Positions 1 through 64,000 of a DNA stretch of 64,000 nucleotides are shown here, piece after piece; the stretch's first letter is position 1, and every line of letters starts with the position of its first letter. This DNA is from Rosistilla ulvae. GTDB lineage: Bacteria; Planctomycetota; Planctomycetia; Pirellulales; Pirellulaceae. The DNA is taken from contig NZ_CP036261.1 in NCBI RefSeq assembly GCF_007741475.1, positions 1,426,001 through 1,490,000 of the forward strand. The letters run 5' to 3'. The translations under genes and the position numbers were made by a program. Below the pieces are notes generated by a model. That model worked only from the letters and a program-made list of their open reading frames with translations. It did not search any database and was not told the DNA's origin.

Positions 1-1635
1 ATATCGATACCTACACGATCGCAGTCGACGCGGGCGATGATCTGTTGGTCGCCTTCCGCGAATTCAGCAGCGGTTTTTCCTACCTGCAAACGATGCTGTT
101 CGATCCTTCGGGAGCGGAGGTCGATCAAGTGACGACTTCCACCGGCGGCAACTTGCGCGTGACCGACGCTGCGATCGGCGGCATCTATACCCTGCTGGTT
201 CGCGATGCCGCCGGCACGAATTCCGGCGATTACCGTCTGACCGCCACGGTGATCGATTCGCAAACCGATCACGACAACGGCCCGCTGACCAGCGGTCAGA
301 CGGTTAATGGTCGGTTGGACCAAGGAGATATCGATACCTACACGATCGCAGTCGACGCGGGCGATGATCTGTTGGTCGCCTTCCGCGAATTCAGCAGCGG
401 TTTTTCCTACCTGCAAACGATGCTGTTCGATCCTTCGGGAGCGGAGGTCGATCAAGTGACGACTTCCACCGGCGGCAACTTGCGCGTGACCGACGCTGCG
501 ATCGGCGGCATCTATACCCTGCTGGTTCGCGATGCCGCCGGCACGAATTCCGGCGATTACCGTCTGACCGCCACGGTGATCGATTCGCAAACCGATCACG
601 ACAACGGCCCGCTGACCAGCGGTCAGACGGTTAATGGTCGGTTGGACCAAGGAGATATCGATACCTACACGATCGCAGTCGACGCGGGCGATGATCTGTT
701 GGTCGCCTTCCGCGAGGTCAGCAACGGGTTTTCCTACCTGCAAACGATGCTGTTTGATCCTTCGGGAGCGGAGGTCGAGCAAGTCACGACCGCCATCGGA
801 GGCAACTTGCGCGTGACCGACGCAGCGACCAGCGGCATCTACACCCTGGTGGTTCGCGATGCCGACTGCACGAATGTCGGCGATTACCGTTTGACCGCCA
901 CGGTGATCGATTCGCAAACCGATCACGACAGCGTCCCGCTGACCAGCGGTCAGACGGTTAATGGTCGGTTGGACCAAGGAGATATCGATACCTACACGAT
1001 CTCCGTCGACGCGGGCGATGATCTACTGGTCGCCTTCCGCGAAGTCGGCAACGGGTTTTCCTACCTGCAAACGATGCTGTTTGATCCTTCGGGAGCGGAG
1101 GTCGAGCAAGTCACGACCGCCATCGGAGGCAACCTGCGCGTGACCGATGCAGCGACCAGCGGCATCTACACGCTGGTGGTTCGCGACGCCGACGGCAGGA
1201 ATGTCGGCGATTACCGTTTGACCGCCACGGTGATCGATTCGCAAGCCGATCATGACAACGTCCCGTTGACCAGCGGCCAGACGGTTAATGGTCGATTGGA
1301 CTTGGGAGACATCGATACCTACACGATCTCCGTCGACGCGGGGAATGATCTGTTGGTCGCCTTCCGCGAAGTCGACAACGGGTTTTCCTACCTGCAAACG
1401 ATGCTGTTTGATCCCGCGGGAGCTGAGGTCGATCAAGTGACGACTTCCACCGGCGGCAACTTGCGCGTGACCGATGCTGCGACCAGCGGCATCTACACCC
1501 TGGTGGTTCGCGATGACAACGGCAGCAATACCGGCGATTACAGGCTAACAGCCACAGTGATCGACGCCGCGGCCGACGCAGATTCCGAAACGATCGTCAA
1601 CGGCGAAGAAGTGACCGCAACGCTGGGGCGGGGAG
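1..1635 (+). repeat. Five in-frame 327-bp tandem repeats encoding PPC-like modules
   Basis: The sequence starting at base 1 (atatcgatacctacacgatc) recurs at 328, 655, 982 and, slightly diverged, at 1309, giving an exact 327-bp (109-codon) period. Units 1 and 2 look identical base for base. Units 3 to 5 differ at scattered positions (for example FSSG versus VSNG). A sixth, much more diverged copy occupies about 1636-1890. The array may continue left of the window. The identity of units 1 and 2 implies recent duplication or gene conversion. Confidence 0.95.
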
Positions 1636-4600
1636 ATCTCGATACGTTTCGGTTCGTAGGGCAAGCCGGCGATGCGCTGTCGATCGAGTTGGCTGAGATC
1701 ACTTCCAGCTTTTCATACCTGCAGGCGATCCTCTTTGCTCCCGATGGCAACCAGGTCGCCGAGGTGACGACGTCCTCTGCCGATAGTCTGGCGGTCGCGT
1801 CGCTGCCGCAAAGCGGAACGTATACGGTGTTGGTTCGCGATGCCGACGGAAGGTCTACAGGTGACTTCCGAATCCGGGCAACGCGCAACGGGGGCTCGAC
1901 AGCGGGTCAGCGGCAGGTGGCTGATGAAGTGGTGGTGAGCTTGTCGGAGGCGTCGCCGGTCGACGTGGCAACCGAGACGGCGGTGCAACTGCAGGAAGCG
2001 GAACCGCGCGTGGTCGAGGAAGGTACGCCGCTGCCAACGCTCGAATTTTTTGCATCGATCACCGAACCGTCCCCGCGAACAATCGTCGATTCGCCGCCGG
2101 AAATCGTTTCCGAACAGGTCGACGACAGCGACGACCTTGGGGTGCGATCGATCGACGCTGCGGGTGAAGTCGACGAGATGCAATGGTTGGTCGAAAGCGG
2201 TGGCGCGATCTTTGTCACGATCGACGCACCGGAGATCACGTTGCGAATTCGGCTGCTGGATCCCAATGGCAACGAGATCCGATCGGTCACCAATTTTGAC
2301 GACGATGCGGAGGGACGCATCGCAATCGATGCCACGCAATTGAATCTCGCCGGTCTGTATACGCTGCAAATCGCCGCCGACGATGGCGCCGCCGTTGGCG
2401 TCTACCGCGTGATCGGAACGGCGATCGATACCACCACGTCGGTCCAAGTGGGATCGCCGCGGCGGATGACTTATGACACGACATTCAATCAATTGACCTC
2501 GGTCACCGATGAATTGGGACGCCAGACGCTCTATACCCTCGATCCGGCCACTGGCAACACGACGGCGATTCGGGAGGTCGTTGGGCAGATCGATGATGCG
2601 ATCAACGGCCAGACCGACGATCTGGTCACGACAATCACCTACGCGGCTCACGGCTTGATCGATACGATCGCCGATCCCTTGGGCCGCGTAACCGATTACG
2701 ACTACAACGCGGCCGGCCTGCCGACATCGATCACCTTTGCGGTCGGTACCGCCGACGCAGCGACGCGGCGGTTTGAATACGACGACCGCGGAAATCAAAC
2801 CGCGATCGTCGATGAAAACGGTAACCGGACCACGATGCAATACGATGCGATGAATCGGTTGACGATGGTCATCGAAGCCGATCCCGATGGCGCTGGGCCG
2901 CTGGAATCTCCGGTCACCTCGTTTGTTTACGACGCAGCGGGAAATCCTGTCGAAACGACCGATGCGGCGGGCAGCGTCACAACGGTTGTCTTCGATTCGA
3001 TGGACCGCCCGACTGTGGTTCGCGACGATCTTGGCAACGAATCGACAACGCGGTACGACCGGTTTGGGAACATCGCGTCGGTCACCGATCCCAACGGCAA
3101 CACCACTCACTTCGTCTACGACGCGCGTCATCGACGCGTCGCGACGATCGATCCCGATGGCGGAGAGACGCGGTTTGAGTACGACGGTGACAACCACTTG
3201 ATCGCCCTGACGGATCCGGTTGGCAATACCACGCGGTTCGACTACGACGGGCGTGGTCGCTTGATTTCGGAAACCGATCCCTTGGACGCCACGACCTACT
3301 TCACCTACGATCCGGTCGACAACCTGATTCGCCAATTCGATCGCAACGGACGTGGAACCGTTTTCCAGTACGACGATCTCGACCGCGTCGTCACCGAACA
3401 ATGGTTGGCCGCTGAAATCGAGGCTTTGGTAGGCGATACTACCTCCGAAGATCGGCTAAAGCCTACACTCCAGCAGACCATCACCTACGCGTATGACAAA
3501 GCGGGCAATGTGTTGTCGATCGACGACAACTTCAGCCGCTACGACTACACCTACGATGCCCGCGACCGCGTCACTCGGGTCGATGCGTTCTTGACCGCCA
3601 ACGTAGGCGTTCAGGCGTTGGCCGCCATCGACACCGGGGATTCCAATCGGCTGCAGCCTTCCCTCCAGCATTCCCTCATCTACACCTACGACGATGTGGG
3701 GAATGTGCTGAGCGTCACCGACGGCTTGGGGGCCAAAACGACGACTGCCTACGATCCGCTGAACCGCCCGATCGCGATGGATCAATCGGACGGTGGGGCA
3801 ACGGAAAAAGCGGTCGACATGGCGTTCAACCAAATCGGCCAGTACGAGTCGATCAAGCGCTATGCGGACGTCGCTCGCACCCTGTCGGTCGCCAACACGC
3901 GTTACACCTACGACGAAATCAATCGGTTGACCGATCTAGACCACACCGACGCGACCGATGGCGTCCTGGCCTTCTACGACTTCGCTTACGATTCGTCCAG
4001 TCGCATCACTCGCATCGGGGACATTTCCGGCGCGACCAACTACAGTTACGACGATCGCGACCAATTGACGGGAGCCACGCGTGGTGCTTCCGACATCCGC
4101 GGCAACGAAAACTACGAATACGACGCCAACGGCAACCGACTCGATTCCCACCTCCACGGCGCGAACTACCAAACCGGCGGCGCGAACCGATTGCTTTCCG
4201 ATGGGACGTACACCTACCAGTACGACGCCGAAGGCAACATGATTCGTCGGACGGAGGATGCGACGGGAGACTATCGAACGTTTGGGTTTGATCATCGAAA
4301 TCGCTTGTTCCGAGTCACCGATTTCTCATCGGGCGATGTGATCGCTCAAGAGGTCACGTACACCTACGACGCGTTGGATCGGCGGATTGCACGCACCGTC
4401 GATGAAAACGGCGACGCCGCCGGCGGCGAATCGACCGAGATGTTCGTCTACGACCGCGAAGATGTTTTGTTGGATTTTGTGGATGCCGATGGTTCGCTCG
4501 CGACGGAAGCACCGGAGCTTGCCGTTCGGTATTTCCATGGCCCTGGGATCGACCAGGTGTTGTCGCAAGAGATTGTTATTTCAGCCGAGAACCAGTGGTA

Positions 4601-5291
4601 CTTGACCGATCACCTGGGCACCACACGCGAATTGATCGGTGATGATGGCAGCCTGCTGAATCGATTGAGCTACGATTCGTTCGGGAACTTGGTGTTGGAA
4701 ACGGATGCGGCATTTGGAACGCGATATCAATTCACCGGACGTGAGTTCGATGACGCGGTTGGGCTGCACTACTACCGGGCGAGGTTCTATGATGCGAAGA
4801 TCGGAAGGTTTGTGAGCGAAGACCCGATTGGGTTTGGAGGAGGTGATACAAACTTGCAGCGATACGTGGGGAACGTTGTGATTCAATTGATTGACCCATC
4901 TGGACTTCGGGAAGAAAAGTCGTTACTCGCTAAGTGTGTCGATTTTGTTACGAATCTTGGACGTTCCAGCATTGGTGCCGCTGCAGAGCAAAGTATTGCA
5001 AATGCTCCTGAAACAGCAGCGGGGGTCGGAGCAATTACATCAGGCGGTCAATGCTCCGATGACATTATCAATGGAAGAGAAAACAGTAAAGCTTGCCGAA
5101 GCTTTAACTACTCCATTGACCTTTCGAATCGCAGTGTTCCCAACTCTAAGGAGATCGATTTGGGGCCAGCATCAGGCGTAGTCGGAAAACAATCTGGCAC
5201 GACCACACGTAGTCGAACCGAACAGGGAACAGTATATACTGATTCGCAAACTGGTCGGGTGAGTGGGTTTATAACTGTTCATCCACAGTAG
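1..5291 (+). CDS. Secreted RHS/YD-repeat protein with N-terminal tandem PPC-like domains (5' truncated by window)
   Basis: The reading frame is open from the first complete codon at base 3, so the gene starts upstream. An internal TTG at base 45 lies inside a repeat and is not a credible start. The first ~620 residues are at least six copies of a ~109-residue beta-rich module (pattern GDIDTYTI...LFDPSGAEV...YTL.VRDA...GDYRLTAT) resembling bacterial pre-peptidase C-terminal (PPC) domains. A more divergent copy follows near residues 700-800. From about base 2460 come many YD/RHS repeats (YDxxGN, YDxxxR), ending in an RHS-associated core (RARFYDAKIGRFVSEDPIGF) near base 4790. The last ~130 residues after DPSGL are a variable tip with lower GC that I do not recognise. 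RHS proteins form a surface or secreted beta-cocoon that can enclose a C-terminal effector. Whether this tip is a toxin is unknown; no candidate immunity gene follows. Confidence 0.9.
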   Translation, partial: IDTYTIAVDAGDDLLVAFREFSSGFSYLQTMLFDPSGAEVDQVTTSTGGNLRVTDAAIGGIYTLLVRDAAGTNSGDYRLTATVIDSQTDHDNGPLTSGQTVNGRLDQGDIDTYTIAVDAGDDLLVAFREFSSGFSYLQTMLFDPSGAEVDQVTTSTGGNLRVTDAAIGGIYTLLVRDAAGTNSGDYRLTATVIDSQTDHDNGPLTSGQTVNGRLDQGDIDTYTIAVDAGDDLLVAFREVSNGFSYLQTMLFDPSGAEVEQVTTAIGGNLRVTDAATSGIYTLVVRDADCTNVGDYRLTATVIDSQTDHDSVPLTSGQTVNGRLDQGDIDTYTISVDAGDDLLVAFREVGNGFSYLQTMLFDPSGAEVEQVTTAIGGNLRVTDAATSGIYTLVVRDADGRNVGDYRLTATVIDSQADHDNVPLTSGQTVNGRLDLGDIDTYTISVDAGNDLLVAFREVDNGFSYLQTMLFDPAGAEVDQVTTSTGGNLRVTDAATSGIYTLVVRDDNGSNTGDYRLTATVIDAAADADSETIVNGEEVTATLGRGDLDTFRFVGQAGDALSIELAEITSSFSYLQAILFAPDGNQVAEVTTSSADSLAVASLPQSGTYTVLVRDADGRSTGDFRIRATRNGGSTAGQRQVADEVVVSLSEASPVDVATETAVQLQEAEPRVVEEGTPLPTLEFFASITEPSPRTIVDSPPEIVSEQVDDSDDLGVRSIDAAGEVDEMQWLVESGGAIFVTIDAPEITLRIRLLDPNGNEIRSVTNFDDDAEGRIAIDATQLNLAGLYTLQIAADDGAAVGVYRVIGTAIDTTTSVQVGSPRRMTYDTTFNQLTSVTDELGRQTLYTLDPATGNTTAIREVVGQIDDAINGQTDDLVTTITYAAHGLIDTIADPLGRVTDYDYNAAGLPTSITFAVGTADAATRRFEYDDRGNQTAIVDENGNRTTMQYDAMNRLTMVIEADPDGAGPLESPVTSFVYDAAGNPVETTDAAGSVTTVVFDSMDRPTVVRDDLGNESTTRYDRFGNIASVTDPNGNTTHFVYDARHRRVATIDPDGGETRFEYDGDNHLIALTDPVGNTTRFDYDGRGRLISETDPLDATTYFTYDPVDNLIRQFDRNGRGTVFQYDDLDRVVTEQWLAAEIEALVGDTTSEDRLKPTLQQTITYAYDKAGNVLSIDDNFSRYDYTYDARDRVTRVDAFLTANVGVQALAAIDTGDSNRLQPSLQHSLIYTYDDVGNVLSVTDGLGAKTTTAYDPLNRPIAMDQSDGGATEKAVDMAFNQIGQYESIKRYADVARTLSVANTRYTYDEINRLTDLDHTDATDGVLAFYDFAYDSSSRITRIGDISGATNYSYDDRDQLTGATRGASDIRGNENYEYDANGNRLDSHLHGANYQTGGANRLLSDGTYTYQYDAEGNMIRRTEDATGDYRTFGFDHRNRLFRVTDFSSGDVIAQEVTYTYDALDRRIARTVDENGDAAGGESTEMFVYDREDVLLDFVDADGSLATEAPELAVRYFHGPGIDQVLSQEIVISAENQWYLTDHLGTTRELIGDDGSLLNRLSYDSFGNLVLETDAAFGTRYQFTGREFDDAVGLHYYRARFYDAKIGRFVSEDPIGFGGGDTNLQRYVGNVVIQLIDPSGLREEKSLLAKCVDFVTNLGRSSIGAAAEQSIANAPETAAGVGAITSGGQCSDDIINGRENSKACRSFNYSIDLSNRSVPNSKEIDLGPASGVVGKQSGTTTRSRTEQGTVYTDSQTGRVSGFITVHPQ

Positions 5292-5317
5292 TTTGTAGTT
5301 TATCAGAGAAACCCTAC

Positions 5318-7174
5318 ATGAGAATTAAACGGAACTTTTGTCGAAGTACGCTTCCGATCCACCAGGCTCGAACGCCTCAGATCCAGCGGTTGGAGCCGCG
5401 GTGGTGCATGGATTCGGCTTGGCGGAACCCGGTGCTGCCGTTGGATGTTAACGACAGCGGTACGGTGACCAATACCGATGTCGTCGTCCTTCTGAATCGC
5501 ATCAACAGCGGCATTGAAAACCAGTTGCCGCTGGGCCGTCCGACCGATGCTTTTTATCTCGACACCAACGGAGATATGCAGATCACGCCGATCGATGCAC
5601 TGCGGATCCTGAATGCCCAGCACCGATATGCGAGCGAACCGGCATTGGCCGTCGGAACCGATCCCGACTCGGATCCCGACGGAAACGGTGTGATTTTAAG
5701 CGACCACGTGACACTGGTGGGGCAGTCGGTTGCCGGAGCAAAGGTGCAGTTGACCGATGGAACCGGCGTCGTGCTTGAGTCTCTGGCGGTCGACGCGCAA
5801 ACCGGAGCGTTCGAATTCACGACAACCCTATCGTCGGGCATCCATGAATTGACCGTCACGGTCATCGATCCACTGGGGCAATCGACGACCACGACCCGAC
5901 AGATTCGTCGCGGCAATCTGGCAACCAATTGGAACGCTACCGCATTGAACGTCGTACGAGAATGGACGACAACAAGCGATGATCCCTACGAAGGACGGAT
6001 CGTCACGTCCGAACCGCCGCGCGTCGCTCGCAATCTGGCGATGATCCAGACGGCGATGTTCGATGCGATCGCGGCAATCGAGGGAGGCTACGAAACCTAT
6101 CTGCCGATCGCCGTCGCCCCGGCTGCCGGAGCATCCGCCGAAGCTGCAGCGATCGAGGCGGCGTACACGGTTTCGACGGCACTTTATCCCGACGCCGATT
6201 CGATGGCGATCTGGAATGCAGCGCGGAACGAATCGCTGAGCATGATCGCCGACGGCCCCGACAGAACAGCGGGGCTTGCCTTTGGCGAATCGGTCGGACT
6301 GCAGATGCTTGCCCTCCGTGACGACGATGGATCACTGGCAACGCGAACGTACACTCACGGCGACGCTCCAGGAGATTGGCAACGGACCTTCCCCGGCTAC
6401 CTGCCTCCGTTGTTGCCTCAGTGGGTCGACGTCGATCCGTTTGTCGTCGACGATGTCACTGATTTTCGCCCGGCAGCTCCGCCCGCGTTGACCACTGCTG
6501 AATATGCCGCATCGGTCGACGAAGTCATGCGACTGGGCGGCGTCGACAGCGTCGAGCGCACCGCCGACCAGACCGACATCGCGATCTTTTGGGCCGATGG
6601 AGGCGGAACCTTTACGCCACCGGGACACTGGAATCAGATCGCCTCCGACGTCCTGGTCGGGCAACAGCAACCGTTGCTTGAAACCGCCCGCACGCTGGCC
6701 TTGCTGAACCTCGCGATGGCCGATGCGGGGATCGCCGCCTGGGACACCAAGTACCATTACGATCTGTGGCGGCCAATCGATGCGATCCAGAGAGCCGATG
6801 AAGATGGAAACGCCGCAACGGCCCAAGACGCCGCATGGCGACCGCTGTTGACCAGTCCACCGTTCCCGACCTACACCTCCGGCCACAGCACCTTTTCGGG
6901 CGCCGCCGATGCCGTCTTAACGGAGCTGCTGGGGGACAACGTCAGCTTCACAAGCCAAACCGACGCCTTCGCATCGCCAGGACAACGTCCGCTGGATCCC
7001 AGCCTGGTCGTCACGCGGACATTCGCCAGCTTCACCGAAGCGGCTGAAGAAGCGGGCCTCAGCCGGATCTTCGGCGGCATCCACTTCGACTTCGACAACA
7101 CCGCCGGCCTCGACACCGGCCGCGCGATCGGCACGCAAGCCGCTGCGACGATGCTGCGTCCACTGGACGGCTGA
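5318..7174 (+). CDS. Secreted vanadium-dependent haloperoxidase / PAP2-like protein with dockerin-type repeats
   Basis: 618 residues, starting 26 bp after the RHS gene. The N-terminus carries a QRLEPRW motif like the LEPR-type segments of exported planctomycete proteins. Two EF-hand-like dockerin loops follow (LDVNDSGTVTNTDVVVLLN and LDTNGDMQITPIDALRILN), then a beta-rich linker. The C-terminal two thirds is an alpha-helical VCPO/PAP2 domain with the vanadate/phosphate-binding pattern: K478 in KYHYDLWRP with the following Arg, SGH with H523, and RIFGGIH with R583 and H589. The family oxidises halides with hydrogen peroxide or acts as an acid phosphatase; which applies cannot be told from sequence. 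The dockerin suggests docking to an extracellular scaffold or calcium-dependent folding. A fossil copy of its C-terminus lies at 15005-15070. Confidence 0.88.
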   Translation: MRIKRNFCRSTLPIHQARTPQIQRLEPRWCMDSAWRNPVLPLDVNDSGTVTNTDVVVLLNRINSGIENQLPLGRPTDAFYLDTNGDMQITPIDALRILNAQHRYASEPALAVGTDPDSDPDGNGVILSDHVTLVGQSVAGAKVQLTDGTGVVLESLAVDAQTGAFEFTTTLSSGIHELTVTVIDPLGQSTTTTRQIRRGNLATNWNATALNVVREWTTTSDDPYEGRIVTSEPPRVARNLAMIQTAMFDAIAAIEGGYETYLPIAVAPAAGASAEAAAIEAAYTVSTALYPDADSMAIWNAARNESLSMIADGPDRTAGLAFGESVGLQMLALRDDDGSLATRTYTHGDAPGDWQRTFPGYLPPLLPQWVDVDPFVVDDVTDFRPAAPPALTTAEYAASVDEVMRLGGVDSVERTADQTDIAIFWADGGGTFTPPGHWNQIASDVLVGQQQPLLETARTLALLNLAMADAGIAAWDTKYHYDLWRPIDAIQRADEDGNAATAQDAAWRPLLTSPPFPTYTSGHSTFSGAADAVLTELLGDNVSFTSQTDAFASPGQRPLDPSLVVTRTFASFTEAAEEAGLSRIFGGIHFDFDNTAGLDTGRAIGTQAAATMLRPLDG

Positions 7175-7206
7175 GCACGCGGTCGCTTAAAGGCTCGACT
7201 GCCGCG

Positions 7207-7318
7207 CTAATGCTCGATGACCAGCACCAGTGAGGTGAGGACCAGCCACAGTATGAATGACGATCCGACCATGATCGTCAGCACATTGGCGGTGAATAAC
7301 AGCAGCGGGGCGGTCACT
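7207..7318 (-). pseudogene. Fossil 3' end of a DUF389-family membrane protein gene
   Basis: The reverse strand reads VTAPLLLFTANVLTIMVG, then SSFILWL, then VLTSLVLVIEH and a stop. This matches the C-terminus of the intact DUF389 gene at 37394-38839 (VTGPLLLFTANVLTIMVG ... LTSLVLVVVVEH), with many identical bases. It lacks a 25-residue in-frame block (SGIRGDHR to LMLLLI) and two Val codons. No upstream DUF389 sequence remains, so this is a remnant with the 5' end lost. The overlapping plus-strand ORF is a shadow. Confidence 0.82.
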
Positions 7319-7375
7319 AGAAGGTCTGCATTTCCTTGTCGCGACGCGCTTCTCGCCCCTTTGGCCTCGTCGAAA

Positions 7376-7768
7376 TCAGAGAGCAAAGTCGAGTTTGTTT
7401 TCGCCAGCCTTGACGTCTGCAGTCAGTTCAGTCTGCGTGTTGTATTTGCTTGGCAGCATCTCTTTCTTGGGGCGGTTGGGTTCACCGATATCCAATGTCG
7501 AAATCTGGACCTTGTGGTGGCCAACTTTCGCTCCCATGCTGTCGCCGATGTAGTTGAGTTCATACTGCCCTTGAGCGTCGGTCACTCCCGATGACGGCCG
7601 TCCATTGTCCGGAACAAACGTCACTAACAAGCTTTCGACTGGCGCGCCATCTACGGAAACTACGCCGGTGACGAGCCCAAGATCGGGCTGATCGCTCGGG
7701 CCGCCGCACCCGGCGAGAAGCAAGGCAAGTACCGCACATAGTGCGGTCGAAGCAGTTAAAACTCTCAT
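7376..7768 (-). CDS. Small lipoprotein with a transthyretin/carboxypeptidase-regulatory-like beta-sandwich
   Basis: 130 residues. A signal sequence ends in a lipobox (LLLAGC), so the mature protein is probably lipid-anchored. After the Cys comes a beta-sandwich pattern typical of small planctomycete lipoproteins (GVVSVDGAPVESLLVTFVP ... GVTDAQGQYEL). I chose ATG at 7768; an in-frame TTG at 7774 is the alternative. Genes of this type are often found beside DUF1559 genes, and here the DUF1559 gene is three genes upstream on the same strand. It lies 59 bp after the carboxypeptidase gene, so it may be the last gene of that operon. Function unknown. Confidence 0.75.
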   Translation of the reverse strand: MRVLTASTALCAVLALLLAGCGGPSDQPDLGLVTGVVSVDGAPVESLLVTFVPDNGRPSSGVTDAQGQYELNYIGDSMGAKVGHHKVQISTLDIGEPNRPKKEMLPSKYNTQTELTADVKAGENKLDFAL

Positions 7769-7827
7769 GATCAAATCTCAGTGTGTAGATAGAATTCGAT
7801 TGGCAATGACGAAGCGACGGTCACCCG

Positions 7828-9081
7828 TTACGGCGTAGCTTTGCCGTAAAATTCATGTAGGGCTTTGGTGAGAACTTCGCCGGTTTTCAGCGTCTCGTCG
7901 AGACTCATAATGTGGCCGCCACCTTCGCAGCAAAAGGCGGAGACTCCAAATTGGATAAACGTTCCGCTGCACCAAGTTGTTGGAGTCAGCTTCATCGACA
8001 TGGCGCTGTACATTTTTTTGAATTGCCCGTCACGATCCGTCGCGGCCAAAATATCGCGAAGTTCCGTCCAGGGGCCCACCTTGGTTCCCATGTCACGACC
8101 GGGACGGACCATCGGTTCGACCAGCGGACCATCCCATGTGTGCATCGACCAAGTTGTAGTGATTGGAGTTTCCGAAGCCATCAAGCTTTCGAGGTCGCGT
8201 TGAACGACAAACGACTCGAAGGCCTGTTCCTCGACCCCCGACCCCTTCGACGAATAGGAGCGGTTCATGTCGCGGCCCTGCGTGTTAACGCGACCTAATC
8301 CTGAAGCGGGACCGTCGACGTTCATCTGCACCACGAAATGCCATACATGCTTCTGCCGGCATTCGGCACCTGCGTCGCTAAGTAAATAACGGATCATCCC
8401 GACCATCCGCCACTGGGCGTTATATTCATAGCAGTGTTGGTTGACGAAGTGATGCGCCCAGCGTTTCTCTGGTGGCATGGGACTTTTAGGGTCGGTGATC
8501 GTCAATCGATAGATCGTTCTTCCCTGCACCGACTTGCCAATTTCATGCAACTGGGCATCGGAATGTTGCTGGAAATCTTTCAGCAACGCGACACAGTGCT
8601 CGTAGGACAGCGGAACTTCACCACCGACATAGATTTTGTCTTGGGTGAATTCGGGAAAAACTAAGCTTACAAATGTCTTGCCATCGCGCTCCGTAACCTT
8701 GCGTGGGACGGGATTCCAATTTTCCCGATCCGCCGACCAACTGATGAATCCTCGCACGCCCTTTTCATTCAGTCCCGACTCGTTAGCGGGAACTTCTAAA
8801 TCGATCTGCAGCGTGTTTCCTTTTGCGTTGCTCTCGATGATGAATTGCACCATGTTTGTCCAACGCGGTTGTTCGGGAACGGTTTTCAGACGGATCAAGA
8901 AGTGATTACTGCCGAGTTGCTTAAGCGAAGCACCTTCAGAGCCGTATTCACCTTCAAAACTGAAATCACTGACTTTCAGCTCTGCAGCAACTGCCTGAGT
9001 GGACAGACTGCAGAGCAGTACTGCGACTGCGGCCAATGATAAATGCGGAGTTTTCTTTTCGAACATGTCTATAACTTTCAT
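7828..9081 (-). CDS. Exported M14-type zinc carboxypeptidase, cytosolic-carboxypeptidase-like
   Basis: About 417 residues with an N-terminal signal peptide (SLAAVAVLLCSLSTQAVA). A beta-sandwich N-domain covers roughly residues 35-155. The M14 domain follows, with an HxxE zinc-binding pair (QHCYEYNAQW, H216/E219 by this start), an arginine/asparagine region (GRDMNRSY), the probable third ligand in WSMHTWDGP and a candidate catalytic Glu in CCEGGGH. M14 enzymes remove C-terminal residues or hydrolyse amide links in peptides or peptidoglycan-derived molecules. Three starts are possible: TTG 9102, ATG 9081 and ATG 9066; none has an ideally spaced Shine-Dalgarno sequence. Located 117 bp after the racemase gene in the same direction. 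Substrate unknown. Confidence 0.72.
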   Translation of the reverse strand: MKVIDMFEKKTPHLSLAAVAVLLCSLSTQAVAAELKVSDFSFEGEYGSEGASLKQLGSNHFLIRLKTVPEQPRWTNMVQFIIESNAKGNTLQIDLEVPANESGLNEKGVRGFISWSADRENWNPVPRKVTERDGKTFVSLVFPEFTQDKIYVGGEVPLSYEHCVALLKDFQQHSDAQLHEIGKSVQGRTIYRLTITDPKSPMPPEKRWAHHFVNQHCYEYNAQWRMVGMIRYLLSDAGAECRQKHVWHFVVQMNVDGPASGLGRVNTQGRDMNRSYSSKGSGVEEQAFESFVVQRDLESLMASETPITTTWSMHTWDGPLVEPMVRPGRDMGTKVGPWTELRDILAATDRDGQFKKMYSAMSMKLTPTTWCSGTFIQFGVSAFCCEGGGHIMSLDETLKTGEVLTKALHEFYGKATP

Positions 9082-9198
9082 TTCCTGTTTCGCCGGTTGC
9101 AACGGTGACGCAGCAGCCTGACCGGGCCGTGAGTGATCGAGCGGACAGTCAACCGATATACGACGGTATGAAGTCGCCGATGCGAGTGGGGGGGGGAT

Positions 9199-9927
9199 TT
9201 AGGTCGTGGTAGGCACTGGCGTTTCATGCGCAGCGGCAGCTTCGAATACGTAGTTGGACATCGAAATGAAATCGAAAACGGGTAATCCCGTCGCCTGGCG
9301 AATCGCGTTCGCAAACGGTGGTAGATCGGTACATTCGAGCACAATTGCACCGACCTGTGCCTGTTGGGCCACGCGGGACATAAGCCCAACAAGATCCTCG
9401 CGAAACTGCTCGATATCGATCTCTTCTTCCGGAGCTCTAAAGATCTTGTTCCATTGCTCGTTCTCTTCCAATCCGATCACTTGCAGGCCGTGCATATCAT
9501 GCACACCGACGCTTGCAAAATGACGCGATGTCAACGAACTGCCGCTGGCCGTGACAACGGCCAGCGTTTTGCCGGGCCCAAGCATCGCACGGGCAAATGG
9601 GATCTGCAGAAGGCTGGATGTGAAGACAGGCACGTCCAATGCGGCAGCGATTTCTTGCTGGAAGATCGCGTTAAATCCACAACTGGTCGTGATCGCTTTG
9701 GCACCAAGTTCGATCAACTCCTGTGCCGCCGTAATCATTGCTTGCACTATCCGAGGATCGGGCGACAGAACAACCGACTGCAAGTTGGCTCCTGGCACTC
9801 GACGAAACAACACCGGATAGCTGTAGGAATCCGCGTTGGTGCTGTTGCCAACCAGCGTTTCCAGCTGCTGAAGCCCTCGGGGGCAACCCGCTTGCTGCCA
9901 ACATAAAACACCCAACGCACTGTTCAT
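9199..9927 (-). CDS. Aspartate/glutamate (hydantoin)-type racemase family protein
   Basis: 242 residues, cytoplasmic. The two-cysteine racemase architecture is visible: C83 in TTSCGFN and C199 in VLECTDLPPF, each in the expected loop of one of two pseudo-symmetric domains. Members are cofactor-independent racemases for Asp, Glu or hydantoins, or maleate isomerases. ATG at 9927 is preferred over GTG at 9942 because GAGG lies 7 bases upstream. It starts 14 bp after the DUF1559 stop, which suggests co-transcription. Across the promoter region lie an opine-type dehydrogenase and an antiporter, so amino-acid or opine metabolism is the likely context. The substrate is not predictable from sequence alone. 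Confidence 0.78.
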   Translation of the reverse strand: MNSALGVLCWQQAGCPRGLQQLETLVGNSTNADSYSYPVLFRRVPGANLQSVVLSPDPRIVQAMITAAQELIELGAKAITTSCGFNAIFQQEIAAALDVPVFTSSLLQIPFARAMLGPGKTLAVVTASGSSLTSRHFASVGVHDMHGLQVIGLEENEQWNKIFRAPEEEIDIEQFREDLVGLMSRVAQQAQVGAIVLECTDLPPFANAIRQATGLPVFDFISMSNYVFEAAAAHETPVPTTT

Positions 9928-9941
9928 AATCGATCCTCGCA

Positions 9942-10880
9942 CTAATATTCGCCAATCACCTTGCCATCGTTGCGGCTGGCGAGATTTTCATAGGTGCGAC
10001 CGTCGATGTTCTCTGTGATGAATCCAACCGATCCATCGGCCTTCACAAAATGTGCGCCGCCGGGATGAAAGCTGCTGAAGTTTGCGGTACTCGCCCAGCT
10101 TGGGTTGGTCCCGGAAGTCGCATTGATCAGCGTCCCGATCCGAGCGTCAAAGTAGACGCCACCCCATCGATTGGGGCCATAATTTCCGACCCAAACGCCG
10201 GCATTTTTGTTCAGCGACTCCACTTCCCCAACGGCAAATGTATTGCTGAGTCCATCCAGGATGTCACGGAAACGGACCTTGCTGTTGCCAGCAAAAAGCC
10301 CATTAAACTGCGAACTTTTTGCATTGGAATCATGGTAGCCGCCTCCTGCACTAGAGGTCGAAAAACCACTTCCAAACACGCCGACGTAGTTGGTTTTCGC
10401 ATGTCCACCACGCTTCGTGTTGATGCTGGGGCCAGGATCCGACGGACATTCGAAGACAGACAATGGCGTGGTCGTCTGCACGGTCGTCACTGTTTCGGTG
10501 GTGCTGCCGCGATGTTCATCCAGTGACTTCGTATTGACTTCCAACGCGTCAAACAACGGCGACTGTTCAATTGCAGGCAGGATAAAAACCGACCAGCCCC
10601 AACCCGCTTTCGCGCTCGACTGCGAACTTGAATGATCGATCAGTCCTGGTGGAAGTTTTTGATAAGTGTCGTGGTAGTTGTGCAGCGCCAGTCCAATCTG
10701 TTTTAAATTGTTCGTGCAACTCATCCGTCGAGCGGCTTCACGAGCCGCTTGCACAGCGGGAAGCAACAGTCCAACCAAGATTCCGATGATGGCAATCACC
10801 ACCAACAGTTCGACAAGCGTAAAACCCCGTCTTTGGGAAGGGCAGGAGCAAGGAACACGTTTGCAGGTTGTCATTGGCAT
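9942..10880 (-). CDS. DUF1559 protein with prepilin-type N-terminal methylation motif
   Basis: About 312 residues. The type IV pilin-like leader RRGFTLVELLVVIAIIG is followed by the hallmark DUF1559 segment (AVQAAREAARRMSCTNNLKQ, then LALHNYHDTYQKLPPG). The C-terminal part has the usual F.S.HPGGAHFVKADGSVGF pattern. The family is hugely expanded in Planctomycetota and is thought to form pseudopilin-like cell-surface components; no molecular role is proven. I chose ATG at 10880 (second ATG at 10874) over GTG at 10916 because the leader is then 14-16 residues before the G-F-T motif. It is the first gene of the leftward arm, facing the operator-like dyads. Confidence 0.85.
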   Translation of the reverse strand: MPMTTCKRVPCSCPSQRRGFTLVELLVVIAIIGILVGLLLPAVQAAREAARRMSCTNNLKQIGLALHNYHDTYQKLPPGLIDHSSSQSSAKAGWGWSVFILPAIEQSPLFDALEVNTKSLDEHRGSTTETVTTVQTTTPLSVFECPSDPGPSINTKRGGHAKTNYVGVFGSGFSTSSAGGGYHDSNAKSSQFNGLFAGNSKVRFRDILDGLSNTFAVGEVESLNKNAGVWVGNYGPNRWGGVYFDARIGTLINATSGTNPSWASTANFSSFHPGGAHFVKADGSVGFITENIDGRTYENLASRNDGKVIGEY

Positions 10881-10961
10881 ACCTAAATAGTTCGTCGGAA
10901 AACAATGGATAGACACATCCGCAACCTATACAAATCCGTTTGGTTTGCGTGACGCATGAAT

Positions 10962-11107
10962 GCGAGTTCGTATCGCTAACTCGCCTGGACAAATCAGAGC
11001 AGTCGATGTTGCAAGCTTAGGATTGCAAGTCCTGCATTACAATGATAAATTTGCGCAAAGCGATAGCCACTTTGCGCACGTGAAGAACTTTGGGAATTTT
11101 GCCAAAG
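10962..11107. promoter_or_regulatory. Cluster of operator-like inverted repeats in the divergent intergenic region
   Basis: The 305 bp between the leftward DUF1559 start (10880) and the rightward regulator start (11186) hold three dyads. GCGAGTT (10962-10968) pairs with AACTCGC (10978-10984). TGCGCAAAG (11052-11060) pairs perfectly with CTTTGCGCA (11070-11078) across 9 bases. CTTTGG (11088-11093) pairs with CCAAAG (11102-11107). The right arm of the second dyad and the left arm of the third also form a direct repeat (ACTTTGCG / ACTTTGGG) 18 bp apart, the kind of spacing AraC-type proteins use. The adjacent regulator is the obvious candidate binder (inference). Confidence 0.5.
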
Positions 11108-11185
11108 ACCGTTTCTCATATAAGCATCTGCAAGTACTCTCGCTCTTACACGATGCTTCTTTAATTGCCTTGAGCCGACGCAACG

Positions 11186-12379
11186 ATGGCAGAACAGCAA
11201 ACCGATCCTGTACCATTTCGCGGTGAGCGCTCGGTGGCGATTTTGTTTGATCCGGAAGGGACCTGGAGCCTCGCCGCGATTGAAGGTATTGCCGAATACG
11301 CCAAGCGACATGGAGGCTGGAGGTTGTTGTGCGCGCCGCGAGATGCACAAGGCAAGCTGCAACTGCCACCCGGTTGGCGAGGCGACGGGATCCTGTCGCG
11401 GTTCCTTTCGCTGCAGGCGCGTCGTCAGCATTTGAGCTACAAGATTCCAATCGTTGACTTAGAAACCATTACCCCCGGAACCTACAATCCGTTGATTGCC
11501 AATGTCGTAACGGATGACGAAGCGCGTGCCGACTTGATCGTCAAACACCTGCTGTCGCTTGAACGCGACAAACTCGCTTGTTTCAATCCCCCCCACCCAC
11601 AGTACTCCCAAAAACGTTTTGAGCAGGTTCAAAAGAAATTGCGAGAAGCGAGGCAGACGTGTGAACTGTTCTGGAAGTACCGCGACAAGACGTGGTTCAA
11701 ACACGACTGGGAGACGCAACAGGATTTGATCAAAACCTGGCTGACGAAACTGCCACCCAAAACGGGCGTGTTTGCTGCCGATGGCCGACAGGGACGCCTG
11801 ATCACCGAGTGGTGTCACTTCTTAAAGATCAGTGTGCCCGACGATGTCGCAGTTCTCACGGGAGACGATGACGGCCTGTTGAGTTCGATTTCCAGCCCAC
11901 CATTGTCTGGAATCGTGTTGGCTGCAAAGCAACACGGATTTGAGGCTGCGGCAATGCTTGACCAAATGATGGATGGTGCCGATGCACCTCGGGAACCGAT
12001 CCGCATCAAGCCCTTGCATGTTGCCGTTCGCCAATCGACAGACATTTTGAAATACGAAAGCCCGGAGATCGTGCAAGCGATCCGTTTCATCCGCCAGAAT
12101 GCCAGTTTGGGAATCAACGTCTCGGATGTCTTGAATCACATACCGATTTCTCGACGCTCGCTGGAACAACAATTTCTTGAGACGATCGGCCATACGCTGG
12201 GACACGAAATTCGAAAAGTTCGATTTGAACAAGCGCAGACGCAACTGGCAAACACCGACATGACAATCGAACAAATCGCAGCATCCTGTGGATACTCCAG
12301 CGCATCGCAATTGTGTCGCAGTTTCCAAAAGACGCTGGGTGAAACGCCACTTTCCTACCGCAAACGAATGCAACACTAA
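11186..12379 (+). CDS. XylR-like transcriptional regulator (LacI-type ligand-binding domain + AraC HTH)
   Basis: 397 residues. Residues ~15-275 form a periplasmic-binding-protein-like sensor domain of the Peripla_BP_3 type. Residues ~295-395 form a two-helix AraC/XylS DNA-binding domain (DMTIEQIAASCGYSSASQLC, then RSFQKTLGETPLSYRKRM). Proteins of this architecture, such as XylR, bind a small ligand and activate a nearby catabolic operon. Here the gene precedes the opine-type dehydrogenase by 41 bp on the same strand and diverges from the DUF1559-racemase arm, so it probably controls both. ATG at 11186 is used, although its Shine-Dalgarno sequence is weak. Confidence 0.88.
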   Translation: MAEQQTDPVPFRGERSVAILFDPEGTWSLAAIEGIAEYAKRHGGWRLLCAPRDAQGKLQLPPGWRGDGILSRFLSLQARRQHLSYKIPIVDLETITPGTYNPLIANVVTDDEARADLIVKHLLSLERDKLACFNPPHPQYSQKRFEQVQKKLREARQTCELFWKYRDKTWFKHDWETQQDLIKTWLTKLPPKTGVFAADGRQGRLITEWCHFLKISVPDDVAVLTGDDDGLLSSISSPPLSGIVLAAKQHGFEAAAMLDQMMDGADAPREPIRIKPLHVAVRQSTDILKYESPEIVQAIRFIRQNASLGINVSDVLNHIPISRRSLEQQFLETIGHTLGHEIRKVRFEQAQTQLANTDMTIEQIAASCGYSSASQLCRSFQKTLGETPLSYRKRMQH

Positions 12380-12420
12380 ACCCTTTGCCAACAAGACAGA
12401 GCAACGAACGAGGAAACGTT

Positions 12421-13503
12421 ATGCAAATCGCTATTTTGGGTTCGGGCAATGGTGGTTGCGCCATGGCCTTTGATTTTTCCCAGCACGGACACACCGTGCG
12501 GATTTTCGACTTTGAGCAGTTTACGGAAAACACGACCGCGATCAGTCAAAATGGCGGCATTCACAGCGAAGGCCAATTGGAAGGTTTCGCGGCAGTGGAC
12601 TACGCCGGAACGGATCTCGCCCACGTGCTCGATGGAGCGGAGATGATCTTTGCGGTGGGGCCGGCATACAGCACGGGGCCGTTTGCCGACGCATGCAAGC
12701 CGCACCTGCGATCGGGGCAAATGGTTGTGATCTGCCCCAGTTCCTGCGGCGGCAGCTTCGAATTTGTCAAAGCGTCCGGGATCGATCTGGAAAACGATGG
12801 GATCATTGTCGCCGAAACGTCGACCCTTCCGTACGCTGTGCGAATCACCGAGCCAGGGAAAATCCGCGTCTTCCTCAAGCTGAAAGCTGGCGTTTTCCTG
12901 TCGGCCTATCCAGCCAAGCACACGGCTCAAGTGCTGAACCGAATCAGCGATGTCTATCCCTGCATCGCACCTGCGACCAACGTGCTGCAGACCAGCTTGC
13001 AGAACGGAAACCCGGTCATCCATCCCGCGGTCACCCTGCTGAATGCGGCGTTGATCGAACGAACCGGCGGCGATTTATTGTTCTACGAAGAGGGAGTCAC
13101 GCCCGCCGTTGGACGTTTGATGGCTGCGATTGACGAGGAACGAATTGCGATCGGCAACAAGCTGGGGCTGAAGATCATTCCCGATCCGGAACTCGGCTGC
13201 CTGCAAGGTTACATGCAGGTCGCCAACTACGACGAAGGCTTCTCGACCGCCCGGGGGTTTGCGGGGATCAAGGCACAGCAAAAGCTCGACAACCGCTACT
13301 TCCAAGAGGACGTTGGCTTTGGTTTGGTTTTCCTGAAGTCCTTGGGGGAACAACTGGATGTCGATGTCTCCAACATTTCGGCGCTGATTCGGGTCGTCTC
13401 GGTGGTGATGGATCGCGACTATCTGGCCGAGGCACCGCGGACGATGAGCCGTTACGGATTGTCGAAACACTCGGCCGAGGAGCTGTCCGGGGTGTTGGCG
13501 TAA
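12421..13503 (+). CDS. NAD/NADP octopine/nopaline (opine) dehydrogenase family protein
   Basis: 360 residues. The N-terminus is a Rossmann dinucleotide-binding motif (AILGSGNGGCAMAFDFSQHG), followed by the family's helical C-terminal substrate domain (conserved NPVIHP and a GY.QV.NY segment). Family members interconvert N-(carboxyalkyl) amino acids (opines) with an amino acid plus a 2-oxo acid. ATG at 12421 is chosen because GAGGA lies 7 bases upstream; an in-frame upstream extension to 12385 has no support. The antiporter starts 70 bp downstream. Direction (opine synthesis or breakdown) and substrate are not determinable here; the neighbouring racemase and transporter favour catabolism. Confidence 0.85.
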   Translation: MQIAILGSGNGGCAMAFDFSQHGHTVRIFDFEQFTENTTAISQNGGIHSEGQLEGFAAVDYAGTDLAHVLDGAEMIFAVGPAYSTGPFADACKPHLRSGQMVVICPSSCGGSFEFVKASGIDLENDGIIVAETSTLPYAVRITEPGKIRVFLKLKAGVFLSAYPAKHTAQVLNRISDVYPCIAPATNVLQTSLQNGNPVIHPAVTLLNAALIERTGGDLLFYEEGVTPAVGRLMAAIDEERIAIGNKLGLKIIPDPELGCLQGYMQVANYDEGFSTARGFAGIKAQQKLDNRYFQEDVGFGLVFLKSLGEQLDVDVSNISALIRVVSVVMDRDYLAEAPRTMSRYGLSKHSAEELSGVLA

Positions 13504-13573
13504 CACCAAACAACCGACACCGCAGGTTCTCGGTGGCGGAACAGATTGCAACGAATGAAAGGCAACCAGCCTC

Positions 13574-15001
13574 GTGGGTACTGAATTAGAGATCGGATTT
13601 TTGTCGTTGCTGCCTGTCGTGGTTGCGTTGGCTGTTGCCTTTGTTCTGAAGGACGCCGTCCTGTCGCTGTTGTTTGGATCGATTGTCGGCGTCGTTTTGG
13701 CGGGCTATGACCCGATCACTGGGCTGGCCCATCTGCTGCGGGAATCGCTCGGAAACGACGACTTTATCTGGGTGATGCTGATCGAACTGTCGGTCGGCAC
13801 TCTGATCGCGTTTTACATTCGCGTTGGGGCGATGCAATCGTTTACCGATTGGGCGTTAAAGAGAGTTCGCTCGCCGCGGTCAGCGACCGGTTTTGCGTGG
13901 ATCTTGGGTGGTTGTGTCTTCTTCAGCGACTACTTCAGTCCATTGTTCAGCGGGCCGATCACACGACCGTTGACCGACCGCCACAAGGTCTCGCGGGAAA
14001 TGCTTGCCTACATTCTCGATTCGGGCAGTGCGCCGATCTGCACCCTGATCCCGATCAGCGGTTGGGCGGTCTACATCGCCGCACTGCTTCAAGGTTATGG
14101 TCCTGTCGAAACGGCCGAACAGGGCATGGCGGTATTCATTCAATCAATTCCCTACAACATTTACGGTTGGCTGACCGTGATCATGGCGGGGCTAGTCGCA
14201 TTCCGGCTCTTCCCCAACTTCGGACCGATGCGGAAAGCGGAGTTGCGGGCGCAGACAACGGGCAAGGTGCTCCGCGACGGCGCGACACCACTCACTGGAA
14301 TCGAATTCGACATGATCCCGCCAAGCGATCGTGGCAAACCCAACCTGCTGCTCTTCTTCCTGATTCCGAATCTGATGATTGTCGGCATTTCATTGGGGAC
14401 GTTTTGGTTCACCGGTTCGACAAAGATCCTCGAAGCGTTCCTGGCGGCGATCGCCTACATGGCAATTGCGATGTCGCTTGGCAAACACTTTACCAGCACG
14501 AAAGACGGCATGTCGGTGGCGCTCAATGGCATGAAAGCTGTCTTGCCAGCGGTTCTCATTCTGGCGGCAGCCTACTGTATCAATTCGATCTCGAAGTCCC
14601 TGGGGGCTCCCCAGTTTGTACTCTCGGCCGTCGAACCGTGGATGACAGCCAGCCTGTTGCCTCTGGTAACGTTTGGGACCGCTGCGTTGATCTCGTTTTT
14701 CACCGGCACGTCGTGGGGAACCTACGCCATCATGACTCCCTTTATGATGCCGCTGGCGCTCGCGATGGCGGGCGATGTCGTTTCTGGCAGCGTCCTTTTG
14801 ACGATTGGATCGCTGACCGGAGGCGCGCTATTTGGCGACCACTGCTCGCCGATCTCCGACACCACCAGCCTGGCATCGTTTGGAGCGGGAGCGGATCACA
14901 TGGACCACGTCACCACGCAACTTCCCTACGCGCTGCTGGTTGCGACGTTCGCCGCAGCGGCGTACCTGACACTGGGATATTGTTACATCGACGCGAGCTA
15001 A
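13574..15001 (+). CDS. NhaC-family Na+/H+ antiporter-like membrane transporter
   Basis: 475 residues with about 11-12 hydrophobic segments and family features (FFSDYFSPLFSGP, SGSAPICTLIPISGWAVYI, FFTGTSWGTYAIMTP, then GALFGDHCSPISDTTSLAS). NhaC relatives exchange Na+ for H+, or Na+/H+ for small organic anions such as malate/lactate. Beside an opine dehydrogenase and a racemase it may import a carboxylate or amino-acid derivative (inference). The start is GTG at 13574 with GAAAGG 11 bases upstream. The stop is followed 4 bp later by a fossil of a haloperoxidase gene. Confidence 0.85.
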   Translation: MGTELEIGFLSLLPVVVALAVAFVLKDAVLSLLFGSIVGVVLAGYDPITGLAHLLRESLGNDDFIWVMLIELSVGTLIAFYIRVGAMQSFTDWALKRVRSPRSATGFAWILGGCVFFSDYFSPLFSGPITRPLTDRHKVSREMLAYILDSGSAPICTLIPISGWAVYIAALLQGYGPVETAEQGMAVFIQSIPYNIYGWLTVIMAGLVAFRLFPNFGPMRKAELRAQTTGKVLRDGATPLTGIEFDMIPPSDRGKPNLLLFFLIPNLMIVGISLGTFWFTGSTKILEAFLAAIAYMAIAMSLGKHFTSTKDGMSVALNGMKAVLPAVLILAAAYCINSISKSLGAPQFVLSAVEPWMTASLLPLVTFGTAALISFFTGTSWGTYAIMTPFMMPLALAMAGDVVSGSVLLTIGSLTGGALFGDHCSPISDTTSLASFGAGADHMDHVTTQLPYALLVATFAAAAYLTLGYCYIDAS

Positions 15002-15004
15002 AGA

Positions 15005-15070
15005 ACCAACGCCGGCCGCGCGATCGGTACTCAAGCCGCTGCTAACATGCTGCGTCCATTGAATGGCTAG
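15005..15070 (+). pseudogene. Fossil 3' end of a vanadium haloperoxidase gene
   Basis: These 22 codons read TNAGRAIGTQAAANMLRPLNG and stop. The intact gene at 5318-7174 ends DTGRAIGTQAAATMLRPLDG and stop, and the DNA is closely similar too. Nothing else of the gene survives, and the fragment begins 4 bp after the antiporter stop. It is a remnant of a second or formerly larger haloperoxidase copy. Confidence 0.82.
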
Positions 15071-15266
15071 CACCCGGAAAACGAGGGTGGGTGCGATACG
15101 TCACCGTCGCAGATTTCGTAAACGTGTCGCCTGGAGCCCGAGTCCGCGGCGGGGCAGCAGGCGAATTGTTGTCGTCGAATCTGGGGGCTGAGACGCGCGG
15201 GGACGCGTCGTTTTGCCGTTTCTTAGACCGTTTGCAGCCAGATCGGCTGAAGCCTTCACTCCGGCG

Positions 15267-15878
15267 CTAGGTCTGTGGATACAAATGATCCAGACACAAC
15301 TGGGACCAGATTTCGAAATGGTCGCGTTGGCTGATCAGCTCCGCCAGCGGTGCGAAGCCCGAATCGACGAGCCCCGATTCGTTGTTCCGGACGTCAGCCG
15401 ATTCCATTTTCATCAGATGGACGACCCCCAAGTGAACTCGGCCGACAGCGGTCGACGGGTCGTAGATCAAACCGACGACCTGTTCTTCGTACTTCGATTC
15501 GATCACCAGTTCTTCGTTCAATTCCCGCAGCATTCCGGTCCGATACAAGTCGCTGCTGTCGGCGTCTTCCGACGAGATGTGCCCGCCGATCCCAACGCTT
15601 CGCTTCGCGTGCAATCGCTTTTCCCCTTGGCCGCTGCCACGGGTGTAGCGAAACAGATGCACCTGGCCTTCCGCATCGGTCCACTCCAAGACGACATAAG
15701 GAATCAATTGCTTGAACGACGGATCCTCTTCCATCTGGCTGCGTGGTTGAAAGCTCAACTGGTCGCTCGCCAACAGCGGCTTCAGGTAGCGGTCGACATC
15801 GGGCTCAAAGCCTTCAAACGCTCCCAACGCTTCGATCACCGAAGTCGGGATAACAAGGATCTGCTCTTCTGTACTCAT
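15267..15878 (-). CDS. Nudix-like hydrolase family protein
   Basis: 203 residues. The central part resembles a Nudix box: GIGGHISSEDADSSDLYRTG followed by MLRELNEEL, i.e. a G...E...RExxEE pattern with a slightly longer loop than the canonical G-x5-E-x7-RE. It then continues with the usual beta/alpha elements (GLIYDPSTAVGRVHLGVVHL). Nudix enzymes cleave X-linked nucleoside diphosphates; the substrate is unknown. The open frame extends to 16256 but would overlap queA, so ATG at 15878 (MSTEEQILV) is preferred. It starts 32 bp after queA and is probably co-transcribed with it. Confidence 0.7.
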   Translation of the reverse strand: MSTEEQILVIPTSVIEALGAFEGFEPDVDRYLKPLLASDQLSFQPRSQMEEDPSFKQLIPYVVLEWTDAEGQVHLFRYTRGSGQGEKRLHAKRSVGIGGHISSEDADSSDLYRTGMLRELNEELVIESKYEEQVVGLIYDPSTAVGRVHLGVVHLMKMESADVRNNESGLVDSGFAPLAELISQRDHFEIWSQLCLDHLYPQT

Positions 15879-15910
15879 CGATTGATTCCTAACAATTGGA
15901 TTGGTCGTGT

Positions 15911-16963
15911 CTAAATGATCAGCATCGCGTCGCCGTAGCTGAAAAAGCGATACTCTTCGGCGATCGCCGCGGCATACGCTTCCATGATCAGTTCGCGTCC
16001 GGCGAAGGCACTGACCAGCATTAACAGCGTGCTCTTGGGAAGATGAAAGTTGGTGAGCATGCGATCGACAGCTCCAAACTTGTACGGCGGGCGGACAAAC
16101 AGATTTGTCATGCCAGTCCAGCCAACCAGTTGATCGTTTTCCGCGGCGACGGTTTCCAGCGTCCGGACCGAAGTCGTCCCGACCGCCAGAACGCGGCCGC
16201 CAGCAGCTCGGGCGGCGTTCAATTTCTCTGCCGTCTCGGCGGAGATGCTGGCCCACTCGTAATGCATCTCGTGCTCGTCGAGCGTTTCGGTTTGCACGGG
16301 GCGGAAGGTGCCGATCCCGACGTGCAGCGTGACCGCATGCGATTGAACTCCCTTGGCCTGCAATTGCTTCAGCAGTTCCGGAGTGAAGTGCAGCCCGGCC
16401 GTCGGCGCGGCGATCGATCCGGGATCGCGAGCGAAGACCGTTTGGTAAGTCTTCACATCGTCATCGACCATCTGCCCTTCGCGGATGTACGGAGGCAGCG
16501 GCACGCGGCCGAAGCGTTCCAACAATTCAGCCGGTTCGCCATCGCTACCCGGTCGCACGGCAAGGTGTCCGTCGGGCAGCCGGGCGATCACTTCCAAAGT
16601 CTCCACAGGTCGCGCGTCGCGATCTTCCAACGTGATCGATTCGCCGACCTTCAACTTGCCGCGAGTCCGGCTGAGGATCTCCCACAGCCCGGTCTCGTTG
16701 TCTTTGCGGACGAACAGTCCCTGCCAGCGGCCGCCGGTTTGCGACCGCCGCCCGACCAATCGCGCAGGGATCACGCGGCTGTCGTTGAAGACCATCACGT
16801 CATTCGGCTCGACAAGCGACGGCAGATCGCGAACGTAATGATGTTCGATCGATCCGCTGCGGCGGTCGACGACCATCAAACGGGCGTCGGCGCGTTGGGA
16901 CAGCGGATGTTGCGCGATCAGCTCGCGGGGCAACTGGTAATCGTAGAGATCGAGTTCGCTCAC
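15911..16963 (-). CDS. queA: S-adenosylmethionine:tRNA ribosyltransferase-isomerase
   Basis: QueA transfers and isomerises the ribosyl group of SAM onto 7-aminomethyl-7-deazaguanine in tRNA, making epoxyqueuosine at the wobble position. The family signatures are clear: LYDYQLPRELIAQHPLSQR at the N-terminus, VFNDSRVIPARL, GSIAAPTAGLHFTPELL, LHVGIGTFRPV, HEMHYEW and TNFHLPKSTLLMLVSAFAG. The frame runs up to a TTG at 17020, but GTG at 16963 (VSELDLYDYQLP) gives 350 residues, the usual length. No clear Shine-Dalgarno sequence precedes either start. A 23-nt perfect palindrome lies 66 bp upstream. Confidence 0.95.
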   Translation of the reverse strand: MSELDLYDYQLPRELIAQHPLSQRADARLMVVDRRSGSIEHHYVRDLPSLVEPNDVMVFNDSRVIPARLVGRRSQTGGRWQGLFVRKDNETGLWEILSRTRGKLKVGESITLEDRDARPVETLEVIARLPDGHLAVRPGSDGEPAELLERFGRVPLPPYIREGQMVDDDVKTYQTVFARDPGSIAAPTAGLHFTPELLKQLQAKGVQSHAVTLHVGIGTFRPVQTETLDEHEMHYEWASISAETAEKLNAARAAGGRVLAVGTTSVRTLETVAAENDQLVGWTGMTNLFVRPPYKFGAVDRMLTNFHLPKSTLLMLVSAFAGRELIMEAYAAAIAEEYRFFSYGDAMLII

Positions 16964-17028
16964 AGGACTTGGCTTGGCTGGAGGCTTCCGTTGGCTGCGT
17001 TGGCGTGCCGCCCTGGCCAAGTTCTGGC

Positions 17029-17051
17029 GCAGTCCCGCCCGGCGGGACTGC
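17029..17051. repeat. 23-nt palindromic hairpin between sulfatase and queA
   Basis: GCAGTCCCGCC (17029-17039) and GGCGGGACTGC (17041-17051) form a perfect 11-bp stem with a single central base. It sits after the sulfatase stop and before the queA start, both leftward genes. There is no T-run, so it is either a dispersed palindrome or a weak or Rho-dependent termination/attenuation structure. Confidence 0.5.
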
Positions 17052-17146
17052 TTGGTCTCTTATAAGAAAAAGGACCTAAGAATCGTCGTCGGGGCTGGAA
17101 GCGGTGGCACACAACCCCAACGAATCAAGAGATTTAGCAACCGGGA

Positions 17147-18541
17147 TTAAAACGTGGTTTGTGTTTTACGTTGGGTTACTGGATACCATGCCTCGATCGC
17201 ATCGGCAAGACGCTTGACAACCGCTGGGTTCTCCGCCGCCAGGTTCTTCTCCTCTGCCGGATCGGCGATCAGATCGAACAATTGCGGACGCCGCTCGGTC
17301 CGGGGATGGGTCGTTTGATACCGATTGACTTCGCCGTCGTAGGTCAGCAACAGCTTCCAACGCCCTTCGATGCACCAGCGATACAGCAGCGACGCCTCGG
17401 GATTTTCGATGTCTGCGATGTCGTGGGCGAAGCTTTCGCCGAAGATCCGCTGACGGTCGATCTTCTCGCCGCTCGTCATTTCAGGCATCAAGTTCAGCCC
17501 CGGCAGCCCCGCGGGCAATTCAGCTCCCGCCGCCGCCAAGACAGTCGGCACGATATCCAGGCTGCTGCACAGTTCATCCCGTTCGGCCGGCTTCAGCTTG
17601 CCCGGCCAAGAGAACATGATCGGCGTGCGAATTCCCCCTTCGTAAGGCGTCTGCTTCGATCGCGCCGCGTAACGTGAACTGTTGGGATCTTGAATCCAAC
17701 CGTTGTCGGTGACGTAGACGATCAGCGTGTTCTCCCGCAATCCCTTCGCATCCAAATGATCGATCACCTGACCACATGTCTCATCGAACCAATCGCACAT
17801 CGCATAATATTTAGCGACCGATGGGGGACGCCCAGCCTGCGTGTATTTGTCCAAGAGTCGTTTCGGTGGATTGTGGGGCGTGTGGGGCAGGAAGGGAGCG
17901 TACCACAGATAAAACGGCTTCTTCTCTTCGACTGCCATGTCGATGAATTCGGTCACCGGCTGCATCCCCTCGCGGCCGATCTTCAGTCCGTCATCGCCAT
18001 GTCGACCGCCGGGCTGGGGAAAACCGCGAGTCATGCCGTGGGTGAACCCGCCGTGTTTGTAGTTGCCTTCCCACCATTTGCCCGACTGCATGCTCAAGTA
18101 GCCGTCGCGGCCGAGGATCTGCGGGACGGTAGGGAAGCGGTCGAGATAAGAGATCAGTTGAGCACGTTGCTGATTGTTTTCAGGTGTTCCAGGCTTCGAA
18201 TATTTCGGCGATGGATCGTTCCCGGTCACGCCATGTTGCGACGCGTAGCGACCGTTGATCAACGTCAGCAACGAGGGACGACAGAGTGCTGTCGGCACGT
18301 AACCGCGCCGGAACAAGACGCTCTGTTTGGCAAGCCGATCCAGATTGGGCGTCTGGATTGCGTCGTGCCCCATAAAACTGTAGTCGCCCCAGGCTTGATC
18401 GTCGGAGATCAACATCACGATGTTTGGCGGAGTTGTCGTGTCGGCCGCGTGGCTCGATCGCGTCCAACCGATGCTGCAAACCGTGACAAATGTAAACAGT
18501 GCGAAGAAGATCGGCCGACGCCAATGGGGTTGAGGTTTCAT
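17147..18541 (-). CDS. Exported sulfatase (arylsulfatase family) with a variant active-site motif
   Basis: 464 residues with a signal peptide (FFALFTFVTVCSIGWTRSSHA). The alkaline-phosphatase/sulfatase fold is clear: metal-binding DD in LISDDQAWGD (D47/D48), the modification-site region ALCRPSLLTLINGR with C87, and YVTDNGWIQD plus YEGGIRTP near the C-terminal half. Sulfatases hydrolyse sulfate esters, and planctomycetes carry many for marine polysaccharides. The canonical formylglycine site is C-x-P-x-R; here the +4 Arg is Leu (C-R-P-S-L), so maturation or activity may differ. ATG at 18541 is chosen; the frame upstream runs through a hairpin repeat and is not coding. Confidence 0.9.
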   Translation of the reverse strand: MKPQPHWRRPIFFALFTFVTVCSIGWTRSSHAADTTTPPNIVMLISDDQAWGDYSFMGHDAIQTPNLDRLAKQSVLFRRGYVPTALCRPSLLTLINGRYASQHGVTGNDPSPKYSKPGTPENNQQRAQLISYLDRFPTVPQILGRDGYLSMQSGKWWEGNYKHGGFTHGMTRGFPQPGGRHGDDGLKIGREGMQPVTEFIDMAVEEKKPFYLWYAPFLPHTPHNPPKRLLDKYTQAGRPPSVAKYYAMCDWFDETCGQVIDHLDAKGLRENTLIVYVTDNGWIQDPNSSRYAARSKQTPYEGGIRTPIMFSWPGKLKPAERDELCSSLDIVPTVLAAAGAELPAGLPGLNLMPEMTSGEKIDRQRIFGESFAHDIADIENPEASLLYRWCIEGRWKLLLTYDGEVNRYQTTHPRTERRPQLFDLIADPAEEKNLAAENPAVVKRLADAIEAWYPVTQRKTQTTF

Positions 18542-18596
18542 GGATTGTGATTCTCGATGTGGGGAAATTTTCAAACAGCTTGAGAGCGCATCGGCA

Positions 18597-18657
18597 GTCG
18601 CCTTTCGCTCCGCGAAAGAGCGTTTGCTGTGCGCTCTTTCGCGGAGCGAAAGGCGAC
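18597..18657. repeat. Perfect 26-bp-stem hairpin (dispersed palindrome)
   Basis: The left arm 18597-18622 (starting GTCGCCTTTCGCTCCGCG) and the right arm 18632-18657 are exact reverse complements with a 9-nt loop. The element lies in the gap between the aroA stop (18682) and the sulfatase start (18541). It could end aroA transcription, but the lack of a T-run and its REP-like look favour a dispersed palindrome. A long open frame runs through it by chance. Confidence 0.75.
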
Positions 18658-18681
18658 CATCAGCACAAACGACGACCTCGA

Positions 18682-19995
18682 TCAGCCTGCAGTCCAATGA
18701 TGGCTTTGGCCGGTCAATCGCTGCAGATCGGCAAAGTACTCGGGGTACGTTTTGGCGGTGCAGGCCGGGTTTTCGATCCGGATGCCGGGAGCTCGCAGCC
18801 CCGCGACGGCAAAGCTCATCGCCATCCGGTGATCGTTGTAGGTCTCCAGTGTAGCCGCTCGCAGCGGGCCTGGGGTAATTTTCAGCCCGTCGTCAAACTC
18901 TTCGATCGTCGCCCCCAACTTCCGCAATTCGGTCGCCAGGTCGGTGATCCGATCGGTCTCCTTGAAGCGGTTGTGCGCGACACCGTGGATCGTCGTTGGC
19001 CCTTCAGCAAACAGAGCGACAACCGACAGCGTTTGCACGGTATCGCTGATCTGGTTCATATCGACATCGATCCCACGCAGTGGGCCCTCGGCGGCGACGG
19101 TGATCCCGTCGGGTGCGTCGGTCACGGTGCAGCCCATCTTGGCCAAGCAGTCGACGAAGCCAACGTCTCCCTGCAACGCGGCCCGCGTCAGCCCTTCGAC
19201 TTTAACCGTTCCACCAGACACAGCCGCTGCCGCCCAGAAATAACTGGCCGCCGACGCATCGGGTTCGATGTCATATTCGATCGCTTCGTAGACGCAGGGG
19301 GCTTGGACCGCGAAGACGCCCGGAGTCGTCTCGGTCACGTCGACGCCAAAGGAACGAATCACCGCCAGCGTCATGTCGACGTAGGGTCGCGACACAAGTT
19401 CACCCTCGACGTGGATTTCCAGCGGGCTGCGACTCAACGGCGCCGCCATCATGATGCCGCTGAGGTATTGACTGGAGACGTTCCCGCCGACCGTCACCTT
19501 GCCGCCCTGCCAACCCTGGCTGTCGATGAGAACCGGCGGGCATCCATCCCCTTGCTCGCTGCTGGCACCACCGCCGGTCTGATTGATCGCTGTCAACAGA
19601 TCGCCGATCGGTCGCTGGTGCATGCGGTCGATGCCATGCAAACGGTAGCTGCCGCCGAGCGCGGAAAGCATCGCCGTCAAGAACCGGATCGTCGTTCCGC
19701 TGTTGGCGACATAGACCTCCGCCTTGTGCGACGCGTCGGACCCGCCGATCCCGCAGACGTCGGCAACGCGGCCATCGGGGCTGAGATCGATCCGCACGTC
19801 CAACTGACGCAGCGCATCGATCATCACCTCGGTATCCTCGCTGCGGAGAACACCTGTCAGATGCGTCGTGCCACGGGCCAGGGCGGCGCAGATCAGCGCC
19901 CGGTTCGTCAGACTCTTGGATCCCGGCGGGCGGATCGATCCGTTGACCTGACCGCTGGGTTGAACTTCGACAGTCGTTTGCGAGGACTCACTCAT
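18682..19995 (-). CDS. aroA: 3-phosphoshikimate 1-carboxyvinyltransferase (EPSP synthase)
   Basis: 437 residues. The enzyme joins PEP to shikimate-3-phosphate in the shikimate pathway. Conserved features: PPGSKSLTNRALICAALA near residue 23 (K27, S28 and R32 binding shikimate-3-phosphate), LHGIDRMHQRPI, the second signature RFKETDRITDLATELRKLGA and the C-terminal YNDHRMAMSFAVAGL. ATG at 19995 overlaps the stop of the upstream PQQ-propeller gene in an ATGA configuration, so translation is probably coupled. The longer frame to 20139 is an artefact of that upstream gene. Confidence 0.96.
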   Translation of the reverse strand: MSESSQTTVEVQPSGQVNGSIRPPGSKSLTNRALICAALARGTTHLTGVLRSEDTEVMIDALRQLDVRIDLSPDGRVADVCGIGGSDASHKAEVYVANSGTTIRFLTAMLSALGGSYRLHGIDRMHQRPIGDLLTAINQTGGGASSEQGDGCPPVLIDSQGWQGGKVTVGGNVSSQYLSGIMMAAPLSRSPLEIHVEGELVSRPYVDMTLAVIRSFGVDVTETTPGVFAVQAPCVYEAIEYDIEPDASAASYFWAAAAVSGGTVKVEGLTRAALQGDVGFVDCLAKMGCTVTDAPDGITVAAEGPLRGIDVDMNQISDTVQTLSVVALFAEGPTTIHGVAHNRFKETDRITDLATELRKLGATIEEFDDGLKITPGPLRAATLETYNDHRMAMSFAVAGLRAPGIRIENPACTAKTYPEYFADLQRLTGQSHHWTAG

Positions 19996-21200
19996 TTCGT
20001 GGCAATTTTCCAAAGTGCGTTTTCGGTGCGGGCATAGATCGCGTCGCCGGAGACAGCTGGCGAGGCGAGCATCGGGCCGTCGATCTTCGAGACCGCCAGC
20101 ACCTCCGCATCGTCGCCGTTGTCTTTCACGACCGCGCAATTCCCTTTGTCATCAAATACAAACAGTCCGGCCTGCGTGGCGACGGGCGTCGCCCACTGCG
20201 ATCCGATCCCCTTGATCCGCTGTTTCCACAACTGATCCCCGCTGGCCAAATCGCCAGCCACCAAGACCGATCCCTGAGCCAGGTAGATGCGATTGCCAGA
20301 GATCACCGGGCTGGCGCTGCGAGCTTTCAAGCGATCCGATTCCCACAAGGGCTTCGGTGCATCGCTCGTCAAATCAAACGCGCTCAAACCAGCCGTCGGG
20401 ATGACCAGCGTCGATCCGGCAACCGAAGCCGAAGGCGTCGTCTTGCAATCGAGCTCGGTCTCCCAGATCACTTCTCCGCTGGCCGGGTCGACGATTGTCG
20501 CCGACTGAGAGCAGGAGAGGAACAGGGCCTGCCGCCCGCTGGGCAACGGAACCGCGATCGGCGAAGCGAAATTGGCGACCCGCAGCCGATCGAGATGCCA
20601 CAGCGTTTGCCCGCTGTTCTTGTCCAGTCCAGCGACAAACGAATCCCCTTGGCATTCCAATTGAACCATCACGACGTCGTCGATCACCACCGGCGAACTG
20701 CTCATGCTGACGTCGCTGCCCGTCTTGGGATGATCGACGCCCAGCCCGCGATACCAAACGATTCCCCCCTCGCGATCCAAGCAGACCAGATCGCAAGAAC
20801 TATAAAGAGCGAAGATCTTCTCGCCGTCGCTGGCTGGCGTCGGAGCGGCATTGGCGCTTGTCGGATGCGTAAACGGCCGGCCCAATGCCAACAGCGTCCG
20901 CACCCAAACGCGCTTGCCGCTGGCCGCATCAAAGGCTTCGACCGAGATGTCCCGTTCATCGATCCCGCCACAACTGGTCGCGATCACCAAATCGCCAACG
21001 ACCAACGGACCGGCGATGCCACGGCCGACGGTCTCCGATCGCCACGCGATGTTCTTGTCATCTTCGGCTGAGAACTCCGCCGGCGGATTGGACTGCGGTG
21101 AGTCGGCGCGGCCGCCAAAACCGCGGAATCCCAACCAGTCGTCGCCCCATGCGGTCATCGGAATCAACAGCAGGCAGGCAGCAAAATGGATAGTTCGCAT
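19992..21200 (-). CDS. Exported PQQ-like beta-propeller repeat protein
   Basis: 402 residues with a signal peptide (MRTIHFAACLLLIPMTAWG). It then has a planctomycete-style start (DDWLGFRGFGGRADSPQSNP) and about seven blades with W/A-G-L-type motifs (GKRVWVR, GGIVWYRG, SGQTLWHLD, SGEVIWETE, GDQLWKQ). Such PQQ-type propellers in planctomycetes usually lack dehydrogenase catalytic residues and are thought to act as periplasmic binding or scaffold proteins. ATG at 21200 is chosen because it begins the signal peptide. The gene ends in a 4-bp overlap with aroA. Function unknown. Confidence 0.88.
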   Translation of the reverse strand: MRTIHFAACLLLIPMTAWGDDWLGFRGFGGRADSPQSNPPAEFSAEDDKNIAWRSETVGRGIAGPLVVGDLVIATSCGGIDERDISVEAFDAASGKRVWVRTLLALGRPFTHPTSANAAPTPASDGEKIFALYSSCDLVCLDREGGIVWYRGLGVDHPKTGSDVSMSSSPVVIDDVVMVQLECQGDSFVAGLDKNSGQTLWHLDRLRVANFASPIAVPLPSGRQALFLSCSQSATIVDPASGEVIWETELDCKTTPSASVAGSTLVIPTAGLSAFDLTSDAPKPLWESDRLKARSASPVISGNRIYLAQGSVLVAGDLASGDQLWKQRIKGIGSQWATPVATQAGLFVFDDKGNCAVVKDNGDDAEVLAVSKIDGPMLASPAVSGDAIYARTENALWKIATK

Positions 21201-21299
21201 CGTATCGGTTTCCCTAAGCAGGAAGAATTGGATTGGATCGGAAAGTGACAGCGGCCTCGCCACCGCAAGGGCTCGCCGTCGATCGGTTTGCAGCGTCGC

Positions 21300-22442
21300 T
21301 TATTGCTCGAAATGCAGCGGGTTGCCATTGGGATCGGTGATCCGCAACTGGAACTCCCAGACCTGAGCCCACGACTGCGTTTGAGCGTTTTGGCAAACCT
21401 TAACCAAGACTGTGTTCTTCCCTTTTCGCAACGGCACGTCGGCGATGTACTGATCGACTCCCGTCCGTGCATGATAGACCTCGTTGGCCGTTGCCAATTC
21501 GCCATTCACCCAGATCTTGTTCGCCACGATGCTGCCCAGTCGCAGCTGAGCGGCTTGGTCGGCGGGGGATTCGATTTCGAAATAGCCGTAACAAACCGCA
21601 GCCTTCTCGTTTTTGAAGATCGGATTCAGATCCAGCATCCCCAGCTCGTCATCGGTCGCTTGCGATTGCCAGCTGACCTTGTCCAGCTTGCCCGCATAAG
21701 AGGTTTGCGAAACCGTGTGCTGCGGGCTTTCGAGGTACTCTTGCTCGGGAGCGTACGCGGTGGCAAAGCCGATGCCGTCGGTGTTGTCGAACGGCGCGAC
21801 CAGCTGCCAGTGTTTGATGAAGCCCATGTGAGCGGCGAGGTCGACCGGATGTCCCGCCTCGCGAAGCGCCTTGGCGATCTCGGTCAGCTGGCCGGGATAG
21901 CGAGCCGATTGCAACGCCTGCTGGTACAACGCAACCCGCGCATCCCCTTCAGCTCCCTTGGCCGCTTGCAGGACTTTGGCGACAGCTTCGTAACGCAGCT
22001 GCAGACTCGGATCATCCAACATCCCATCGACGAGCGAATCGGCGAGCTCGGGATCGGCATCCTTTATTAGTCGAAAAGCGACGTAACGCGCGTCGCCCGA
22101 TCCGTTGGTGTTCTTGATAAACGCAGCCAACGGCTGCACCGGCACCTGGCCGTTGTCAGCGATATCGGCGGCGATCACGCGCAACCAATTCCGTCCCAAC
22201 GGCGTCGCTTCTTCGATCGCCGACAACACGTCGATCAAGCGGTCCGGCCCCAACTGGCTCAACCGCTTCGCCGCCGCGATCGCGTCGGCGTGCCCGGCCC
22301 CTTCGGGTCCAATTTTGCTGAACGCTGCCAAGTCGTGCTGCTGCCCGACACAGAGCGTCGCTCCGTGAATGAACAGTATTAGAGAGAGCGGGATCGAGGC
22401 GAGAGGCGACAGAGTCGCATTGCGGCGCCACTTTGACATCAT
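21300..22442 (-). CDS. Exported protein of unknown function with helical repeats and a C-terminal carbohydrate-binding-like domain
   Basis: 380 residues. The signal peptide is LASIPLSLILFIHGATLCVG. Residues ~40-190 are helix-rich and HEAT-like (alternating LADSLVDGMLDDPSLQLRYE-type segments). The C-terminal ~150 residues look like a galactose-binding/jelly-roll module (IVANKIWVNGELATANEVYH, then LRKGKNTVLVKVCQN). I do not recognise a named family; similar two-part proteins occur beside cytochrome/PQQ proteins in planctomycetes. The start is the first of two adjacent ATGs (22442), 8 bases after GGAG. It lies 99 bp upstream of the PQQ-propeller gene on the same strand. Confidence 0.7.
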   Translation of the reverse strand: MMSKWRRNATLSPLASIPLSLILFIHGATLCVGQQHDLAAFSKIGPEGAGHADAIAAAKRLSQLGPDRLIDVLSAIEEATPLGRNWLRVIAADIADNGQVPVQPLAAFIKNTNGSGDARYVAFRLIKDADPELADSLVDGMLDDPSLQLRYEAVAKVLQAAKGAEGDARVALYQQALQSARYPGQLTEIAKALREAGHPVDLAAHMGFIKHWQLVAPFDNTDGIGFATAYAPEQEYLESPQHTVSQTSYAGKLDKVSWQSQATDDELGMLDLNPIFKNEKAAVCYGYFEIESPADQAAQLRLGSIVANKIWVNGELATANEVYHARTGVDQYIADVPLRKGKNTVLVKVCQNAQTQSWAQVWEFQLRITDPNGNPLHFEQ

Positions 22443-22850
22443 CGGGAAACTCCAGAGTTCAGTGGTTCGCCCCAGGTGCAGCGGGCATCCCACAGATTTG
22501 TTTTTGCAGCGACCAGAACTCGCCGGGCTGCAATTGTAATCCTTCCCGGCAGCCGAAACACGTGGACGAAGCTGCTCGAAGCCCCAGGGCGAAACAGTTT
22601 TGTGCCCACACAAATCAGCCGCCACGCGATAGCATCCGGCTCTCCTGGCAACCGGAAGCAAATGCGTACTGGCTGATACCTCTAAATGGAACACGAGTTT
22701 GTCCTGACGGCTGCAGTCGACGCTTCCGTCAAAAACAAGAAATGTTTTCGTGGTCATCTAACCGCAAGCTTCTACAACGAGAGACAGACAGCAGCTGCAA
22801 ACCCTACCGTCCACAGACTGTTTAAAAACGCCCGTTCTGGAGAATGAACT
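22443..22850. other. Divergent intergenic region, no gene seen
   Basis: This 408-bp gap separates the leftward exported protein from the rightward fasciclin gene, so it must hold both promoters. I found no convincing -35/-10 pair, hairpin or conserved protein. The short frames on both strands lack recognisable motifs. Confidence 0.5.
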
Positions 22851-23432
22851 ATGAGAACTCTGATCACCTGTGCAACCATGATCGCAATGACCACGATAAC
22901 CTACGCCGGAGACAACTGCCGCAAACAACAGGTCGTCTGCTCGGGAACCGTGATTCACGTCGGCCCCGCCCAGCGGCTCGTCGCACACACACCAGTCGCC
23001 GCACCGGCGGCAGCAGCAACTGCTACAAAAGATATCGTCGACACGGCCGTCTCCGCAAAGAAGTTCTCGACGCTTGTCGCCGCAGTGAAAGCAGCCGGTT
23101 TGGTCGAAACATTAAAAGGAGACGGGCCATTCACCGTCTTTGCTCCCAACGATGAAGCGTTCGCGAAACTGCCACAAGGGACCATCGCCGACCTGCTGAA
23201 GCCCGAGAACAAAGCCAAACTCACAGCGATCCTGACCTACCATGTCGTCCCCGGCAAGGTGATGGCAGCCGACGTGGTGGGCGTGAAATCGGCCAAGACA
23301 GTCAACGGTAAAGAAGTCTCGGTGACCGTCGAAGGCAACACCGTGATGATCGATCAATCGAAGGTCATCGCCACCGACATCGTGACCAGCAATGGGGTCA
23401 TCCACGTGATCGACAGCGTCCTGCTGCCATAA
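22851..23432 (+). CDS. Secreted fasciclin (FAS1) domain protein
   Basis: 193 residues: a signal peptide ([20 protein letters not shown]), a short linker with two Cys and an Ala-rich stretch, and one FAS1 domain from about residue 58. The two conserved FAS1 blocks are present: [17 protein letters not shown] and the [21 protein letters not shown] pair. FAS1 domains mediate adhesion at the cell surface or matrix. ATG at 22851 has GGAG about 9-10 bases upstream. The gene is monocistronic, ending in a strong intrinsic terminator at 23465. Confidence 0.92.
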
Positions 23433-23464
23433 GGCGGGACTCAAAGGCTAAGCAAACGCCGCAG

Positions 23465-23501
23465 AGCCTTGCTGCCAACCTTCTGGCAGCAAGGCTTTTT
23501 T
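23465..23501 (+). terminator. Rho-independent terminator of the fasciclin gene
   Basis: AGCCTTGCTGCCA (23465-23477) pairs with TGGCAGCAAGGCT (23484-23496) as a perfect 13-bp stem with a 6-nt loop, followed by a run of six T. It sits 33 bp after the fasciclin stop. Confidence 0.9.
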
Positions 23502-24001
23502 ATCGTGAATACCCGAAGCTGGAATGAACCGATCGCACTTTCGGGCCGATTCGCCCTGCTGCATGAATTTGGCCGTTTCCGGTTGAAGCGTTTGGTCAAA
23601 CCCAGCATCTTCAATAATCACGTAAAGACCAGTTCCCAGTTTTTGGCGCTGACAAACCTTGCGACCGCTGACGATCAAATCGTAGGAACGAACCGAATCA
23701 GCCCGGTCATCACGACAACCGAAACCGGAGAATCACGGATCTATCAGGGTCTCTCGCTGATGGCCGAAGTGCGACTCTTTCTATGCCCAAGCAAACATCC
23801 ACCCAGCGGATGCCAGATCCACGAAGCCGCCCCTAACTATCCATATATAAGATGTCATCGCAAACGCGATTGCGACGAGGAAAGAGGAGCTTCCACGTGC
23901 TCGGCAGCCTCGATATGCCGTAATTTCAACGGCAGAACATGCGGGCAAGCCTTGCGGACAAAGCAGGTTTGGCAGCAAACGTCCTCTCCCCAATAGCGCG
24001 A
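23502..24001. other. Intergenic region without a supported gene
   Basis: 500 bp between the fasciclin terminator and the DUF2442 stop. A 175-codon plus-strand frame crosses it, but that frame starts inside the terminator hairpin, shows no domain or signal and is not credible. Nothing else recognised. Confidence 0.5.
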
Positions 24002-24319
24002 TTAGTTATTGCCGTTCTTCCCGTGACTTCTCATTTCAAGCCAACGCTTCAATGAACCTTGGCTTTCACCTGAAGGCTTACCGGAGAGAAGATTGTCGAC
24101 GCTGATATCTTCATCGAGATCGGGCCAATGAAGACCTCGCCCGTTGCCGATCAACCGCCAGCGGTTGCGTTCGGCAATCGTTCCATGGACAAGTCGTGGG
24201 TACCAAGCAAGCGGAACCGAGATCGCGCGTCCGTCGGACAACTGCACCAACAAGATTTCGTCGTTGACCTTTGCAGAGGTAGCCGACGGACCTTGAGTTT
24301 CAACCGTTGAAATATTCAT
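24002..24319 (-). CDS. DUF2442 family protein
   Basis: 105 residues. The pattern matches DUF2442: VNDEILLVQLSDGRAISVPL, WYPRL..., and near the end LHWPDLDEDISVDNLLSG. It forms an overlapping pair with the DUF4160 gene (20-bp overlap), a widespread two-gene arrangement with a toxin-antitoxin-like look but no proven activity. The C-terminal tail after the conserved Leu-Leu is longer than in minimal DUF2442 proteins. Confidence 0.85.
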   Translation of the reverse strand: MNISTVETQGPSATSAKVNDEILLVQLSDGRAISVPLAWYPRLVHGTIAERNRWRLIGNGRGLHWPDLDEDISVDNLLSGKPSGESQGSLKRWLEMRSHGKNGNN

Positions 24320-24536
24320 CCCAGCTATCCAGAAGTGCTTGTTGATTATCAGCGATCAGTTTTTCAAGCTTGTTCACTTCGCGGGGGGCAAAGCCATGAC
24401 TTCGGGCAAGCCGCACGGGTTCAAGCCAAAATTTCGCTTCACAGACATCTCGTTCGACGTGAACGTGTGCAGGCTTATCTCGATCACCTGCATAGAAAAA
24501 CAATCGGTACGGCCCGTTGCGGAAGACTGTAGGCAT
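24300..24536 (-). CDS. DUF4160 family protein
   Basis: 78 residues starting at MPTVFRNGPYRLFFYAGDRD, the standard DUF4160 N-terminus, followed by PAHVHVERD and a C-terminal helix (NKLEKLIADNQQALLDSWDE). The frame extends to 24602 (TTG) but ATG at 24536 matches the family start. It is the upstream gene of the pair and overlaps DUF2442 by 20 bp, suggesting coupled translation. The biochemical role is unknown. Confidence 0.88.
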   Translation of the reverse strand: MPTVFRNGPYRLFFYAGDRDKPAHVHVERDVCEAKFWLEPVRLARSHGFAPREVNKLEKLIADNQQALLDSWDEYFNG

Positions 24537-24750
24537 TACTCCATCATACGTCTCCGCTCCATCTACGGCAACGCAAACGCGATTGCGAACCAGGGCTAGC
24601 AAGAGTTTGTGTGGGGCGAATTAACGGGCACGCGATCGCGTCCGGTTCCCGTAGACAACCGGACGATATTGCGTGCCGACCGCTACCTCACATTGAAACA
24701 CCGATTTGCCGTGGCTTACGAACCTTAGGGTCGGCATTCGACTGATAGCA

Positions 24751-25524
24751 CTACTGACCCGCCGCCCAAGCGAGACCTTTGATCAGGGTGTCGAGAAAAA
24801 CGGGATCGCCGAAGGTCTCGTTGGAGTGGCCGTAGGTGGTCCCGAAGACGCGTGCTTTGCCGTATTGGTTGGTCCAATAGACGCCATGCTCTTTGCCCGT
24901 CTTTTCGCTTGTCGATGTGGCGAGGATCGTCGTCCCGGGCCAGATCTTTTCGATCACATACAGCTCGTCACTCTCGCTTTTGTAATCGGCGGGAAAGCCG
25001 GCCATGATCGGATGCTCGGGCTTGACGACTTTGACGGGATAGTTGCTTTTGTGTTCGTGCTTGCGGCTGGTCACGCCTAAGAACTCTCGCCAGTCGTCGA
25101 CATCGGCCGCGCGATAGGTGTGCATCGCGCAATGGATCACCACCGCGTTGACTCCCGCTTTGTGCGGATCGGTGATGCTGCGGATGTAATCGGGATCGGT
25201 CGTGTTGGCGAAACACTCGTTGTGAATCACCACGTCGAAGCCCTGCGACCAATCGACATTCTTATACAGATCGATCTCCGCAGTCGTGCCGGTGCCGCCA
25301 TCGTTGACCACCGTCCACTGGACCTTCAGGCCCCGCTCGGCCGCAGCCAATTGGATCGCTTTGGCTTGGAAGTCGTAATCGTGGCAACAACCGCCGGTGA
25401 CCAACAAGACGTTGATCGAACGCGCCGCCGCCGGCTTCGCGTCGTCCGCTCGCAGCCCGCCCAGGCTGGCCAGAGTGAAACTGACAGCCAGACAGAATAG
25501 GTTCGCTCGATTCAACATCGTCAT
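24751..25524 (-). CDS. Exported ThuA-like domain protein
   Basis: 257 residues: a signal peptide (LFCLAVSFTLASLGGLRA) followed by a class-I glutamine-amidotransferase-like ThuA fold (VLLVTGGCCHDYDFQAKAIQ; VVIHNECFANTTDPDYIRSI; the family segments AVVIHCAMHTYR and FGTTYGHSNETFGDP). ThuA proteins are linked to trehalose or sugar-derivative utilisation; in planctomycetes they are common periplasmic proteins of unsettled substrate. Two ATGs (25524, 25518) follow a single GGAG, with spacings of 4 and 10. Lies 45 bp after the MFS gene and is probably co-transcribed. Confidence 0.86.
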   Translation of the reverse strand: MTMLNRANLFCLAVSFTLASLGGLRADDAKPAAARSINVLLVTGGCCHDYDFQAKAIQLAAAERGLKVQWTVVNDGGTGTTAEIDLYKNVDWSQGFDVVIHNECFANTTDPDYIRSITDPHKAGVNAVVIHCAMHTYRAADVDDWREFLGVTSRKHEHKSNYPVKVVKPEHPIMAGFPADYKSESDELYVIEKIWPGTTILATSTSEKTGKEHGVYWTNQYGKARVFGTTYGHSNETFGDPVFLDTLIKGLAWAAGQ

Positions 25525-25569
25525 CGATCTCCAGAATAGCAGTAGGTTGTCGCGCGGCCGGCGACGGAA

Positions 25570-26982
<1,413 letters not shown>

Positions 26983-27147
26983 CGTGACACGAACTCCGTT
27001 GTGCAGGATCTCGGAAGGAGAGGGTAGGAGAGGCGAATCGCTGCAAAATCGCAGCGTTGCAAATCTTGGGAAGTGCCGATTCTAGTCCACCGCCGCGTCA
27101 CGGGCACCCCCGCAATGCAATCATTCACCGCCCCCGCGGATCGCTCG

Positions 27148-27275
27148 TATAATGAACACCAAGCAAGACCAGTCGCCCTCCCCCCGTGGGCCGCGATGGC
27201 GAGCGACTCTCGGCGCGAATTCGATCCCAATTCTCGAGCAAGAAACTTTTAAATTCATCGCCGGCGCACTATAAT
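27148..27275 (+). promoter_or_regulatory. Two candidate promoters upstream of the DUF1549 cytochrome gene
   Basis: Within the 363-bp divergent gap 26983-27345 a perfect TATAAT occurs at 27148-27153, with a weak TTCACC 18 bp upstream, and again at 27270-27275, with only a weak TTTTAA upstream. Both point toward the gene starting at 27346. The rest of the gap shows no other feature. Confidence 0.4.
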
Positions 27276-27345
27276 GCCGAACACCCTCCCTGTGCCACAG
27301 CGTCAACGCTGACATGCCCACCGCTTTGCGAAAACCGAGCATATC

Positions 27346-29853
27346 ATGAACAGACTGTGTTTTTACGTCATCGCTCTACGATTGGTTGTCACGCCGACTG
27401 GACTGCAAGCCGACGACGCTGCAGCTCCCGATGCCCAACATGTCGCCTTCTTTAATGAATCGATCCTGCCCGTCCTTAAGGAGCATTGCTTCAAGTGTCA
27501 CGGCGGCGATAAGGAAAAAGGAGGCCTGAAACTCGATTCGCGATCGGCTCTGATCCGCGGTGGCGACAGCGGTTCGGGGATCGACATGGATTCACCCGAG
27601 CAGAGCATTTTGCTGGAAGCGGTCCGCTTCGAATCGTACGAGATGCCGCCGTCGGGCAAGTTGCCCGATGAGACGATCGAATTGATCGCCCGCTGGGTTG
27701 CGATGGGGTCGCCCTATCCAGCTGACATGATCGGCGACGACGACGCCCCGGTTCACGAATCTCCCGGCTCGCGCGTCACCGACGAGGACCGCAAGTTTTG
27801 GTCCTTCCAACCGATCCAAAATCCGCCGGTTCCAGCGACCGATGACGCGGACTGGGCGCGGACGCCGACCGATCGCTTCATCTTGAATCGTTTGGCTGAA
27901 AATGGACTGCAGCCCAATGGCGAGATCTCGCCGCGCGGTCTGCTGCGCCGCGTCTATTATGACCTGACCGGACTGCCTCCAAGCATCGAAGCGATCCAAG
28001 AATTTGAAGCCGACCCGAGCGACCTCGCTTATCAGAAGATCGTTGACAACTTGCTCGCTTCGCCCGAATACGGCGAGCGATGGGGGCGGCACTGGATGGA
28101 TCTGGTTCGCTACGCCGAGACGAACAGCTACGAGCGAGACGACGCCAAGCCCGAGGTCTGGCGTTTCCGCGATTACGTGATCGATTCGCTGAACGCCGAC
28201 AAACCGTTCGACGATTTTACTCGCGAACAGATCGCCGGCGACGAGATGGAATTTAAGCCGGAGCGTTTGGTTGCGACCGGTTACCACCGACTGGGAATCT
28301 GGGACGACGAACCAGCCGACAAAGAGCTTGCGTTTTACGACGACATGGATGACATCGTCGGGACGACCAGCCAGGTCTTCCTGGGACTGACCGTCCATTG
28401 CGCTCGCTGCCACGAACACAAGATCGATCCGATCCCGCACGCCGATTATTACCGGATGCTCTCCTTCTTCTCCGGCCTGAATCGGCTGGGAGTTCGCAGC
28501 GGCGATTCGGTCCGCCAGAACTCGCTGCGTCCGATGGTTCCGCCCAGCCAAGAGCGTCAATATACCGAGGCGAAGAAGCGTTACGAGAACGAGCGTCGCG
28601 AGCTGGAAAAGACGATTCGCGAGATCGAGAAACAGGTGCAGCCCGATTTCCAACCTGTCGAGCACGAGGACTTCGCTTACCAAATGAACCGCGAAGCGAT
28701 CGTGGGCAAGCGGGTCGGCAAGCTGATCGACCAAGCGAAATACGACCAATACGTCGCTGCCCGGAAGCGGTTGGCCGAAATCGAGCGGAACAAACCCGCT
28801 GAGGTGGGAATGGCGTTGTGCGTGACCGAGATCGGTTCGCAAGCTCGCCCGACGTTTGTGCTGACGCGCGGCAATCCGCACGCGCCGGCCGATCCGGTGG
28901 AACCTGGCTTCCCCGAAATCTTGGGTGGCCAAACGCCAGAGATTCCTGCCAGTCCGAATCCTGAAACCTCGGGACGCCGAATCGTGCTGGCCGATTGGTT
29001 GGTCAGCGAAAGCAATCCGATGACCGCTCGCGTGCTGGCCAACCGGTTGTGGCAATACCACTTCGGCCGCGGGATCGTTCGCACCCCCAACGACTTCGGT
29101 TTCCAAGGGGCTCCCCCAACCCATCCGCTGTTGCTCGACTATCTGGCCAGCGAATTGATCCGCGCCGATTGGCATCTGAAACCGCTGCATCGGATGCTTG
29201 TCACCAGCAGTGCCTACCGGATGTCATCGGACAGTCGCGACGAAGCGGTTGCCGCCGATCCGACCAACGACTTCTTCTGGCGATTCGAATCGCGACGGTT
29301 GAGCGCCGAAGAGATCCGCGACTCGATGCTCGCCGCGACCGGCAAATTGAACCTCAGCAAGGGAGGCCCTAGCATCTACCCGATCATCGAAGCGGAGGTC
29401 CTGGCGGGCCAGTCGCGACCGGGAGCCGGTTGGGGCAAAAGCAGCGACGCCGAACGCGCCCGACGCAGCGTTTACATTCACATCAAACGCTCCCTCGGCG
29501 TTCCGTTGCTGATGAACTTCGACGCCGCCGATACCGATTTCACCTGCCCCGTCCGTTTTGCAACGATCCAACCGACGCAAGCGTTGGGGATGTTTAACAG
29601 CGATTATCTAGTGCGACAATCGTCCGACCTCGCCGATCTTGCAGAGCGTGAAGCTCCTGCGGGAGACGCTGCCGATCGCGTCGCGGCGGCGCTGCGACGC
29701 GTGCTGCAACGCGACGCCAGCGAACAAGAGATCGCCTGGGGCGTCGAACTGATGCAACGTCTGCGATCCGAACACCAGGTCGACCAACGCCGCGGCTTGG
29801 AACTGTTCTGTTTGGTCGCCTTGAATTTGAACGAGTTTATCTATCTGGACTGA
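27346..29853 (+). CDS. Planctomycete cytochrome c protein (PSCyt1 + DUF1549/PSCyt2 + DUF1553/PSD1)
   Basis: 835 residues with a short signal peptide. Domain order: PSCyt1 heme domain with CFKCH (C48, C51, H52); PSCyt2/DUF1549 from about residue 165 (RTPTDRFILNRL, YYDLTGLPPS, WGRHWMDLVRYAETN) holding a second heme motif, HCARCHEHKIDPI; a coiled-coil-like Glu/Lys/Arg stretch near residues 400-440; and DUF1553/PSD1 in the C-terminal third (NPMTARVLANRLWQYHFGRG, FGFQGAPPTHPLLLDYLA). It is periplasmic and presumably redox-active; the substrate is unknown. The partner DUF1501 gene follows 104 bp downstream, the standard arrangement in this phylum. Confidence 0.92.
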   Translation: MNRLCFYVIALRLVVTPTGLQADDAAAPDAQHVAFFNESILPVLKEHCFKCHGGDKEKGGLKLDSRSALIRGGDSGSGIDMDSPEQSILLEAVRFESYEMPPSGKLPDETIELIARWVAMGSPYPADMIGDDDAPVHESPGSRVTDEDRKFWSFQPIQNPPVPATDDADWARTPTDRFILNRLAENGLQPNGEISPRGLLRRVYYDLTGLPPSIEAIQEFEADPSDLAYQKIVDNLLASPEYGERWGRHWMDLVRYAETNSYERDDAKPEVWRFRDYVIDSLNADKPFDDFTREQIAGDEMEFKPERLVATGYHRLGIWDDEPADKELAFYDDMDDIVGTTSQVFLGLTVHCARCHEHKIDPIPHADYYRMLSFFSGLNRLGVRSGDSVRQNSLRPMVPPSQERQYTEAKKRYENERRELEKTIREIEKQVQPDFQPVEHEDFAYQMNREAIVGKRVGKLIDQAKYDQYVAARKRLAEIERNKPAEVGMALCVTEIGSQARPTFVLTRGNPHAPADPVEPGFPEILGGQTPEIPASPNPETSGRRIVLADWLVSESNPMTARVLANRLWQYHFGRGIVRTPNDFGFQGAPPTHPLLLDYLASELIRADWHLKPLHRMLVTSSAYRMSSDSRDEAVAADPTNDFFWRFESRRLSAEEIRDSMLAATGKLNLSKGGPSIYPIIEAEVLAGQSRPGAGWGKSSDAERARRSVYIHIKRSLGVPLLMNFDAADTDFTCPVRFATIQPTQALGMFNSDYLVRQSSDLADLAEREAPAGDAADRVAAALRRVLQRDASEQEIAWGVELMQRLRSEHQVDQRRGLELFCLVALNLNEFIYLD

Positions 29854-29957
29854 CACGCGTTTGACTGCTGACGAATCTTCCGCGACGCACCCACCGAAGC
29901 GTGGTCCCTCGACGCGGAATCCACTTTCACGCCCCTCCTGCTAACAGGCTCTATCCG

Positions 29958-31418
29958 ATGACAACCAACAACGAATTCTGCCGTCGCACTCGCCGTCAAG
30001 CTCTTTGGGAAATGGGCTGCGGCTTCACCGGAACCGCATTGGCCACGATGCTTGGCGACTCGTTCCTGGGAACGCAATCGGTCGCTGCCGACGGCAAGAC
30101 GGCATGGGAAAATCCGCTCGCCCCCAAGCAACCGCCGCTGCCTGCAAAAGCCAAGTCGGTGATCTTCCTGTACATGTATGGCGGCCCCAGCCACATCGAT
30201 ACGTTTGATTACAAACCGGCGATGAAGGGGATGGACAACAAGTCGATCGAAGTCAAAACGTTTGGTCGCGGTGGACATAAGAACAAAGGCCGGATCGTCG
30301 AACCGCGTTGGGACTTCAAGCAGTACGGCGAGTGTGGCAAGTGGGTCAGCGATCTGTTTCCCAACTTGGGAACCTGCGTCGACGACATCGCGTTCATCCA
30401 TTCGATGACCGCCGATTCGCCGATCCACGGGTCGGCGATGCTGCAGATGAACAGCGGCCGAATCCTCAGCGGCAGCCCCTGCCTGGGATCGTGGGTCAAT
30501 TACGGCCTGGGAACCGTGAATCAAAACCTGCCCGGGTTTGTCGTCATGTTAGACCCGCGAGGCGGACCGATCAGCGGCGCGAAGAACTGGAGCAGCGGTT
30601 TCATGCCGGCTCACTACCAAGCGACGGTGATGAAGAGCAACGGATCGCCGATCCTGAACCTGAAACCGCAAGCCGGCATGACCGACGCGTTGCAACGCGA
30701 CTTGTTGGATACGATGCGGAAGTACAACGAACAACATCAAGCGGCGCGGATCGAAAACACCGATCTGGCAGCAAGGATCAGCAGTTACGAACTGGCTTAT
30801 CAAATGCAAGCCGCCGCTCCCGACGCGGTCGACCTCTCGAAAGAAGACGCCCGCACGATCGACGATTACGGGATGAACGATGAAAAATCGAAGACCTTTG
30901 GCAAGCAGTGTCTGATGGCGCGGCGGCTGGTCGAACGGGGCGTCCGCTGCGTGCAGATCTACAGCGGCGGCGCTCACAACGACGACAACTGGGATGCCCA
31001 CAACGACATCGCCGTCAACCACAACCTGCACGCGGCGGAGACCGACAAACCGATCGCCGCACTGCTGAAGGACCTCAAGCAGCGCGGGATGCTCGATTCG
31101 ACACTGGTCGTCTGGGGTGGCGAGTTCGGCCGCCAACCGACCGCTGAATACGAGAAGGGAACCGGCCGGGATCACAACGCCTACGGCTTCACGATGTGGA
31201 TGGCTGGCGGCGGGATCAAGGGGGGCGTCAGCGTCGGCAAGACCGACGAACTGGGAGCCGCCGCCGTGGAAAACCGCTACCACGTCAAGAACCTGCACGC
31301 CACGATCCTCGACCGCCTGGGATTCGATCCCAACCACCTGACCTACTTCTTCGGCGGGCTGGATCAAAAACTGGTCGGCGTCGAAGGAGCCGAACCGATC
31401 CACCAAGTGCTAGCCTAG
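29958..31418 (+). CDS. DUF1501 protein with twin-arginine-type N-terminus
   Basis: 486 residues. The N-terminus RRTRRQALWEMGCGFTGTAL resembles a Tat signal. The body is the sulfatase-like DUF1501 fold: SVIFLYMYGGPSHIDTFDYK, QCLMARRLVERGVRCVQIY, DSTLVVWGGEFGRQPTAE and GRDHNAYGFTMWMAGGGIKG. These proteins pair one-to-one with DUF1549/DUF1553 cytochromes and are thought to be exported together; catalysis is unproven. ATG at 29958 is preferred over an earlier in-frame start at 29901 that would place 19 unlikely residues before the Tat motif. Confidence 0.92.
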   Translation: MTTNNEFCRRTRRQALWEMGCGFTGTALATMLGDSFLGTQSVAADGKTAWENPLAPKQPPLPAKAKSVIFLYMYGGPSHIDTFDYKPAMKGMDNKSIEVKTFGRGGHKNKGRIVEPRWDFKQYGECGKWVSDLFPNLGTCVDDIAFIHSMTADSPIHGSAMLQMNSGRILSGSPCLGSWVNYGLGTVNQNLPGFVVMLDPRGGPISGAKNWSSGFMPAHYQATVMKSNGSPILNLKPQAGMTDALQRDLLDTMRKYNEQHQAARIENTDLAARISSYELAYQMQAAAPDAVDLSKEDARTIDDYGMNDEKSKTFGKQCLMARRLVERGVRCVQIYSGGAHNDDNWDAHNDIAVNHNLHAAETDKPIAALLKDLKQRGMLDSTLVVWGGEFGRQPTAEYEKGTGRDHNAYGFTMWMAGGGIKGGVSVGKTDELGAAAVENRYHVKNLHATILDRLGFDPNHLTYFFGGLDQKLVGVEGAEPIHQVLA

Positions 31419-31465
31419 CCAAGCCCGCACCAACCAACGCGGCCACTCGCCGTTCTCGTTTAACC

Positions 31466-31608
31466 GCAATACCGTTCAACGAAGGAGCCTCGGACCGTCG
31501 AAAGAATTAGCGGCGGGATGTAGTGGACGAGGTTACGAGTCCCAGCGATTTGGCCTGACGCAAAAGGACTCGTAACCTCGTCCACTACGCTTCGTTGAAC
31601 GGTATTGC
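31466..31608. repeat. Nested palindromic (MITE-like) element inserted in a repeat array
   Basis: Outer arms GCAATACCGTTCAACGAAG (31466-31484) and CTTCGTTGAACGGTATTGC (31590-31608) are perfect 19-bp inverted repeats. Inside them a second perfect pair of 23-bp arms (31520-31542 and 31566-31588, around TAGTGGACGAGGTTACGAG) surrounds a 23-nt loop. The element is flanked by a 10-bp direct repeat, GTTTAACCGC (31458-31467 and 31609-31618), and interrupts a copy of the neighbouring array unit. It has no coding capacity. Confidence 0.85.
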
Positions 31609-32225
31609 GTTTAACCGCGTGGGCAACGCCCCACGCGGCTGGCAACACAACCTGCAACTCTCGCAGACCGACAGTACTGAGTGTCCAGCGCTCGCCCCAG
31701 AAAAACGCGCGGCCCGATGGGCACGCGGTTAAACGAATGCGAATTTTACCAACACGGCCACTCGCCGTTCTGGTTTAACCGCGTGGGCAACGCCCCGCGC
31801 GTCCGACCACTTGGGCTGCAACTCTCGCAGCCGACGGTACTGAGTGTCCAACGTCAGCCCCAGAAAAACGCGCGGCCCGATGGGCACGCGGTTAAACGAA
31901 TGCGAATTTTACCAACACGGCCACTCGCCGTTCTGGTTTAACCGCGTGGGCAACGCCCCGCGCGTTCGACAACCTGGGCTGCAACTCTCGCAGACCGACA
32001 GTACTGAGTGTCCAGCGCTCGCCCCAGAAAAACGCGCGGCCCGATGGGCACGCGGTTAAACGAATGCGAATCCAACCAACGCGGCCACTCGCAGTTCTCG
32101 TTTAACCGCGTGGGCAACGCCCCGCGCGTCCGACAACCTGGCCTGCAACTCTCGCAGATCCGCGGTACTGAGTGTCCAGCGTTTGCCTCAAGAAAACGCG
32201 CGGCCCGCTGGGGACACAGGCTCAA
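31609..32225. repeat. Tandem array of ~163-bp intergenic units with terminal palindromes
   Basis: About four units with starts spaced 163-164 bp; the AAAAACGCGCGGCCCGATGG block falls at 31701, 31864 and 32028, with a diverged copy near 32192. Each unit has TTTAACCGCGTGGGCAACGC near one end and GGGCACGCGGTTAAACGA near the other, which can pair into a long hairpin. A partial unit at 31437-31467 precedes the nested element. Short ORFs across the array (up to 86 codons) are repeat translations, not genes. A single related copy lies at 47934-48016. Confidence 0.9.
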
Positions 32226-32234
32226 CGGGGGCGC

Positions 32235-33110
32235 TCAGCTGCTGGCGCTGCGGTAGCTGAGCAGTGCTTTGCGGAACACCCAACGGCTGGCGACTAGGCA
32301 GACGACGGTTGCAAACAGCATGAATCCGGCCAGCGGCCATTCCCAAGCCGCCCGCGGATCCAGTGGCTTGGCAATGATCCTTGCCGGGACGTTCACGACA
32401 ACCAGCACGGGGATCACAAACGTGAACAGCCCCCACAGACTCCAGCCCCAGCCGTTCTGATAGATCTCCATCGGGTAGCGGCTGAAGTTGGTGATGTAGA
32501 ACCAAAAATTGTAGAGCGTTTGGTTGCGGCCCAGCCAGATGCTTGTCGCCGATAACGAGATCATCAAGCTGTACATGATCGCGACGCCGCAGAGGATGAA
32601 CAGCGGGTACAAGACGACCATCGTGGCGGTGATCTGCAGCGGAGCGACGGGATCGGTGATCAGGTAGCTGAGCGAAATCGCCGCCAGAACCAGACCGACG
32701 GCAAAGTTCGACAGGCTGGACCAGTCGACTTTATGGAACGAGACCAGAAACTGGGTGTCGATCGGTTTGAGCAGGGCGAAATCGAGCCCGCCGGTGCGGA
32801 TCAATTCGCTGAACTCTTCCGCGTTGGGCATGAAAAAAGCTTGGACCAGGCTGTTGATAAACCAGGTCGTCGCCAGGAACAGGAAAAACTGGTGCTTGTG
32901 CCAACCGGTCCCTTCACCAATCGAATTGGTGTACTGGAAGATGATCAAATAGAAGCCGACGTTCATCAACGTCCAGGAGACGCTGCTGATGCACTGGAAC
33001 AAAAAGTTGGCCCGAAACGTCATGTCGCGGACCAAGCTGTTGCGGGCAAACGTCAGCAGGACGCGTCCGTAGTGCGGGCCTTGGTTGGGTTCAGCCATCG
33101 TGCTTTTCAT
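32235..33110 (-). CDS. ABC-2 type transporter permease (DUF990-like)
   Basis: 291 residues with about six membrane segments. It resembles ABC-2 permeases of the DUF990/COG3694 type: N-terminal ARNSLVRDMTFRANFLFQCI, the LIRTGGLDFALLKPIDTQFL amphipathic loop after helix 2, and the C-terminal FVIPVLVVVNVPARIIAKPL. These work as heterodimers with a second permease and an ATPase. Neither is next to it here: the 3' side is repeat DNA and the 5' neighbour is a cytochrome. The other subunits must be elsewhere, or the gene is orphaned. ATG at 33110 is used; an internal ATG (MAEPNQ) is four codons later. Confidence 0.8.
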   Translation of the reverse strand: MKSTMAEPNQGPHYGRVLLTFARNSLVRDMTFRANFLFQCISSVSWTLMNVGFYLIIFQYTNSIGEGTGWHKHQFFLFLATTWFINSLVQAFFMPNAEEFSELIRTGGLDFALLKPIDTQFLVSFHKVDWSSLSNFAVGLVLAAISLSYLITDPVAPLQITATMVVLYPLFILCGVAIMYSLMISLSATSIWLGRNQTLYNFWFYITNFSRYPMEIYQNGWGWSLWGLFTFVIPVLVVVNVPARIIAKPLDPRAAWEWPLAGFMLFATVVCLVASRWVFRKALLSYRSASS

Positions 33111-33179
33111 GTCACCATCAGGGCCTTCGGATCTCGCGACGCGCTACACGTCGCGAGGTGGTCCAGCCACCGTGAATTT

Positions 33180-34157
33180 TTAAGATTCGCCGTCGGTCGA
33201 AACCGTTTCGATTTCGATCACCGGCAGTTCCGAATCCGTACCGGACAGGATCTCGAAGGCTTTGTGATAAAACTCTTCGCCGTAGGTCAGTTCGCCGCCG
33301 ATGTGGCCGACCAAGCCAACCATCCCGGCGCTGATCAACAGACCGATTTGCCAGACCTTACGCAAACGGAGGTTCTCGTTCATTTCAGCTTTGATCGCGA
33401 TCAAGGCAAACGCGACGGAGGTGATCGTCACACCGACGCCCGTCCAACGGTGCCGCGAGATCGAAGCTTCCAGCCCCTTGGACCAACTGCCGTATCCCTC
33501 TTGGTCCGCGAAGGACCAGCCCATCGCCGAAGCGGCGATCGCCGAGAGTGCACCGCACAACAGGCAGGCGAAGGGAATCGGATGGGCGAGTTGCGGCCAC
33601 TTGTATCCCAGCACGACAAAGGCCGCGCCGAAGGTGAGCAGCGCGACGGGGAAGTGGACCGTGGCCGGATGCAGATAGCCTTGGAACGCCCAAACGCGGC
33701 TAGCCAGGCTGTCGGGAACCGGGACCGGTTCGACGATGACTACGTCGACGGCGGCTGGATCGCTGAGAACGACCTGCGCGTCTTCGGGCCAATTCGCTCC
33801 CTCTTCGATCCACAAACGGAGGATCGCGATCTCCGCAGGGGACATCGGCCCTTCGGATTCCGGCGGCATCAGCATGTCGGGATCTTCGGCGACGATGTAA
33901 TCGATGTACAGCGAACTGGTTTCGTGATCACCCGCTTCGATGTAGTCGGCCATGATCTCCGGATCGTCGACGCGGAAATCGTTTTTGGCGTCATCGGGGC
34001 CGTGACACGAGAGGCACTTGGTTCGCAAGATCGGCGCGACGTCGCGCTGGAAGTCGATCACTTGGCCGTCGTCATTCAAAGGGCCCGCGGCAAAGATCGG
34101 TTGATTCCAAAGGATCGCCATACAAAGGGCGATCCCGGTGATTGTGGTGTTTTTCAT
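33180..34157 (-). CDS. Membrane protein with planctomycete cytochrome c domain and DUF2231-like transmembrane domain
   Basis: 325 residues: a signal peptide, a PSCyt-type heme domain with TKCLSCH (C48, C51, H52), MLMPPESEGPMSPAEIAILRLWIEEGANWP, a linker, then four hydrophobic segments beginning LHPATVHFPVALLTFGAAFV (DUF2231-like). The heme domain probably passes electrons outside the membrane. ATG at 34157 (MKNTTITG) is chosen; the frame to 34298 lacks support. A small palindrome (CTCGCGAC...GTCGCGAG) lies in the gap after its stop. Confidence 0.83.
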   Translation of the reverse strand: MKNTTITGIALCMAILWNQPIFAAGPLNDDGQVIDFQRDVAPILRTKCLSCHGPDDAKNDFRVDDPEIMADYIEAGDHETSSLYIDYIVAEDPDMLMPPESEGPMSPAEIAILRLWIEEGANWPEDAQVVLSDPAAVDVVIVEPVPVPDSLASRVWAFQGYLHPATVHFPVALLTFGAAFVVLGYKWPQLAHPIPFACLLCGALSAIAASAMGWSFADQEGYGSWSKGLEASISRHRWTGVGVTITSVAFALIAIKAEMNENLRLRKVWQIGLLISAGMVGLVGHIGGELTYGEEFYHKAFEILSGTDSELPVIEIETVSTDGES

Positions 34158-34620
34158 CGCAGTGATTTTAGGGTGGGAGTACGTTGGTAGGCGATGGCGA
34201 AGCAAGGGCAAAGAGAAGGCTTCTCGTTTTATGATCACTGCTATTGTAAACGATTGTTGTCGCTGCGAGTAATGACCCCGAGCCAAACCGCAGGGCAAAT
34301 CGCTGTTTGAGTCTGGGGATTATTGGTAACCCGATGCGTAAGCGAAGGACAATGTGAATTCCTCGCTTACGCGTCGGGTTACCATTTCCTCTGGCTCTCC
34401 AGTTTGAAAAAGTGCTTTCCCCCGAGCGAAACCGCAGCACGAAGCCGATTTGGAAAAGTAGGCAAGACTTCCCTTGCCTGTCATACAACCTCGCCGATTG
34501 CCACGCCATTCAGCTCGGCAGACGCCCGGTCGATTGACGCCCGGTTTTGTTGGGTGCTAGCAATATGCCTGCCCCATCGATTCACTCGCCATAAACGCGG
34601 CGGGTACCTGATCTGCCATC
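34158..34620. repeat. Intergenic region with a ~25-bp-stem hairpin and short direct repeats
   Basis: No gene is supported in these 463 bp. 34324-34349 (starting TGGTAACCCGATGCGTAAGC) and 34360-34384 pair into a hairpin with one bulge and one G-T pair. A 17-bp direct repeat (CCCGAGCCAAACCGCAG, one mismatch) occurs at 34277-34293 and 34421-34437 on either side. AGGCAAG...CTTGCCT forms a further small hairpin near 34464. This looks like dispersed repeat debris. Confidence 0.65.
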
Positions 34621-35412
34621 TTAGGGCATCGTCACACGTTCATTGCCCGCTTTGGTGAGCAAGCTGCGACGCGTTGGAGAATCGGCTGTGTTGGGAAAGA
34701 AGCGGATTGAGCCGTCGGCTAGGCTGATGTGTGTTCCGCCAGGATGGTTGGTGGCGTGCCGTTCTTGCCCGGCAAAGCTCTCGAACGTTGGCAAGTCGAT
34801 ATCTTGAGGACTCATCCAAGGGACGGCATGTTCCGGGCCGACTTCGACAAACAGGAGCGTGTAGGCTGAACCATCCCAGATATCTCGGAAACTCGTGCTG
34901 ACCGGACCGGACATGATGCCAGCGGGATCGACGACGGCGACGTAGTTGGTGAGCGCTGGATCGGAGTCTGATGGGCATCCGAAGACTTCGAGAACAGACG
35001 AGGCGACCTGCTGATTGACAGGGTCGTCCCATGGCTTGTTCAGATCGATCTGATCGTAAAGTGCTTTCTGTTCAAGAAAAGGCAGGATCAACGTCCGCCA
35101 ACTGTGCAGCGGTTGCCCGGCTTCATCGACGGTGTAGGCGGGAGGCAAGGTGTCATACGTGTCGTGGTAATTGTGCATCGCCAGGGCGATCTGTTTCATG
35201 TTGTTGCTGCACTCCACGCGGTGCGCCGCTTCGCGGGTGGCTTCGACCGCAGGCAACAACAGACCGACGCCGATCCCCAGGCATGACAGCGCCCCGATCC
35301 CCAACAAGGCCAGCACAATGATTAACAACTTGTTGTTTTCTGCCGGTGGATTCCCCGGTTGGTCGTAAGGATCGTCGGGAGGAAACTGTGCAGGTGGTGG
35401 CTGATTGCTCAT
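34621..35412 (-). CDS. DUF1559 protein lacking the prepilin cleavage motif
   Basis: 263 residues. A Pro-rich cytoplasmic N-terminus (NQPPPAQFPPDDPYDQPGNP) leads into a transmembrane helix (LLIIVLALLGIGALSCLGIG). The DUF1559 body follows directly: LLPAVEATREAAHRVECSNN, MHNYHDTYDTLPPAY and the C-terminal HATNHPGGTHISLADGSIRF. The usual G-F-T-L-V-E prepilin site is absent, so the protein should stay membrane-anchored rather than be processed like a pseudopilin. No operon partner is evident. Function unknown. Confidence 0.85.
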   Translation of the reverse strand: MSNQPPPAQFPPDDPYDQPGNPPAENNKLLIIVLALLGIGALSCLGIGVGLLLPAVEATREAAHRVECSNNMKQIALAMHNYHDTYDTLPPAYTVDEAGQPLHSWRTLILPFLEQKALYDQIDLNKPWDDPVNQQVASSVLEVFGCPSDSDPALTNYVAVVDPAGIMSGPVSTSFRDIWDGSAYTLLFVEVGPEHAVPWMSPQDIDLPTFESFAGQERHATNHPGGTHISLADGSIRFFPNTADSPTRRSLLTKAGNERVTMP

Positions 35413-35550
35413 GACGCCCCACAGTAGGTAGGGGAGCGGCCCGTCGCCACTCCCTTACCTGCGAACCATCCTACTGGAAAGCGGACTCCGCCGTTGTAGG
35501 GTGCTGCTGTGATTTCTTCGATCGACCGATCGACACCAAGTTGGCGGTCG

Positions 35551-37161
35551 TTAGCTGAGCCGTTCGGTCAGCTCGGCCACCAGGTCTTTGGTCGCCACAC
35601 GCCATTGCTTCAGCGAATCGCGATCGCGGATCGTGACGGTGTCCTCTTTCAACGAATCTCCGTCGACGGTGATGCAGAAAGGCGTGCCCGCTTCGTCCTG
35701 GCGACGGTAGCGACGACCAACAGCCGCCTTTTCGTCGTAGAACGTCGACATCTTCTCTTTCAGCATGCCGTAGATTTCTTTCGCCTTTTCGGGCATTCCG
35801 TCCTTCTTCACCAACGGGAAGACAGCCGCTTTGATCGGTGCCAGCCGCGGGTGGAATTTCAGCACGGTACGAGTTTGCATCTTCCCCTTTTCATCGGGCT
35901 GTTCGTCTTCGCTGAACGCTTGGCACAAGAAGGCGAGCGTCGCGCGGTCGGCACCGGCGGAGGGTTCGACGACGTGGGGAATGTACTTTTCGCCCGTCAG
36001 ATCGTCGCGATAGCTGAGGTCCTTGCCGCTGCCGCGATGCTTCGGTTGGCCATGCTCGTTCTTTTCGACTTCCATCGGTTTGGTCTTCGGATCGAGCTTG
36101 CCTTCCATGTGGCTGCGGAGGTCAAAGTCGCCGCGGTGGGCAACCCCTTCCAATTCGCCATATTCCCCTTCGGCCATGAACGGGAAGGCGTATTCGATAT
36201 CGGCGGTGCCGACGCTGTAGTGGGCCAGTTCGCTGGCAGAGTGTTCACGCATGATCAAGCGGTCGCTGGAAAGGCCCATGTCCTTGTACCACTGCAGCCG
36301 GCGATCGCGCCAGTAGCTGTACCACTTGTGCGATTCGTCGGGGTGACAGAAGAACTCGATCTCCATCTGTTCGAACTCGCGCGAACGGAAGGTGAAGTTC
36401 CGCGGCGTGATCTCGTTGCGGAAGCTCTTGCCGATCTGGGCGATACCCATCGGCAGCCGCATCCGGCTGCTGTCGAGAACGTTCTTAAAGTTGACGAAGA
36501 TGCCTTGCGCGGTCTCGGGACGCAGAAAAGCGGTGTCCGCTTCGCCACCGAGAGCACCGATGGTCGTCTTGAACATCAGGTTGAATTCACGCGGTTCGGT
36601 CAGCGTGCCGAGTTCCTTGGCGTCGGGACCCAAGACTTTTTCCTGCTCTTGGACGCTGTCCAAGGTGGCAAAATCGCCGTCGTATTTCAGCGATTCGGCA
36701 TCTTTGGGGCGAAGCTTAAAGAACTTCAGTGCCCGCCGCTGCACATCGGCTTGCTCTTCGTCGGCTTCCACGGTCGTGGTGACAAAGATCTTCTGGTCCT
36801 TCGCTTCGACCCAACGTCCGCGGACTTGGTCGAAACGATAACGCTTGCGTGTCTCGCGGCAATCGACCATGTGATCGTGGAACAGATCGTAGTGGCCCGA
36901 GCACTTCCAGACCTGCGGATGCATGATGATCGTGCAATCCAGGCCGGTCATTTCGTACGTGCCGGGGGCACCGGGAGGCGTGACCAATTCGTTGTGGCCG
37001 CCGACCATGTCGTGCCACCAAGCGGCTTTGACGTTCCGCTTCAGCTCGACGCCAAGCGGTCCGTAGTCCCAAAAACCTTGCAGCCCTCCATAGATTTCAC
37101 TGGATTGGAACAGGAAACCACGCCGTTTACACAGCGCGACGAGTTTCTCCATTGGCATCAT
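35551..37161 (-). CDS. glyQS: Glycyl-tRNA synthetase, dimeric (alpha2) type
   Basis: 536 residues. It charges tRNA-Gly. Class II features are visible: GFWDYGPLGVELKRNVKAAW near the N-terminus, FLRPETAQGIFVNFKNVLDS, motif 2 FRNEITPRNFTFRSREFEQM with EIEFF, and motif 3 near GADRATLAFLCQAF. The C-terminal anticodon-binding domain starts around LAPIKAAVFPLVKKDG. Two adjacent ATGs are possible starts; the first is at 37161. It is transcribed divergently from the DUF389 gene. Confidence 0.96.
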   Translation of the reverse strand: MMPMEKLVALCKRRGFLFQSSEIYGGLQGFWDYGPLGVELKRNVKAAWWHDMVGGHNELVTPPGAPGTYEMTGLDCTIIMHPQVWKCSGHYDLFHDHMVDCRETRKRYRFDQVRGRWVEAKDQKIFVTTTVEADEEQADVQRRALKFFKLRPKDAESLKYDGDFATLDSVQEQEKVLGPDAKELGTLTEPREFNLMFKTTIGALGGEADTAFLRPETAQGIFVNFKNVLDSSRMRLPMGIAQIGKSFRNEITPRNFTFRSREFEQMEIEFFCHPDESHKWYSYWRDRRLQWYKDMGLSSDRLIMREHSASELAHYSVGTADIEYAFPFMAEGEYGELEGVAHRGDFDLRSHMEGKLDPKTKPMEVEKNEHGQPKHRGSGKDLSYRDDLTGEKYIPHVVEPSAGADRATLAFLCQAFSEDEQPDEKGKMQTRTVLKFHPRLAPIKAAVFPLVKKDGMPEKAKEIYGMLKEKMSTFYDEKAAVGRRYRRQDEAGTPFCITVDGDSLKEDTVTIRDRDSLKQWRVATKDLVAELTERLS

Positions 37162-37393
37162 GGCGGCTAGACTCTGGCAGTTTTGGGGTTTTAAAGAAGG
37201 TTGAACGCTTATTGAATGTCCGCAAGTCTACGACGCTTTTCAGAAAACAGGTAGACCGGTTGAGAATCTCATCGCCCAGGCCACTTGTTGGCCGACGAGC
37301 GATTTGCGTCAATACGTGTTCGATCGACCTTTGGTTTCGACAAATCGGAGCGGACAGGCGTCGATGCGAGCCCGATTTGAGGGGGATTTGTTC

Positions 37394-38839
37394 GTGTCGC
37401 AGTTGATTTTGCTTGCCAGTTCCGTCCAGCAGCTCGACCGCTGTCTGCCGCTGTTGGCTCATTTTGGTTCCACCCCGGCGTCGACGGTCACGATCTGGGT
37501 GATTGCAGAAGCGAAGAGTTCGTTGGCGGCCTACGCGAATCGCTGCAGCGAGCAACTGTCGGTCGAGAGTCGCGTGCAATGCGTTACGGAAAACGAGGCG
37601 GAGCTGCTGCATCGGTTGTCGCAGTGCCGCCATGTCGATTGGTTTGTGATGCCCTACGCGGGCGAACAGCAAGCGTTTTTCAGCAACCTGTTCGAACGTT
37701 CTCCCTGCCGCACGATGCTGTTGGATCCGGGAGCGGAGTTTTCGGGGGAGGTCGGCCGGATCGTCGAACTGCTCAACGACGAATCGGATTCGATCGGTCG
37801 GATCTGCCGAGCCAATCCCAAGATGGCCGAACCCAAGCTGGCGTTTGACGCTCCCGATGAACTGACCGCCGCCGACAGCGCCCGTCGCCGCGAGCTGTTG
37901 GTCGATCGTTTGGCCGAACTTCAGTTGCAATCGAACGATCTTGTCGTCACGGCGGTCCAACGGACGACCAAGCCGAACGGAGATCTCGCGATCGCGCGTC
38001 AATTGTTGGATCTCGATATTCCCGCGACGGTTGTGATCCTTCGCCATCGGATGGGCTGGGTGGAGCATACTTGGTCGTCGATCGAGAAGAAGATCTTCGA
38101 ATGGTCGCCGCCGATGGAGCGGGAGGCGCGGATGGAGCTGGCCGAAAACCTAGCCGACAATTCGTCGCTGCAGTTCGAATTTGTGGCGATGATGTGCGCC
38201 GCGACTTGTCTGGCGGCCTTTGGGTTGGTGCAGAACTCCGCCGCGGTGATCATCGGGGCGATGTTAGTCGCGCCATTGATGACGCCGATCATGGGAGCCG
38301 GCCTCGCCTTGGCCTATGGCAACCGCCCGCTGTTTGGCCGCGCCGGGATGACGGTCGGCGTTGGTTTTCTGTGCGCGTTGGCGACTAGTTTTTTGTTCGG
38401 GTTGTTGGTGCGGATGGTTCAAGGAGCCGAGGTGACGCCCGAGATGTGGGCTCGCAGCAATCCATCGATTCTCGACTTTCTCGTCGGCTTGGTCGGCGGT
38501 TCGGCAGCCGCTTACGCGCGGACGCGGTCGCACCTGTCGAGCGCCTTGGCCGGCGCAGCGATCGCCGCGGCGTTGGTCCCACCGGTTGCGACCGCCGGAT
38601 TGCAACTGGCCTTCCTGCCGATCGCGACAACGCCCACGCGGTGTCTGCCCGTCACCGGCCCGCTGTTGTTATTCACCGCCAATGTGCTGACGATCATGGT
38701 CGGATCGTCCTTCATCTTGTGGCTCAGCGGCATCCGCGGCGACCATCGCTTTGGCAAGAAGCAGCGTTGGGCCAACCGCGCCCTGATGCTGCTGCTGATC
38801 CTCACCTCGCTGGTCCTGGTCGTGGTCGTCGAGCACTGA
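37394..38839 (+). CDS. DUF389 family integral membrane protein
   Basis: 481 residues. The N-terminal half (to about residue 250) is a soluble alpha/beta region with two UspA-like parts (SQLILLASSVQQLDRCLPLL; NDLVVTAVQRTT). The C-terminal half is the DUF389 membrane domain: NSAAVIIGAMLVAPLMTPIM, VGLVGGSAAAYARTR, SALAGAAIAAALVPPVATAG and LLLFTANVLTIMVGSSFILW. The transport or signalling role is unknown. GTG at 37394 is preferred to the first ATG (37364) because GAGGGGGA ends 7 bases before it. A fossil copy of its 3' end lies at 7207-7318. Confidence 0.88.
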   Translation: MSQLILLASSVQQLDRCLPLLAHFGSTPASTVTIWVIAEAKSSLAAYANRCSEQLSVESRVQCVTENEAELLHRLSQCRHVDWFVMPYAGEQQAFFSNLFERSPCRTMLLDPGAEFSGEVGRIVELLNDESDSIGRICRANPKMAEPKLAFDAPDELTAADSARRRELLVDRLAELQLQSNDLVVTAVQRTTKPNGDLAIARQLLDLDIPATVVILRHRMGWVEHTWSSIEKKIFEWSPPMEREARMELAENLADNSSLQFEFVAMMCAATCLAAFGLVQNSAAVIIGAMLVAPLMTPIMGAGLALAYGNRPLFGRAGMTVGVGFLCALATSFLFGLLVRMVQGAEVTPEMWARSNPSILDFLVGLVGGSAAAYARTRSHLSSALAGAAIAAALVPPVATAGLQLAFLPIATTPTRCLPVTGPLLLFTANVLTIMVGSSFILWLSGIRGDHRFGKKQRWANRALMLLLILTSLVLVVVVEH

Positions 38840-39276
38840 GCGTTTGAAGAGTATTTTCGCCGGGATCGATTCCATCGCGGCGATTGCTCTGGATGTTCGC
38901 AATTCAACACGCTCTGCCCACCCGATGTCCCAAAACGGAATCGCCTCCGCGAACGAGTGCGATGTCGCTCCGAACCGGGAAAAAGCGATCCCTCCCTCTT
39001 GGCTTCTTCTCGCGAGCCAACGAATCATGGAGAAGCTGGCGGTCCCAAGAGGCGTCTCGTTTGCTTATCCAAGTGCCGGTGATATCCAACGGCCCATGAA
39101 CCATGGATCGCTCTGGACCGTCGGTGGGACGTGCTCCGCTTCGATTCCTTTTACTTTGTTCGTCTCACGAGCGAACCGCCGAATCGACCAGTGTTTGATG
39201 CCGGCGGGCTTGTTGTTTTCCCCGCGCGATGTTGTCCGACCCGACATGGTATCGCTGCGGTTGTTCGCGATGCTGG
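38840..39276. other. Convergent intergenic region without a recognised gene
   Basis: 437 bp between the convergent DUF389 and DUF1552 stops. Frames exist on both strands (the longest plus-strand one runs into the DUF1552 gene), but none shows a domain, signal peptide or ribosome-binding site. No strong hairpin terminator was seen. Confidence 0.45.
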
Positions 39277-40581
39277 TCAGGCGATCATTTGATCGATCGT
39301 GCCGGTGCTGTCGCCGTGTTGTTGGGCGTTGACGCCGACGCCGCGAAGCAGCGTTAGCCAAGCGTTGCAGAGTGGCGTGTCCTGAGGGACGACGATGTTT
39401 TGGCCCAGCTTGATTCCCGCGCCGCCGCCGGCGATCAGGGTTGGGCAGTTCGTCAGGTTGTGGCCGGTGCGAAGGTTGCTTCCATAAGCCAACACGAGGT
39501 TGTCGAACAAGCGGCTGCCGTCCGCCTCGCGAGTCTCTTTGAGTTTATCGAGCAAGCCGGCCAGCAGCATGCTCTGCGTCGTGTCGCGTTTCTGCGAGCA
39601 GACCAGTTTCTCGCCTCGCGTCCCGTGATAGTGACTCATGTCGTGCGGGGCGACGTCTTGGCCGATGCTGGTCAGCAGCGCCGAGACGGGTTGGCGATAG
39701 GTGATCACGCGCGTGCTGTCGGTCTGCATCGCGGCAACCATCAGATCGTACATCAATCGGATCTCCTCGCGGCCCATCATTTCCGAAGGGGGTTGCGGCA
39801 ATGGAGCCGCTGGACGCGGCCGTTCCAGCCACTGTTCGTCTTTGCTCAATCGCGTTTCGATATCGCGGATGCTTTCAAAATATTCATCCAGCTTTTTGTT
39901 GTCGTGGTTCCCCAGGCCGCGTTGCAGGCTGTGGGCATTCTCCAGAACCGTGTCGAGCACACTCTTGCGTTGAGCGATCATCGCGCGGCGTTGTTCCAGT
40001 GGCAGCGAGTCTTTGGAGAACAGGCGGTGGAAAACTTGGATCGGTTCCTTGTCGCCGCCGATCGGTTTCCCACTGGCGTCCCAGGCTAGCGACAGCCCAG
40101 GGCCGTGCCCCGACCGTCCTGCCGATTCCGCGTGATCGAGCTGCAGCGAAGCGAAGCGCGTGTGCATTCCAAACTCTTTGGCAGCGACCTGATCGGCGGA
40201 GATCGTGTTGCAGAAACTCTGTCCCGGTTGGCCGTATGGGTTGGCACCGGTCAGCCACCACGTGCTCCCCGCATGACCTTCGACTGAAAACTTGTTCCGC
40301 AGTCCCTGCACGACCGAGAAATCGGATCGATGGCGTTCCAACGGCTTCAGCCCTAGCGGAATCTGGTAATCGGCCCCCGGCGTATTCATGTCCGGAAACC
40401 ACGATTCCTCCGTCACGCCCCAGCCGAAGCCCAAGAAGATCATCCGTTTGGGAGGAGCCACGGGAGCCGCAGCTCGGGCGAATCGCCGGAAGCCAAACGA
40501 TTCCAGGAAGGGTAACGTGACGGCAGCCGATGCGGATCGAAGGACTTGTCGCCGCGAGGGTTTTCGATTTGTAGGGAACAT
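39277..40581 (-). CDS. DUF1552 protein with twin-arginine signal
   Basis: 434 residues. The N-terminus SRRQVLRSASAAVTLPFLES is a Tat-type signal. The DUF1552 body follows: PKRMIFLGFGWGVTEESWFP, GLSLAWDASGKPI, EYFESIRDIETRLSKDEQWL, DLMVAAMQTDSTRVITYR and NLVLAYGSNLRTGHNLTNCP. DUF1552 genes always accompany DUF1592-type cytochromes, as here (19 bp downstream of one). The role is unproven. ATG at 40581 is chosen; the frame to 40659 would overlap the upstream gene. Confidence 0.92.
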   Translation of the reverse strand: MFPTNRKPSRRQVLRSASAAVTLPFLESFGFRRFARAAAPVAPPKRMIFLGFGWGVTEESWFPDMNTPGADYQIPLGLKPLERHRSDFSVVQGLRNKFSVEGHAGSTWWLTGANPYGQPGQSFCNTISADQVAAKEFGMHTRFASLQLDHAESAGRSGHGPGLSLAWDASGKPIGGDKEPIQVFHRLFSKDSLPLEQRRAMIAQRKSVLDTVLENAHSLQRGLGNHDNKKLDEYFESIRDIETRLSKDEQWLERPRPAAPLPQPPSEMMGREEIRLMYDLMVAAMQTDSTRVITYRQPVSALLTSIGQDVAPHDMSHYHGTRGEKLVCSQKRDTTQSMLLAGLLDKLKETREADGSRLFDNLVLAYGSNLRTGHNLTNCPTLIAGGGAGIKLGQNIVVPQDTPLCNAWLTLLRGVGVNAQQHGDSTGTIDQMIA

Positions 40582-40600
40582 GGTGCGGGTTATCCTTAGG

Positions 40601-43309
40601 TTACTTCGATTGAAATTCGGTGCTTTGAACCAACGATTGAACAAACGATCGGATGGCAAAGTCGTGGTCGCCGGCCTGCCGCAGCGTCTCTTCGATCAGA
40701 CTTTCGTCGCTGAACGACACCGGGCGCCCCAGCGCGTATTGGATCAAGGCCTCGGTGAAGCCGCGGGCAAACGCATCGTGACGCTGGGCGATCAGGTCGC
40801 GGAGTTCAAAGTAGTTCTGAAATGCTGGGCCGTTGTGCAATGCGCTCGATGGATCGATCGTCCAGCTGATTTTGCCGTCCGGTTTCGGTTTGCCGTTGTC
40901 ATCGGCGGCGTGGTAACTGTCCTCGGTTCTCCAGGCGCCGACGGCGTCGAAATTTTCGAGTCCAAAACCGATCGGATCGATCTTGCGATGGCAGCTTGCG
41001 CATTGTGGCTCCTCCTGGTGGGCGAGCACTCGCTGGCGAGTTGTCAGCGCCTGACCCGCTAGACGAGCCAGTTGAGGAATGTTGGCCGGTGCCGGTGGCG
41101 GTGGATCGTTTAGCAGTTTCCGCAGCACCCAGACGCCTCGTTCCACCGGGCTAGTGGTGTCGCCGTTGCTGCCCATCAAATGAATCGCCGACATTCCCAG
41201 CAATCCACCACGCGGCGAATCGGCGGGGAGTGCGACCTTGCGGTATTCGTCACCGTGAACCCCATCGATGCCATAATAATTGGCGAGCACCGCGTTGATG
41301 ACTGCATAATCGCTCTTCAACAGATCGGTCAGTTTGCTGTTGTTTTTCAACAGCAGGCTCACAGTTTGATAGATCTCCAATCGAGCGGCTTTCCGTGTGC
41401 TGTTGTCGAATCGTGGATGGTTTTGTTGATTGACCTCAAAGAAGTCGAGTCGTTCGAGGCCCAGCCATTGATAGGTCAACGCGTTGACGAGGTCTTCCGA
41501 ACGCGGGTCGTCCAAAAGACGCGTGACTTGTGCGGCGAGGACTTCGGGACGATGCAGTTCGTTCTTTTGGGCGAGGCCGACCAACGCGTCGTCTGGCGGC
41601 GAACCCCACAAAAAATAGGCGAGTCGATTGGCCAATTCGCGGTCGTTCAGACGCCGTGGCTGATCGGTCGTCCGCGGCTCCGAATGGTATAAAAACATCG
41701 GCGACGCGAGCACGATCGACAGCGTCTGTTTGAGTGCATCGGGATGCTTTTCTCCTTGGCCACGGTGCCCTTCGTAGATTGCGACCAAACGATCGATATA
41801 GGTCTCCGTCGGCGCTACGCCACGAAACGCTTCGGCGGCAAACTGCTTGAAGGCGACGTGCAGTTCATCGCTTGTGGGGCTGGCTGATTTGTCGTGGAAT
41901 TGCAGTTTGTCGATCGCAGCGATCCCCGGCGGCTTCGGCTGGCCTGCCGTTGGGACGCGCTCAATCTCCATCCAATCGACCCACAGCGAGAACTTACGTC
42001 CGATCCCATCGTTTTCGTCGCGTCCTTCCCGGGCAACTCGCGTCGCTTGGACCCAGTCGTCGCGGGTCCCCTTTTCGCGGAGGAACAACCAACGATTGAA
42101 GCGGTCTTTGTTGGCGCGGGTCATCGTCAGCGGGAATTCCACGACTTGGGGCGATTCGATCGTCCCCGTGATCTCATGGGCGCTGAACGCTTGTTGGGAC
42201 CGTGGATTGATTCCAAATTCGATGAACCGCCGCTCGGGCGTGGCGTCGGGAGTTACTGCGGCGGCAAAGCGGACGATGTAGTTGCCGACGGGCCAGCTGA
42301 ACGGAACCAACAGGTTGATCGTCGCATTATCCAGCACCGACGGATGTTCGTTGGAAGCCGCCAGATAGGCACCGGATTCAACCGCTGGCTGTTCTAAATA
42401 GTACTGGTGATAGGGGAGATGAAATGGGGTGAGAGCGGAGATCGCTTTGTCGGCATTGTTCTCTTCGGTTTGGAAGCCAAAGGTCTCCGGCGCGAGCACG
42501 TCGGGCAACTTCTTCCAATTGCGATAGAAGATGTGTCGATGGTTGCCCAGTGGTCCCGCTCGAATCTCGGCGATGATCTCTGCATTCTCGGGCAGCTCCA
42601 CCGCGGCATCGACTTGCTTTGCCCAACGCGTCGCACGCTCCAACGCGTCTCTTTGATCTTCGATCCGCTGGCGAACCTTTTCGGTGATCTCTTCGGTCTC
42701 AAAACGCAGCTTCTTTTCGACATCGGCCGCAGCGTCCCATTCAAACGCCTCTTCGAGCGCTTCGCGTCCCAGAGCCAGGTACTGTTCAAACTGAGTGCTC
42801 GAAAGGTAGAGATCCGAACCAAACGTGTCGAAGCGTCCGCTGGCGGTGTCGGCGGGAAGATCGTTGACAGTGATCTCGACTCCCAACAATTCTCGCAGCG
42901 TATTACGGTACTCGCGTCGATTCAGACGCCGCATCGTGATCCGTCCCTTTTGGTCGGCGAGGACGCGACGCGCGGTGACCATCACGTCGGCCAAGTGGGC
43001 CAGGAAGTCGGCTTTCGCTCCTTTGTCGATCGCCGGTTCGCTCGGCGGCGGCATCTCGCCGGCGTTTAACGCGCCGAGAACCTTCTGCCAACGCGCCGCC
43101 GTCGGGTTGTCTTCGATCGACAGCGGCAGGTCGTCGACGCGGAAGGCAGCTTCCGCGTTCTCGGCTCCGTGACATGCAACGCAATGTTTTTGCAGCAGCG
43201 CGAAGTGGTCCTTGGCAATGGCTGCAACCGGCACCTCTGCCGCGGCGAGCCACGCCCCAGGCAAGCTGATCGCGATCGAAAACAGAAATGAAAGTGCGAA
43301 CTTTGGCAT
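40601..43309 (-). CDS. Planctomycete cytochrome c protein (PSCyt3, DUF1587/1595/1592/1588/1585)
   Basis: 902 residues with a signal peptide. Order: heme motif [10 protein letters not shown] (C43, C46, H47); DUF1587 ([20 protein letters not shown]); a long insert that includes a beta-rich carbohydrate-binding-like region near residues 290-460; DUF1595/1592 ([34 protein letters not shown]); DUF1588 ([20 protein letters not shown]), followed by a second heme motif [20 protein letters not shown]; and DUF1585 ([20 protein letters not shown]). It is periplasmic and probably redox-active; the substrate is unknown. Encoded between the anti-sigma-like protein and the DUF1552 protein, all in one direction. 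Confidence 0.92.
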
Positions 43310-43346
43310 ATCGATTGGCAGGATAGATTGATGATTGGTTAAGCGG

Positions 43347-44339
43347 TTAGCGCGGGTAATGCGTCAGCGAAAGCTGGATGTCGTCGATGAAGTGCCCCGC
43401 AAAAGTGATCCTGTGCCCCGAGTCGAGGTCTTCTGGGCCGGCGTGGCAGATCGCGATGTGCATCAACAAAAAATCGGCCTCGGCGGGAAGCTTGATTTCA
43501 CAGTTTCCCTGCTGCCACGTTGCCGGATCGATGTCCAGCCGCCAGCTCTGGTAGGCCATCGCCAAGGCGTTCCGGTTCTTCAGATCTCCCGCCAGCAGTT
43601 GCGGTTTCGCAGCCGTCTGCGCGTCGATCGCGGTCATCGAGATCAGGTATCGGATTCCTTCGTCCCGGGGCTGGGGGGAGGAGTTAAATTGTGCACTAGC
43701 CGTGGCGATCGTGACTCCACCGGCCATTTGGGAGTGGAACGATCGGAGGTCGATCAAGCGATAGAGGTCTCCCCAGTGGCTGCCCGTCGGATCGGACTTC
43801 GCTTCGTAATCGGCCCGCAACATTTGCAGCATCCGATCGCCGCTGGCGGCTTGCACGTTGGGTTGGTCGGCGACGACTTGGCTGAAGTCGCCACTGAATC
43901 GCCCCGGCATCGTCGGCGGGCCGTTCACGCCGGGAGCGGTTCCCGATTCGAAGTCTTCGCGGAAGAGTTGTGTTTCTGCTGGCATTTGCAAAAGTCGCGT
44001 TACCGGCCAAGCGACTCCCGTGATCAGAACTCCCAGCAGCATTCCGGTCACCAAGACGTAGGTCGATTTGCCGGGCGGAGTGATCGCCGACGCGATGCTC
44101 CATGATTCGGATCGACGATGGACCGGATGGGAAGCCGCCGCGGTGGGAGATGGATCGTCGAGCGGCCAAGCTGCCAGGGCGGCTTGAGACGCCAAGCCGC
44201 TCACTTCGGCCAGCTGCCAGAAACGTTGCCTGGCCGGTTCGGAGTGCAGCATCAGTGTTTCGAACTCGGCTTGTTCCGCTTCCGAAAGGGCATCGTCCAA
44301 GAACGCTCCGATCAACCGATCGATGTAGTCGTCTTTCAT
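43347..44339 (-). CDS. Membrane anti-sigma-factor-like protein with an extracytoplasmic beta-sandwich domain
   Basis: 330 residues. Residues 1-60 (MKDDYIDRLIGAFLDDALSE, then FETLMLHSEPARQRFWQLAE) match the cytoplasmic FecR/anti-sigma-type helix bundle. One membrane segment lies near residue 110 (YVLVTGMLLGVLITGVAWPV). The rest is a secreted beta-rich domain starting LFREDFESGTAPG that looks like a jelly-roll/LamG fold. The gene overlaps the ECF sigma gene by 4 bp (ATGA), the usual coupling of sigma and anti-sigma. The outer domain may sense a ligand, perhaps a polysaccharide (inference). Confidence 0.82.
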   Translation of the reverse strand: MKDDYIDRLIGAFLDDALSEAEQAEFETLMLHSEPARQRFWQLAEVSGLASQAALAAWPLDDPSPTAAASHPVHRRSESWSIASAITPPGKSTYVLVTGMLLGVLITGVAWPVTRLLQMPAETQLFREDFESGTAPGVNGPPTMPGRFSGDFSQVVADQPNVQAASGDRMLQMLRADYEAKSDPTGSHWGDLYRLIDLRSFHSQMAGGVTIATASAQFNSSPQPRDEGIRYLISMTAIDAQTAAKPQLLAGDLKNRNALAMAYQSWRLDIDPATWQQGNCEIKLPAEADFLLMHIAICHAGPEDLDSGHRITFAGHFIDDIQLSLTHYPR

Positions 44340-44851
44340 TGCGAGCCTTCGCCGGCGAGTTGCCGGTCCATGCATTCGCGCAGTGCAAGTCGCGTTTTGG
44401 AGAGCGCGACGTTGATCGAATTCACGGTTCGCGACAGAATCTCCGCGATCTGCGTGGGAGAGTGCTCGCGTTGGTAACGCAAGGAAATGATCTCGCGCGA
44501 TTTGGGGGCCAGGTCGCCGAGGCATTTGGTCAGCGCTTGCAGGCGCTCTTCGCTAGCCCAGTCGTCCGGGCACGAAGCGATCAAGGAATCGATGACATCG
44601 ACGCTGCGGACGTTTGCCGCCCGCCGGGCTTCCATGAGTTTGAAACGCAGGATCGAACGACTCCAGGCGAGAAAACTGGTCTCCAGGTCGAATTCCTCCG
44701 CTTTGGCGGTGATCGTCAGGAAGGTCTCTTGGATCAAATCGTCGGCCTGGATGAAGTTGGGGCTCAGCGCGATCGCCATCGCTTTCAGCTGGGATTGATG
44801 CTGAACGAACAACTGTTGCACTTGGAGGGTATGGTCGGGGGGATGTTTCAT
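44336..44851 (-). CDS. ECF-family RNA polymerase sigma factor (planctomycete type)
   Basis: 171 residues. Region 2 is seen in NFIQADDLIQETFLTITAKA and SFLAWSRSILRFKLMEARRA. Region 4 is seen in LAPKSREIISLRYQREHSPT and QIAEILSRTVNSINVALSKT. This matches the Rhodopirellula/Verrucomicrobium-type ECF subfamily. The next gene (4-bp overlap) is the likely anti-sigma factor, followed by the cytochrome and DUF1552 genes, which may be its regulon. The upstream gap 44852-45202 should hold the promoter. Confidence 0.92.
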   Translation of the reverse strand: MKHPPDHTLQVQQLFVQHQSQLKAMAIALSPNFIQADDLIQETFLTITAKAEEFDLETSFLAWSRSILRFKLMEARRAANVRSVDVIDSLIASCPDDWASEERLQALTKCLGDLAPKSREIISLRYQREHSPTQIAEILSRTVNSINVALSKTRLALRECMDRQLAGEGSQ

Positions 44852-45202
44852 GGTCGCTTTCTATAACTATGACGCGACGGGCCAAAGACTTAGCCAACAT
44901 TTTGCAGAAAAAATGCCGCCAAGGGGGCGTGCCGTCGCTCAGCTTGCCGTTTTGTGCGGAATCTGAGCCCGCAGCAGGCCTGGGAGAATCGTAACCAATG
45001 ACGGTTCGGCAGCGTGTCGCGAGAGGCGTCGATCACGCAGAGAGCCGCCGCGGGCGGCCATTCAGGACAACGCTGAAGGCGTATGGCAGCAAGACCCATA
45101 GGGCGGCGAGCCTGCGCCCCATGGGATGTCTTCATAAATATGAAACGTCCCGGTGCGGGGAGCATCGGGACCATTTTGCATCGGGCCGCGGGCCCCGCGA
45201 GC
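44852..45202 (-). other. Intergenic region with a candidate TerC-gene terminator hairpin
   Basis: 351 bp between two leftward genes. On the minus strand GTCCCGATGC ... GCACCGGGAC (plus-strand 45147-45171) forms a 10-bp stem with one mismatch followed by a short T-stretch, a plausible terminator for the TerC-family gene. The remainder should carry the sigma-operon promoter; no consensus could be assigned. No gene seen. Confidence 0.45.
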
Positions 45203-46015
45203 TCAGGCGTGCTTGCCCGCTTCGGCGGCTTGTTGAGCCATCAGCTTCTTTTGGTAGCGGCCTTGGATGATGTCGACGACGACCAGTACGACCAGGACGA
45301 AGTAGAAGGTGGTCTTCTGCATCGCTTCGACGTGGTATCCGAAAAAGGTGAGGTGGGCGTTGTGCCCTCCTTCGCTGACCAGCATGATGCCGACGATGAA
45401 CAGAATGAACAGCCCCAACACCTCGTACATGCGGTTACGTTTTAAGAACTCCGAGACATGGTCGGCCATCACCATCATCAACACGCCGCTGATCACGATC
45501 GCAACGGCCATCACGGCGATGCTGTCGGTCAGTGCCATCGCGCTCAAGATCGAATCGAACGAGAAGACGAGGTTCATCAGGACGATCCAAAAAATGGCGG
45601 ACCCGACCGTTCGCTGTGCCGATTCTTCCCCGTGCCCGACCTCATGGACCGACAACATGTGATAGATCTCTTTCATCGCGGTGTAGAGGATGAATCCGCC
45701 TCCAGCGATCTCGACGACGCTAGCCAAGTTGAACGCGCCAAACATCCAAGCCCCTTCGGTATCGCTGCCGATCGTTAGGAAGGGATCTTCAAACGACTTG
45801 ATCGCTTTGACGACGATGTACAGCAGCACGATCCGCAACACGATCGCCAGCCCGATTCCCATCCGCCGCACCTTCTGTTGGCTCTCTTCGGCAACCCGCT
45901 TGGATTCGAGCGAGATGTACAACAAGTTGTCGAAGCCCAACACCGCCTGCAGGGCAATCAGCATCAGCAATGTCAGCAGGTTGGCCAGAGTAAATAGTTC
46001 GGTGATTGCACCCAT
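45203..46015 (-). CDS. TerC family integral membrane protein
   Basis: 270 residues with about seven membrane helices. TerC signature segments are present: VLGFDNLLYISLESKRV near the N-terminus and FSFDSILSAMALTDSIAVM in the middle, each with the conserved acidic residue in a membrane helix. TerC proteins are implicated in metal (especially Mn2+) efflux or metalation of exported proteins, and historically in tellurite resistance. ATG at 46015 (MGAITELF) is chosen; the frame continues to 46147 without support. The C-terminus is a short charged tail. Confidence 0.9.
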   Translation of the reverse strand: MGAITELFTLANLLTLLMLIALQAVLGFDNLLYISLESKRVAEESQQKVRRMGIGLAIVLRIVLLYIVVKAIKSFEDPFLTIGSDTEGAWMFGAFNLASVVEIAGGGFILYTAMKEIYHMLSVHEVGHGEESAQRTVGSAIFWIVLMNLVFSFDSILSAMALTDSIAVMAVAIVISGVLMMVMADHVSEFLKRNRMYEVLGLFILFIVGIMLVSEGGHNAHLTFFGYHVEAMQKTTFYFVLVVLVVVDIIQGRYQKKLMAQQAAEAGKHA

Positions 46016-46169
46016 CGATATCTCGCTCGCGGAATTGTGTTCAACAACTTGACGCCTAACAAACTCGCCGAGTAGGGTAGAGGCTCTGAACCGGAAAAAC
46101 CAGTCCCCAGCGGCATCCATCGACTCCCAGTGGCCGCACGCGAACAAGCGTTACGATGCCAGGAATCTC

Positions 46170-47939
46170 ATGGATGAACCGTTAAATCGCAAGCAATCCC
46201 AGCTGCAGACCTGCATCGCCGGACTGTTAGGAATGGGGCTGATGTGGCTCGCTCACCCGCCGGTCGGTTTCAGCTTTCTGGCCTGGATCGCACCGCTGCC
46301 ACTGCTGTCGCTGGTCCATCGCAATCAACCGCTGTTCCGTCGCGATTATGTCTCTCTGTGGCTGATCGGTGCGCTCTTTTGGTTTGTCGCGTTGTCCGGA
46401 ATCCGGCACGCCCACCCGATGCTGATCCCTGCCTGGATCGTGTTGGCGGCGTATCTAGGGATCTACACGCCGCTGTTTGTTGGGCTCACCCGCGTCGCTT
46501 GGCACGGCTGGCGGATGCCGTTGGTCGTCGCGGCCCCGGCGGTCTGGATCGGCTTGGAATTGGCTCGCGGTTACGCCTTGTCGGGCTTCAACGGCGTGAT
46601 GCTTGGGCACACTCAAGCCAACCTGCCCTGGATGCTGCAGATCGCCGACCTCGGTGGAACCTACGCGGTCAGTGCAGTCGTTATGTTCGTCGCCGCAGCC
46701 ATGGCGGTTTGTCTGCATTGCCGACGGTTGTCGGGGACGGAACTGTCGGTCGTTACAGCTCGCCGGCGGCAGGTCCACGCGATCCTCAACGGCTCCGCGG
46801 TGTTGGCCGCGACGTTGGGATACGGTCTGTTTCGGCTGAGCGAAGCCGATACGGTCGTCTCGCCCGAACCGATGTTGAAGGTCGCGCTGGTGCAACGCGA
46901 TGTCGAAGCGGTCTACGAGTACAGCGAGCGGCGCGAGCTGGAGACGGCGCGGAAGTATTTCAGCGGTTCCCGCGATGCGGTGTCGGCCGATCCGGGGGTC
47001 CAGTTGGTCGTCTGGCCCGAGTCGAGCTATACTGCTGCGATGCCGTGGCGGGTGTTGGAGGATGACTTCACGGTTCCCGCCGACGCCGGCGTGACGCGGT
47101 CGGAGATCATCGCGGGGGTTCGCGACAGCCAAAACATATTCCAGCGTCGAGCCGCCGATATCCAGTTGGGACTGACGGCAGCCAGCGGGCGAACGCAGCC
47201 GCCCAGTCTGATGGTCGGCTGCAGCGTGCTGCGGTATGTCGACGGGCCGGTCCAAGCGTTCAGCGGCGTGGTCACGATCGATCCGACGGGCAAAGTCCCC
47301 GCCTGGTACGGCAAGCGTCACTTGGTGATGTTCGGCGAATACATCCCGTTCGCCAATTGGTTTCCCTGGCTGTATACAGTCACGCCGTTGCAGATGGGGG
47401 TCACGCCGGGAGATGCTCCGATTGTCGCGGACGTCAAAGGAGTGAAGGTGCTGCCGAGCGTCTGTTTCGAAACGATGGTCGAGCGGGTGACGAACAGGCA
47501 CCTGCGTCAACTGGCATCCGAAGGGAAGCCGGCCGATCTTGTCGTCAACGTGACCAACGACGGCTGGTTCGACGATTCGGCGATCCTCGAGCATCACCGG
47601 CGTTGCAGCCAATTAGTCGCCGCGGCGCACCACACGCCTGTTCTGATGGCGGCCAACGGTGGCCCAACGGTCTCGATCGACAGCAGCGGCCGAGTCGTGG
47701 GAAGCCTGCCGCACCAGGACGAATCGTTTTTGATCGCCGCTCCGCAACAGGATCCTCGCGTGTCGTTCTATCAACGCGTCGGCGACTGGCCAGCTCGCTT
47801 CGCCACGCTGCTGTGCATCGCTTTGGCGATCTCGGGTTGCCGGGGATGGCGTCGACGGAAAAAGCAGTTGCCGCTGCCAAGCGTCGAATCGCCAGCCGAT
47901 CCGATCGGCGACGCAGGTTCGGAGCCGCCACTCGTTTAA
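46170..47939 (+). CDS. lnt: Apolipoprotein N-acyltransferase
   Basis: 589 residues; typical enzymes have about 500-520. It adds the third acyl chain to lipoproteins in the inner membrane. The N-terminal third is membrane-spanning (FLAWIAPLPLLSLVHRN; the YALSGFNGVMLGHTQANLPW segment). The nitrilase-like domain shows the catalytic triad E284 (VVWPESSY), K382 (WYGKRHLVMFGEYIPFANW) and C432 (LPSVCFETMV), and then NVTNDGWFDDSA. The gene's stop codon lies inside an intergenic palindrome (47934-48016), so its last codons derive from, or abut, that repeat. Confidence 0.95.
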   Translation: MDEPLNRKQSQLQTCIAGLLGMGLMWLAHPPVGFSFLAWIAPLPLLSLVHRNQPLFRRDYVSLWLIGALFWFVALSGIRHAHPMLIPAWIVLAAYLGIYTPLFVGLTRVAWHGWRMPLVVAAPAVWIGLELARGYALSGFNGVMLGHTQANLPWMLQIADLGGTYAVSAVVMFVAAAMAVCLHCRRLSGTELSVVTARRRQVHAILNGSAVLAATLGYGLFRLSEADTVVSPEPMLKVALVQRDVEAVYEYSERRELETARKYFSGSRDAVSADPGVQLVVWPESSYTAAMPWRVLEDDFTVPADAGVTRSEIIAGVRDSQNIFQRRAADIQLGLTAASGRTQPPSLMVGCSVLRYVDGPVQAFSGVVTIDPTGKVPAWYGKRHLVMFGEYIPFANWFPWLYTVTPLQMGVTPGDAPIVADVKGVKVLPSVCFETMVERVTNRHLRQLASEGKPADLVVNVTNDGWFDDSAILEHHRRCSQLVAAAHHTPVLMAANGGPTVSIDSSGRVVGSLPHQDESFLIAAPQQDPRVSFYQRVGDWPARFATLLCIALAISGCRGWRRRKKQLPLPSVESPADPIGDAGSEPPLV

Positions 47940-48016
47940 CCGCGTGGGCATCGCCCCGCGCGTTTCTGAGGTGTCGTTGCGATTGGACGCGCGGCCCGCT
48001 GGGCACGCGGTTAAAC
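47934..48016. repeat. Single copy of the TTTAACCGCG palindromic intergenic repeat
   Basis: GTTTAACCGCGTGGGCATCG at the left and GGGCACGCGGTTAAAC at the right are inverted copies, matching the ends of the tandem units at 31609-32225. The left end overlaps the lnt stop codon (TAA is part of TTTAAC). It lies between convergent lnt and transglutaminase genes and might fold into a terminator-like structure. Confidence 0.8.
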
Positions 48017-48050
48017 GACGGCGTCTGTACGGGCGTGCAGTACGGGCGGA

Positions 48051-51000
48051 TCAGTTGCGGTTGCGGCGGAGGTCCAGCGTCATCGGGAACTCTGGATTGC
48101 ATTCCAATTCCGGCAGCGAAACCTTGCCGCCGGTGTGACCGATCTTGAAGAATCGGGCCGCGCGGCGACTCTCGGCTTCGAACGCGTTGACCGGGAAGCT
48201 CGGCGAGTTCAGGCCGGTCGGATTGCTGACATGATACTGGCAGCCGCCGATCGAACGCTTGTTCCACGAATCGACGAAGTCGAACACTAGCGGCGAATCG
48301 ACTGGGATCGTCGGGTGCAGGCAGCTTGGCGGTTGCCAAGCACGATAGCGGATGCCGGCGACAAATTGCCCTTCGACGCCCGTCGGATGCAGCGGCACGC
48401 GGCGGCCGTTGCATGTCAGCACGTGCCGCGTATCTGTCATGCCCGAGACCTTGACTTGCAGTCGTTCGACCGAGGAATCGACAAATCGAGCGGTTCCGCC
48501 GCCGGCTGCTTCTTCGCCCAGCACGTACCAAGGTTCGATCGCTTTCCGCAGTTCGACGTGAATCGATTGTTGCGTGAATTCGCCCATCACGGGGAAACGG
48601 AATTCTTGATGGGCCCCGAACCATTGGTGTTCGAAATCGAAGCCGCACTCGCGGAGATCGTCGACGACATCGCTGAAGTCCTGCCAAACAAAATGGGGCA
48701 GCATGAAGCGATCGTGCAGTGAGGTGCTCCAGTCGACCAGTTCGGCTTCGTAAGGTTGTTCCCAGAACCGAGCGACCAGGCCGCGGATCAGCAGTTGTTG
48801 CGTCAGGCTCATGCGAGCGTGCGGTGGCATCTCAAAACCGCGGAACTCGACAAGTCCCAGCCGTCCCGTCGCCGAATCGGGCGAATAGAGCTTATCTATG
48901 CAGAACTCGGCTCGATGCGTGTTGCCGGTCACATCGACTAACAGGTGCCGGAAGATCCGATCGACCAACCAAGGCGGAGTCGTTTCGCCCCGGCGAATCT
49001 GGTCGCACGCGATCTTCAGTTCGTAGATCGCGTCGGTACGCGATTCGTCGGCCCGCGGCGCTTGGCTGGTCGGGCCGATGAATTTGCCGCTGAACAGATA
49101 CGACAGCGACGGATGGTTGTGCCAGTAGCTGACGAAACTTTTCAGTAGATCGGGGCGACGAAGGAACGGGCTGTCGGCGGGCGTCTGTCCGCCCAGCACG
49201 ACGTGGTTGCCACCGCCGGTTCCAGTGTGCTGGCCGTCGAGGTCGAACTTCTCGGTTCCCAGTCGCGTGGTTCGTGCATCGTCGTAGACGCCGTTGGTGA
49301 TGTCGACCAATTCGGTCCAGTCCTGAGCCGGATGGACGTTGACTTCGATCACGCCTGGATCGGGAGTCACTCGCATGACTTGCAGTCGCGTGTCGTGCGG
49401 CGGTTGGTAGCCTTCGATCGTGACCGGCAGTTCGAGTTCTTCGGCGGTCGCTTCGATCGCCGAGATCAGTTCCAGGAACGATTCCAAGCGGTCGGTCGGC
49501 GGCAGGAAGACGTGCAGTCGCCCTTCGCGTGCTTCGACGCACAGGGCCGTCGGGACGATTTGTGATTCATCATCGACTTGCGTGTCGACCGACATGTGGT
49601 CGGGGCCGCCTTGATCGTTTCCGCCCGGCGGAATCGCTCCGTTGCTCGGAGAGCCGGCGTTTCCGTTCCTGCCGCCCGCAGCGTGAGCTTGCGAGGTGGG
49701 CGAACCGCCGACGGTGGCAAACTGCTGCACCGGCGTGAGCGCTTCGGTCACGTCGACGCGCATGTTCCCATGGCTGATCGCTTCGGAGACGACATGCCGC
49801 ATATGGCTTTGCCGAATCTGGTCGTTGGTTTGCAGATGCCCAACGGGTTCCATCGGGTCGCGATCGAAGAAGTCCAACGCGTGTTCCGGCTTGTCGACGT
49901 AGGTCAACGATTGCAACGGCAACCGGTAGCCCATCGGCGAATCGCCCGGTAGCAGGAACATCTCGTCGGATCGAACCTTCCACGGTCCGCTGGTCCAGTG
50001 CGGTGAATCGGTCCACCAAACGTGTCGCAGCGGCAGGACAACGCCGACAGCTTCGGTTAGCCCTTGTTCGAAGATCCTCGCGATCCGTTCACGCTCTTCT
50101 TGCGAATCCAGTTTCGAATCGCGGACGTCGACGTTGGTTGGCAGCCGACGTTCGCGCCACATGTAGTACATCGCGTCTTCGTAGCCGCAGGTGACGTGTT
50201 GCGGATTCGCTCCCAATCGCGTCGCCAGTCGCTTTGCAAAACGCTCAGCATCTTCGGCGGTGTGCCCGTAATCGGTTTCGACGTTCGCCAACCAGCGATC
50301 ATCTCGCCAGATCGGTTGGCCATCTTTACGCCAGAAGATCGCCATCGCCCATCGCGGCAACGGTTCGCCGGGGTACCATTTGCCCTGGCCGAAGTGCAGC
50401 ACGCCGCCGCTGCTGAACCGCGACTTCAGCCGCAGCAACAGGTCGTACGAGAGGCCACGTTTGGTTGGCCCGACCGCAGCGGTCTGCCATTCCTCACCAT
50501 CCATGTCGTCGATCGAGACGAAGGTCGGTTCGCCCCCCATCGTCAGGCGGACGTCGCCGCGCTGCAGATGTTCGTCGATCTCATGCCCCAGGGCTTCGAT
50601 GCGGTTCCATTGCGAATCGCTGTAGGGAAGCGTGACGCGCGGATCCTCGTGGATGCGCGTGACCGACATCTTGTGTTCGAACTCGACCTCGCATTCGTCC
50701 AGCGTTCCGGTGATCGGAGCGGCCGATGTTGGTTGAGGCGTACAGGCCAACGGGATGTGCCCCTCGCCAGCGAACAGACCGCTGGTTGGGTCCAGCCCGA
50801 TCCAACCCGCTCCCGGCAGGAAGACCTCCGCCCACGCATGCAGGTCGGTGAAGTCGACTTCGGTTCCCGAGGGGCCGTCGAGCGACTTCTGGTCGGCTTT
50901 TAATTGGATCAGATAACCCGAAACGAATCGGGCCGCGAAGCCGAGCTGACGCAGCAGTTGTACCAACAACCAACCGCTGTCACGACACGAACCGCTCTGC

Positions 51001-51524
51001 AGCGTCAGCGTTTGCTCGGGTGATTGGACGCCCGGTTCCATGCGGAGCGTATAAGCAATGTGGCTCTGAAGTTTGCTGTTCAAATCGACAAGAAAGTCGA
51101 TCGTGCGGCGTGGTTCGTAGTTCAGCGAGCTGAGGAACGCATGTACCTTGGGCCCGGCGTCGCCGCGTTGCAGATAGGGACGCAGTTCTTCGAGCGACTG
51201 GTCGTCGTAGGTGAACGGGTATTCGGTCGCTTCGGGTTCCAGGAAGAAATCGAACGGATTGACGACAGTCATCGTGGCGACGACGTCGACTTCGACCTTA
51301 AATTCTTCGACTTGTTCGTTGAAGACGCAGCGGGCCAGGTAGTTGCCGAAAGGATCCTGTTGCCAGTTCAGATAGTGATCCGCCGGAGTGACCTTCAGCG
51401 AATAGCTGTTGATCGGCGTCCGGCTGTGGGCGGCCGGCCGCAGACGGATCACCTGTGGTCCCAGATTGATCGTGCGGTCGTATCGGTAGATCGTTTGATG
51501 GTTGAGAGAAACGCGGATGGTCAT
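48051..51524 (-). CDS. Large transglutaminase-like protein with DUF2126 domain
   Basis: 1157 residues. Residues 1-~290 comprise the bacterial transglutaminase N-terminal domain (VSLNHQTIYRYDRTINLGPQ) and a papain-like transglutaminase core with catalytic C180 (SGSCRDSGWL), H229 (DLHAWAEVFL) and D245 (GLDPTSG). The remaining ~860 residues are DUF2126 (MGGEPTFVSIDDMDGEEWQT, KWYPGEPLPRWAM, GTGGGNHVVLGGQTPADSPF). An insert near residues 610-640 is Gly/Asn-rich. It is the third gene of the ATP-grasp/alpha-E/transglutaminase set, predicted to make or process peptide-like bonds; the substrate is unknown. Confidence 0.93.
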   Translation of the reverse strand: MTIRVSLNHQTIYRYDRTINLGPQVIRLRPAAHSRTPINSYSLKVTPADHYLNWQQDPFGNYLARCVFNEQVEEFKVEVDVVATMTVVNPFDFFLEPEATEYPFTYDDQSLEELRPYLQRGDAGPKVHAFLSSLNYEPRRTIDFLVDLNSKLQSHIAYTLRMEPGVQSPEQTLTLQSGSCRDSGWLLVQLLRQLGFAARFVSGYLIQLKADQKSLDGPSGTEVDFTDLHAWAEVFLPGAGWIGLDPTSGLFAGEGHIPLACTPQPTSAAPITGTLDECEVEFEHKMSVTRIHEDPRVTLPYSDSQWNRIEALGHEIDEHLQRGDVRLTMGGEPTFVSIDDMDGEEWQTAAVGPTKRGLSYDLLLRLKSRFSSGGVLHFGQGKWYPGEPLPRWAMAIFWRKDGQPIWRDDRWLANVETDYGHTAEDAERFAKRLATRLGANPQHVTCGYEDAMYYMWRERRLPTNVDVRDSKLDSQEERERIARIFEQGLTEAVGVVLPLRHVWWTDSPHWTSGPWKVRSDEMFLLPGDSPMGYRLPLQSLTYVDKPEHALDFFDRDPMEPVGHLQTNDQIRQSHMRHVVSEAISHGNMRVDVTEALTPVQQFATVGGSPTSQAHAAGGRNGNAGSPSNGAIPPGGNDQGGPDHMSVDTQVDDESQIVPTALCVEAREGRLHVFLPPTDRLESFLELISAIEATAEELELPVTIEGYQPPHDTRLQVMRVTPDPGVIEVNVHPAQDWTELVDITNGVYDDARTTRLGTEKFDLDGQHTGTGGGNHVVLGGQTPADSPFLRRPDLLKSFVSYWHNHPSLSYLFSGKFIGPTSQAPRADESRTDAIYELKIACDQIRRGETTPPWLVDRIFRHLLVDVTGNTHRAEFCIDKLYSPDSATGRLGLVEFRGFEMPPHARMSLTQQLLIRGLVARFWEQPYEAELVDWSTSLHDRFMLPHFVWQDFSDVVDDLRECGFDFEHQWFGAHQEFRFPVMGEFTQQSIHVELRKAIEPWYVLGEEAAGGGTARFVDSSVERLQVKVSGMTDTRHVLTCNGRRVPLHPTGVEGQFVAGIRYRAWQPPSCLHPTIPVDSPLVFDFVDSWNKRSIGGCQYHVSNPTGLNSPSFPVNAFEAESRRAARFFKIGHTGGKVSLPELECNPEFPMTLDLRRNRN

Positions 51525-51701
51525 GAGTGGCCTAGCCTAGATGTTGGCATGCTGTCAGGGAAACTCGCGCATCCGTGTCTCTCGAATTTCGATAAATAAT
51601 CGATGAAAAGATCAAAAAGTCGATTCATCCAAGAACCGAACAGATGCGATTACCTGTGAAGTAACGCCGGGCCACAAGTTCCGCCAAACATCGTGCCTAC
51701 A

Positions 51702-52658
51702 TTACTCTACTCGCATCGGCACTGTGAAAAAGTCTTCGTGAATCGCATTCCCGACATTGTTCACGCGGGTCTGGAAGTCGTCGATAAATTCGTGCATCCC
51801 CTGATCAATGATTTCTTCGATACTCATGTAATCAAATTCTGAACTTAATCGCCCGATCAGCTGTTCGGACCTCAAGCGGAACGTGCCGGGGCGGCTGCCG
51901 GTGATTTCCATCAGCGAATGCTGGGCTCCGATCAGACAAAATCGGATCGAGCGAGGGAAGTGGCGGTCGAGGATCAGGAATTGGGCGACGTTGTTCGGCT
52001 CGATCGCTCCATAGACGCGGCGGTACATCTCCAACGCACTATTGGAACGCAGCAGCGCCGACCAGCGGACGACGTCCAGCGACGTCCCCACATCCTCGGC
52101 TTTAGGCAGCAGCAGATAATACTGCACGTCGGCGATTCGCGAGATCTTGTCGGCTCTTTCCAGCAGCCGCCCCATGCGAAGGAAGTGCCATGCTTCGCCG
52201 TGCGACATCGTCGTGTATGTGGTTCCCACCAGGGTGTGGCTGGCGTTGCGGACCTCGGCGCAGAAGCTGACCGGATCGTACAGGATGCTGCTGTCGTTGA
52301 CTGCGTTTCGCAGCATCAAATAGAAGCGATTGACATGTTCCCACATCGGGCTGGTGATCGTTTCGCGGATCGTTCGGGCGTTTTCACGCGCCAACATCAC
52401 GCACGACATGATCGAATTGGGATTGTCGCGATCGAACGCCAAGAACTTCAGCACGTTCTCGCGCGATGCGGTGTCGTAGTTCTTTTTGAACAGGTCGTAA
52501 TCGCCGGTGGTGAAGACCAGCGGTTCCCATTGGTTCACGAATGGGCTGCTGTCGCCGAGCGTGAGGTTGTAGTTGACGTCGATGAACCGCGCCACATTTT
52601 CGGCCCGTTCGACCATTCGGCTCATCCAATAAACTGAATTCGCAACGCGACTTAACAT
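51702..52658 (-). CDS. Alpha-E domain protein (DUF403)
   Basis: 318 residues, all-helical. The N-terminus MLSRVANSVYWMSRMVERAE is the family hallmark, and NVARFIDVNYNL follows. Conserved internal segments include MSHGEAWHFLRMGRLLERAD. The protein has no known catalytic activity and always accompanies the circularly permuted ATP-grasp gene (here 201 bp upstream) and transglutaminase-like genes. The gap of 177 bp to the transglutaminase gene is longer than is usual for one operon, so internal promoters are possible. Confidence 0.93.
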   Translation of the reverse strand: MLSRVANSVYWMSRMVERAENVARFIDVNYNLTLGDSSPFVNQWEPLVFTTGDYDLFKKNYDTASRENVLKFLAFDRDNPNSIMSCVMLARENARTIRETITSPMWEHVNRFYLMLRNAVNDSSILYDPVSFCAEVRNASHTLVGTTYTTMSHGEAWHFLRMGRLLERADKISRIADVQYYLLLPKAEDVGTSLDVVRWSALLRSNSALEMYRRVYGAIEPNNVAQFLILDRHFPRSIRFCLIGAQHSLMEITGSRPGTFRLRSEQLIGRLSSEFDYMSIEEIIDQGMHEFIDDFQTRVNNVGNAIHEDFFTVPMRVE

Positions 52659-52859
52659 GATTGATGTGCCTCATTGTTAAGTGGTGTCGTTGTCGTACGG
52701 GGAGACATCCCAGACACGCCGAGCAGGACCGATCGAACGTAATAAAAACTCACTATTCCGCCACTTTCGAAGGTTGAAACTTCTGCACCAATAAAATGAA
52801 CTGTATCCCGCTGGAACGCCAAACCGATCGCCCGTAGCGATCGGCCCGGTTCAGCGATC

Positions 52860-54383
52860 TTAAGATTGACTTTGCGATTGAACCTGCGGAGCGCTCGGTT
52901 CGGATGAAATCGTCTGCGGAGCGGGCTGAGCCTGCGGGTCCGATTTGTTTTCCATCACCCAGGTATCCTTGCTGCCGCCACCCTGAGACGAATTGACGAT
53001 CATCGACCCCTCGGTCAACGCCACGCGGGTCAAGCCGCCAGGCATCACGTAAATGTCTTCGCCGCAGAGGACAAAGGGGCGCAGGTCGACGTGCCGCGGT
53101 TGCAAGCGTTCGTCGACCAAGGTCGGAACCGTCGATAGGTTTAACATCGGCTGGGCGATGTAGTTCCGTGGGTTCGCATTGATTAGATCGACGTATTTCG
53201 CCTGTTCTTCTCGTGTCGATTGCGGGCCCATCAAGATTCCGTAGCCCCCCGATTCATTGGTCGGTTTAACGACGAGTTTGTCGAGGTTGGCCAGGACGTG
53301 TTGGCGATGTTTGTCGTCGGAGCAGACGTAGGTCGGAACGTTTTGCAGGATCGCGTCTTCGTCTAGGTAATATTTGATGATCTCGGGGACGTAGGCGTAG
53401 ATCGCTTTATCGTCCGCGACGCCCGTACCCGGCGCGTTGGCCAGCGTGACGCGTCCGGCGCGGTAGACATCGATCAGCCCCGGCACGCCCAGGCAGGAAT
53501 CTTTACGGAAACACTTCGGATCCAGGAAGTCGTCGTCGATGCGGCGGTAGATCACGTCGACGCGTTGCAGTCCCTGCGTCGTCCGCATGTGGACGTAGCC
53601 GTTTTCGACGACCAGGTCGGAGCCTTGGACCAGTTGGATTCCCATCTGTTGAGCAAGAAACGTGTGCTCGTAGTAGGCGGAGTTGTACGACCCGGGAGTC
53701 AGGACGACGGCGGTCGGGGCGATCGTTCCCGGAGGGGCGCACTGCAGCAGCGTTTTGAGCAATTGTTCGGAATATTCTTCGACCGGGCGGACCGCAATCC
53801 CTTCGAAGACCTGCGGAAACGTCCGCTTCATCACCTCGCGATTTTCCAGCACGTACGAGACGCCCGAGGGGCAGCGAAGGTTGTCTTCCAAGACATAGAT
53901 CGTACCGTCGGCGTCGCGAACTAGATCGACCCCCGAGATGTGGCACCAAACTCTTTTGGCCGGGCTGAAGCCGCGCATCTGAGGCCGCAAAGTTCCCGCA
54001 GAAGCCAATAACTCCTCCGGTATCACCTTGTCGTGTAGGATGTCCTGTTCGTTATAAATATCGTCCAGGAACAGATTTAAAGCGCGAATCCGCTGCTTCA
54101 GTCCCGCTTCGACATGGGTCCATTCGTTCCCATCGATGATTCGGGGAAGGACGTCAAACGGCCAAACTTTTTCTCGGCCATCGGCGTGTCCGTAGACGTT
54201 AAAAGTGATCCCCATGTTGCGGAGGGCGTGTTCGGCCGATGTCTGCCGTCGCCCCAATTCACCCGCCTGCAACTTGCCTAGCTTTTGCACGTAACGCGCA
54301 CAGCAATCGCGAGCTTCTCCGTCGGAGGTGAACATTTCATCGTACGCACTGCCACAAGGATAAGATTCTGATGCGTTAATCAC
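52860..54383 (-). CDS. Circularly permuted ATP-grasp type 2 protein (DUF404/DUF407)
   Basis: 507 residues. The family signature is clear: [74 protein letters not shown]-like [20 protein letters not shown], and the C-terminal [20 protein letters not shown] with [20 protein letters not shown]. Permuted ATP-grasp enzymes are predicted amidoligases that use ATP to form peptide bonds. The start is ATG at 54383. The C-terminal Gln/Pro/Ser tail is low complexity. First gene of the triad on the minus strand. Confidence 0.94.
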
Positions 54384-54922
54384 GTCGCCTCACATGTCGA
54401 TTAAATAAAGAGAGTTTGAAAAGGTAGCAAATCGCATGCCAATCCCGTTAGCGTTGCGATAGTGCAAACCAACGCGCGGCGGATGACTACAATCTAGGCG
54501 TTGTCGGCCTGGAAAGTAAGCAGGTGGGTTCCCTGCCGACCGGCCCATCTTTCACCCACTGCTGGGACGAGGTTGTCCTGTTTCGATGCCGTAGGGGTGG
54601 CGCGGGGGAATCTGTTCGCAATGCTGCGAGTTTGCCAGTTGTATCGAGGATGCTGTCGCTTCCGACTGTAGCTTGCCCGTTTTGTCGATTTGAAAAAAAG
54701 GGGGGGGTTAGGAGCGACCGCGGCTTGCTCGGAGACCGAATTCCAAACTGGTGAAAGCTTTCATGGCCAACTTGTCTGGTCGTATGAAGTGCTCGCCAAC
54801 ATTGGGTCACGAATCGCCCTCTAATCGTGATGTCGTCGCGTCCGAACGCGAAACGCACGAAGCATTTCAATGGACTGCGATCGCATCGAAGCGATCGGCA
54901 ACGGGTTAGAAGGAGTCTAACA
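54384..54922. other. Divergent intergenic region without a recognised gene
   Basis: 539 bp between the leftward ATP-grasp gene and the rightward BBP7-like gene. It should hold both promoters. The only odd feature is an A7-G8 homopolymer junction near 54693-54708. Frames on both strands have no domain match and I do not call them. Confidence 0.45.
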
Positions 54923-56704
54923 GTGAGAACCAACATCATACGAAGTATGCTCTTGATACTTCCTTTTGGTCTGAGCAGCGTCGCTCAGGCGCAATACGGC
55001 GGCTACTCCGCATCGGCTTACAACAGCTATTCCGCTCAACCGAGCGCGGTACCTGTGCATCCAAGTTTGCAGGCGCGGCAAGCTCCGGCGCAACCCGCTG
55101 CGCCGACCTACGCGACGCAACAGCCTGGCTACGCCGCACCAAGCCCTAACTACGGCGGACCTCAAGCCAACTACGCCGCGCCGCAGCCCAACTATGCTCC
55201 GCCGCAAGCGAATTACAGCTACCAACCGCCGCAGAGCTTCCGCACCGTCGCTCAACACAACGGTGGCTATGAATCGATCGCTGCACCCCAGCCGACTCCG
55301 GCCGCGATGCAGGGAGGGCATGCCCCCGAACAAGTCCTGACCCCCGAAAGCTATTCGACGGGCCAACCGGTTTCGCAACCGATGAACTATGCATCGGGCG
55401 ATCCGAACTGCTCGACCTGCAATCAATCGGTCGGCAGCGGCGCAACGTACAGCTATGCTCAGCCCAACATCTACGTTCAAGCGGCCGGTGCGCCGTCGTG
55501 CGGCGGCAGCTGTGAAACGTCTTATGGTTCGGCGGGCAGCTGCGGTCCGGCCTGTTATTCCGAACCGGTTGCGTTGAGCCCTTGGTTCGGCGGCATGAGC
55601 ATGTTGTTCTTGACCCGCGACGATAACTACGATCGCCCGTTGGTCTTCGACGACGCGATGCCTTCGACAACTCGTTTGTCGGCACGCGATGCGGAACTCG
55701 ATTTCGCCCTGGGATACGATGTTACCGTCGGTCGTTACTTGGGATGTGGTCAGTACGCCGTATCGGCAACCTGGTTGCACATCGAAAACGATGAAGGTGA
55801 CCAATCGGTGATGCCACCAGCGGCTGGCGGATATCGTGCGAACTTCCGCAACTGGGATCGCATCTACTTCGATCAGAACAACGACGGGATGCACACCGAT
55901 TCCGGTATGCCTGCGACCGACGAGAGCGTCTACGCTCACTTCGATCGCGCCGAAAGCTACCGCGTGCGACGCGACGCTTCGTATTACGGCTTGGAATTGA
56001 ATCTGACCGGCTTCGGCATCGGTGGTGCCGCTCGAGCGGGACGTCCATCGTGCGGCGGCAGCTGTGGCAGCGATCCCTGCTGCCCACCAACCGGTTGTGG
56101 TGGTCTGTGTGGCCCAATGGTTCCAGCCTGCGGTGCTCGGTTGCAAATGAGCTGGACTACCGGTTTGCGTTGGTTCCACTTCGAGGACGAGATGTCCTTC
56201 AGCGCTCGCACCGAACGCTACCCTGCGGCACCTGCGATGATTGAAACCGTCGCCTACGATGTCGACGCCCAAAACGAATTGTTCGGTTGGCAATTGGGTG
56301 GCAAGCTGGCCTATTGCTTGGGCAGCCGCACCAGCCTCTACGCCGGCGGTAAGATCGGTTGGTACGCAAATGATGCCTCGCTGCGTCAACGCTTCCATTC
56401 GGAAAGCATGCCGGCACGTGTGACCGACAACGGAGCCTATCCATCCTTCGCAAACCAATCGGTCTCTCGCGACTACAGCGACACCGTTTTGGCGACCTTG
56501 GCCGAAATCGACCTTGGCATCGGATATCGAATCTGCGATTGTTGGACCGTTCGCGGTGGATATCGCATGTTGGCCGCCGGTGGCGTCGCAACGGCGATCG
56601 ACAACATCTCGGAAAACCCAGCCAACCTGGGAGCCCAGAACGTTTGGGCCGACAGCAACCTCGTCCTGCACGGTGGTTACGTTGGTGTAGATTACAACTG
56701 GTAG
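54923..56704 (+). CDS. BBP7-family outer-membrane beta-barrel protein with Tyr/Pro/Gln/Asn repeats
   Basis: 593 residues. A signal peptide ends LSSVAQA. Residues ~25-130 are a low-complexity region with repeats such as NYGGPQANYAAPQPNYAPPQ, probably an extended surface or periplasmic linker. Cys-rich patches follow (PSCGGSCETSYGSAGSCGPAC). The rest is the barrel, starting SPWFGGMSMLFLTRDDNYDR and ending LVLHGGYVGVDYNW, with a terminal aromatic as in outer-membrane proteins. A second Cys cluster (CGGSCGSDPCCPPTGCGGLC) sits in a loop. GTG at 54923 is chosen because AGGAG lies 7 bases upstream; the open frame to 54827 is unsupported. Confidence 0.87.
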   Translation: MRTNIIRSMLLILPFGLSSVAQAQYGGYSASAYNSYSAQPSAVPVHPSLQARQAPAQPAAPTYATQQPGYAAPSPNYGGPQANYAAPQPNYAPPQANYSYQPPQSFRTVAQHNGGYESIAAPQPTPAAMQGGHAPEQVLTPESYSTGQPVSQPMNYASGDPNCSTCNQSVGSGATYSYAQPNIYVQAAGAPSCGGSCETSYGSAGSCGPACYSEPVALSPWFGGMSMLFLTRDDNYDRPLVFDDAMPSTTRLSARDAELDFALGYDVTVGRYLGCGQYAVSATWLHIENDEGDQSVMPPAAGGYRANFRNWDRIYFDQNNDGMHTDSGMPATDESVYAHFDRAESYRVRRDASYYGLELNLTGFGIGGAARAGRPSCGGSCGSDPCCPPTGCGGLCGPMVPACGARLQMSWTTGLRWFHFEDEMSFSARTERYPAAPAMIETVAYDVDAQNELFGWQLGGKLAYCLGSRTSLYAGGKIGWYANDASLRQRFHSESMPARVTDNGAYPSFANQSVSRDYSDTVLATLAEIDLGIGYRICDCWTVRGGYRMLAAGGVATAIDNISENPANLGAQNVWADSNLVLHGGYVGVDYNW

Positions 56705-56786
56705 CGATTTCGGTCGCTGCCAATGGCGATGACCGGCGCGCTAATGTGGGACTTGTTTCCACCAGAGTGCGCCGCCGCTGCAAGAA

Positions 56787-56824
56787 AACCTCGCGTTGCC
56801 AATTTGGTAACGCGAGGTTTTTTC
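56787..56824. terminator. Bidirectional intrinsic terminator between convergent genes
   Basis: AACCTCGCGTTGCC (56787-56800) pairs with GGTAACGCGAGGTT (56806-56819) with one G-T pair and a 5-nt loop. It is followed by a T-run on the plus strand and preceded by an A-run (T-run on the minus strand). It serves the BBP7-like gene and the metal-transport operon, which converge here. Confidence 0.88.
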
Positions 56825-56865
56825 GTTTTCGAACGCTGGCCGCTGCGTGGGTGCTCGTTTGCGGA

Positions 56866-58386
56866 TCAGTCATGGGACAGCGGGTGCGGGCTGTCGACGA
56901 CTCGTGTGCTCCGTTGGCTCTGCTGAAGCAAGCGTTCCAGGCGATCGATCATCTCCGGTTCCAGCACGTGTTCGATCGCATCGGCCGACCGGTCGACCTG
57001 CGTCGCCGCCACCTCGGCATGCGTGATCAGATACATCTCCCACAACCGATGTTCATGCGTCAAACGAGCCGCTTCGTGGTAGCCCGATTTGTTGACCTTG
57101 ATCTGTTGATTGGGCAGTTGGACCAACAGCCCCGCCTCTTCCGCTTTGCGAATCCCATGCTTTAAACGCCGCATCGTCCAGCTGCGCAGCCGAAGCAGGT
57201 CGTCGAGCGAAACCGACGGGATCGGATCGCCGTTCTCGGGACCCTGGTAGCCTCGGGATTCGAGCAGTTCGTAGATGCCACGCATCAGGTGCTGGCGTTC
57301 GATCGAGCTGTTCAGCCGCCAACGCCGCAGCCAGCGTGGCAGCAGCCCACGCGCGGGGCCCAACATCATGCTGAACAAAAACAGCGCGGTCGCCACCAGC
57401 ACGATCATCGCGCCCGACGGAAGCTGTGGGAAGAGCGCACTGGTCGCCGAGCCCAGCATCCCGCTGATCGCTCCCAAGCCGGAGGCCAGCAGTACCATTC
57501 GCGTCAATTGATGCGTCCAGAACCTCGCCGCGGCCGCTGGGGTGACTAACAGTGCGATCACTAGAATCAATCCGACTGCTTGCAGTCCGACGATCGTGAC
57601 CACGACGACCAACAGCATCAAGATTCCGTCCAGCAGCGTGACTGAATAGCCTTCGCTGCCCGCAAAGCCGTCGTCGAAGCAGAGTAGTTTCAACTCTTTG
57701 AAGAGAGCGAAACAGACAAGGCAGGAGACGAAACCGGTGCCGCCGATCAACCACGCGTCGCTGGGAAGCATCGACGCGGTCTTGCCGTAGATAAACGATT
57801 CCAGCCCCGCCGAATGGCCGCTCTCCATCTGTTGGATCACGCCCAACACGGCCACCCCTGCCCCGAAGAAGACCGACAGCACAACGCCCAACGCGGTGTC
57901 TTCGCTCAATCGGGTCAGCGAGCGGATGAAGACGATCCCGGCGACGCCAATCATCCCCGTCACCGCGGCTCCCAACAACAGCACTGGAAGCGTTTTTCCG
58001 TCGAAGCCAAGTTGCGTGGCGACGATAAAGGCGAGCCCGATCCCGGGCAGCGTCGCGTGGCTGAGCGCGTCCCCCATCAAAGCGCGTTTCCGCAACAGGG
58101 TGAAGCTGCCGATCGTGCCGGCCGCCAGTCCCAACAGCGTCGTCCCTAACACGACGACGCGCGTGTTGTGATCTTGTAAAAAGATGACCCGCCGCCATTG
58201 TTCGGTCGACGGCCAGCCGAGTTCGCGATTGGCCAACGATCGCATCGCCGCAGGTTCTTCGCCCGCCGCGGTGCCGCTGGCGATCAAGCCGCAGGCGGCG
58301 AGCAACAGCAACGCAAATCGGATCCGGCGACCGGCAAGGCCGCCGGACCAGCGAAGCATGCGTTGCAGAAACCGTTGCCTGGACAT
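56866..58386 (-). CDS. Metal ABC transporter permease fused to a DtxR-like regulatory domain
   Basis: 506 residues. A signal-like segment comes first, then 8-9 membrane helices of the ZnuB/MntB/TroC-type permease family (TLLRKRALMGDALSHATLPG, DTALGVVLSVFFGAGVAVLG, GLQAVGLILVIALLVTPAAA). After about residue 340 there is a cytoplasmic region with a winged-helix-like segment (SLDDLLRLRSWTMRRLKHGI, then AEEAGLLVQLPNQQIKVNKS) and a DtxR metal-binding/dimerisation segment (HEHRLWEMYLITHAEV, HVLEPEMIDRLERLL). This puts transporter and metal sensor in one chain. ATG at 58386 overlaps the ATPase stop (TGATG); GTG at 58389 is the alternative. Confidence 0.88.
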   Translation of the reverse strand: MSRQRFLQRMLRWSGGLAGRRIRFALLLLAACGLIASGTAAGEEPAAMRSLANRELGWPSTEQWRRVIFLQDHNTRVVVLGTTLLGLAAGTIGSFTLLRKRALMGDALSHATLPGIGLAFIVATQLGFDGKTLPVLLLGAAVTGMIGVAGIVFIRSLTRLSEDTALGVVLSVFFGAGVAVLGVIQQMESGHSAGLESFIYGKTASMLPSDAWLIGGTGFVSCLVCFALFKELKLLCFDDGFAGSEGYSVTLLDGILMLLVVVVTIVGLQAVGLILVIALLVTPAAAARFWTHQLTRMVLLASGLGAISGMLGSATSALFPQLPSGAMIVLVATALFLFSMMLGPARGLLPRWLRRWRLNSSIERQHLMRGIYELLESRGYQGPENGDPIPSVSLDDLLRLRSWTMRRLKHGIRKAEEAGLLVQLPNQQIKVNKSGYHEAARLTHEHRLWEMYLITHAEVAATQVDRSADAIEHVLEPEMIDRLERLLQQSQRSTRVVDSPHPLSHD

Positions 58387-59174
58387 CACTGCTGCACTCG
58401 CCGAATCGCCTCGGATGCTTCGTCCAACAACGTCAGTCGCCCGCCGTACGCCTTGGTCAGATTCTGCTCGGTGAAGGTCGTTTTGGTCGGCCCGTGCGCG
58501 ACAACTCGCATGTTCAACAGCACGACGTAATCGAAATAATCGGCGACGGTTTGCAAGTCGTGGTGGATCACCAATACCGTTTTCCCGCGAGCCCGCATCT
58601 CTTGCAAGATGTTCAGGATCGCTCGTTCGGTCGACGCATCGACCGCGGCAAACGGTTCGTCCATCAAATACAAATCGGCGTCTTGAACCAACGCTCTAGC
58701 CAAGAAGGTCCGTTGTTGTTGGCCCCCCGACAGCTGGCTGATCTGCCGCTTCGCCAGGTCGGCGATTCCGACGCGGTCCAACGCTTCGAGCGCCGCTTGG
58801 CGATGCTTGCGGCGAACCGGCAGGCACCAACCGATCTGGCCATACAGCCCCATCGTGACGACGTCCAAGGCGTCGACCGGGAAGTCCCAATCGACACTCT
58901 CACGCTGCGGAACGTAAGCGACGCGGTGGCGGTTCTTGTCGTACGGCTTTCCAAAGACCAGCACCCGCCCGGAGGCTCGCGGCACCAGATCCATCGCCGC
59001 TTTGATCAACGTGCTCTTCCCCGCGCCGTTGGGGCCGACGACGCCGATCAACTGCCCTTTGGGAAAGTCGACGCAGATGTCCCAGATCACGGGCTTGCGA
59101 TGGTAGGCAACGGTCAAATCATAGATCGACAGCGGGATCTGGTCGTTGGCGGTCGATTCGAGCGGTTGGTTCAT
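58386..59174 (-). CDS. Metal ABC transporter ATP-binding protein (ZnuC/MntB/TroB type)
   Basis: 262 residues. Nucleotide-binding motifs are complete: Walker A GVVGPNGAGKSTLIKAAMD, Q-loop VAYVPQRESVDWDFPVD, ABC signature QLSGGQQQRTFLARALVQ, Walker B DLYLMDEPFAAVD, and the switch His in VLVIHHDLQTV. The SVDWDFP Q-loop is typical of Mn/Zn/Fe ATPases. It sits between the solute-binding protein (30 bp upstream) and the permease-DtxR fusion (1-bp stop/start overlap). Confidence 0.95.
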   Translation of the reverse strand: MNQPLESTANDQIPLSIYDLTVAYHRKPVIWDICVDFPKGQLIGVVGPNGAGKSTLIKAAMDLVPRASGRVLVFGKPYDKNRHRVAYVPQRESVDWDFPVDALDVVTMGLYGQIGWCLPVRRKHRQAALEALDRVGIADLAKRQISQLSGGQQQRTFLARALVQDADLYLMDEPFAAVDASTERAILNILQEMRARGKTVLVIHHDLQTVADYFDYVVLLNMRVVAHGPTKTTFTEQNLTKAYGGRLTLLDEASEAIRRVQQ

Positions 59175-59204
59175 GTTGATGCTTCTAGACGCCGTCTCGG
59201 CCGG

Positions 59205-60188
59205 TCATTCGCTGAGCTTATCGTTCAGGCCGCGCTCCGGGGCTTCGCCCCCCAAAGCCCGCACCACACGCGTGATATTGTGATCCATCATCCCGACGTA
59301 AGTCCCTTCGTAGCTGCCCGCGGCGCCCATCGCATCGGAGAACAGCTCGCCCCCAATCTTAACCTCTTGGCCGCGCGATGCGGCGCCGTTGACCAAAGCT
59401 TCGATATTTTTTCGCGGCACGCTGCTCTCGACAAAGACCGCCCTGACCTTCTTGTCGATCAACAGGTCGACGAGCCCATTGATCCGTTGCAGCCCCGCCT
59501 CCGACTCGGTCGACAGCCCTTGCACGCCTAGCACCTGCAGATCATAGGCTCTGCCAAAGTAGTTGAACGCATCGTGCGACGTGACCAAGATCCGGTTCTC
59601 TGCGGGGATCGTCTGCATGCTCCGCAGGCCGAACTCGTGCAATTCGCTCAATTGCTGCTGGTACTTCGCTGCGTTAGCCTGGTAGTCGTCCGCGTGATCG
59701 GGATCGAAATCGGCCAACGCCTTGCGGACGACTTCGATGCACTGGCTCCACGCCTGGATGTCGTTCCAGACGTGCGGATCGAAGTGCCCTTGAGCGTCTT
59801 CGGGTTCCAACAGGTACGTTTCGTCGATCGCTTCGGTGACCGCCCAGACCGGTTTGCTGCGTCCGGCGCGGACCAGGGTGTCACCCATTTTGCCTTCCAG
59901 CATCAGCCCGCTGTAGAAGACGACGTCGGCCCCCAGGATCGATTGCACGTCGTCGCGGGTCGGTTTGTAAAGGTGCGGATCGGTTCCAGGTCCCAACAGT
60001 TGCACGACCTCGACTTGATCGCCGCCGACGTTCCGAGCGAGATCGGCGACCATTCCGGTCGTCGTCAGCACGCGAATCGGCCGCGATGGATCGCGCTGCG
60101 TCTGCGTCGCCGATTCGGGGGACCGCTGGCAGCCGACGATCAAGGCGATCAGCAACATCCACGATCCGACAGCTCGATCGATCTTCAT
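59205..60188 (-). CDS. Metal-binding lipoprotein of the TroA/ZnuA cluster A-I family
   Basis: 327 residues. The lipobox LIVGC puts the lipid anchor at C20. Metal ligands align with TroA: H72 (GTDPHLY), H139 (HFDPHVW), H205 (VTSHDAFNYFGRAY) and D285 (GGELFSDAMG). The three-His/one-Asp set is that of Zn/Mn-binding TroA, rather than the Glu-containing Mn type of PsaA, and there is no ZnuA-type His-rich loop. It delivers the metal to the permease. First gene of the three-gene operon. The metal (Zn2+, Mn2+ or Fe2+) cannot be fixed from sequence. Confidence 0.93.
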   Translation of the reverse strand: MKIDRAVGSWMLLIALIVGCQRSPESATQTQRDPSRPIRVLTTTGMVADLARNVGGDQVEVVQLLGPGTDPHLYKPTRDDVQSILGADVVFYSGLMLEGKMGDTLVRAGRSKPVWAVTEAIDETYLLEPEDAQGHFDPHVWNDIQAWSQCIEVVRKALADFDPDHADDYQANAAKYQQQLSELHEFGLRSMQTIPAENRILVTSHDAFNYFGRAYDLQVLGVQGLSTESEAGLQRINGLVDLLIDKKVRAVFVESSVPRKNIEALVNGAASRGQEVKIGGELFSDAMGAAGSYEGTYVGMMDHNITRVVRALGGEAPERGLNDKLSE

Positions 60189-60239
60189 TCCCTGCGATTC
60201 CCAAAAGGAGACAATTTGTAGCCGGTGCTAACTTTTTCC

Positions 60240-60251
60240 CGATTGTAATCG
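60240..60251. promoter_or_regulatory. 12-bp palindrome upstream of the metal ABC operon
   Basis: CGATTGTAATCG is a dyad (CGATT-GT-AATCG) 52 bp upstream of the binding-protein start codon and between it and the lipase stop. Its position suits an operator for a metalloregulator, but it is short and no second copy was seen. Confidence 0.3.
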
Positions 60252-60285
60252 TCGGGTTCGGCGCGTCCCAGGGGGCAGTGTGTCG

Positions 60286-61806
60286 CTAGCGGATCAGCGG
60301 AAGTTCTTCCAGCGGCGGTGGAACGTCAGCTTTCCGCATCGACTGGATCGCATAAGCCGATCGAATCGCAGCCAGATCTGCCGCGTCGCGCGACTCCAAC
60401 AGCAGCGATAGGACGTTGTCGACGAAGATCGGATGTCGAGTCAGTCCCAGGTGGTCGCTGGGGATAAAGGTTTTGCTGTTCCATGCGATCGGGTAGATCC
60501 GTGGCAGCGGTTGTTGCCCCGGCACCTCTTCGACCATGATCGCGCTGGTCCGCGTGACGGTGCCGTCGCCGGCGACCTTGTAGGGAAACTCAAACTCCCC
60601 CGTTTCCATGTCGACCACCATCTTTTCGACAGTTGGTTCGGAGCTGCCGGCAAACAGATGCAACTGCAAGCCGGGTGGTGGCGTTGCGGGCAGATCCAAC
60701 GCCGCGTGCAATTTCTTGGCGCGGATCAGACACTTGCGGCGGTGCTCGTTCGCGATCCGCACACGCGTCTCGCGGTCGGGCGCGTCGGGCAACATCGCTT
60801 GCAGCAATTCGTCTTGGTCGGGAGCGGTCAGGCCCCACTCCAGCTCTTCCCAAACCGCCGGATCAAACAGATCGAGCGTCTTGCTGGGATCTTGCTTTTG
60901 AACAACCAGTCCCGTTCGCGTTCGCGGCAACAACTGGTAAACCGCCGGCATCGTTCCCAGAACCGCAGGAGGATAGATCGGCAGGAAGGAGGAGAACTTG
61001 CTGCCCGCCAACAGTTCCTTGAGCGTGAGCGTCGATCCTTGGTTGGGCGGCGCGATCATGATCGCCCGCTCGATGTATTTCGCTCCTTCCCACGTCAGCT
61101 CTGGCAGCGAACCATCTTCGGGGAGCGGTTGTGTTCCGTATCGCAGGTAGTATCGCAGCACCAAGCTGCCCATCGAGTGGGCGACGATGTCGAATTTGAT
61201 GTCGGGATTGTCGATGCCGAACCGGCGCTTCGAATTCTCTCGCGAGATCTCCGCTTGCTGCTGGATGAATTCGTGCAAAAGCACAACGCTTTCGGTGATG
61301 TCGCGTCGCCAATCGAAGTCGAACTGAAAGCAGTTGTAGTGATCGTTGGCGTATTCGACTTCATCTCGCGTTGGATCGCGATAACCACCCACACCCAGCG
61401 TGACGAGAATGTCTTCGTATGCGTTGACTTGGATCGGGATTCCGAGAAAGCGGATCTTCAACCGAGCCAGCGGTCCGTCGGAAACGACGTTGTCGCGGAG
61501 CGATGCTAGCGGAGCCCCTTCGACCATCGGAGACGCTAGCAAAGCAGCGATCTCGGGATCGTTCGGGTTCGTCGACCGCGAATCGATCGTTCCCCAAACG
61601 ACGCGACGCGACTCCTCTTCCACCAACCGTGAGCCCAAAATTCCAGGGATCACGATCACGGGATTGCGTTCGTAATCGGGGGCTTGAGCCAGCGAATCGT
61701 AGATATTTCCTAGGTCTTTCGCCGACCGTTTGCCCGCGCAGCCGATCGTCGCGATCAGGCAGCCGAGGCTGACGACGAAACTCCGGTAGTGTGGTGACAA
61801 CAGCAT
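60286..61806 (-). CDS. LCAT/lipase-like alpha/beta-hydrolase lipoprotein
   Basis: 506 residues. The N-terminus has a lipobox (IATIGC). The alpha/beta-hydrolase core resembles lecithin:cholesterol acyltransferase and PGAP1-like enzymes: PVIVIPGILGSRLVEEESRR, the nucleophile elbow AHSMGSLVLRYYL, the acid residue probably in AGDGTVTRTSA and the His in PSDHLGLTRHP. It probably hydrolyses or transfers acyl chains of lipids at the membrane. Transcribed toward the metal operon with a 97-bp gap; no functional link is evident. Confidence 0.82.
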   Translation of the reverse strand: MLLSPHYRSFVVSLGCLIATIGCAGKRSAKDLGNIYDSLAQAPDYERNPVIVIPGILGSRLVEEESRRVVWGTIDSRSTNPNDPEIAALLASPMVEGAPLASLRDNVVSDGPLARLKIRFLGIPIQVNAYEDILVTLGVGGYRDPTRDEVEYANDHYNCFQFDFDWRRDITESVVLLHEFIQQQAEISRENSKRRFGIDNPDIKFDIVAHSMGSLVLRYYLRYGTQPLPEDGSLPELTWEGAKYIERAIMIAPPNQGSTLTLKELLAGSKFSSFLPIYPPAVLGTMPAVYQLLPRTRTGLVVQKQDPSKTLDLFDPAVWEELEWGLTAPDQDELLQAMLPDAPDRETRVRIANEHRRKCLIRAKKLHAALDLPATPPPGLQLHLFAGSSEPTVEKMVVDMETGEFEFPYKVAGDGTVTRTSAIMVEEVPGQQPLPRIYPIAWNSKTFIPSDHLGLTRHPIFVDNVLSLLLESRDAADLAAIRSAYAIQSMRKADVPPPLEELPLIR

Positions 61807-61970
61807 CCGTGCAATTGCAATCCGGTGTGGGAAAATATGGTGTACGGAGGTTAACAGAATTCCACCTCCGGGCAGGACCCCAATTCACCGGCATCAGCGA
61901 GTAAACTGCAATGCTGGCAAATAGAGCGGCAGAGCTCACGGGAGAGCGCAAATCTCCGCCGTCGGCAATT

Positions 61971-62438
61971 CTATCCGCGCCGCGATTGCAGAAATTCCGC
62001 CAACCGCTCGGCATCGTCGCTGCCAACTCGCAGCGTCCCTCGCTGCATCTGGATCAGGACGCATCGCCGTCCCCACAGATTCCAAACCCAGCCCCCGCGA
62101 GGACTGAAGTGGATTCCCCAGCCGTCCATCACTGTCGTGCGGTCGATTTGCGCGTCGACGATCTCGTCGTAGCGCACCGAGCGACGAAAAGTCGGCAGCG
62201 GGCCGAAGCGGATCGAAATCCGGTCCCCTTCATCTTCGACAGTCAGATGATGGAACGAAGCGGCGATCCACAGCATCGCCAATCCGACGACGGGGAATAA
62301 CCACTGCAGAACCGGCATCCCGCGCGTCAGCCAAGCGGCCAATGCAAACGGAATGCACAACAGATACAATCCCCAGCACAGCGGCGCGTGCTGGGTGTGC
62401 CGGTAGGTCGTCGCCCGGTTTCGGTTCTCGGAAGCCAT
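61971..62438 (-). CDS. Small membrane protein with a PH-like domain, function unknown
   Basis: 155 residues. Two closely spaced hydrophobic segments (LCWGLYLLCIPFALAAWL; VLQWLFPVVGLAMLWIAASF) are followed by a beta-rich, PH-like C-terminal domain (VRYDEIVDAQIDRTTVMDGW, and RGTLRVGSDDAERLAEFLQ ending in an amphipathic helix). The architecture resembles bacterial PH-domain membrane proteins. ATG at 62438 with AGG 7 bases upstream is preferred over TTG at 62462. It lies 65 bp after uvrA in the same direction. Confidence 0.6.
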   Translation of the reverse strand: MASENRNRATTYRHTQHAPLCWGLYLLCIPFALAAWLTRGMPVLQWLFPVVGLAMLWIAASFHHLTVEDEGDRISIRFGPLPTFRRSVRYDEIVDAQIDRTTVMDGWGIHFSPRGGWVWNLWGRRCVLIQMQRGTLRVGSDDAERLAEFLQSRRG

Positions 62439-62503
62439 CGCACTACCTTTTTGAGTGAGCAATCGGCCGGTCCTCGATCGCGGGCGATGTCGATCGTCCG
62501 CCG

Positions 62504-64000
62504 TTAACTGCCGACGGTTTTGTTCCAGTGGTTCTTGAGGAATTTGTCGAACGGTTCAGCATTCAACTTTTCGTCGTTCCAGAACTCAAAGGTGACTTTG
62601 ATGTCTCCCTTGGTTCGGGCCGGCGGTTTAATTCCCAGTTTACCCAACGCGACGCAGTCGATCGCTTGGTGCGGTCCGTCGACAGTGATCCGCAGGTTCA
62701 TCGGATCTTTGGTTTCGATCTCGCACCAAGAGTGATTTTGGCCCGCCGGACGGACGTTGATCTTCTCGGGCGAACCAAACTCGACGCTCTCCTCGCCGGC
62801 AAAGGCGATGATTTTATCGAGCAACTTGTCGACAAGTTCCAACGGCCAATCGGGCTTTTCGCCTTCGGGGAAGCCTTTTTCCAGGGTGTGCCATTTGCGG
62901 CCCATCACCCGCCACGGGCTCATCGCATCCAGCTTCTCTTCGACTTCCTTTTCGGCTTGCAGCGCGGCCTGCCGGGTTCGAGCGACTTCGACCTTCGATG
63001 GACCATCCTCGGGACCGCGCCAGCTGGGGCGACTGATCTGCGGTTTGGTTCGCGTCTCGTGAACAAACACCTTGGCGTACGCAGCGATCGCTTCGTCCAA
63101 GAAGTGCCAGAACTCGGGGCGATCCATCTCTTCAAACTTGACGAATCGAATCTCGATCTCTTGGAACTTCGGATCGGTGTGGACGCGAACCCGTGGTTCG
63201 TTGCTGTAAGCCGGGATGTCTTCCATCTGATTCAGCGTCGGCAGCGGCAGGCGTCGTGGCAGATCGTCTTTGTTAAACGTTCCCTTTGGAACCCGCAGCT
63301 TCAACTTCATCCACCACGATTCGGAGGTGAACAAGTGCATGAACCAGGGACGGCTGGCGATCGGGCCTTTGACTTCGACGATGTTGCGGTGGTTGAAGTT
63401 GATAGGTTCGAAACAGTCCGCCTCTTCCATCCGCTGGACGATCGGCAGCACCATCTTCTCTTCCCATGAGACGGGATCGCCGGCGTTGTCGACAAGTTCG
63501 GTCGTGTGCCATTTGCGGCCATCCTCTTCCCAGGGCATCTTGGACCCTTCGCCGATCACAGGAGCGGCCTGTTCGCGTTCGAACTGTTCCAACGCCGCGG
63601 CGTGCGGATCAAATTCGTCACGATGTTCGTAGGGGCCCGCTTCGACCACGGGCGCCAAGAATTCACCGGTATAGCTGCGAAGCGGCTTCGTTTTGGCTCG
63701 CGACTTTTTCCCGGCGACTGCGTATTCGCTCAGCTGTTCGGGGGTTCCGGCGAAGACCAACTGGCCCCCTTCGGCTCCCGCTTCGGGACCGATGTCCAGG
63801 ATCCAGTCGGCAGCTTTGATGATGTCCAGGTTGTGTTCGATCACCAGCACTGTGTTGCCGACGTCGACAAGTCGCTGCAGGACGTTCAACAGCTTGGCGA
63901 TGTCGTCGAAGTGCAAACCGGTTGTCGGTTCGTCCAACAGATACAGCGTCCGCCCGGTATCGGGGCGGGCCAATTCCGCCGCCAGTTTAATCCGCTGGGC
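62504..64000 (-). CDS. uvrA: UvrA excinuclease subunit, 3' part, with a long C-terminal extension (5' truncated by window)
   Basis: 499 residues are visible; the frame runs off the right edge. It starts inside the second ATPase: [12 protein letters not shown] (end of the signature motif), Walker [37 protein letters not shown] and [14 protein letters not shown]. Ordinary UvrA ends near [10 protein letters not shown]. Here about 375 more residues follow (62504 to ~63640). The extension looks like two divergent copies of one domain: copy 1 starts [12 protein letters not shown], copy 2 [12 protein letters not shown]. Each continues with a beta-rich part and an aromatic helix ([11 protein letters not shown] / [10 protein letters not shown]). 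UvrA recognises bulky DNA lesions with UvrB; the role of the extension is unknown. Confidence 0.93.

Follow-up and report, generated by a model that had tools for sequence, protein, structure and literature searches.

The last gene of a metal-uptake operon in Rosistilla ulvae encodes an ABC permease that runs on into a DtxR-like metalloregulator domain, and we favour, with some confidence, the view that this domain is a metal-sensing brake on an importer of the Mn(2+)/Fe(2+) type (trans-inhibition), with a separate repressor for transcription. In the mechanism that we propose, the DtxR-like domain would lie in the cytosol and bind the imported metal. In DtxR and MntR, metal pulls helix 1 against the metal-binding and dimerisation domain. 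As helix 1 would here continue the last helix of the permease, metal binding could be transmitted to the permease, which would then be locked or slowed. Where both permeases of a locus, C and D, are fused, the two domains would probably pair under one transporter, and transcription of the operon would be left to a separate DtxR-family repressor. The metal may be Mn(2+) or Fe(2+), judging from an MntR-type promoter site and a PsaBC-like permease. The first-pass annotation of the window, i.e., of the whole 64,000-nucleotide stretch of DNA analysed here, had offered two readings of the fusion, a membrane-tethered transcription factor or a domain that senses metal and gates the transporter. Conserved metal ligands, a drifting DNA-reading part, an invariant tether modelled as a helix and a promoter site that fits a separate repressor together favour the second reading; they weaken the first, although the winged-helix fold and positive charge of the domain persist.

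Table 1. Features of the fused gene, its operon and its promoter in the window.
Feature	Position	Strand	Remarks
Permease-DtxR fusion gene, C-type	56866..58389	-	Single unbroken frame, 507 codons before the stop, counted from GTG 58389
Metal-binding/dimerisation domain, residues 434-493	56911..57090	-	Fe_dep_repr_C, PF02742, 1e-12
Ligand positions in the metal/dimerisation domain			H447, E451, D466, D470, E473, H474
Helices 2-3 and wing (former DNA-reading part), residues 393-435	57085..57213	-	Drifts in sequence; predicted to keep its fold
Continuous coupling helix, residues 349-378 (model 288-317)	57256..57345	-	AlphaFold; links the permease to DtxR helix 1
ABC-3 permease domain, residues 75-343	57361..58167	-	Pfam PF00950, 1.8e-60
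ATP-binding subunit	58386..59174	-	Pfam ABC_tran; the top NCBIfam models, for Mn/Fe ABC ATPases, stay under their cut-offs
Periplasmic binding protein, ZnuA/TroA family	59205..60188	-	Pfam ZnuA, 9.3e-77
Candidate MntR operator TAGC-N4-GCTA	60219..60230	.	Upstream of the binding-protein gene
Palindrome CGATT-GT-AATCG	60240..60251	.	Present; no sign of an operator role

The operon is read from the reverse strand in the order binding protein, ATPase and fused permease, the fusion being the third and last gene (Table 1). Its start is probably ATG 58386, also the end coordinate of the first-pass annotation, rather than GTG 58389, because the ATG overlaps the stop of the ATPase gene as TGATG. The best NCBIfam models for the binding protein were AztC, EfaA and MntC, none of which reached its cut-off. 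The permease falls into the ABC-3 (TroCD/ZnuB) class by a domain above cut-off and by its operon with an ATPase and a ZnuA-type binding protein. Its DtxR-like domain (residues ~349-493) belongs to the DtxR superfamily, with PF02742 above cut-off and equivalents of H79, E83, E105 and H106. PF01325, the DNA-binding model of the DtxR family, is absent from the Pfam list of the protein, even at E values up to 10. The fusion is confirmed as genuine: an artefact of assembly, frameshift or chance is ruled out by the unbroken frame and by conservation, both in two congeners (99% and 96% identity) and more widely. Two further frames of the window carry long extra parts, namely a partial frame on the reverse strand (62504-64000) with what by impression is a UvrA-type end and a long C-terminal addition, and a forward frame (54830-56704) in which a BBP7 beta-barrel porin match is preceded by a long N-terminal stretch rich in proline, glutamine and tyrosine.

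The source genome holds two ABC-3 genes above cut-off, and both are fused, the C-type in the window and a D-type at 3.02 Mb (L006:7210-8535, 441 aa, intact). Within the 16 kb fetched around the D-type gene, neither a binding-protein or ATPase match nor a TAGC-N4-GCTA site was found. The third DtxR-family gene of the genome encodes a separate MntR of 135 residues (L007:4651-5058), whose closest PDB entry is mntR 2h09 (9e-28), which we take to be the E. coli protein.

The fusion is widespread, occurring in Planctomycetota and Verrucomicrobiota as well as in contigs that bear the labels of several further phyla. The nearest named relatives among the matches listed are planctomycetes such as Roseimaritima and Rubripirellula; the protein was matched in 59 of 60 relatives' genomes, and 47 of the 60 sampled genomes showed at least one match extending from the permease into the tail (counted by hand). 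In a first sample of 42 loci, fused C and fused D occurred together in 21, both were unfused in three (L066, L067, L077), and a fused D accompanied an unfused C in one (L068). Tails of fewer than 100 residues were left out of the first-sample comparisons (C of L066, L067, L068 and L077; D of L050, L052, L066, L067 and L077). Six loci (L069-L074, e.g., L071:6543-8201) carry a third arrangement, here called T-type, in which a single permease bears a DtxR-like tail and an extra C-terminal part; a FeoA/SH3-like domain was matched in two of the six T-type tails and in none of the C and D tails.

For a wider set, public species genomes were searched with two peptide patterns, and the best 80 of 570 relatives (592 stretches) were analysed. 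They are labelled as Planctomycetota, Verrucomicrobiota, Kiritimatiellae, Spirochaetaceae, Latescibacterota, Omnitrophota and Bacteroidota, with one Azospirillum; most of these records are MAGs, and their phylum labels may be wrong. Among these best 80, a C-type tail of at least 100 residues was present in 78 and both C and D were fused in 50, a fused fraction that is not independent evidence, as one search pattern contained HRLWE; the same holds for the conservation of H79 and E83 in this set, while the other ligands, the 19-residue tether and the DNA-binding result described below lie outside that motif. The length threshold left 78 C and 51 D tails. A fused C with a short D was seen in 21 loci of the best 80, in five of which (L125, L139, L148, L152, L168) the D frame ends at the edge of the DNA, so that at least 16 loci, 13 of them labelled verrucomicrobial, have a fused C next to a D that is complete but unfused. 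A tree of 94 tails, for which the C tails were sampled one in three, the D tails one in two and separate repressors were trimmed to 150 residues, was rooted at its midpoint. In this tree a supported branch (98/86) divides the fused C and D tails from the separate repressors and the T-type, which is compatible with a single origin of the C and D tails.

According to the AlphaFold model of the window protein (pLDDT 91.2, pTM 0.86), the permease is followed by a continuous helix, two more helices, a two-strand wing and the metal/dimerisation helices. The permease of this model matches PsaBC (7kyp/7kyo) in Foldseek with an E value of 9e-16, a TMt of 0.83-0.89 and 31-32% identity. The tail is matched to DtxR/MntR-family repressors with probability 1.00 and E values of only 0.04-0.2 in the C model, and with a good match (E 6e-6, TMt 0.84) in the D model, which superposes on DR2539 in its DNA-bound form (1.8 A across 129 columns). 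Profile comparison aligned the tail with IdeR-like repressors at 98.1% probability, in an alignment that begins with helix 1, includes the former helix-turn-helix and extends to the metal domain; the PDB sequence match to DtxR-family repressors is weak (best E 9.5e-5) and takes in the last part of helix 3 together with the wing and the metal domain. The winged-helix fold is predicted, from the C and D models and Foldseek. The first-pass description of a permease joined to winged-helix-like and DtxR metal/dimerisation segments is borne out by Pfam, AlphaFold, Foldseek and profile comparison. It would have fallen had the winged helix and the ligands been missing; the predicted fold and the ligands are present and the fusion stands, while the DNA-binding sequence model fails.

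Both the C and the D model predict one unbroken helix from the permease into DtxR helix 1, and in the window protein this helix carries the first ligand position, H367. The tether does not vary in length. Exactly 19 residues separate an invariant glycine at the end of the permease from the first ligand position in all 79 C and all 76 D sequences of the best 80 relatives. The spacing from helix 1 to H79 is variable in the same set (45-103 residues in C, 57-89 in D), and H79 and H106 are 27 residues apart in 79/79 C and 71/76 D.

The part that reads DNA in the separate repressors has fared differently from the metal domain. Among the best 80 relatives, PF02742 matched 78 of 79 C tails and all 51 D tails, and PF01325 matched one C tail (E 0.0079) and no D tail, whereas the separate DtxR-family proteins of the same loci matched PF01325 in 35/35 cases and PF02742 in 34/35, one protein being cut short. 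The first sample gave the same picture, with PF02742 in 25/29 C, 25/25 D and 6/6 T tails, PF01325 in 0/29, 0/25 and 0/6, and both models in all separate repressors (MntR 21/21, IdeR-like 9/9). When the metal domain was matched at 60-70% identity, helices 2-3 were 31-33% (C), 26-27% (D) and 26% (T) identical, compared with 46-60% in separate repressors. Expressed as the ratio of mean column identity in helices 2-3 to that in the metal domain, values were 0.42 (C) and 0.36 (D) versus 0.87 for separate proteins among the best 80 relatives, and 0.53, 0.31 and 0.43 (C, D, T) versus 0.99 (MntR) and 0.85 (IdeR-like) in the first sample. At the level of sequence, these comparisons show a conserved metal site next to a drifting DNA-reading part. 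Net charge from helix 2 to the wing, considered as a sign of lost DNA binding, gave no support, as it remains positive in C (+3.2) and D (+2.1), compared with +2.0 in separate proteins, +1.2 in the MntR set and -0.7 in the IdeR-like set.

The promoter of the operon points to a separate regulator. The TAGC-N4-GCTA site at 60219..60230 is the sole copy in the window, and eight of 100 shuffles of the window contain one. There are 23 such sites in the genome, a single contig of 7.48 Mb; a reversed-pattern control was much commoner (1534 versus 23 in the source genome), which shows only that the box is rare, and density was used for this reason. The longer GTTAGC-N4-GCTA occurs three times in the genome on either strand: in the operon promoter, upstream of mntR and at the end of an unrelated frame. 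The copy next to the separate mntR lies upstream of that gene by ~220 bases and of a divergent neighbour by some 40. Between mntR and a neighbouring gene (L007:5200-5293), two tandem one-mismatch matches to TTAGC-N4-GCTAA accompany the exact box, an arrangement that suggests autoregulation of mntR. The same TAGC-N4-GCTA core is found just upstream of E. coli mntH, with a second copy inside mntH; it was taken from the E. coli K-12 sequence, and our literature search found no text describing it. The palindrome at 60240-60251, to which DNA binding had been proposed in the first-pass annotation, does exist, but we rejected it as the main operator: the adjoining 60219-60230, with the core of E. coli mntH, is the better candidate and points to the separate MntR. 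Conservation of the palindrome is uninformative because three congeners show 97% identity over the whole stretch of promoter that was aligned.

Across loci, the boxes are associated with repressor types. In the first sample, the TAGC box lies upstream in 7/16 loci of genomes with this MntR type and in 0/19 without it (p 0.002; 35 loci with a binding protein, two from one genome, and three of the seven positives from one genus); the box of L045 is inside a long open frame, upstream of the start of the binding-protein match. For the best 80 relatives, the test covered the 65 loci in which the region upstream of the binding-protein gene was in view. A second palindrome, TTGA-N4-TCAA, occurs in 22 of these 65 loci (e.g., L127:2556-2575) and is a candidate operator for the IdeR-type repressor class. 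It was found upstream of the binding protein in 13/20 loci with an IdeR-type gene versus 9/45 others (p 7e-4), whereas TAGC-N4-GCTA was found in 0/20 versus 19/45 (p 3e-4), with p values that ignore kinship among loci; the box background was 0.003-0.005 per region scanned. The TAGC box was not commoner beside MntR-type genes in this set (4/13 versus 15/32 without a separate repressor in view, p 0.5). Nine of those 32 loci have the TTGA box, and of all 65, 25 have neither box and one has both. These associations, which are not proof, make a separate repressor, MntR in this genome, the likely regulator of the operon. That the operon has its own repressor does not prove that the fused domain lacks another target.

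The strongest alternative is that the permease gene makes a repressor as in Chlamydia, its tail being cleaved off or acting at the membrane to repress the operon or other genes when loaded with metal. We regard this as unlikely, even with the precedent of YtgC-YtgR, which excerpts of two papers describe as cleaved in infected cells and upon expression in E. coli (PMC5599777, PMC7755916). The winged helix is intact in both models and superposes on a DNA-bound repressor, and positive charge is retained, which would suit a repressor; the near-complete lack of PF01325 matches in the tails and the drift of helices 2-3 do not. Nor does the promoter evidence from the best 80 relatives, where TTGA-N4-TCAA is associated with IdeR-type neighbours and TAGC-N4-GCTA is absent beside them. 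The tether is of constant length and is modelled as a helix, with no flexible linker, which speaks against proteolytic release.

The brake that we favour depends on the metal site, for which positions M10/D8, H79, E83, H98, C102, E105 and H106 were compared. The conservation of DtxR ligands, a check proposed at the outset, proved to be high: among the best 80 relatives, 75 of 79 C tails keep all six core positions, as H, E, [DHE], [DEH], E, H, and 45 of 51 D tails likewise have the full set, the six exceptions in D deviating at position 102 alone. In the first sample, D-type tails read D, H, E, H, x, E, H in 25/25 cases (x being E, H, D or S), and C-type tails read exactly H, H, E, D, D, E, H in 17/29, with a similar set in six more; the C-type mostly has D at the H98 and C102 positions. 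Five of the 29 C tails (L059, L060, L062, L063, L065) have lost several ligands that the neighbouring D tail retains, reminiscent of a half-dead heterodimer. The C tail of L050 has lost two ligand positions, and the lone Azospirillum tail is short and lacks most ligands.

A conserved ligand set on the C-terminal helix of the permease would also be expected if the domain were a metal acceptor, taking the ion at the cytosolic exit and buffering it or passing it on, for example to the separate MntR, with the pump left uncontrolled. This would tolerate one domain per transporter, as in loci with an unfused D; it leaves the fixed 19-residue helical tether and the kept winged-helix fold unexplained, and we consider it improbable. 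Least of all do we expect a purely structural role, in which dimerisation of the tails would hold two permease subunits together and metal would be minor: the fusion of both paralogues in 50 of the best 80 relatives and in 21/42 first-sample loci, and the five C tails without their ligands beside an intact D, would fit, but D shows little or no variation at six of the seven ligand positions, and it is unfused in at least 16 loci.

Against the metal-sensing brake itself stand the winged-helix fold, which is predicted to be intact and in the D model superposes on DNA-bound DR2539, the positive charge kept from helix 2 to the wing, and the description, in excerpts, of YtgR, the sole studied relative, as DNA-binding (PMC5599777, PMC7755916). 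Pairing of two domains within one C:D transporter would moreover not be general, given the at least 16 loci with a fused C and an unfused D. We see evenly balanced chances for a broader proposal, namely that a wide class of Mn/Fe importers has turned a metalloregulator into an allosteric brake, driven by movement of helix 1 through the invariant helix, with limits on both gene and protein and with YtgR as one lineage that serves transcription. If true, these importers would exemplify the conversion of a transcription-factor fold into a brake on a transporter, and metal importers and permease-borne domains would join the few ABC importers with known trans-inhibition. Uptake of manganese or iron in environmental bacteria would then be controlled at two levels, and the permease-repressor of Chlamydia, the sole such fusion that we found described, would gain a context.

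PsaBC imports manganese and shares the permease fold (7kyp, 7kyo), and its solved chains of 258-290 residues have no DtxR-like tail. The fused tails share their fold (by Foldseek and profile comparison) and their ligand positions with MntR, DtxR and IdeR; they differ in being linked to a membrane protein, in failing the DNA-binding sequence model and, in the C-type, in having mostly D at H98 and C102. A parallel to the proposed logic is found in MetNI and ModABC, where, according to an excerpt of PMC10710835, transport is halted when substrate that has been imported occupies an additional domain in the cytosol. In those systems the domain is part of the ATPase and has other folds, whereas here it is a metalloregulator on the permease.

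The first-pass statement that the repressor is a separate protein in known loci is incomplete, as a fusion of metal permease and DtxR-like domain is already known from Chlamydia trachomatis (YtgC-YtgR, CT069; excerpts of PMC5599777, PMC7755916 and PMC10972484), with homologous genes throughout the Chlamydiae (excerpt of PMC10972484). Outside the Chlamydiae, a search of open-licence PMC papers, partly at the level of titles and abstract starts, returned no description of permease-DtxR fusions. As far as this search goes, what is new here is the breadth of the family, the double fusion, the split between metal site and DNA reader, the invariant tether and the operator evidence. Like the window protein, YtgC-YtgR is described in these excerpts as a metal ABC permease with a C-terminal DtxR-like domain, in an operon with a binding protein; its operon also includes a second permease. 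YtgR, compared here by description, reportedly binds DNA, is cleaved and regulates its own operon, whereas in the window the promoter site fits a separate repressor and the DNA reader drifts. In the present family, unlike YtgC-YtgR, the second permease is often fused too.
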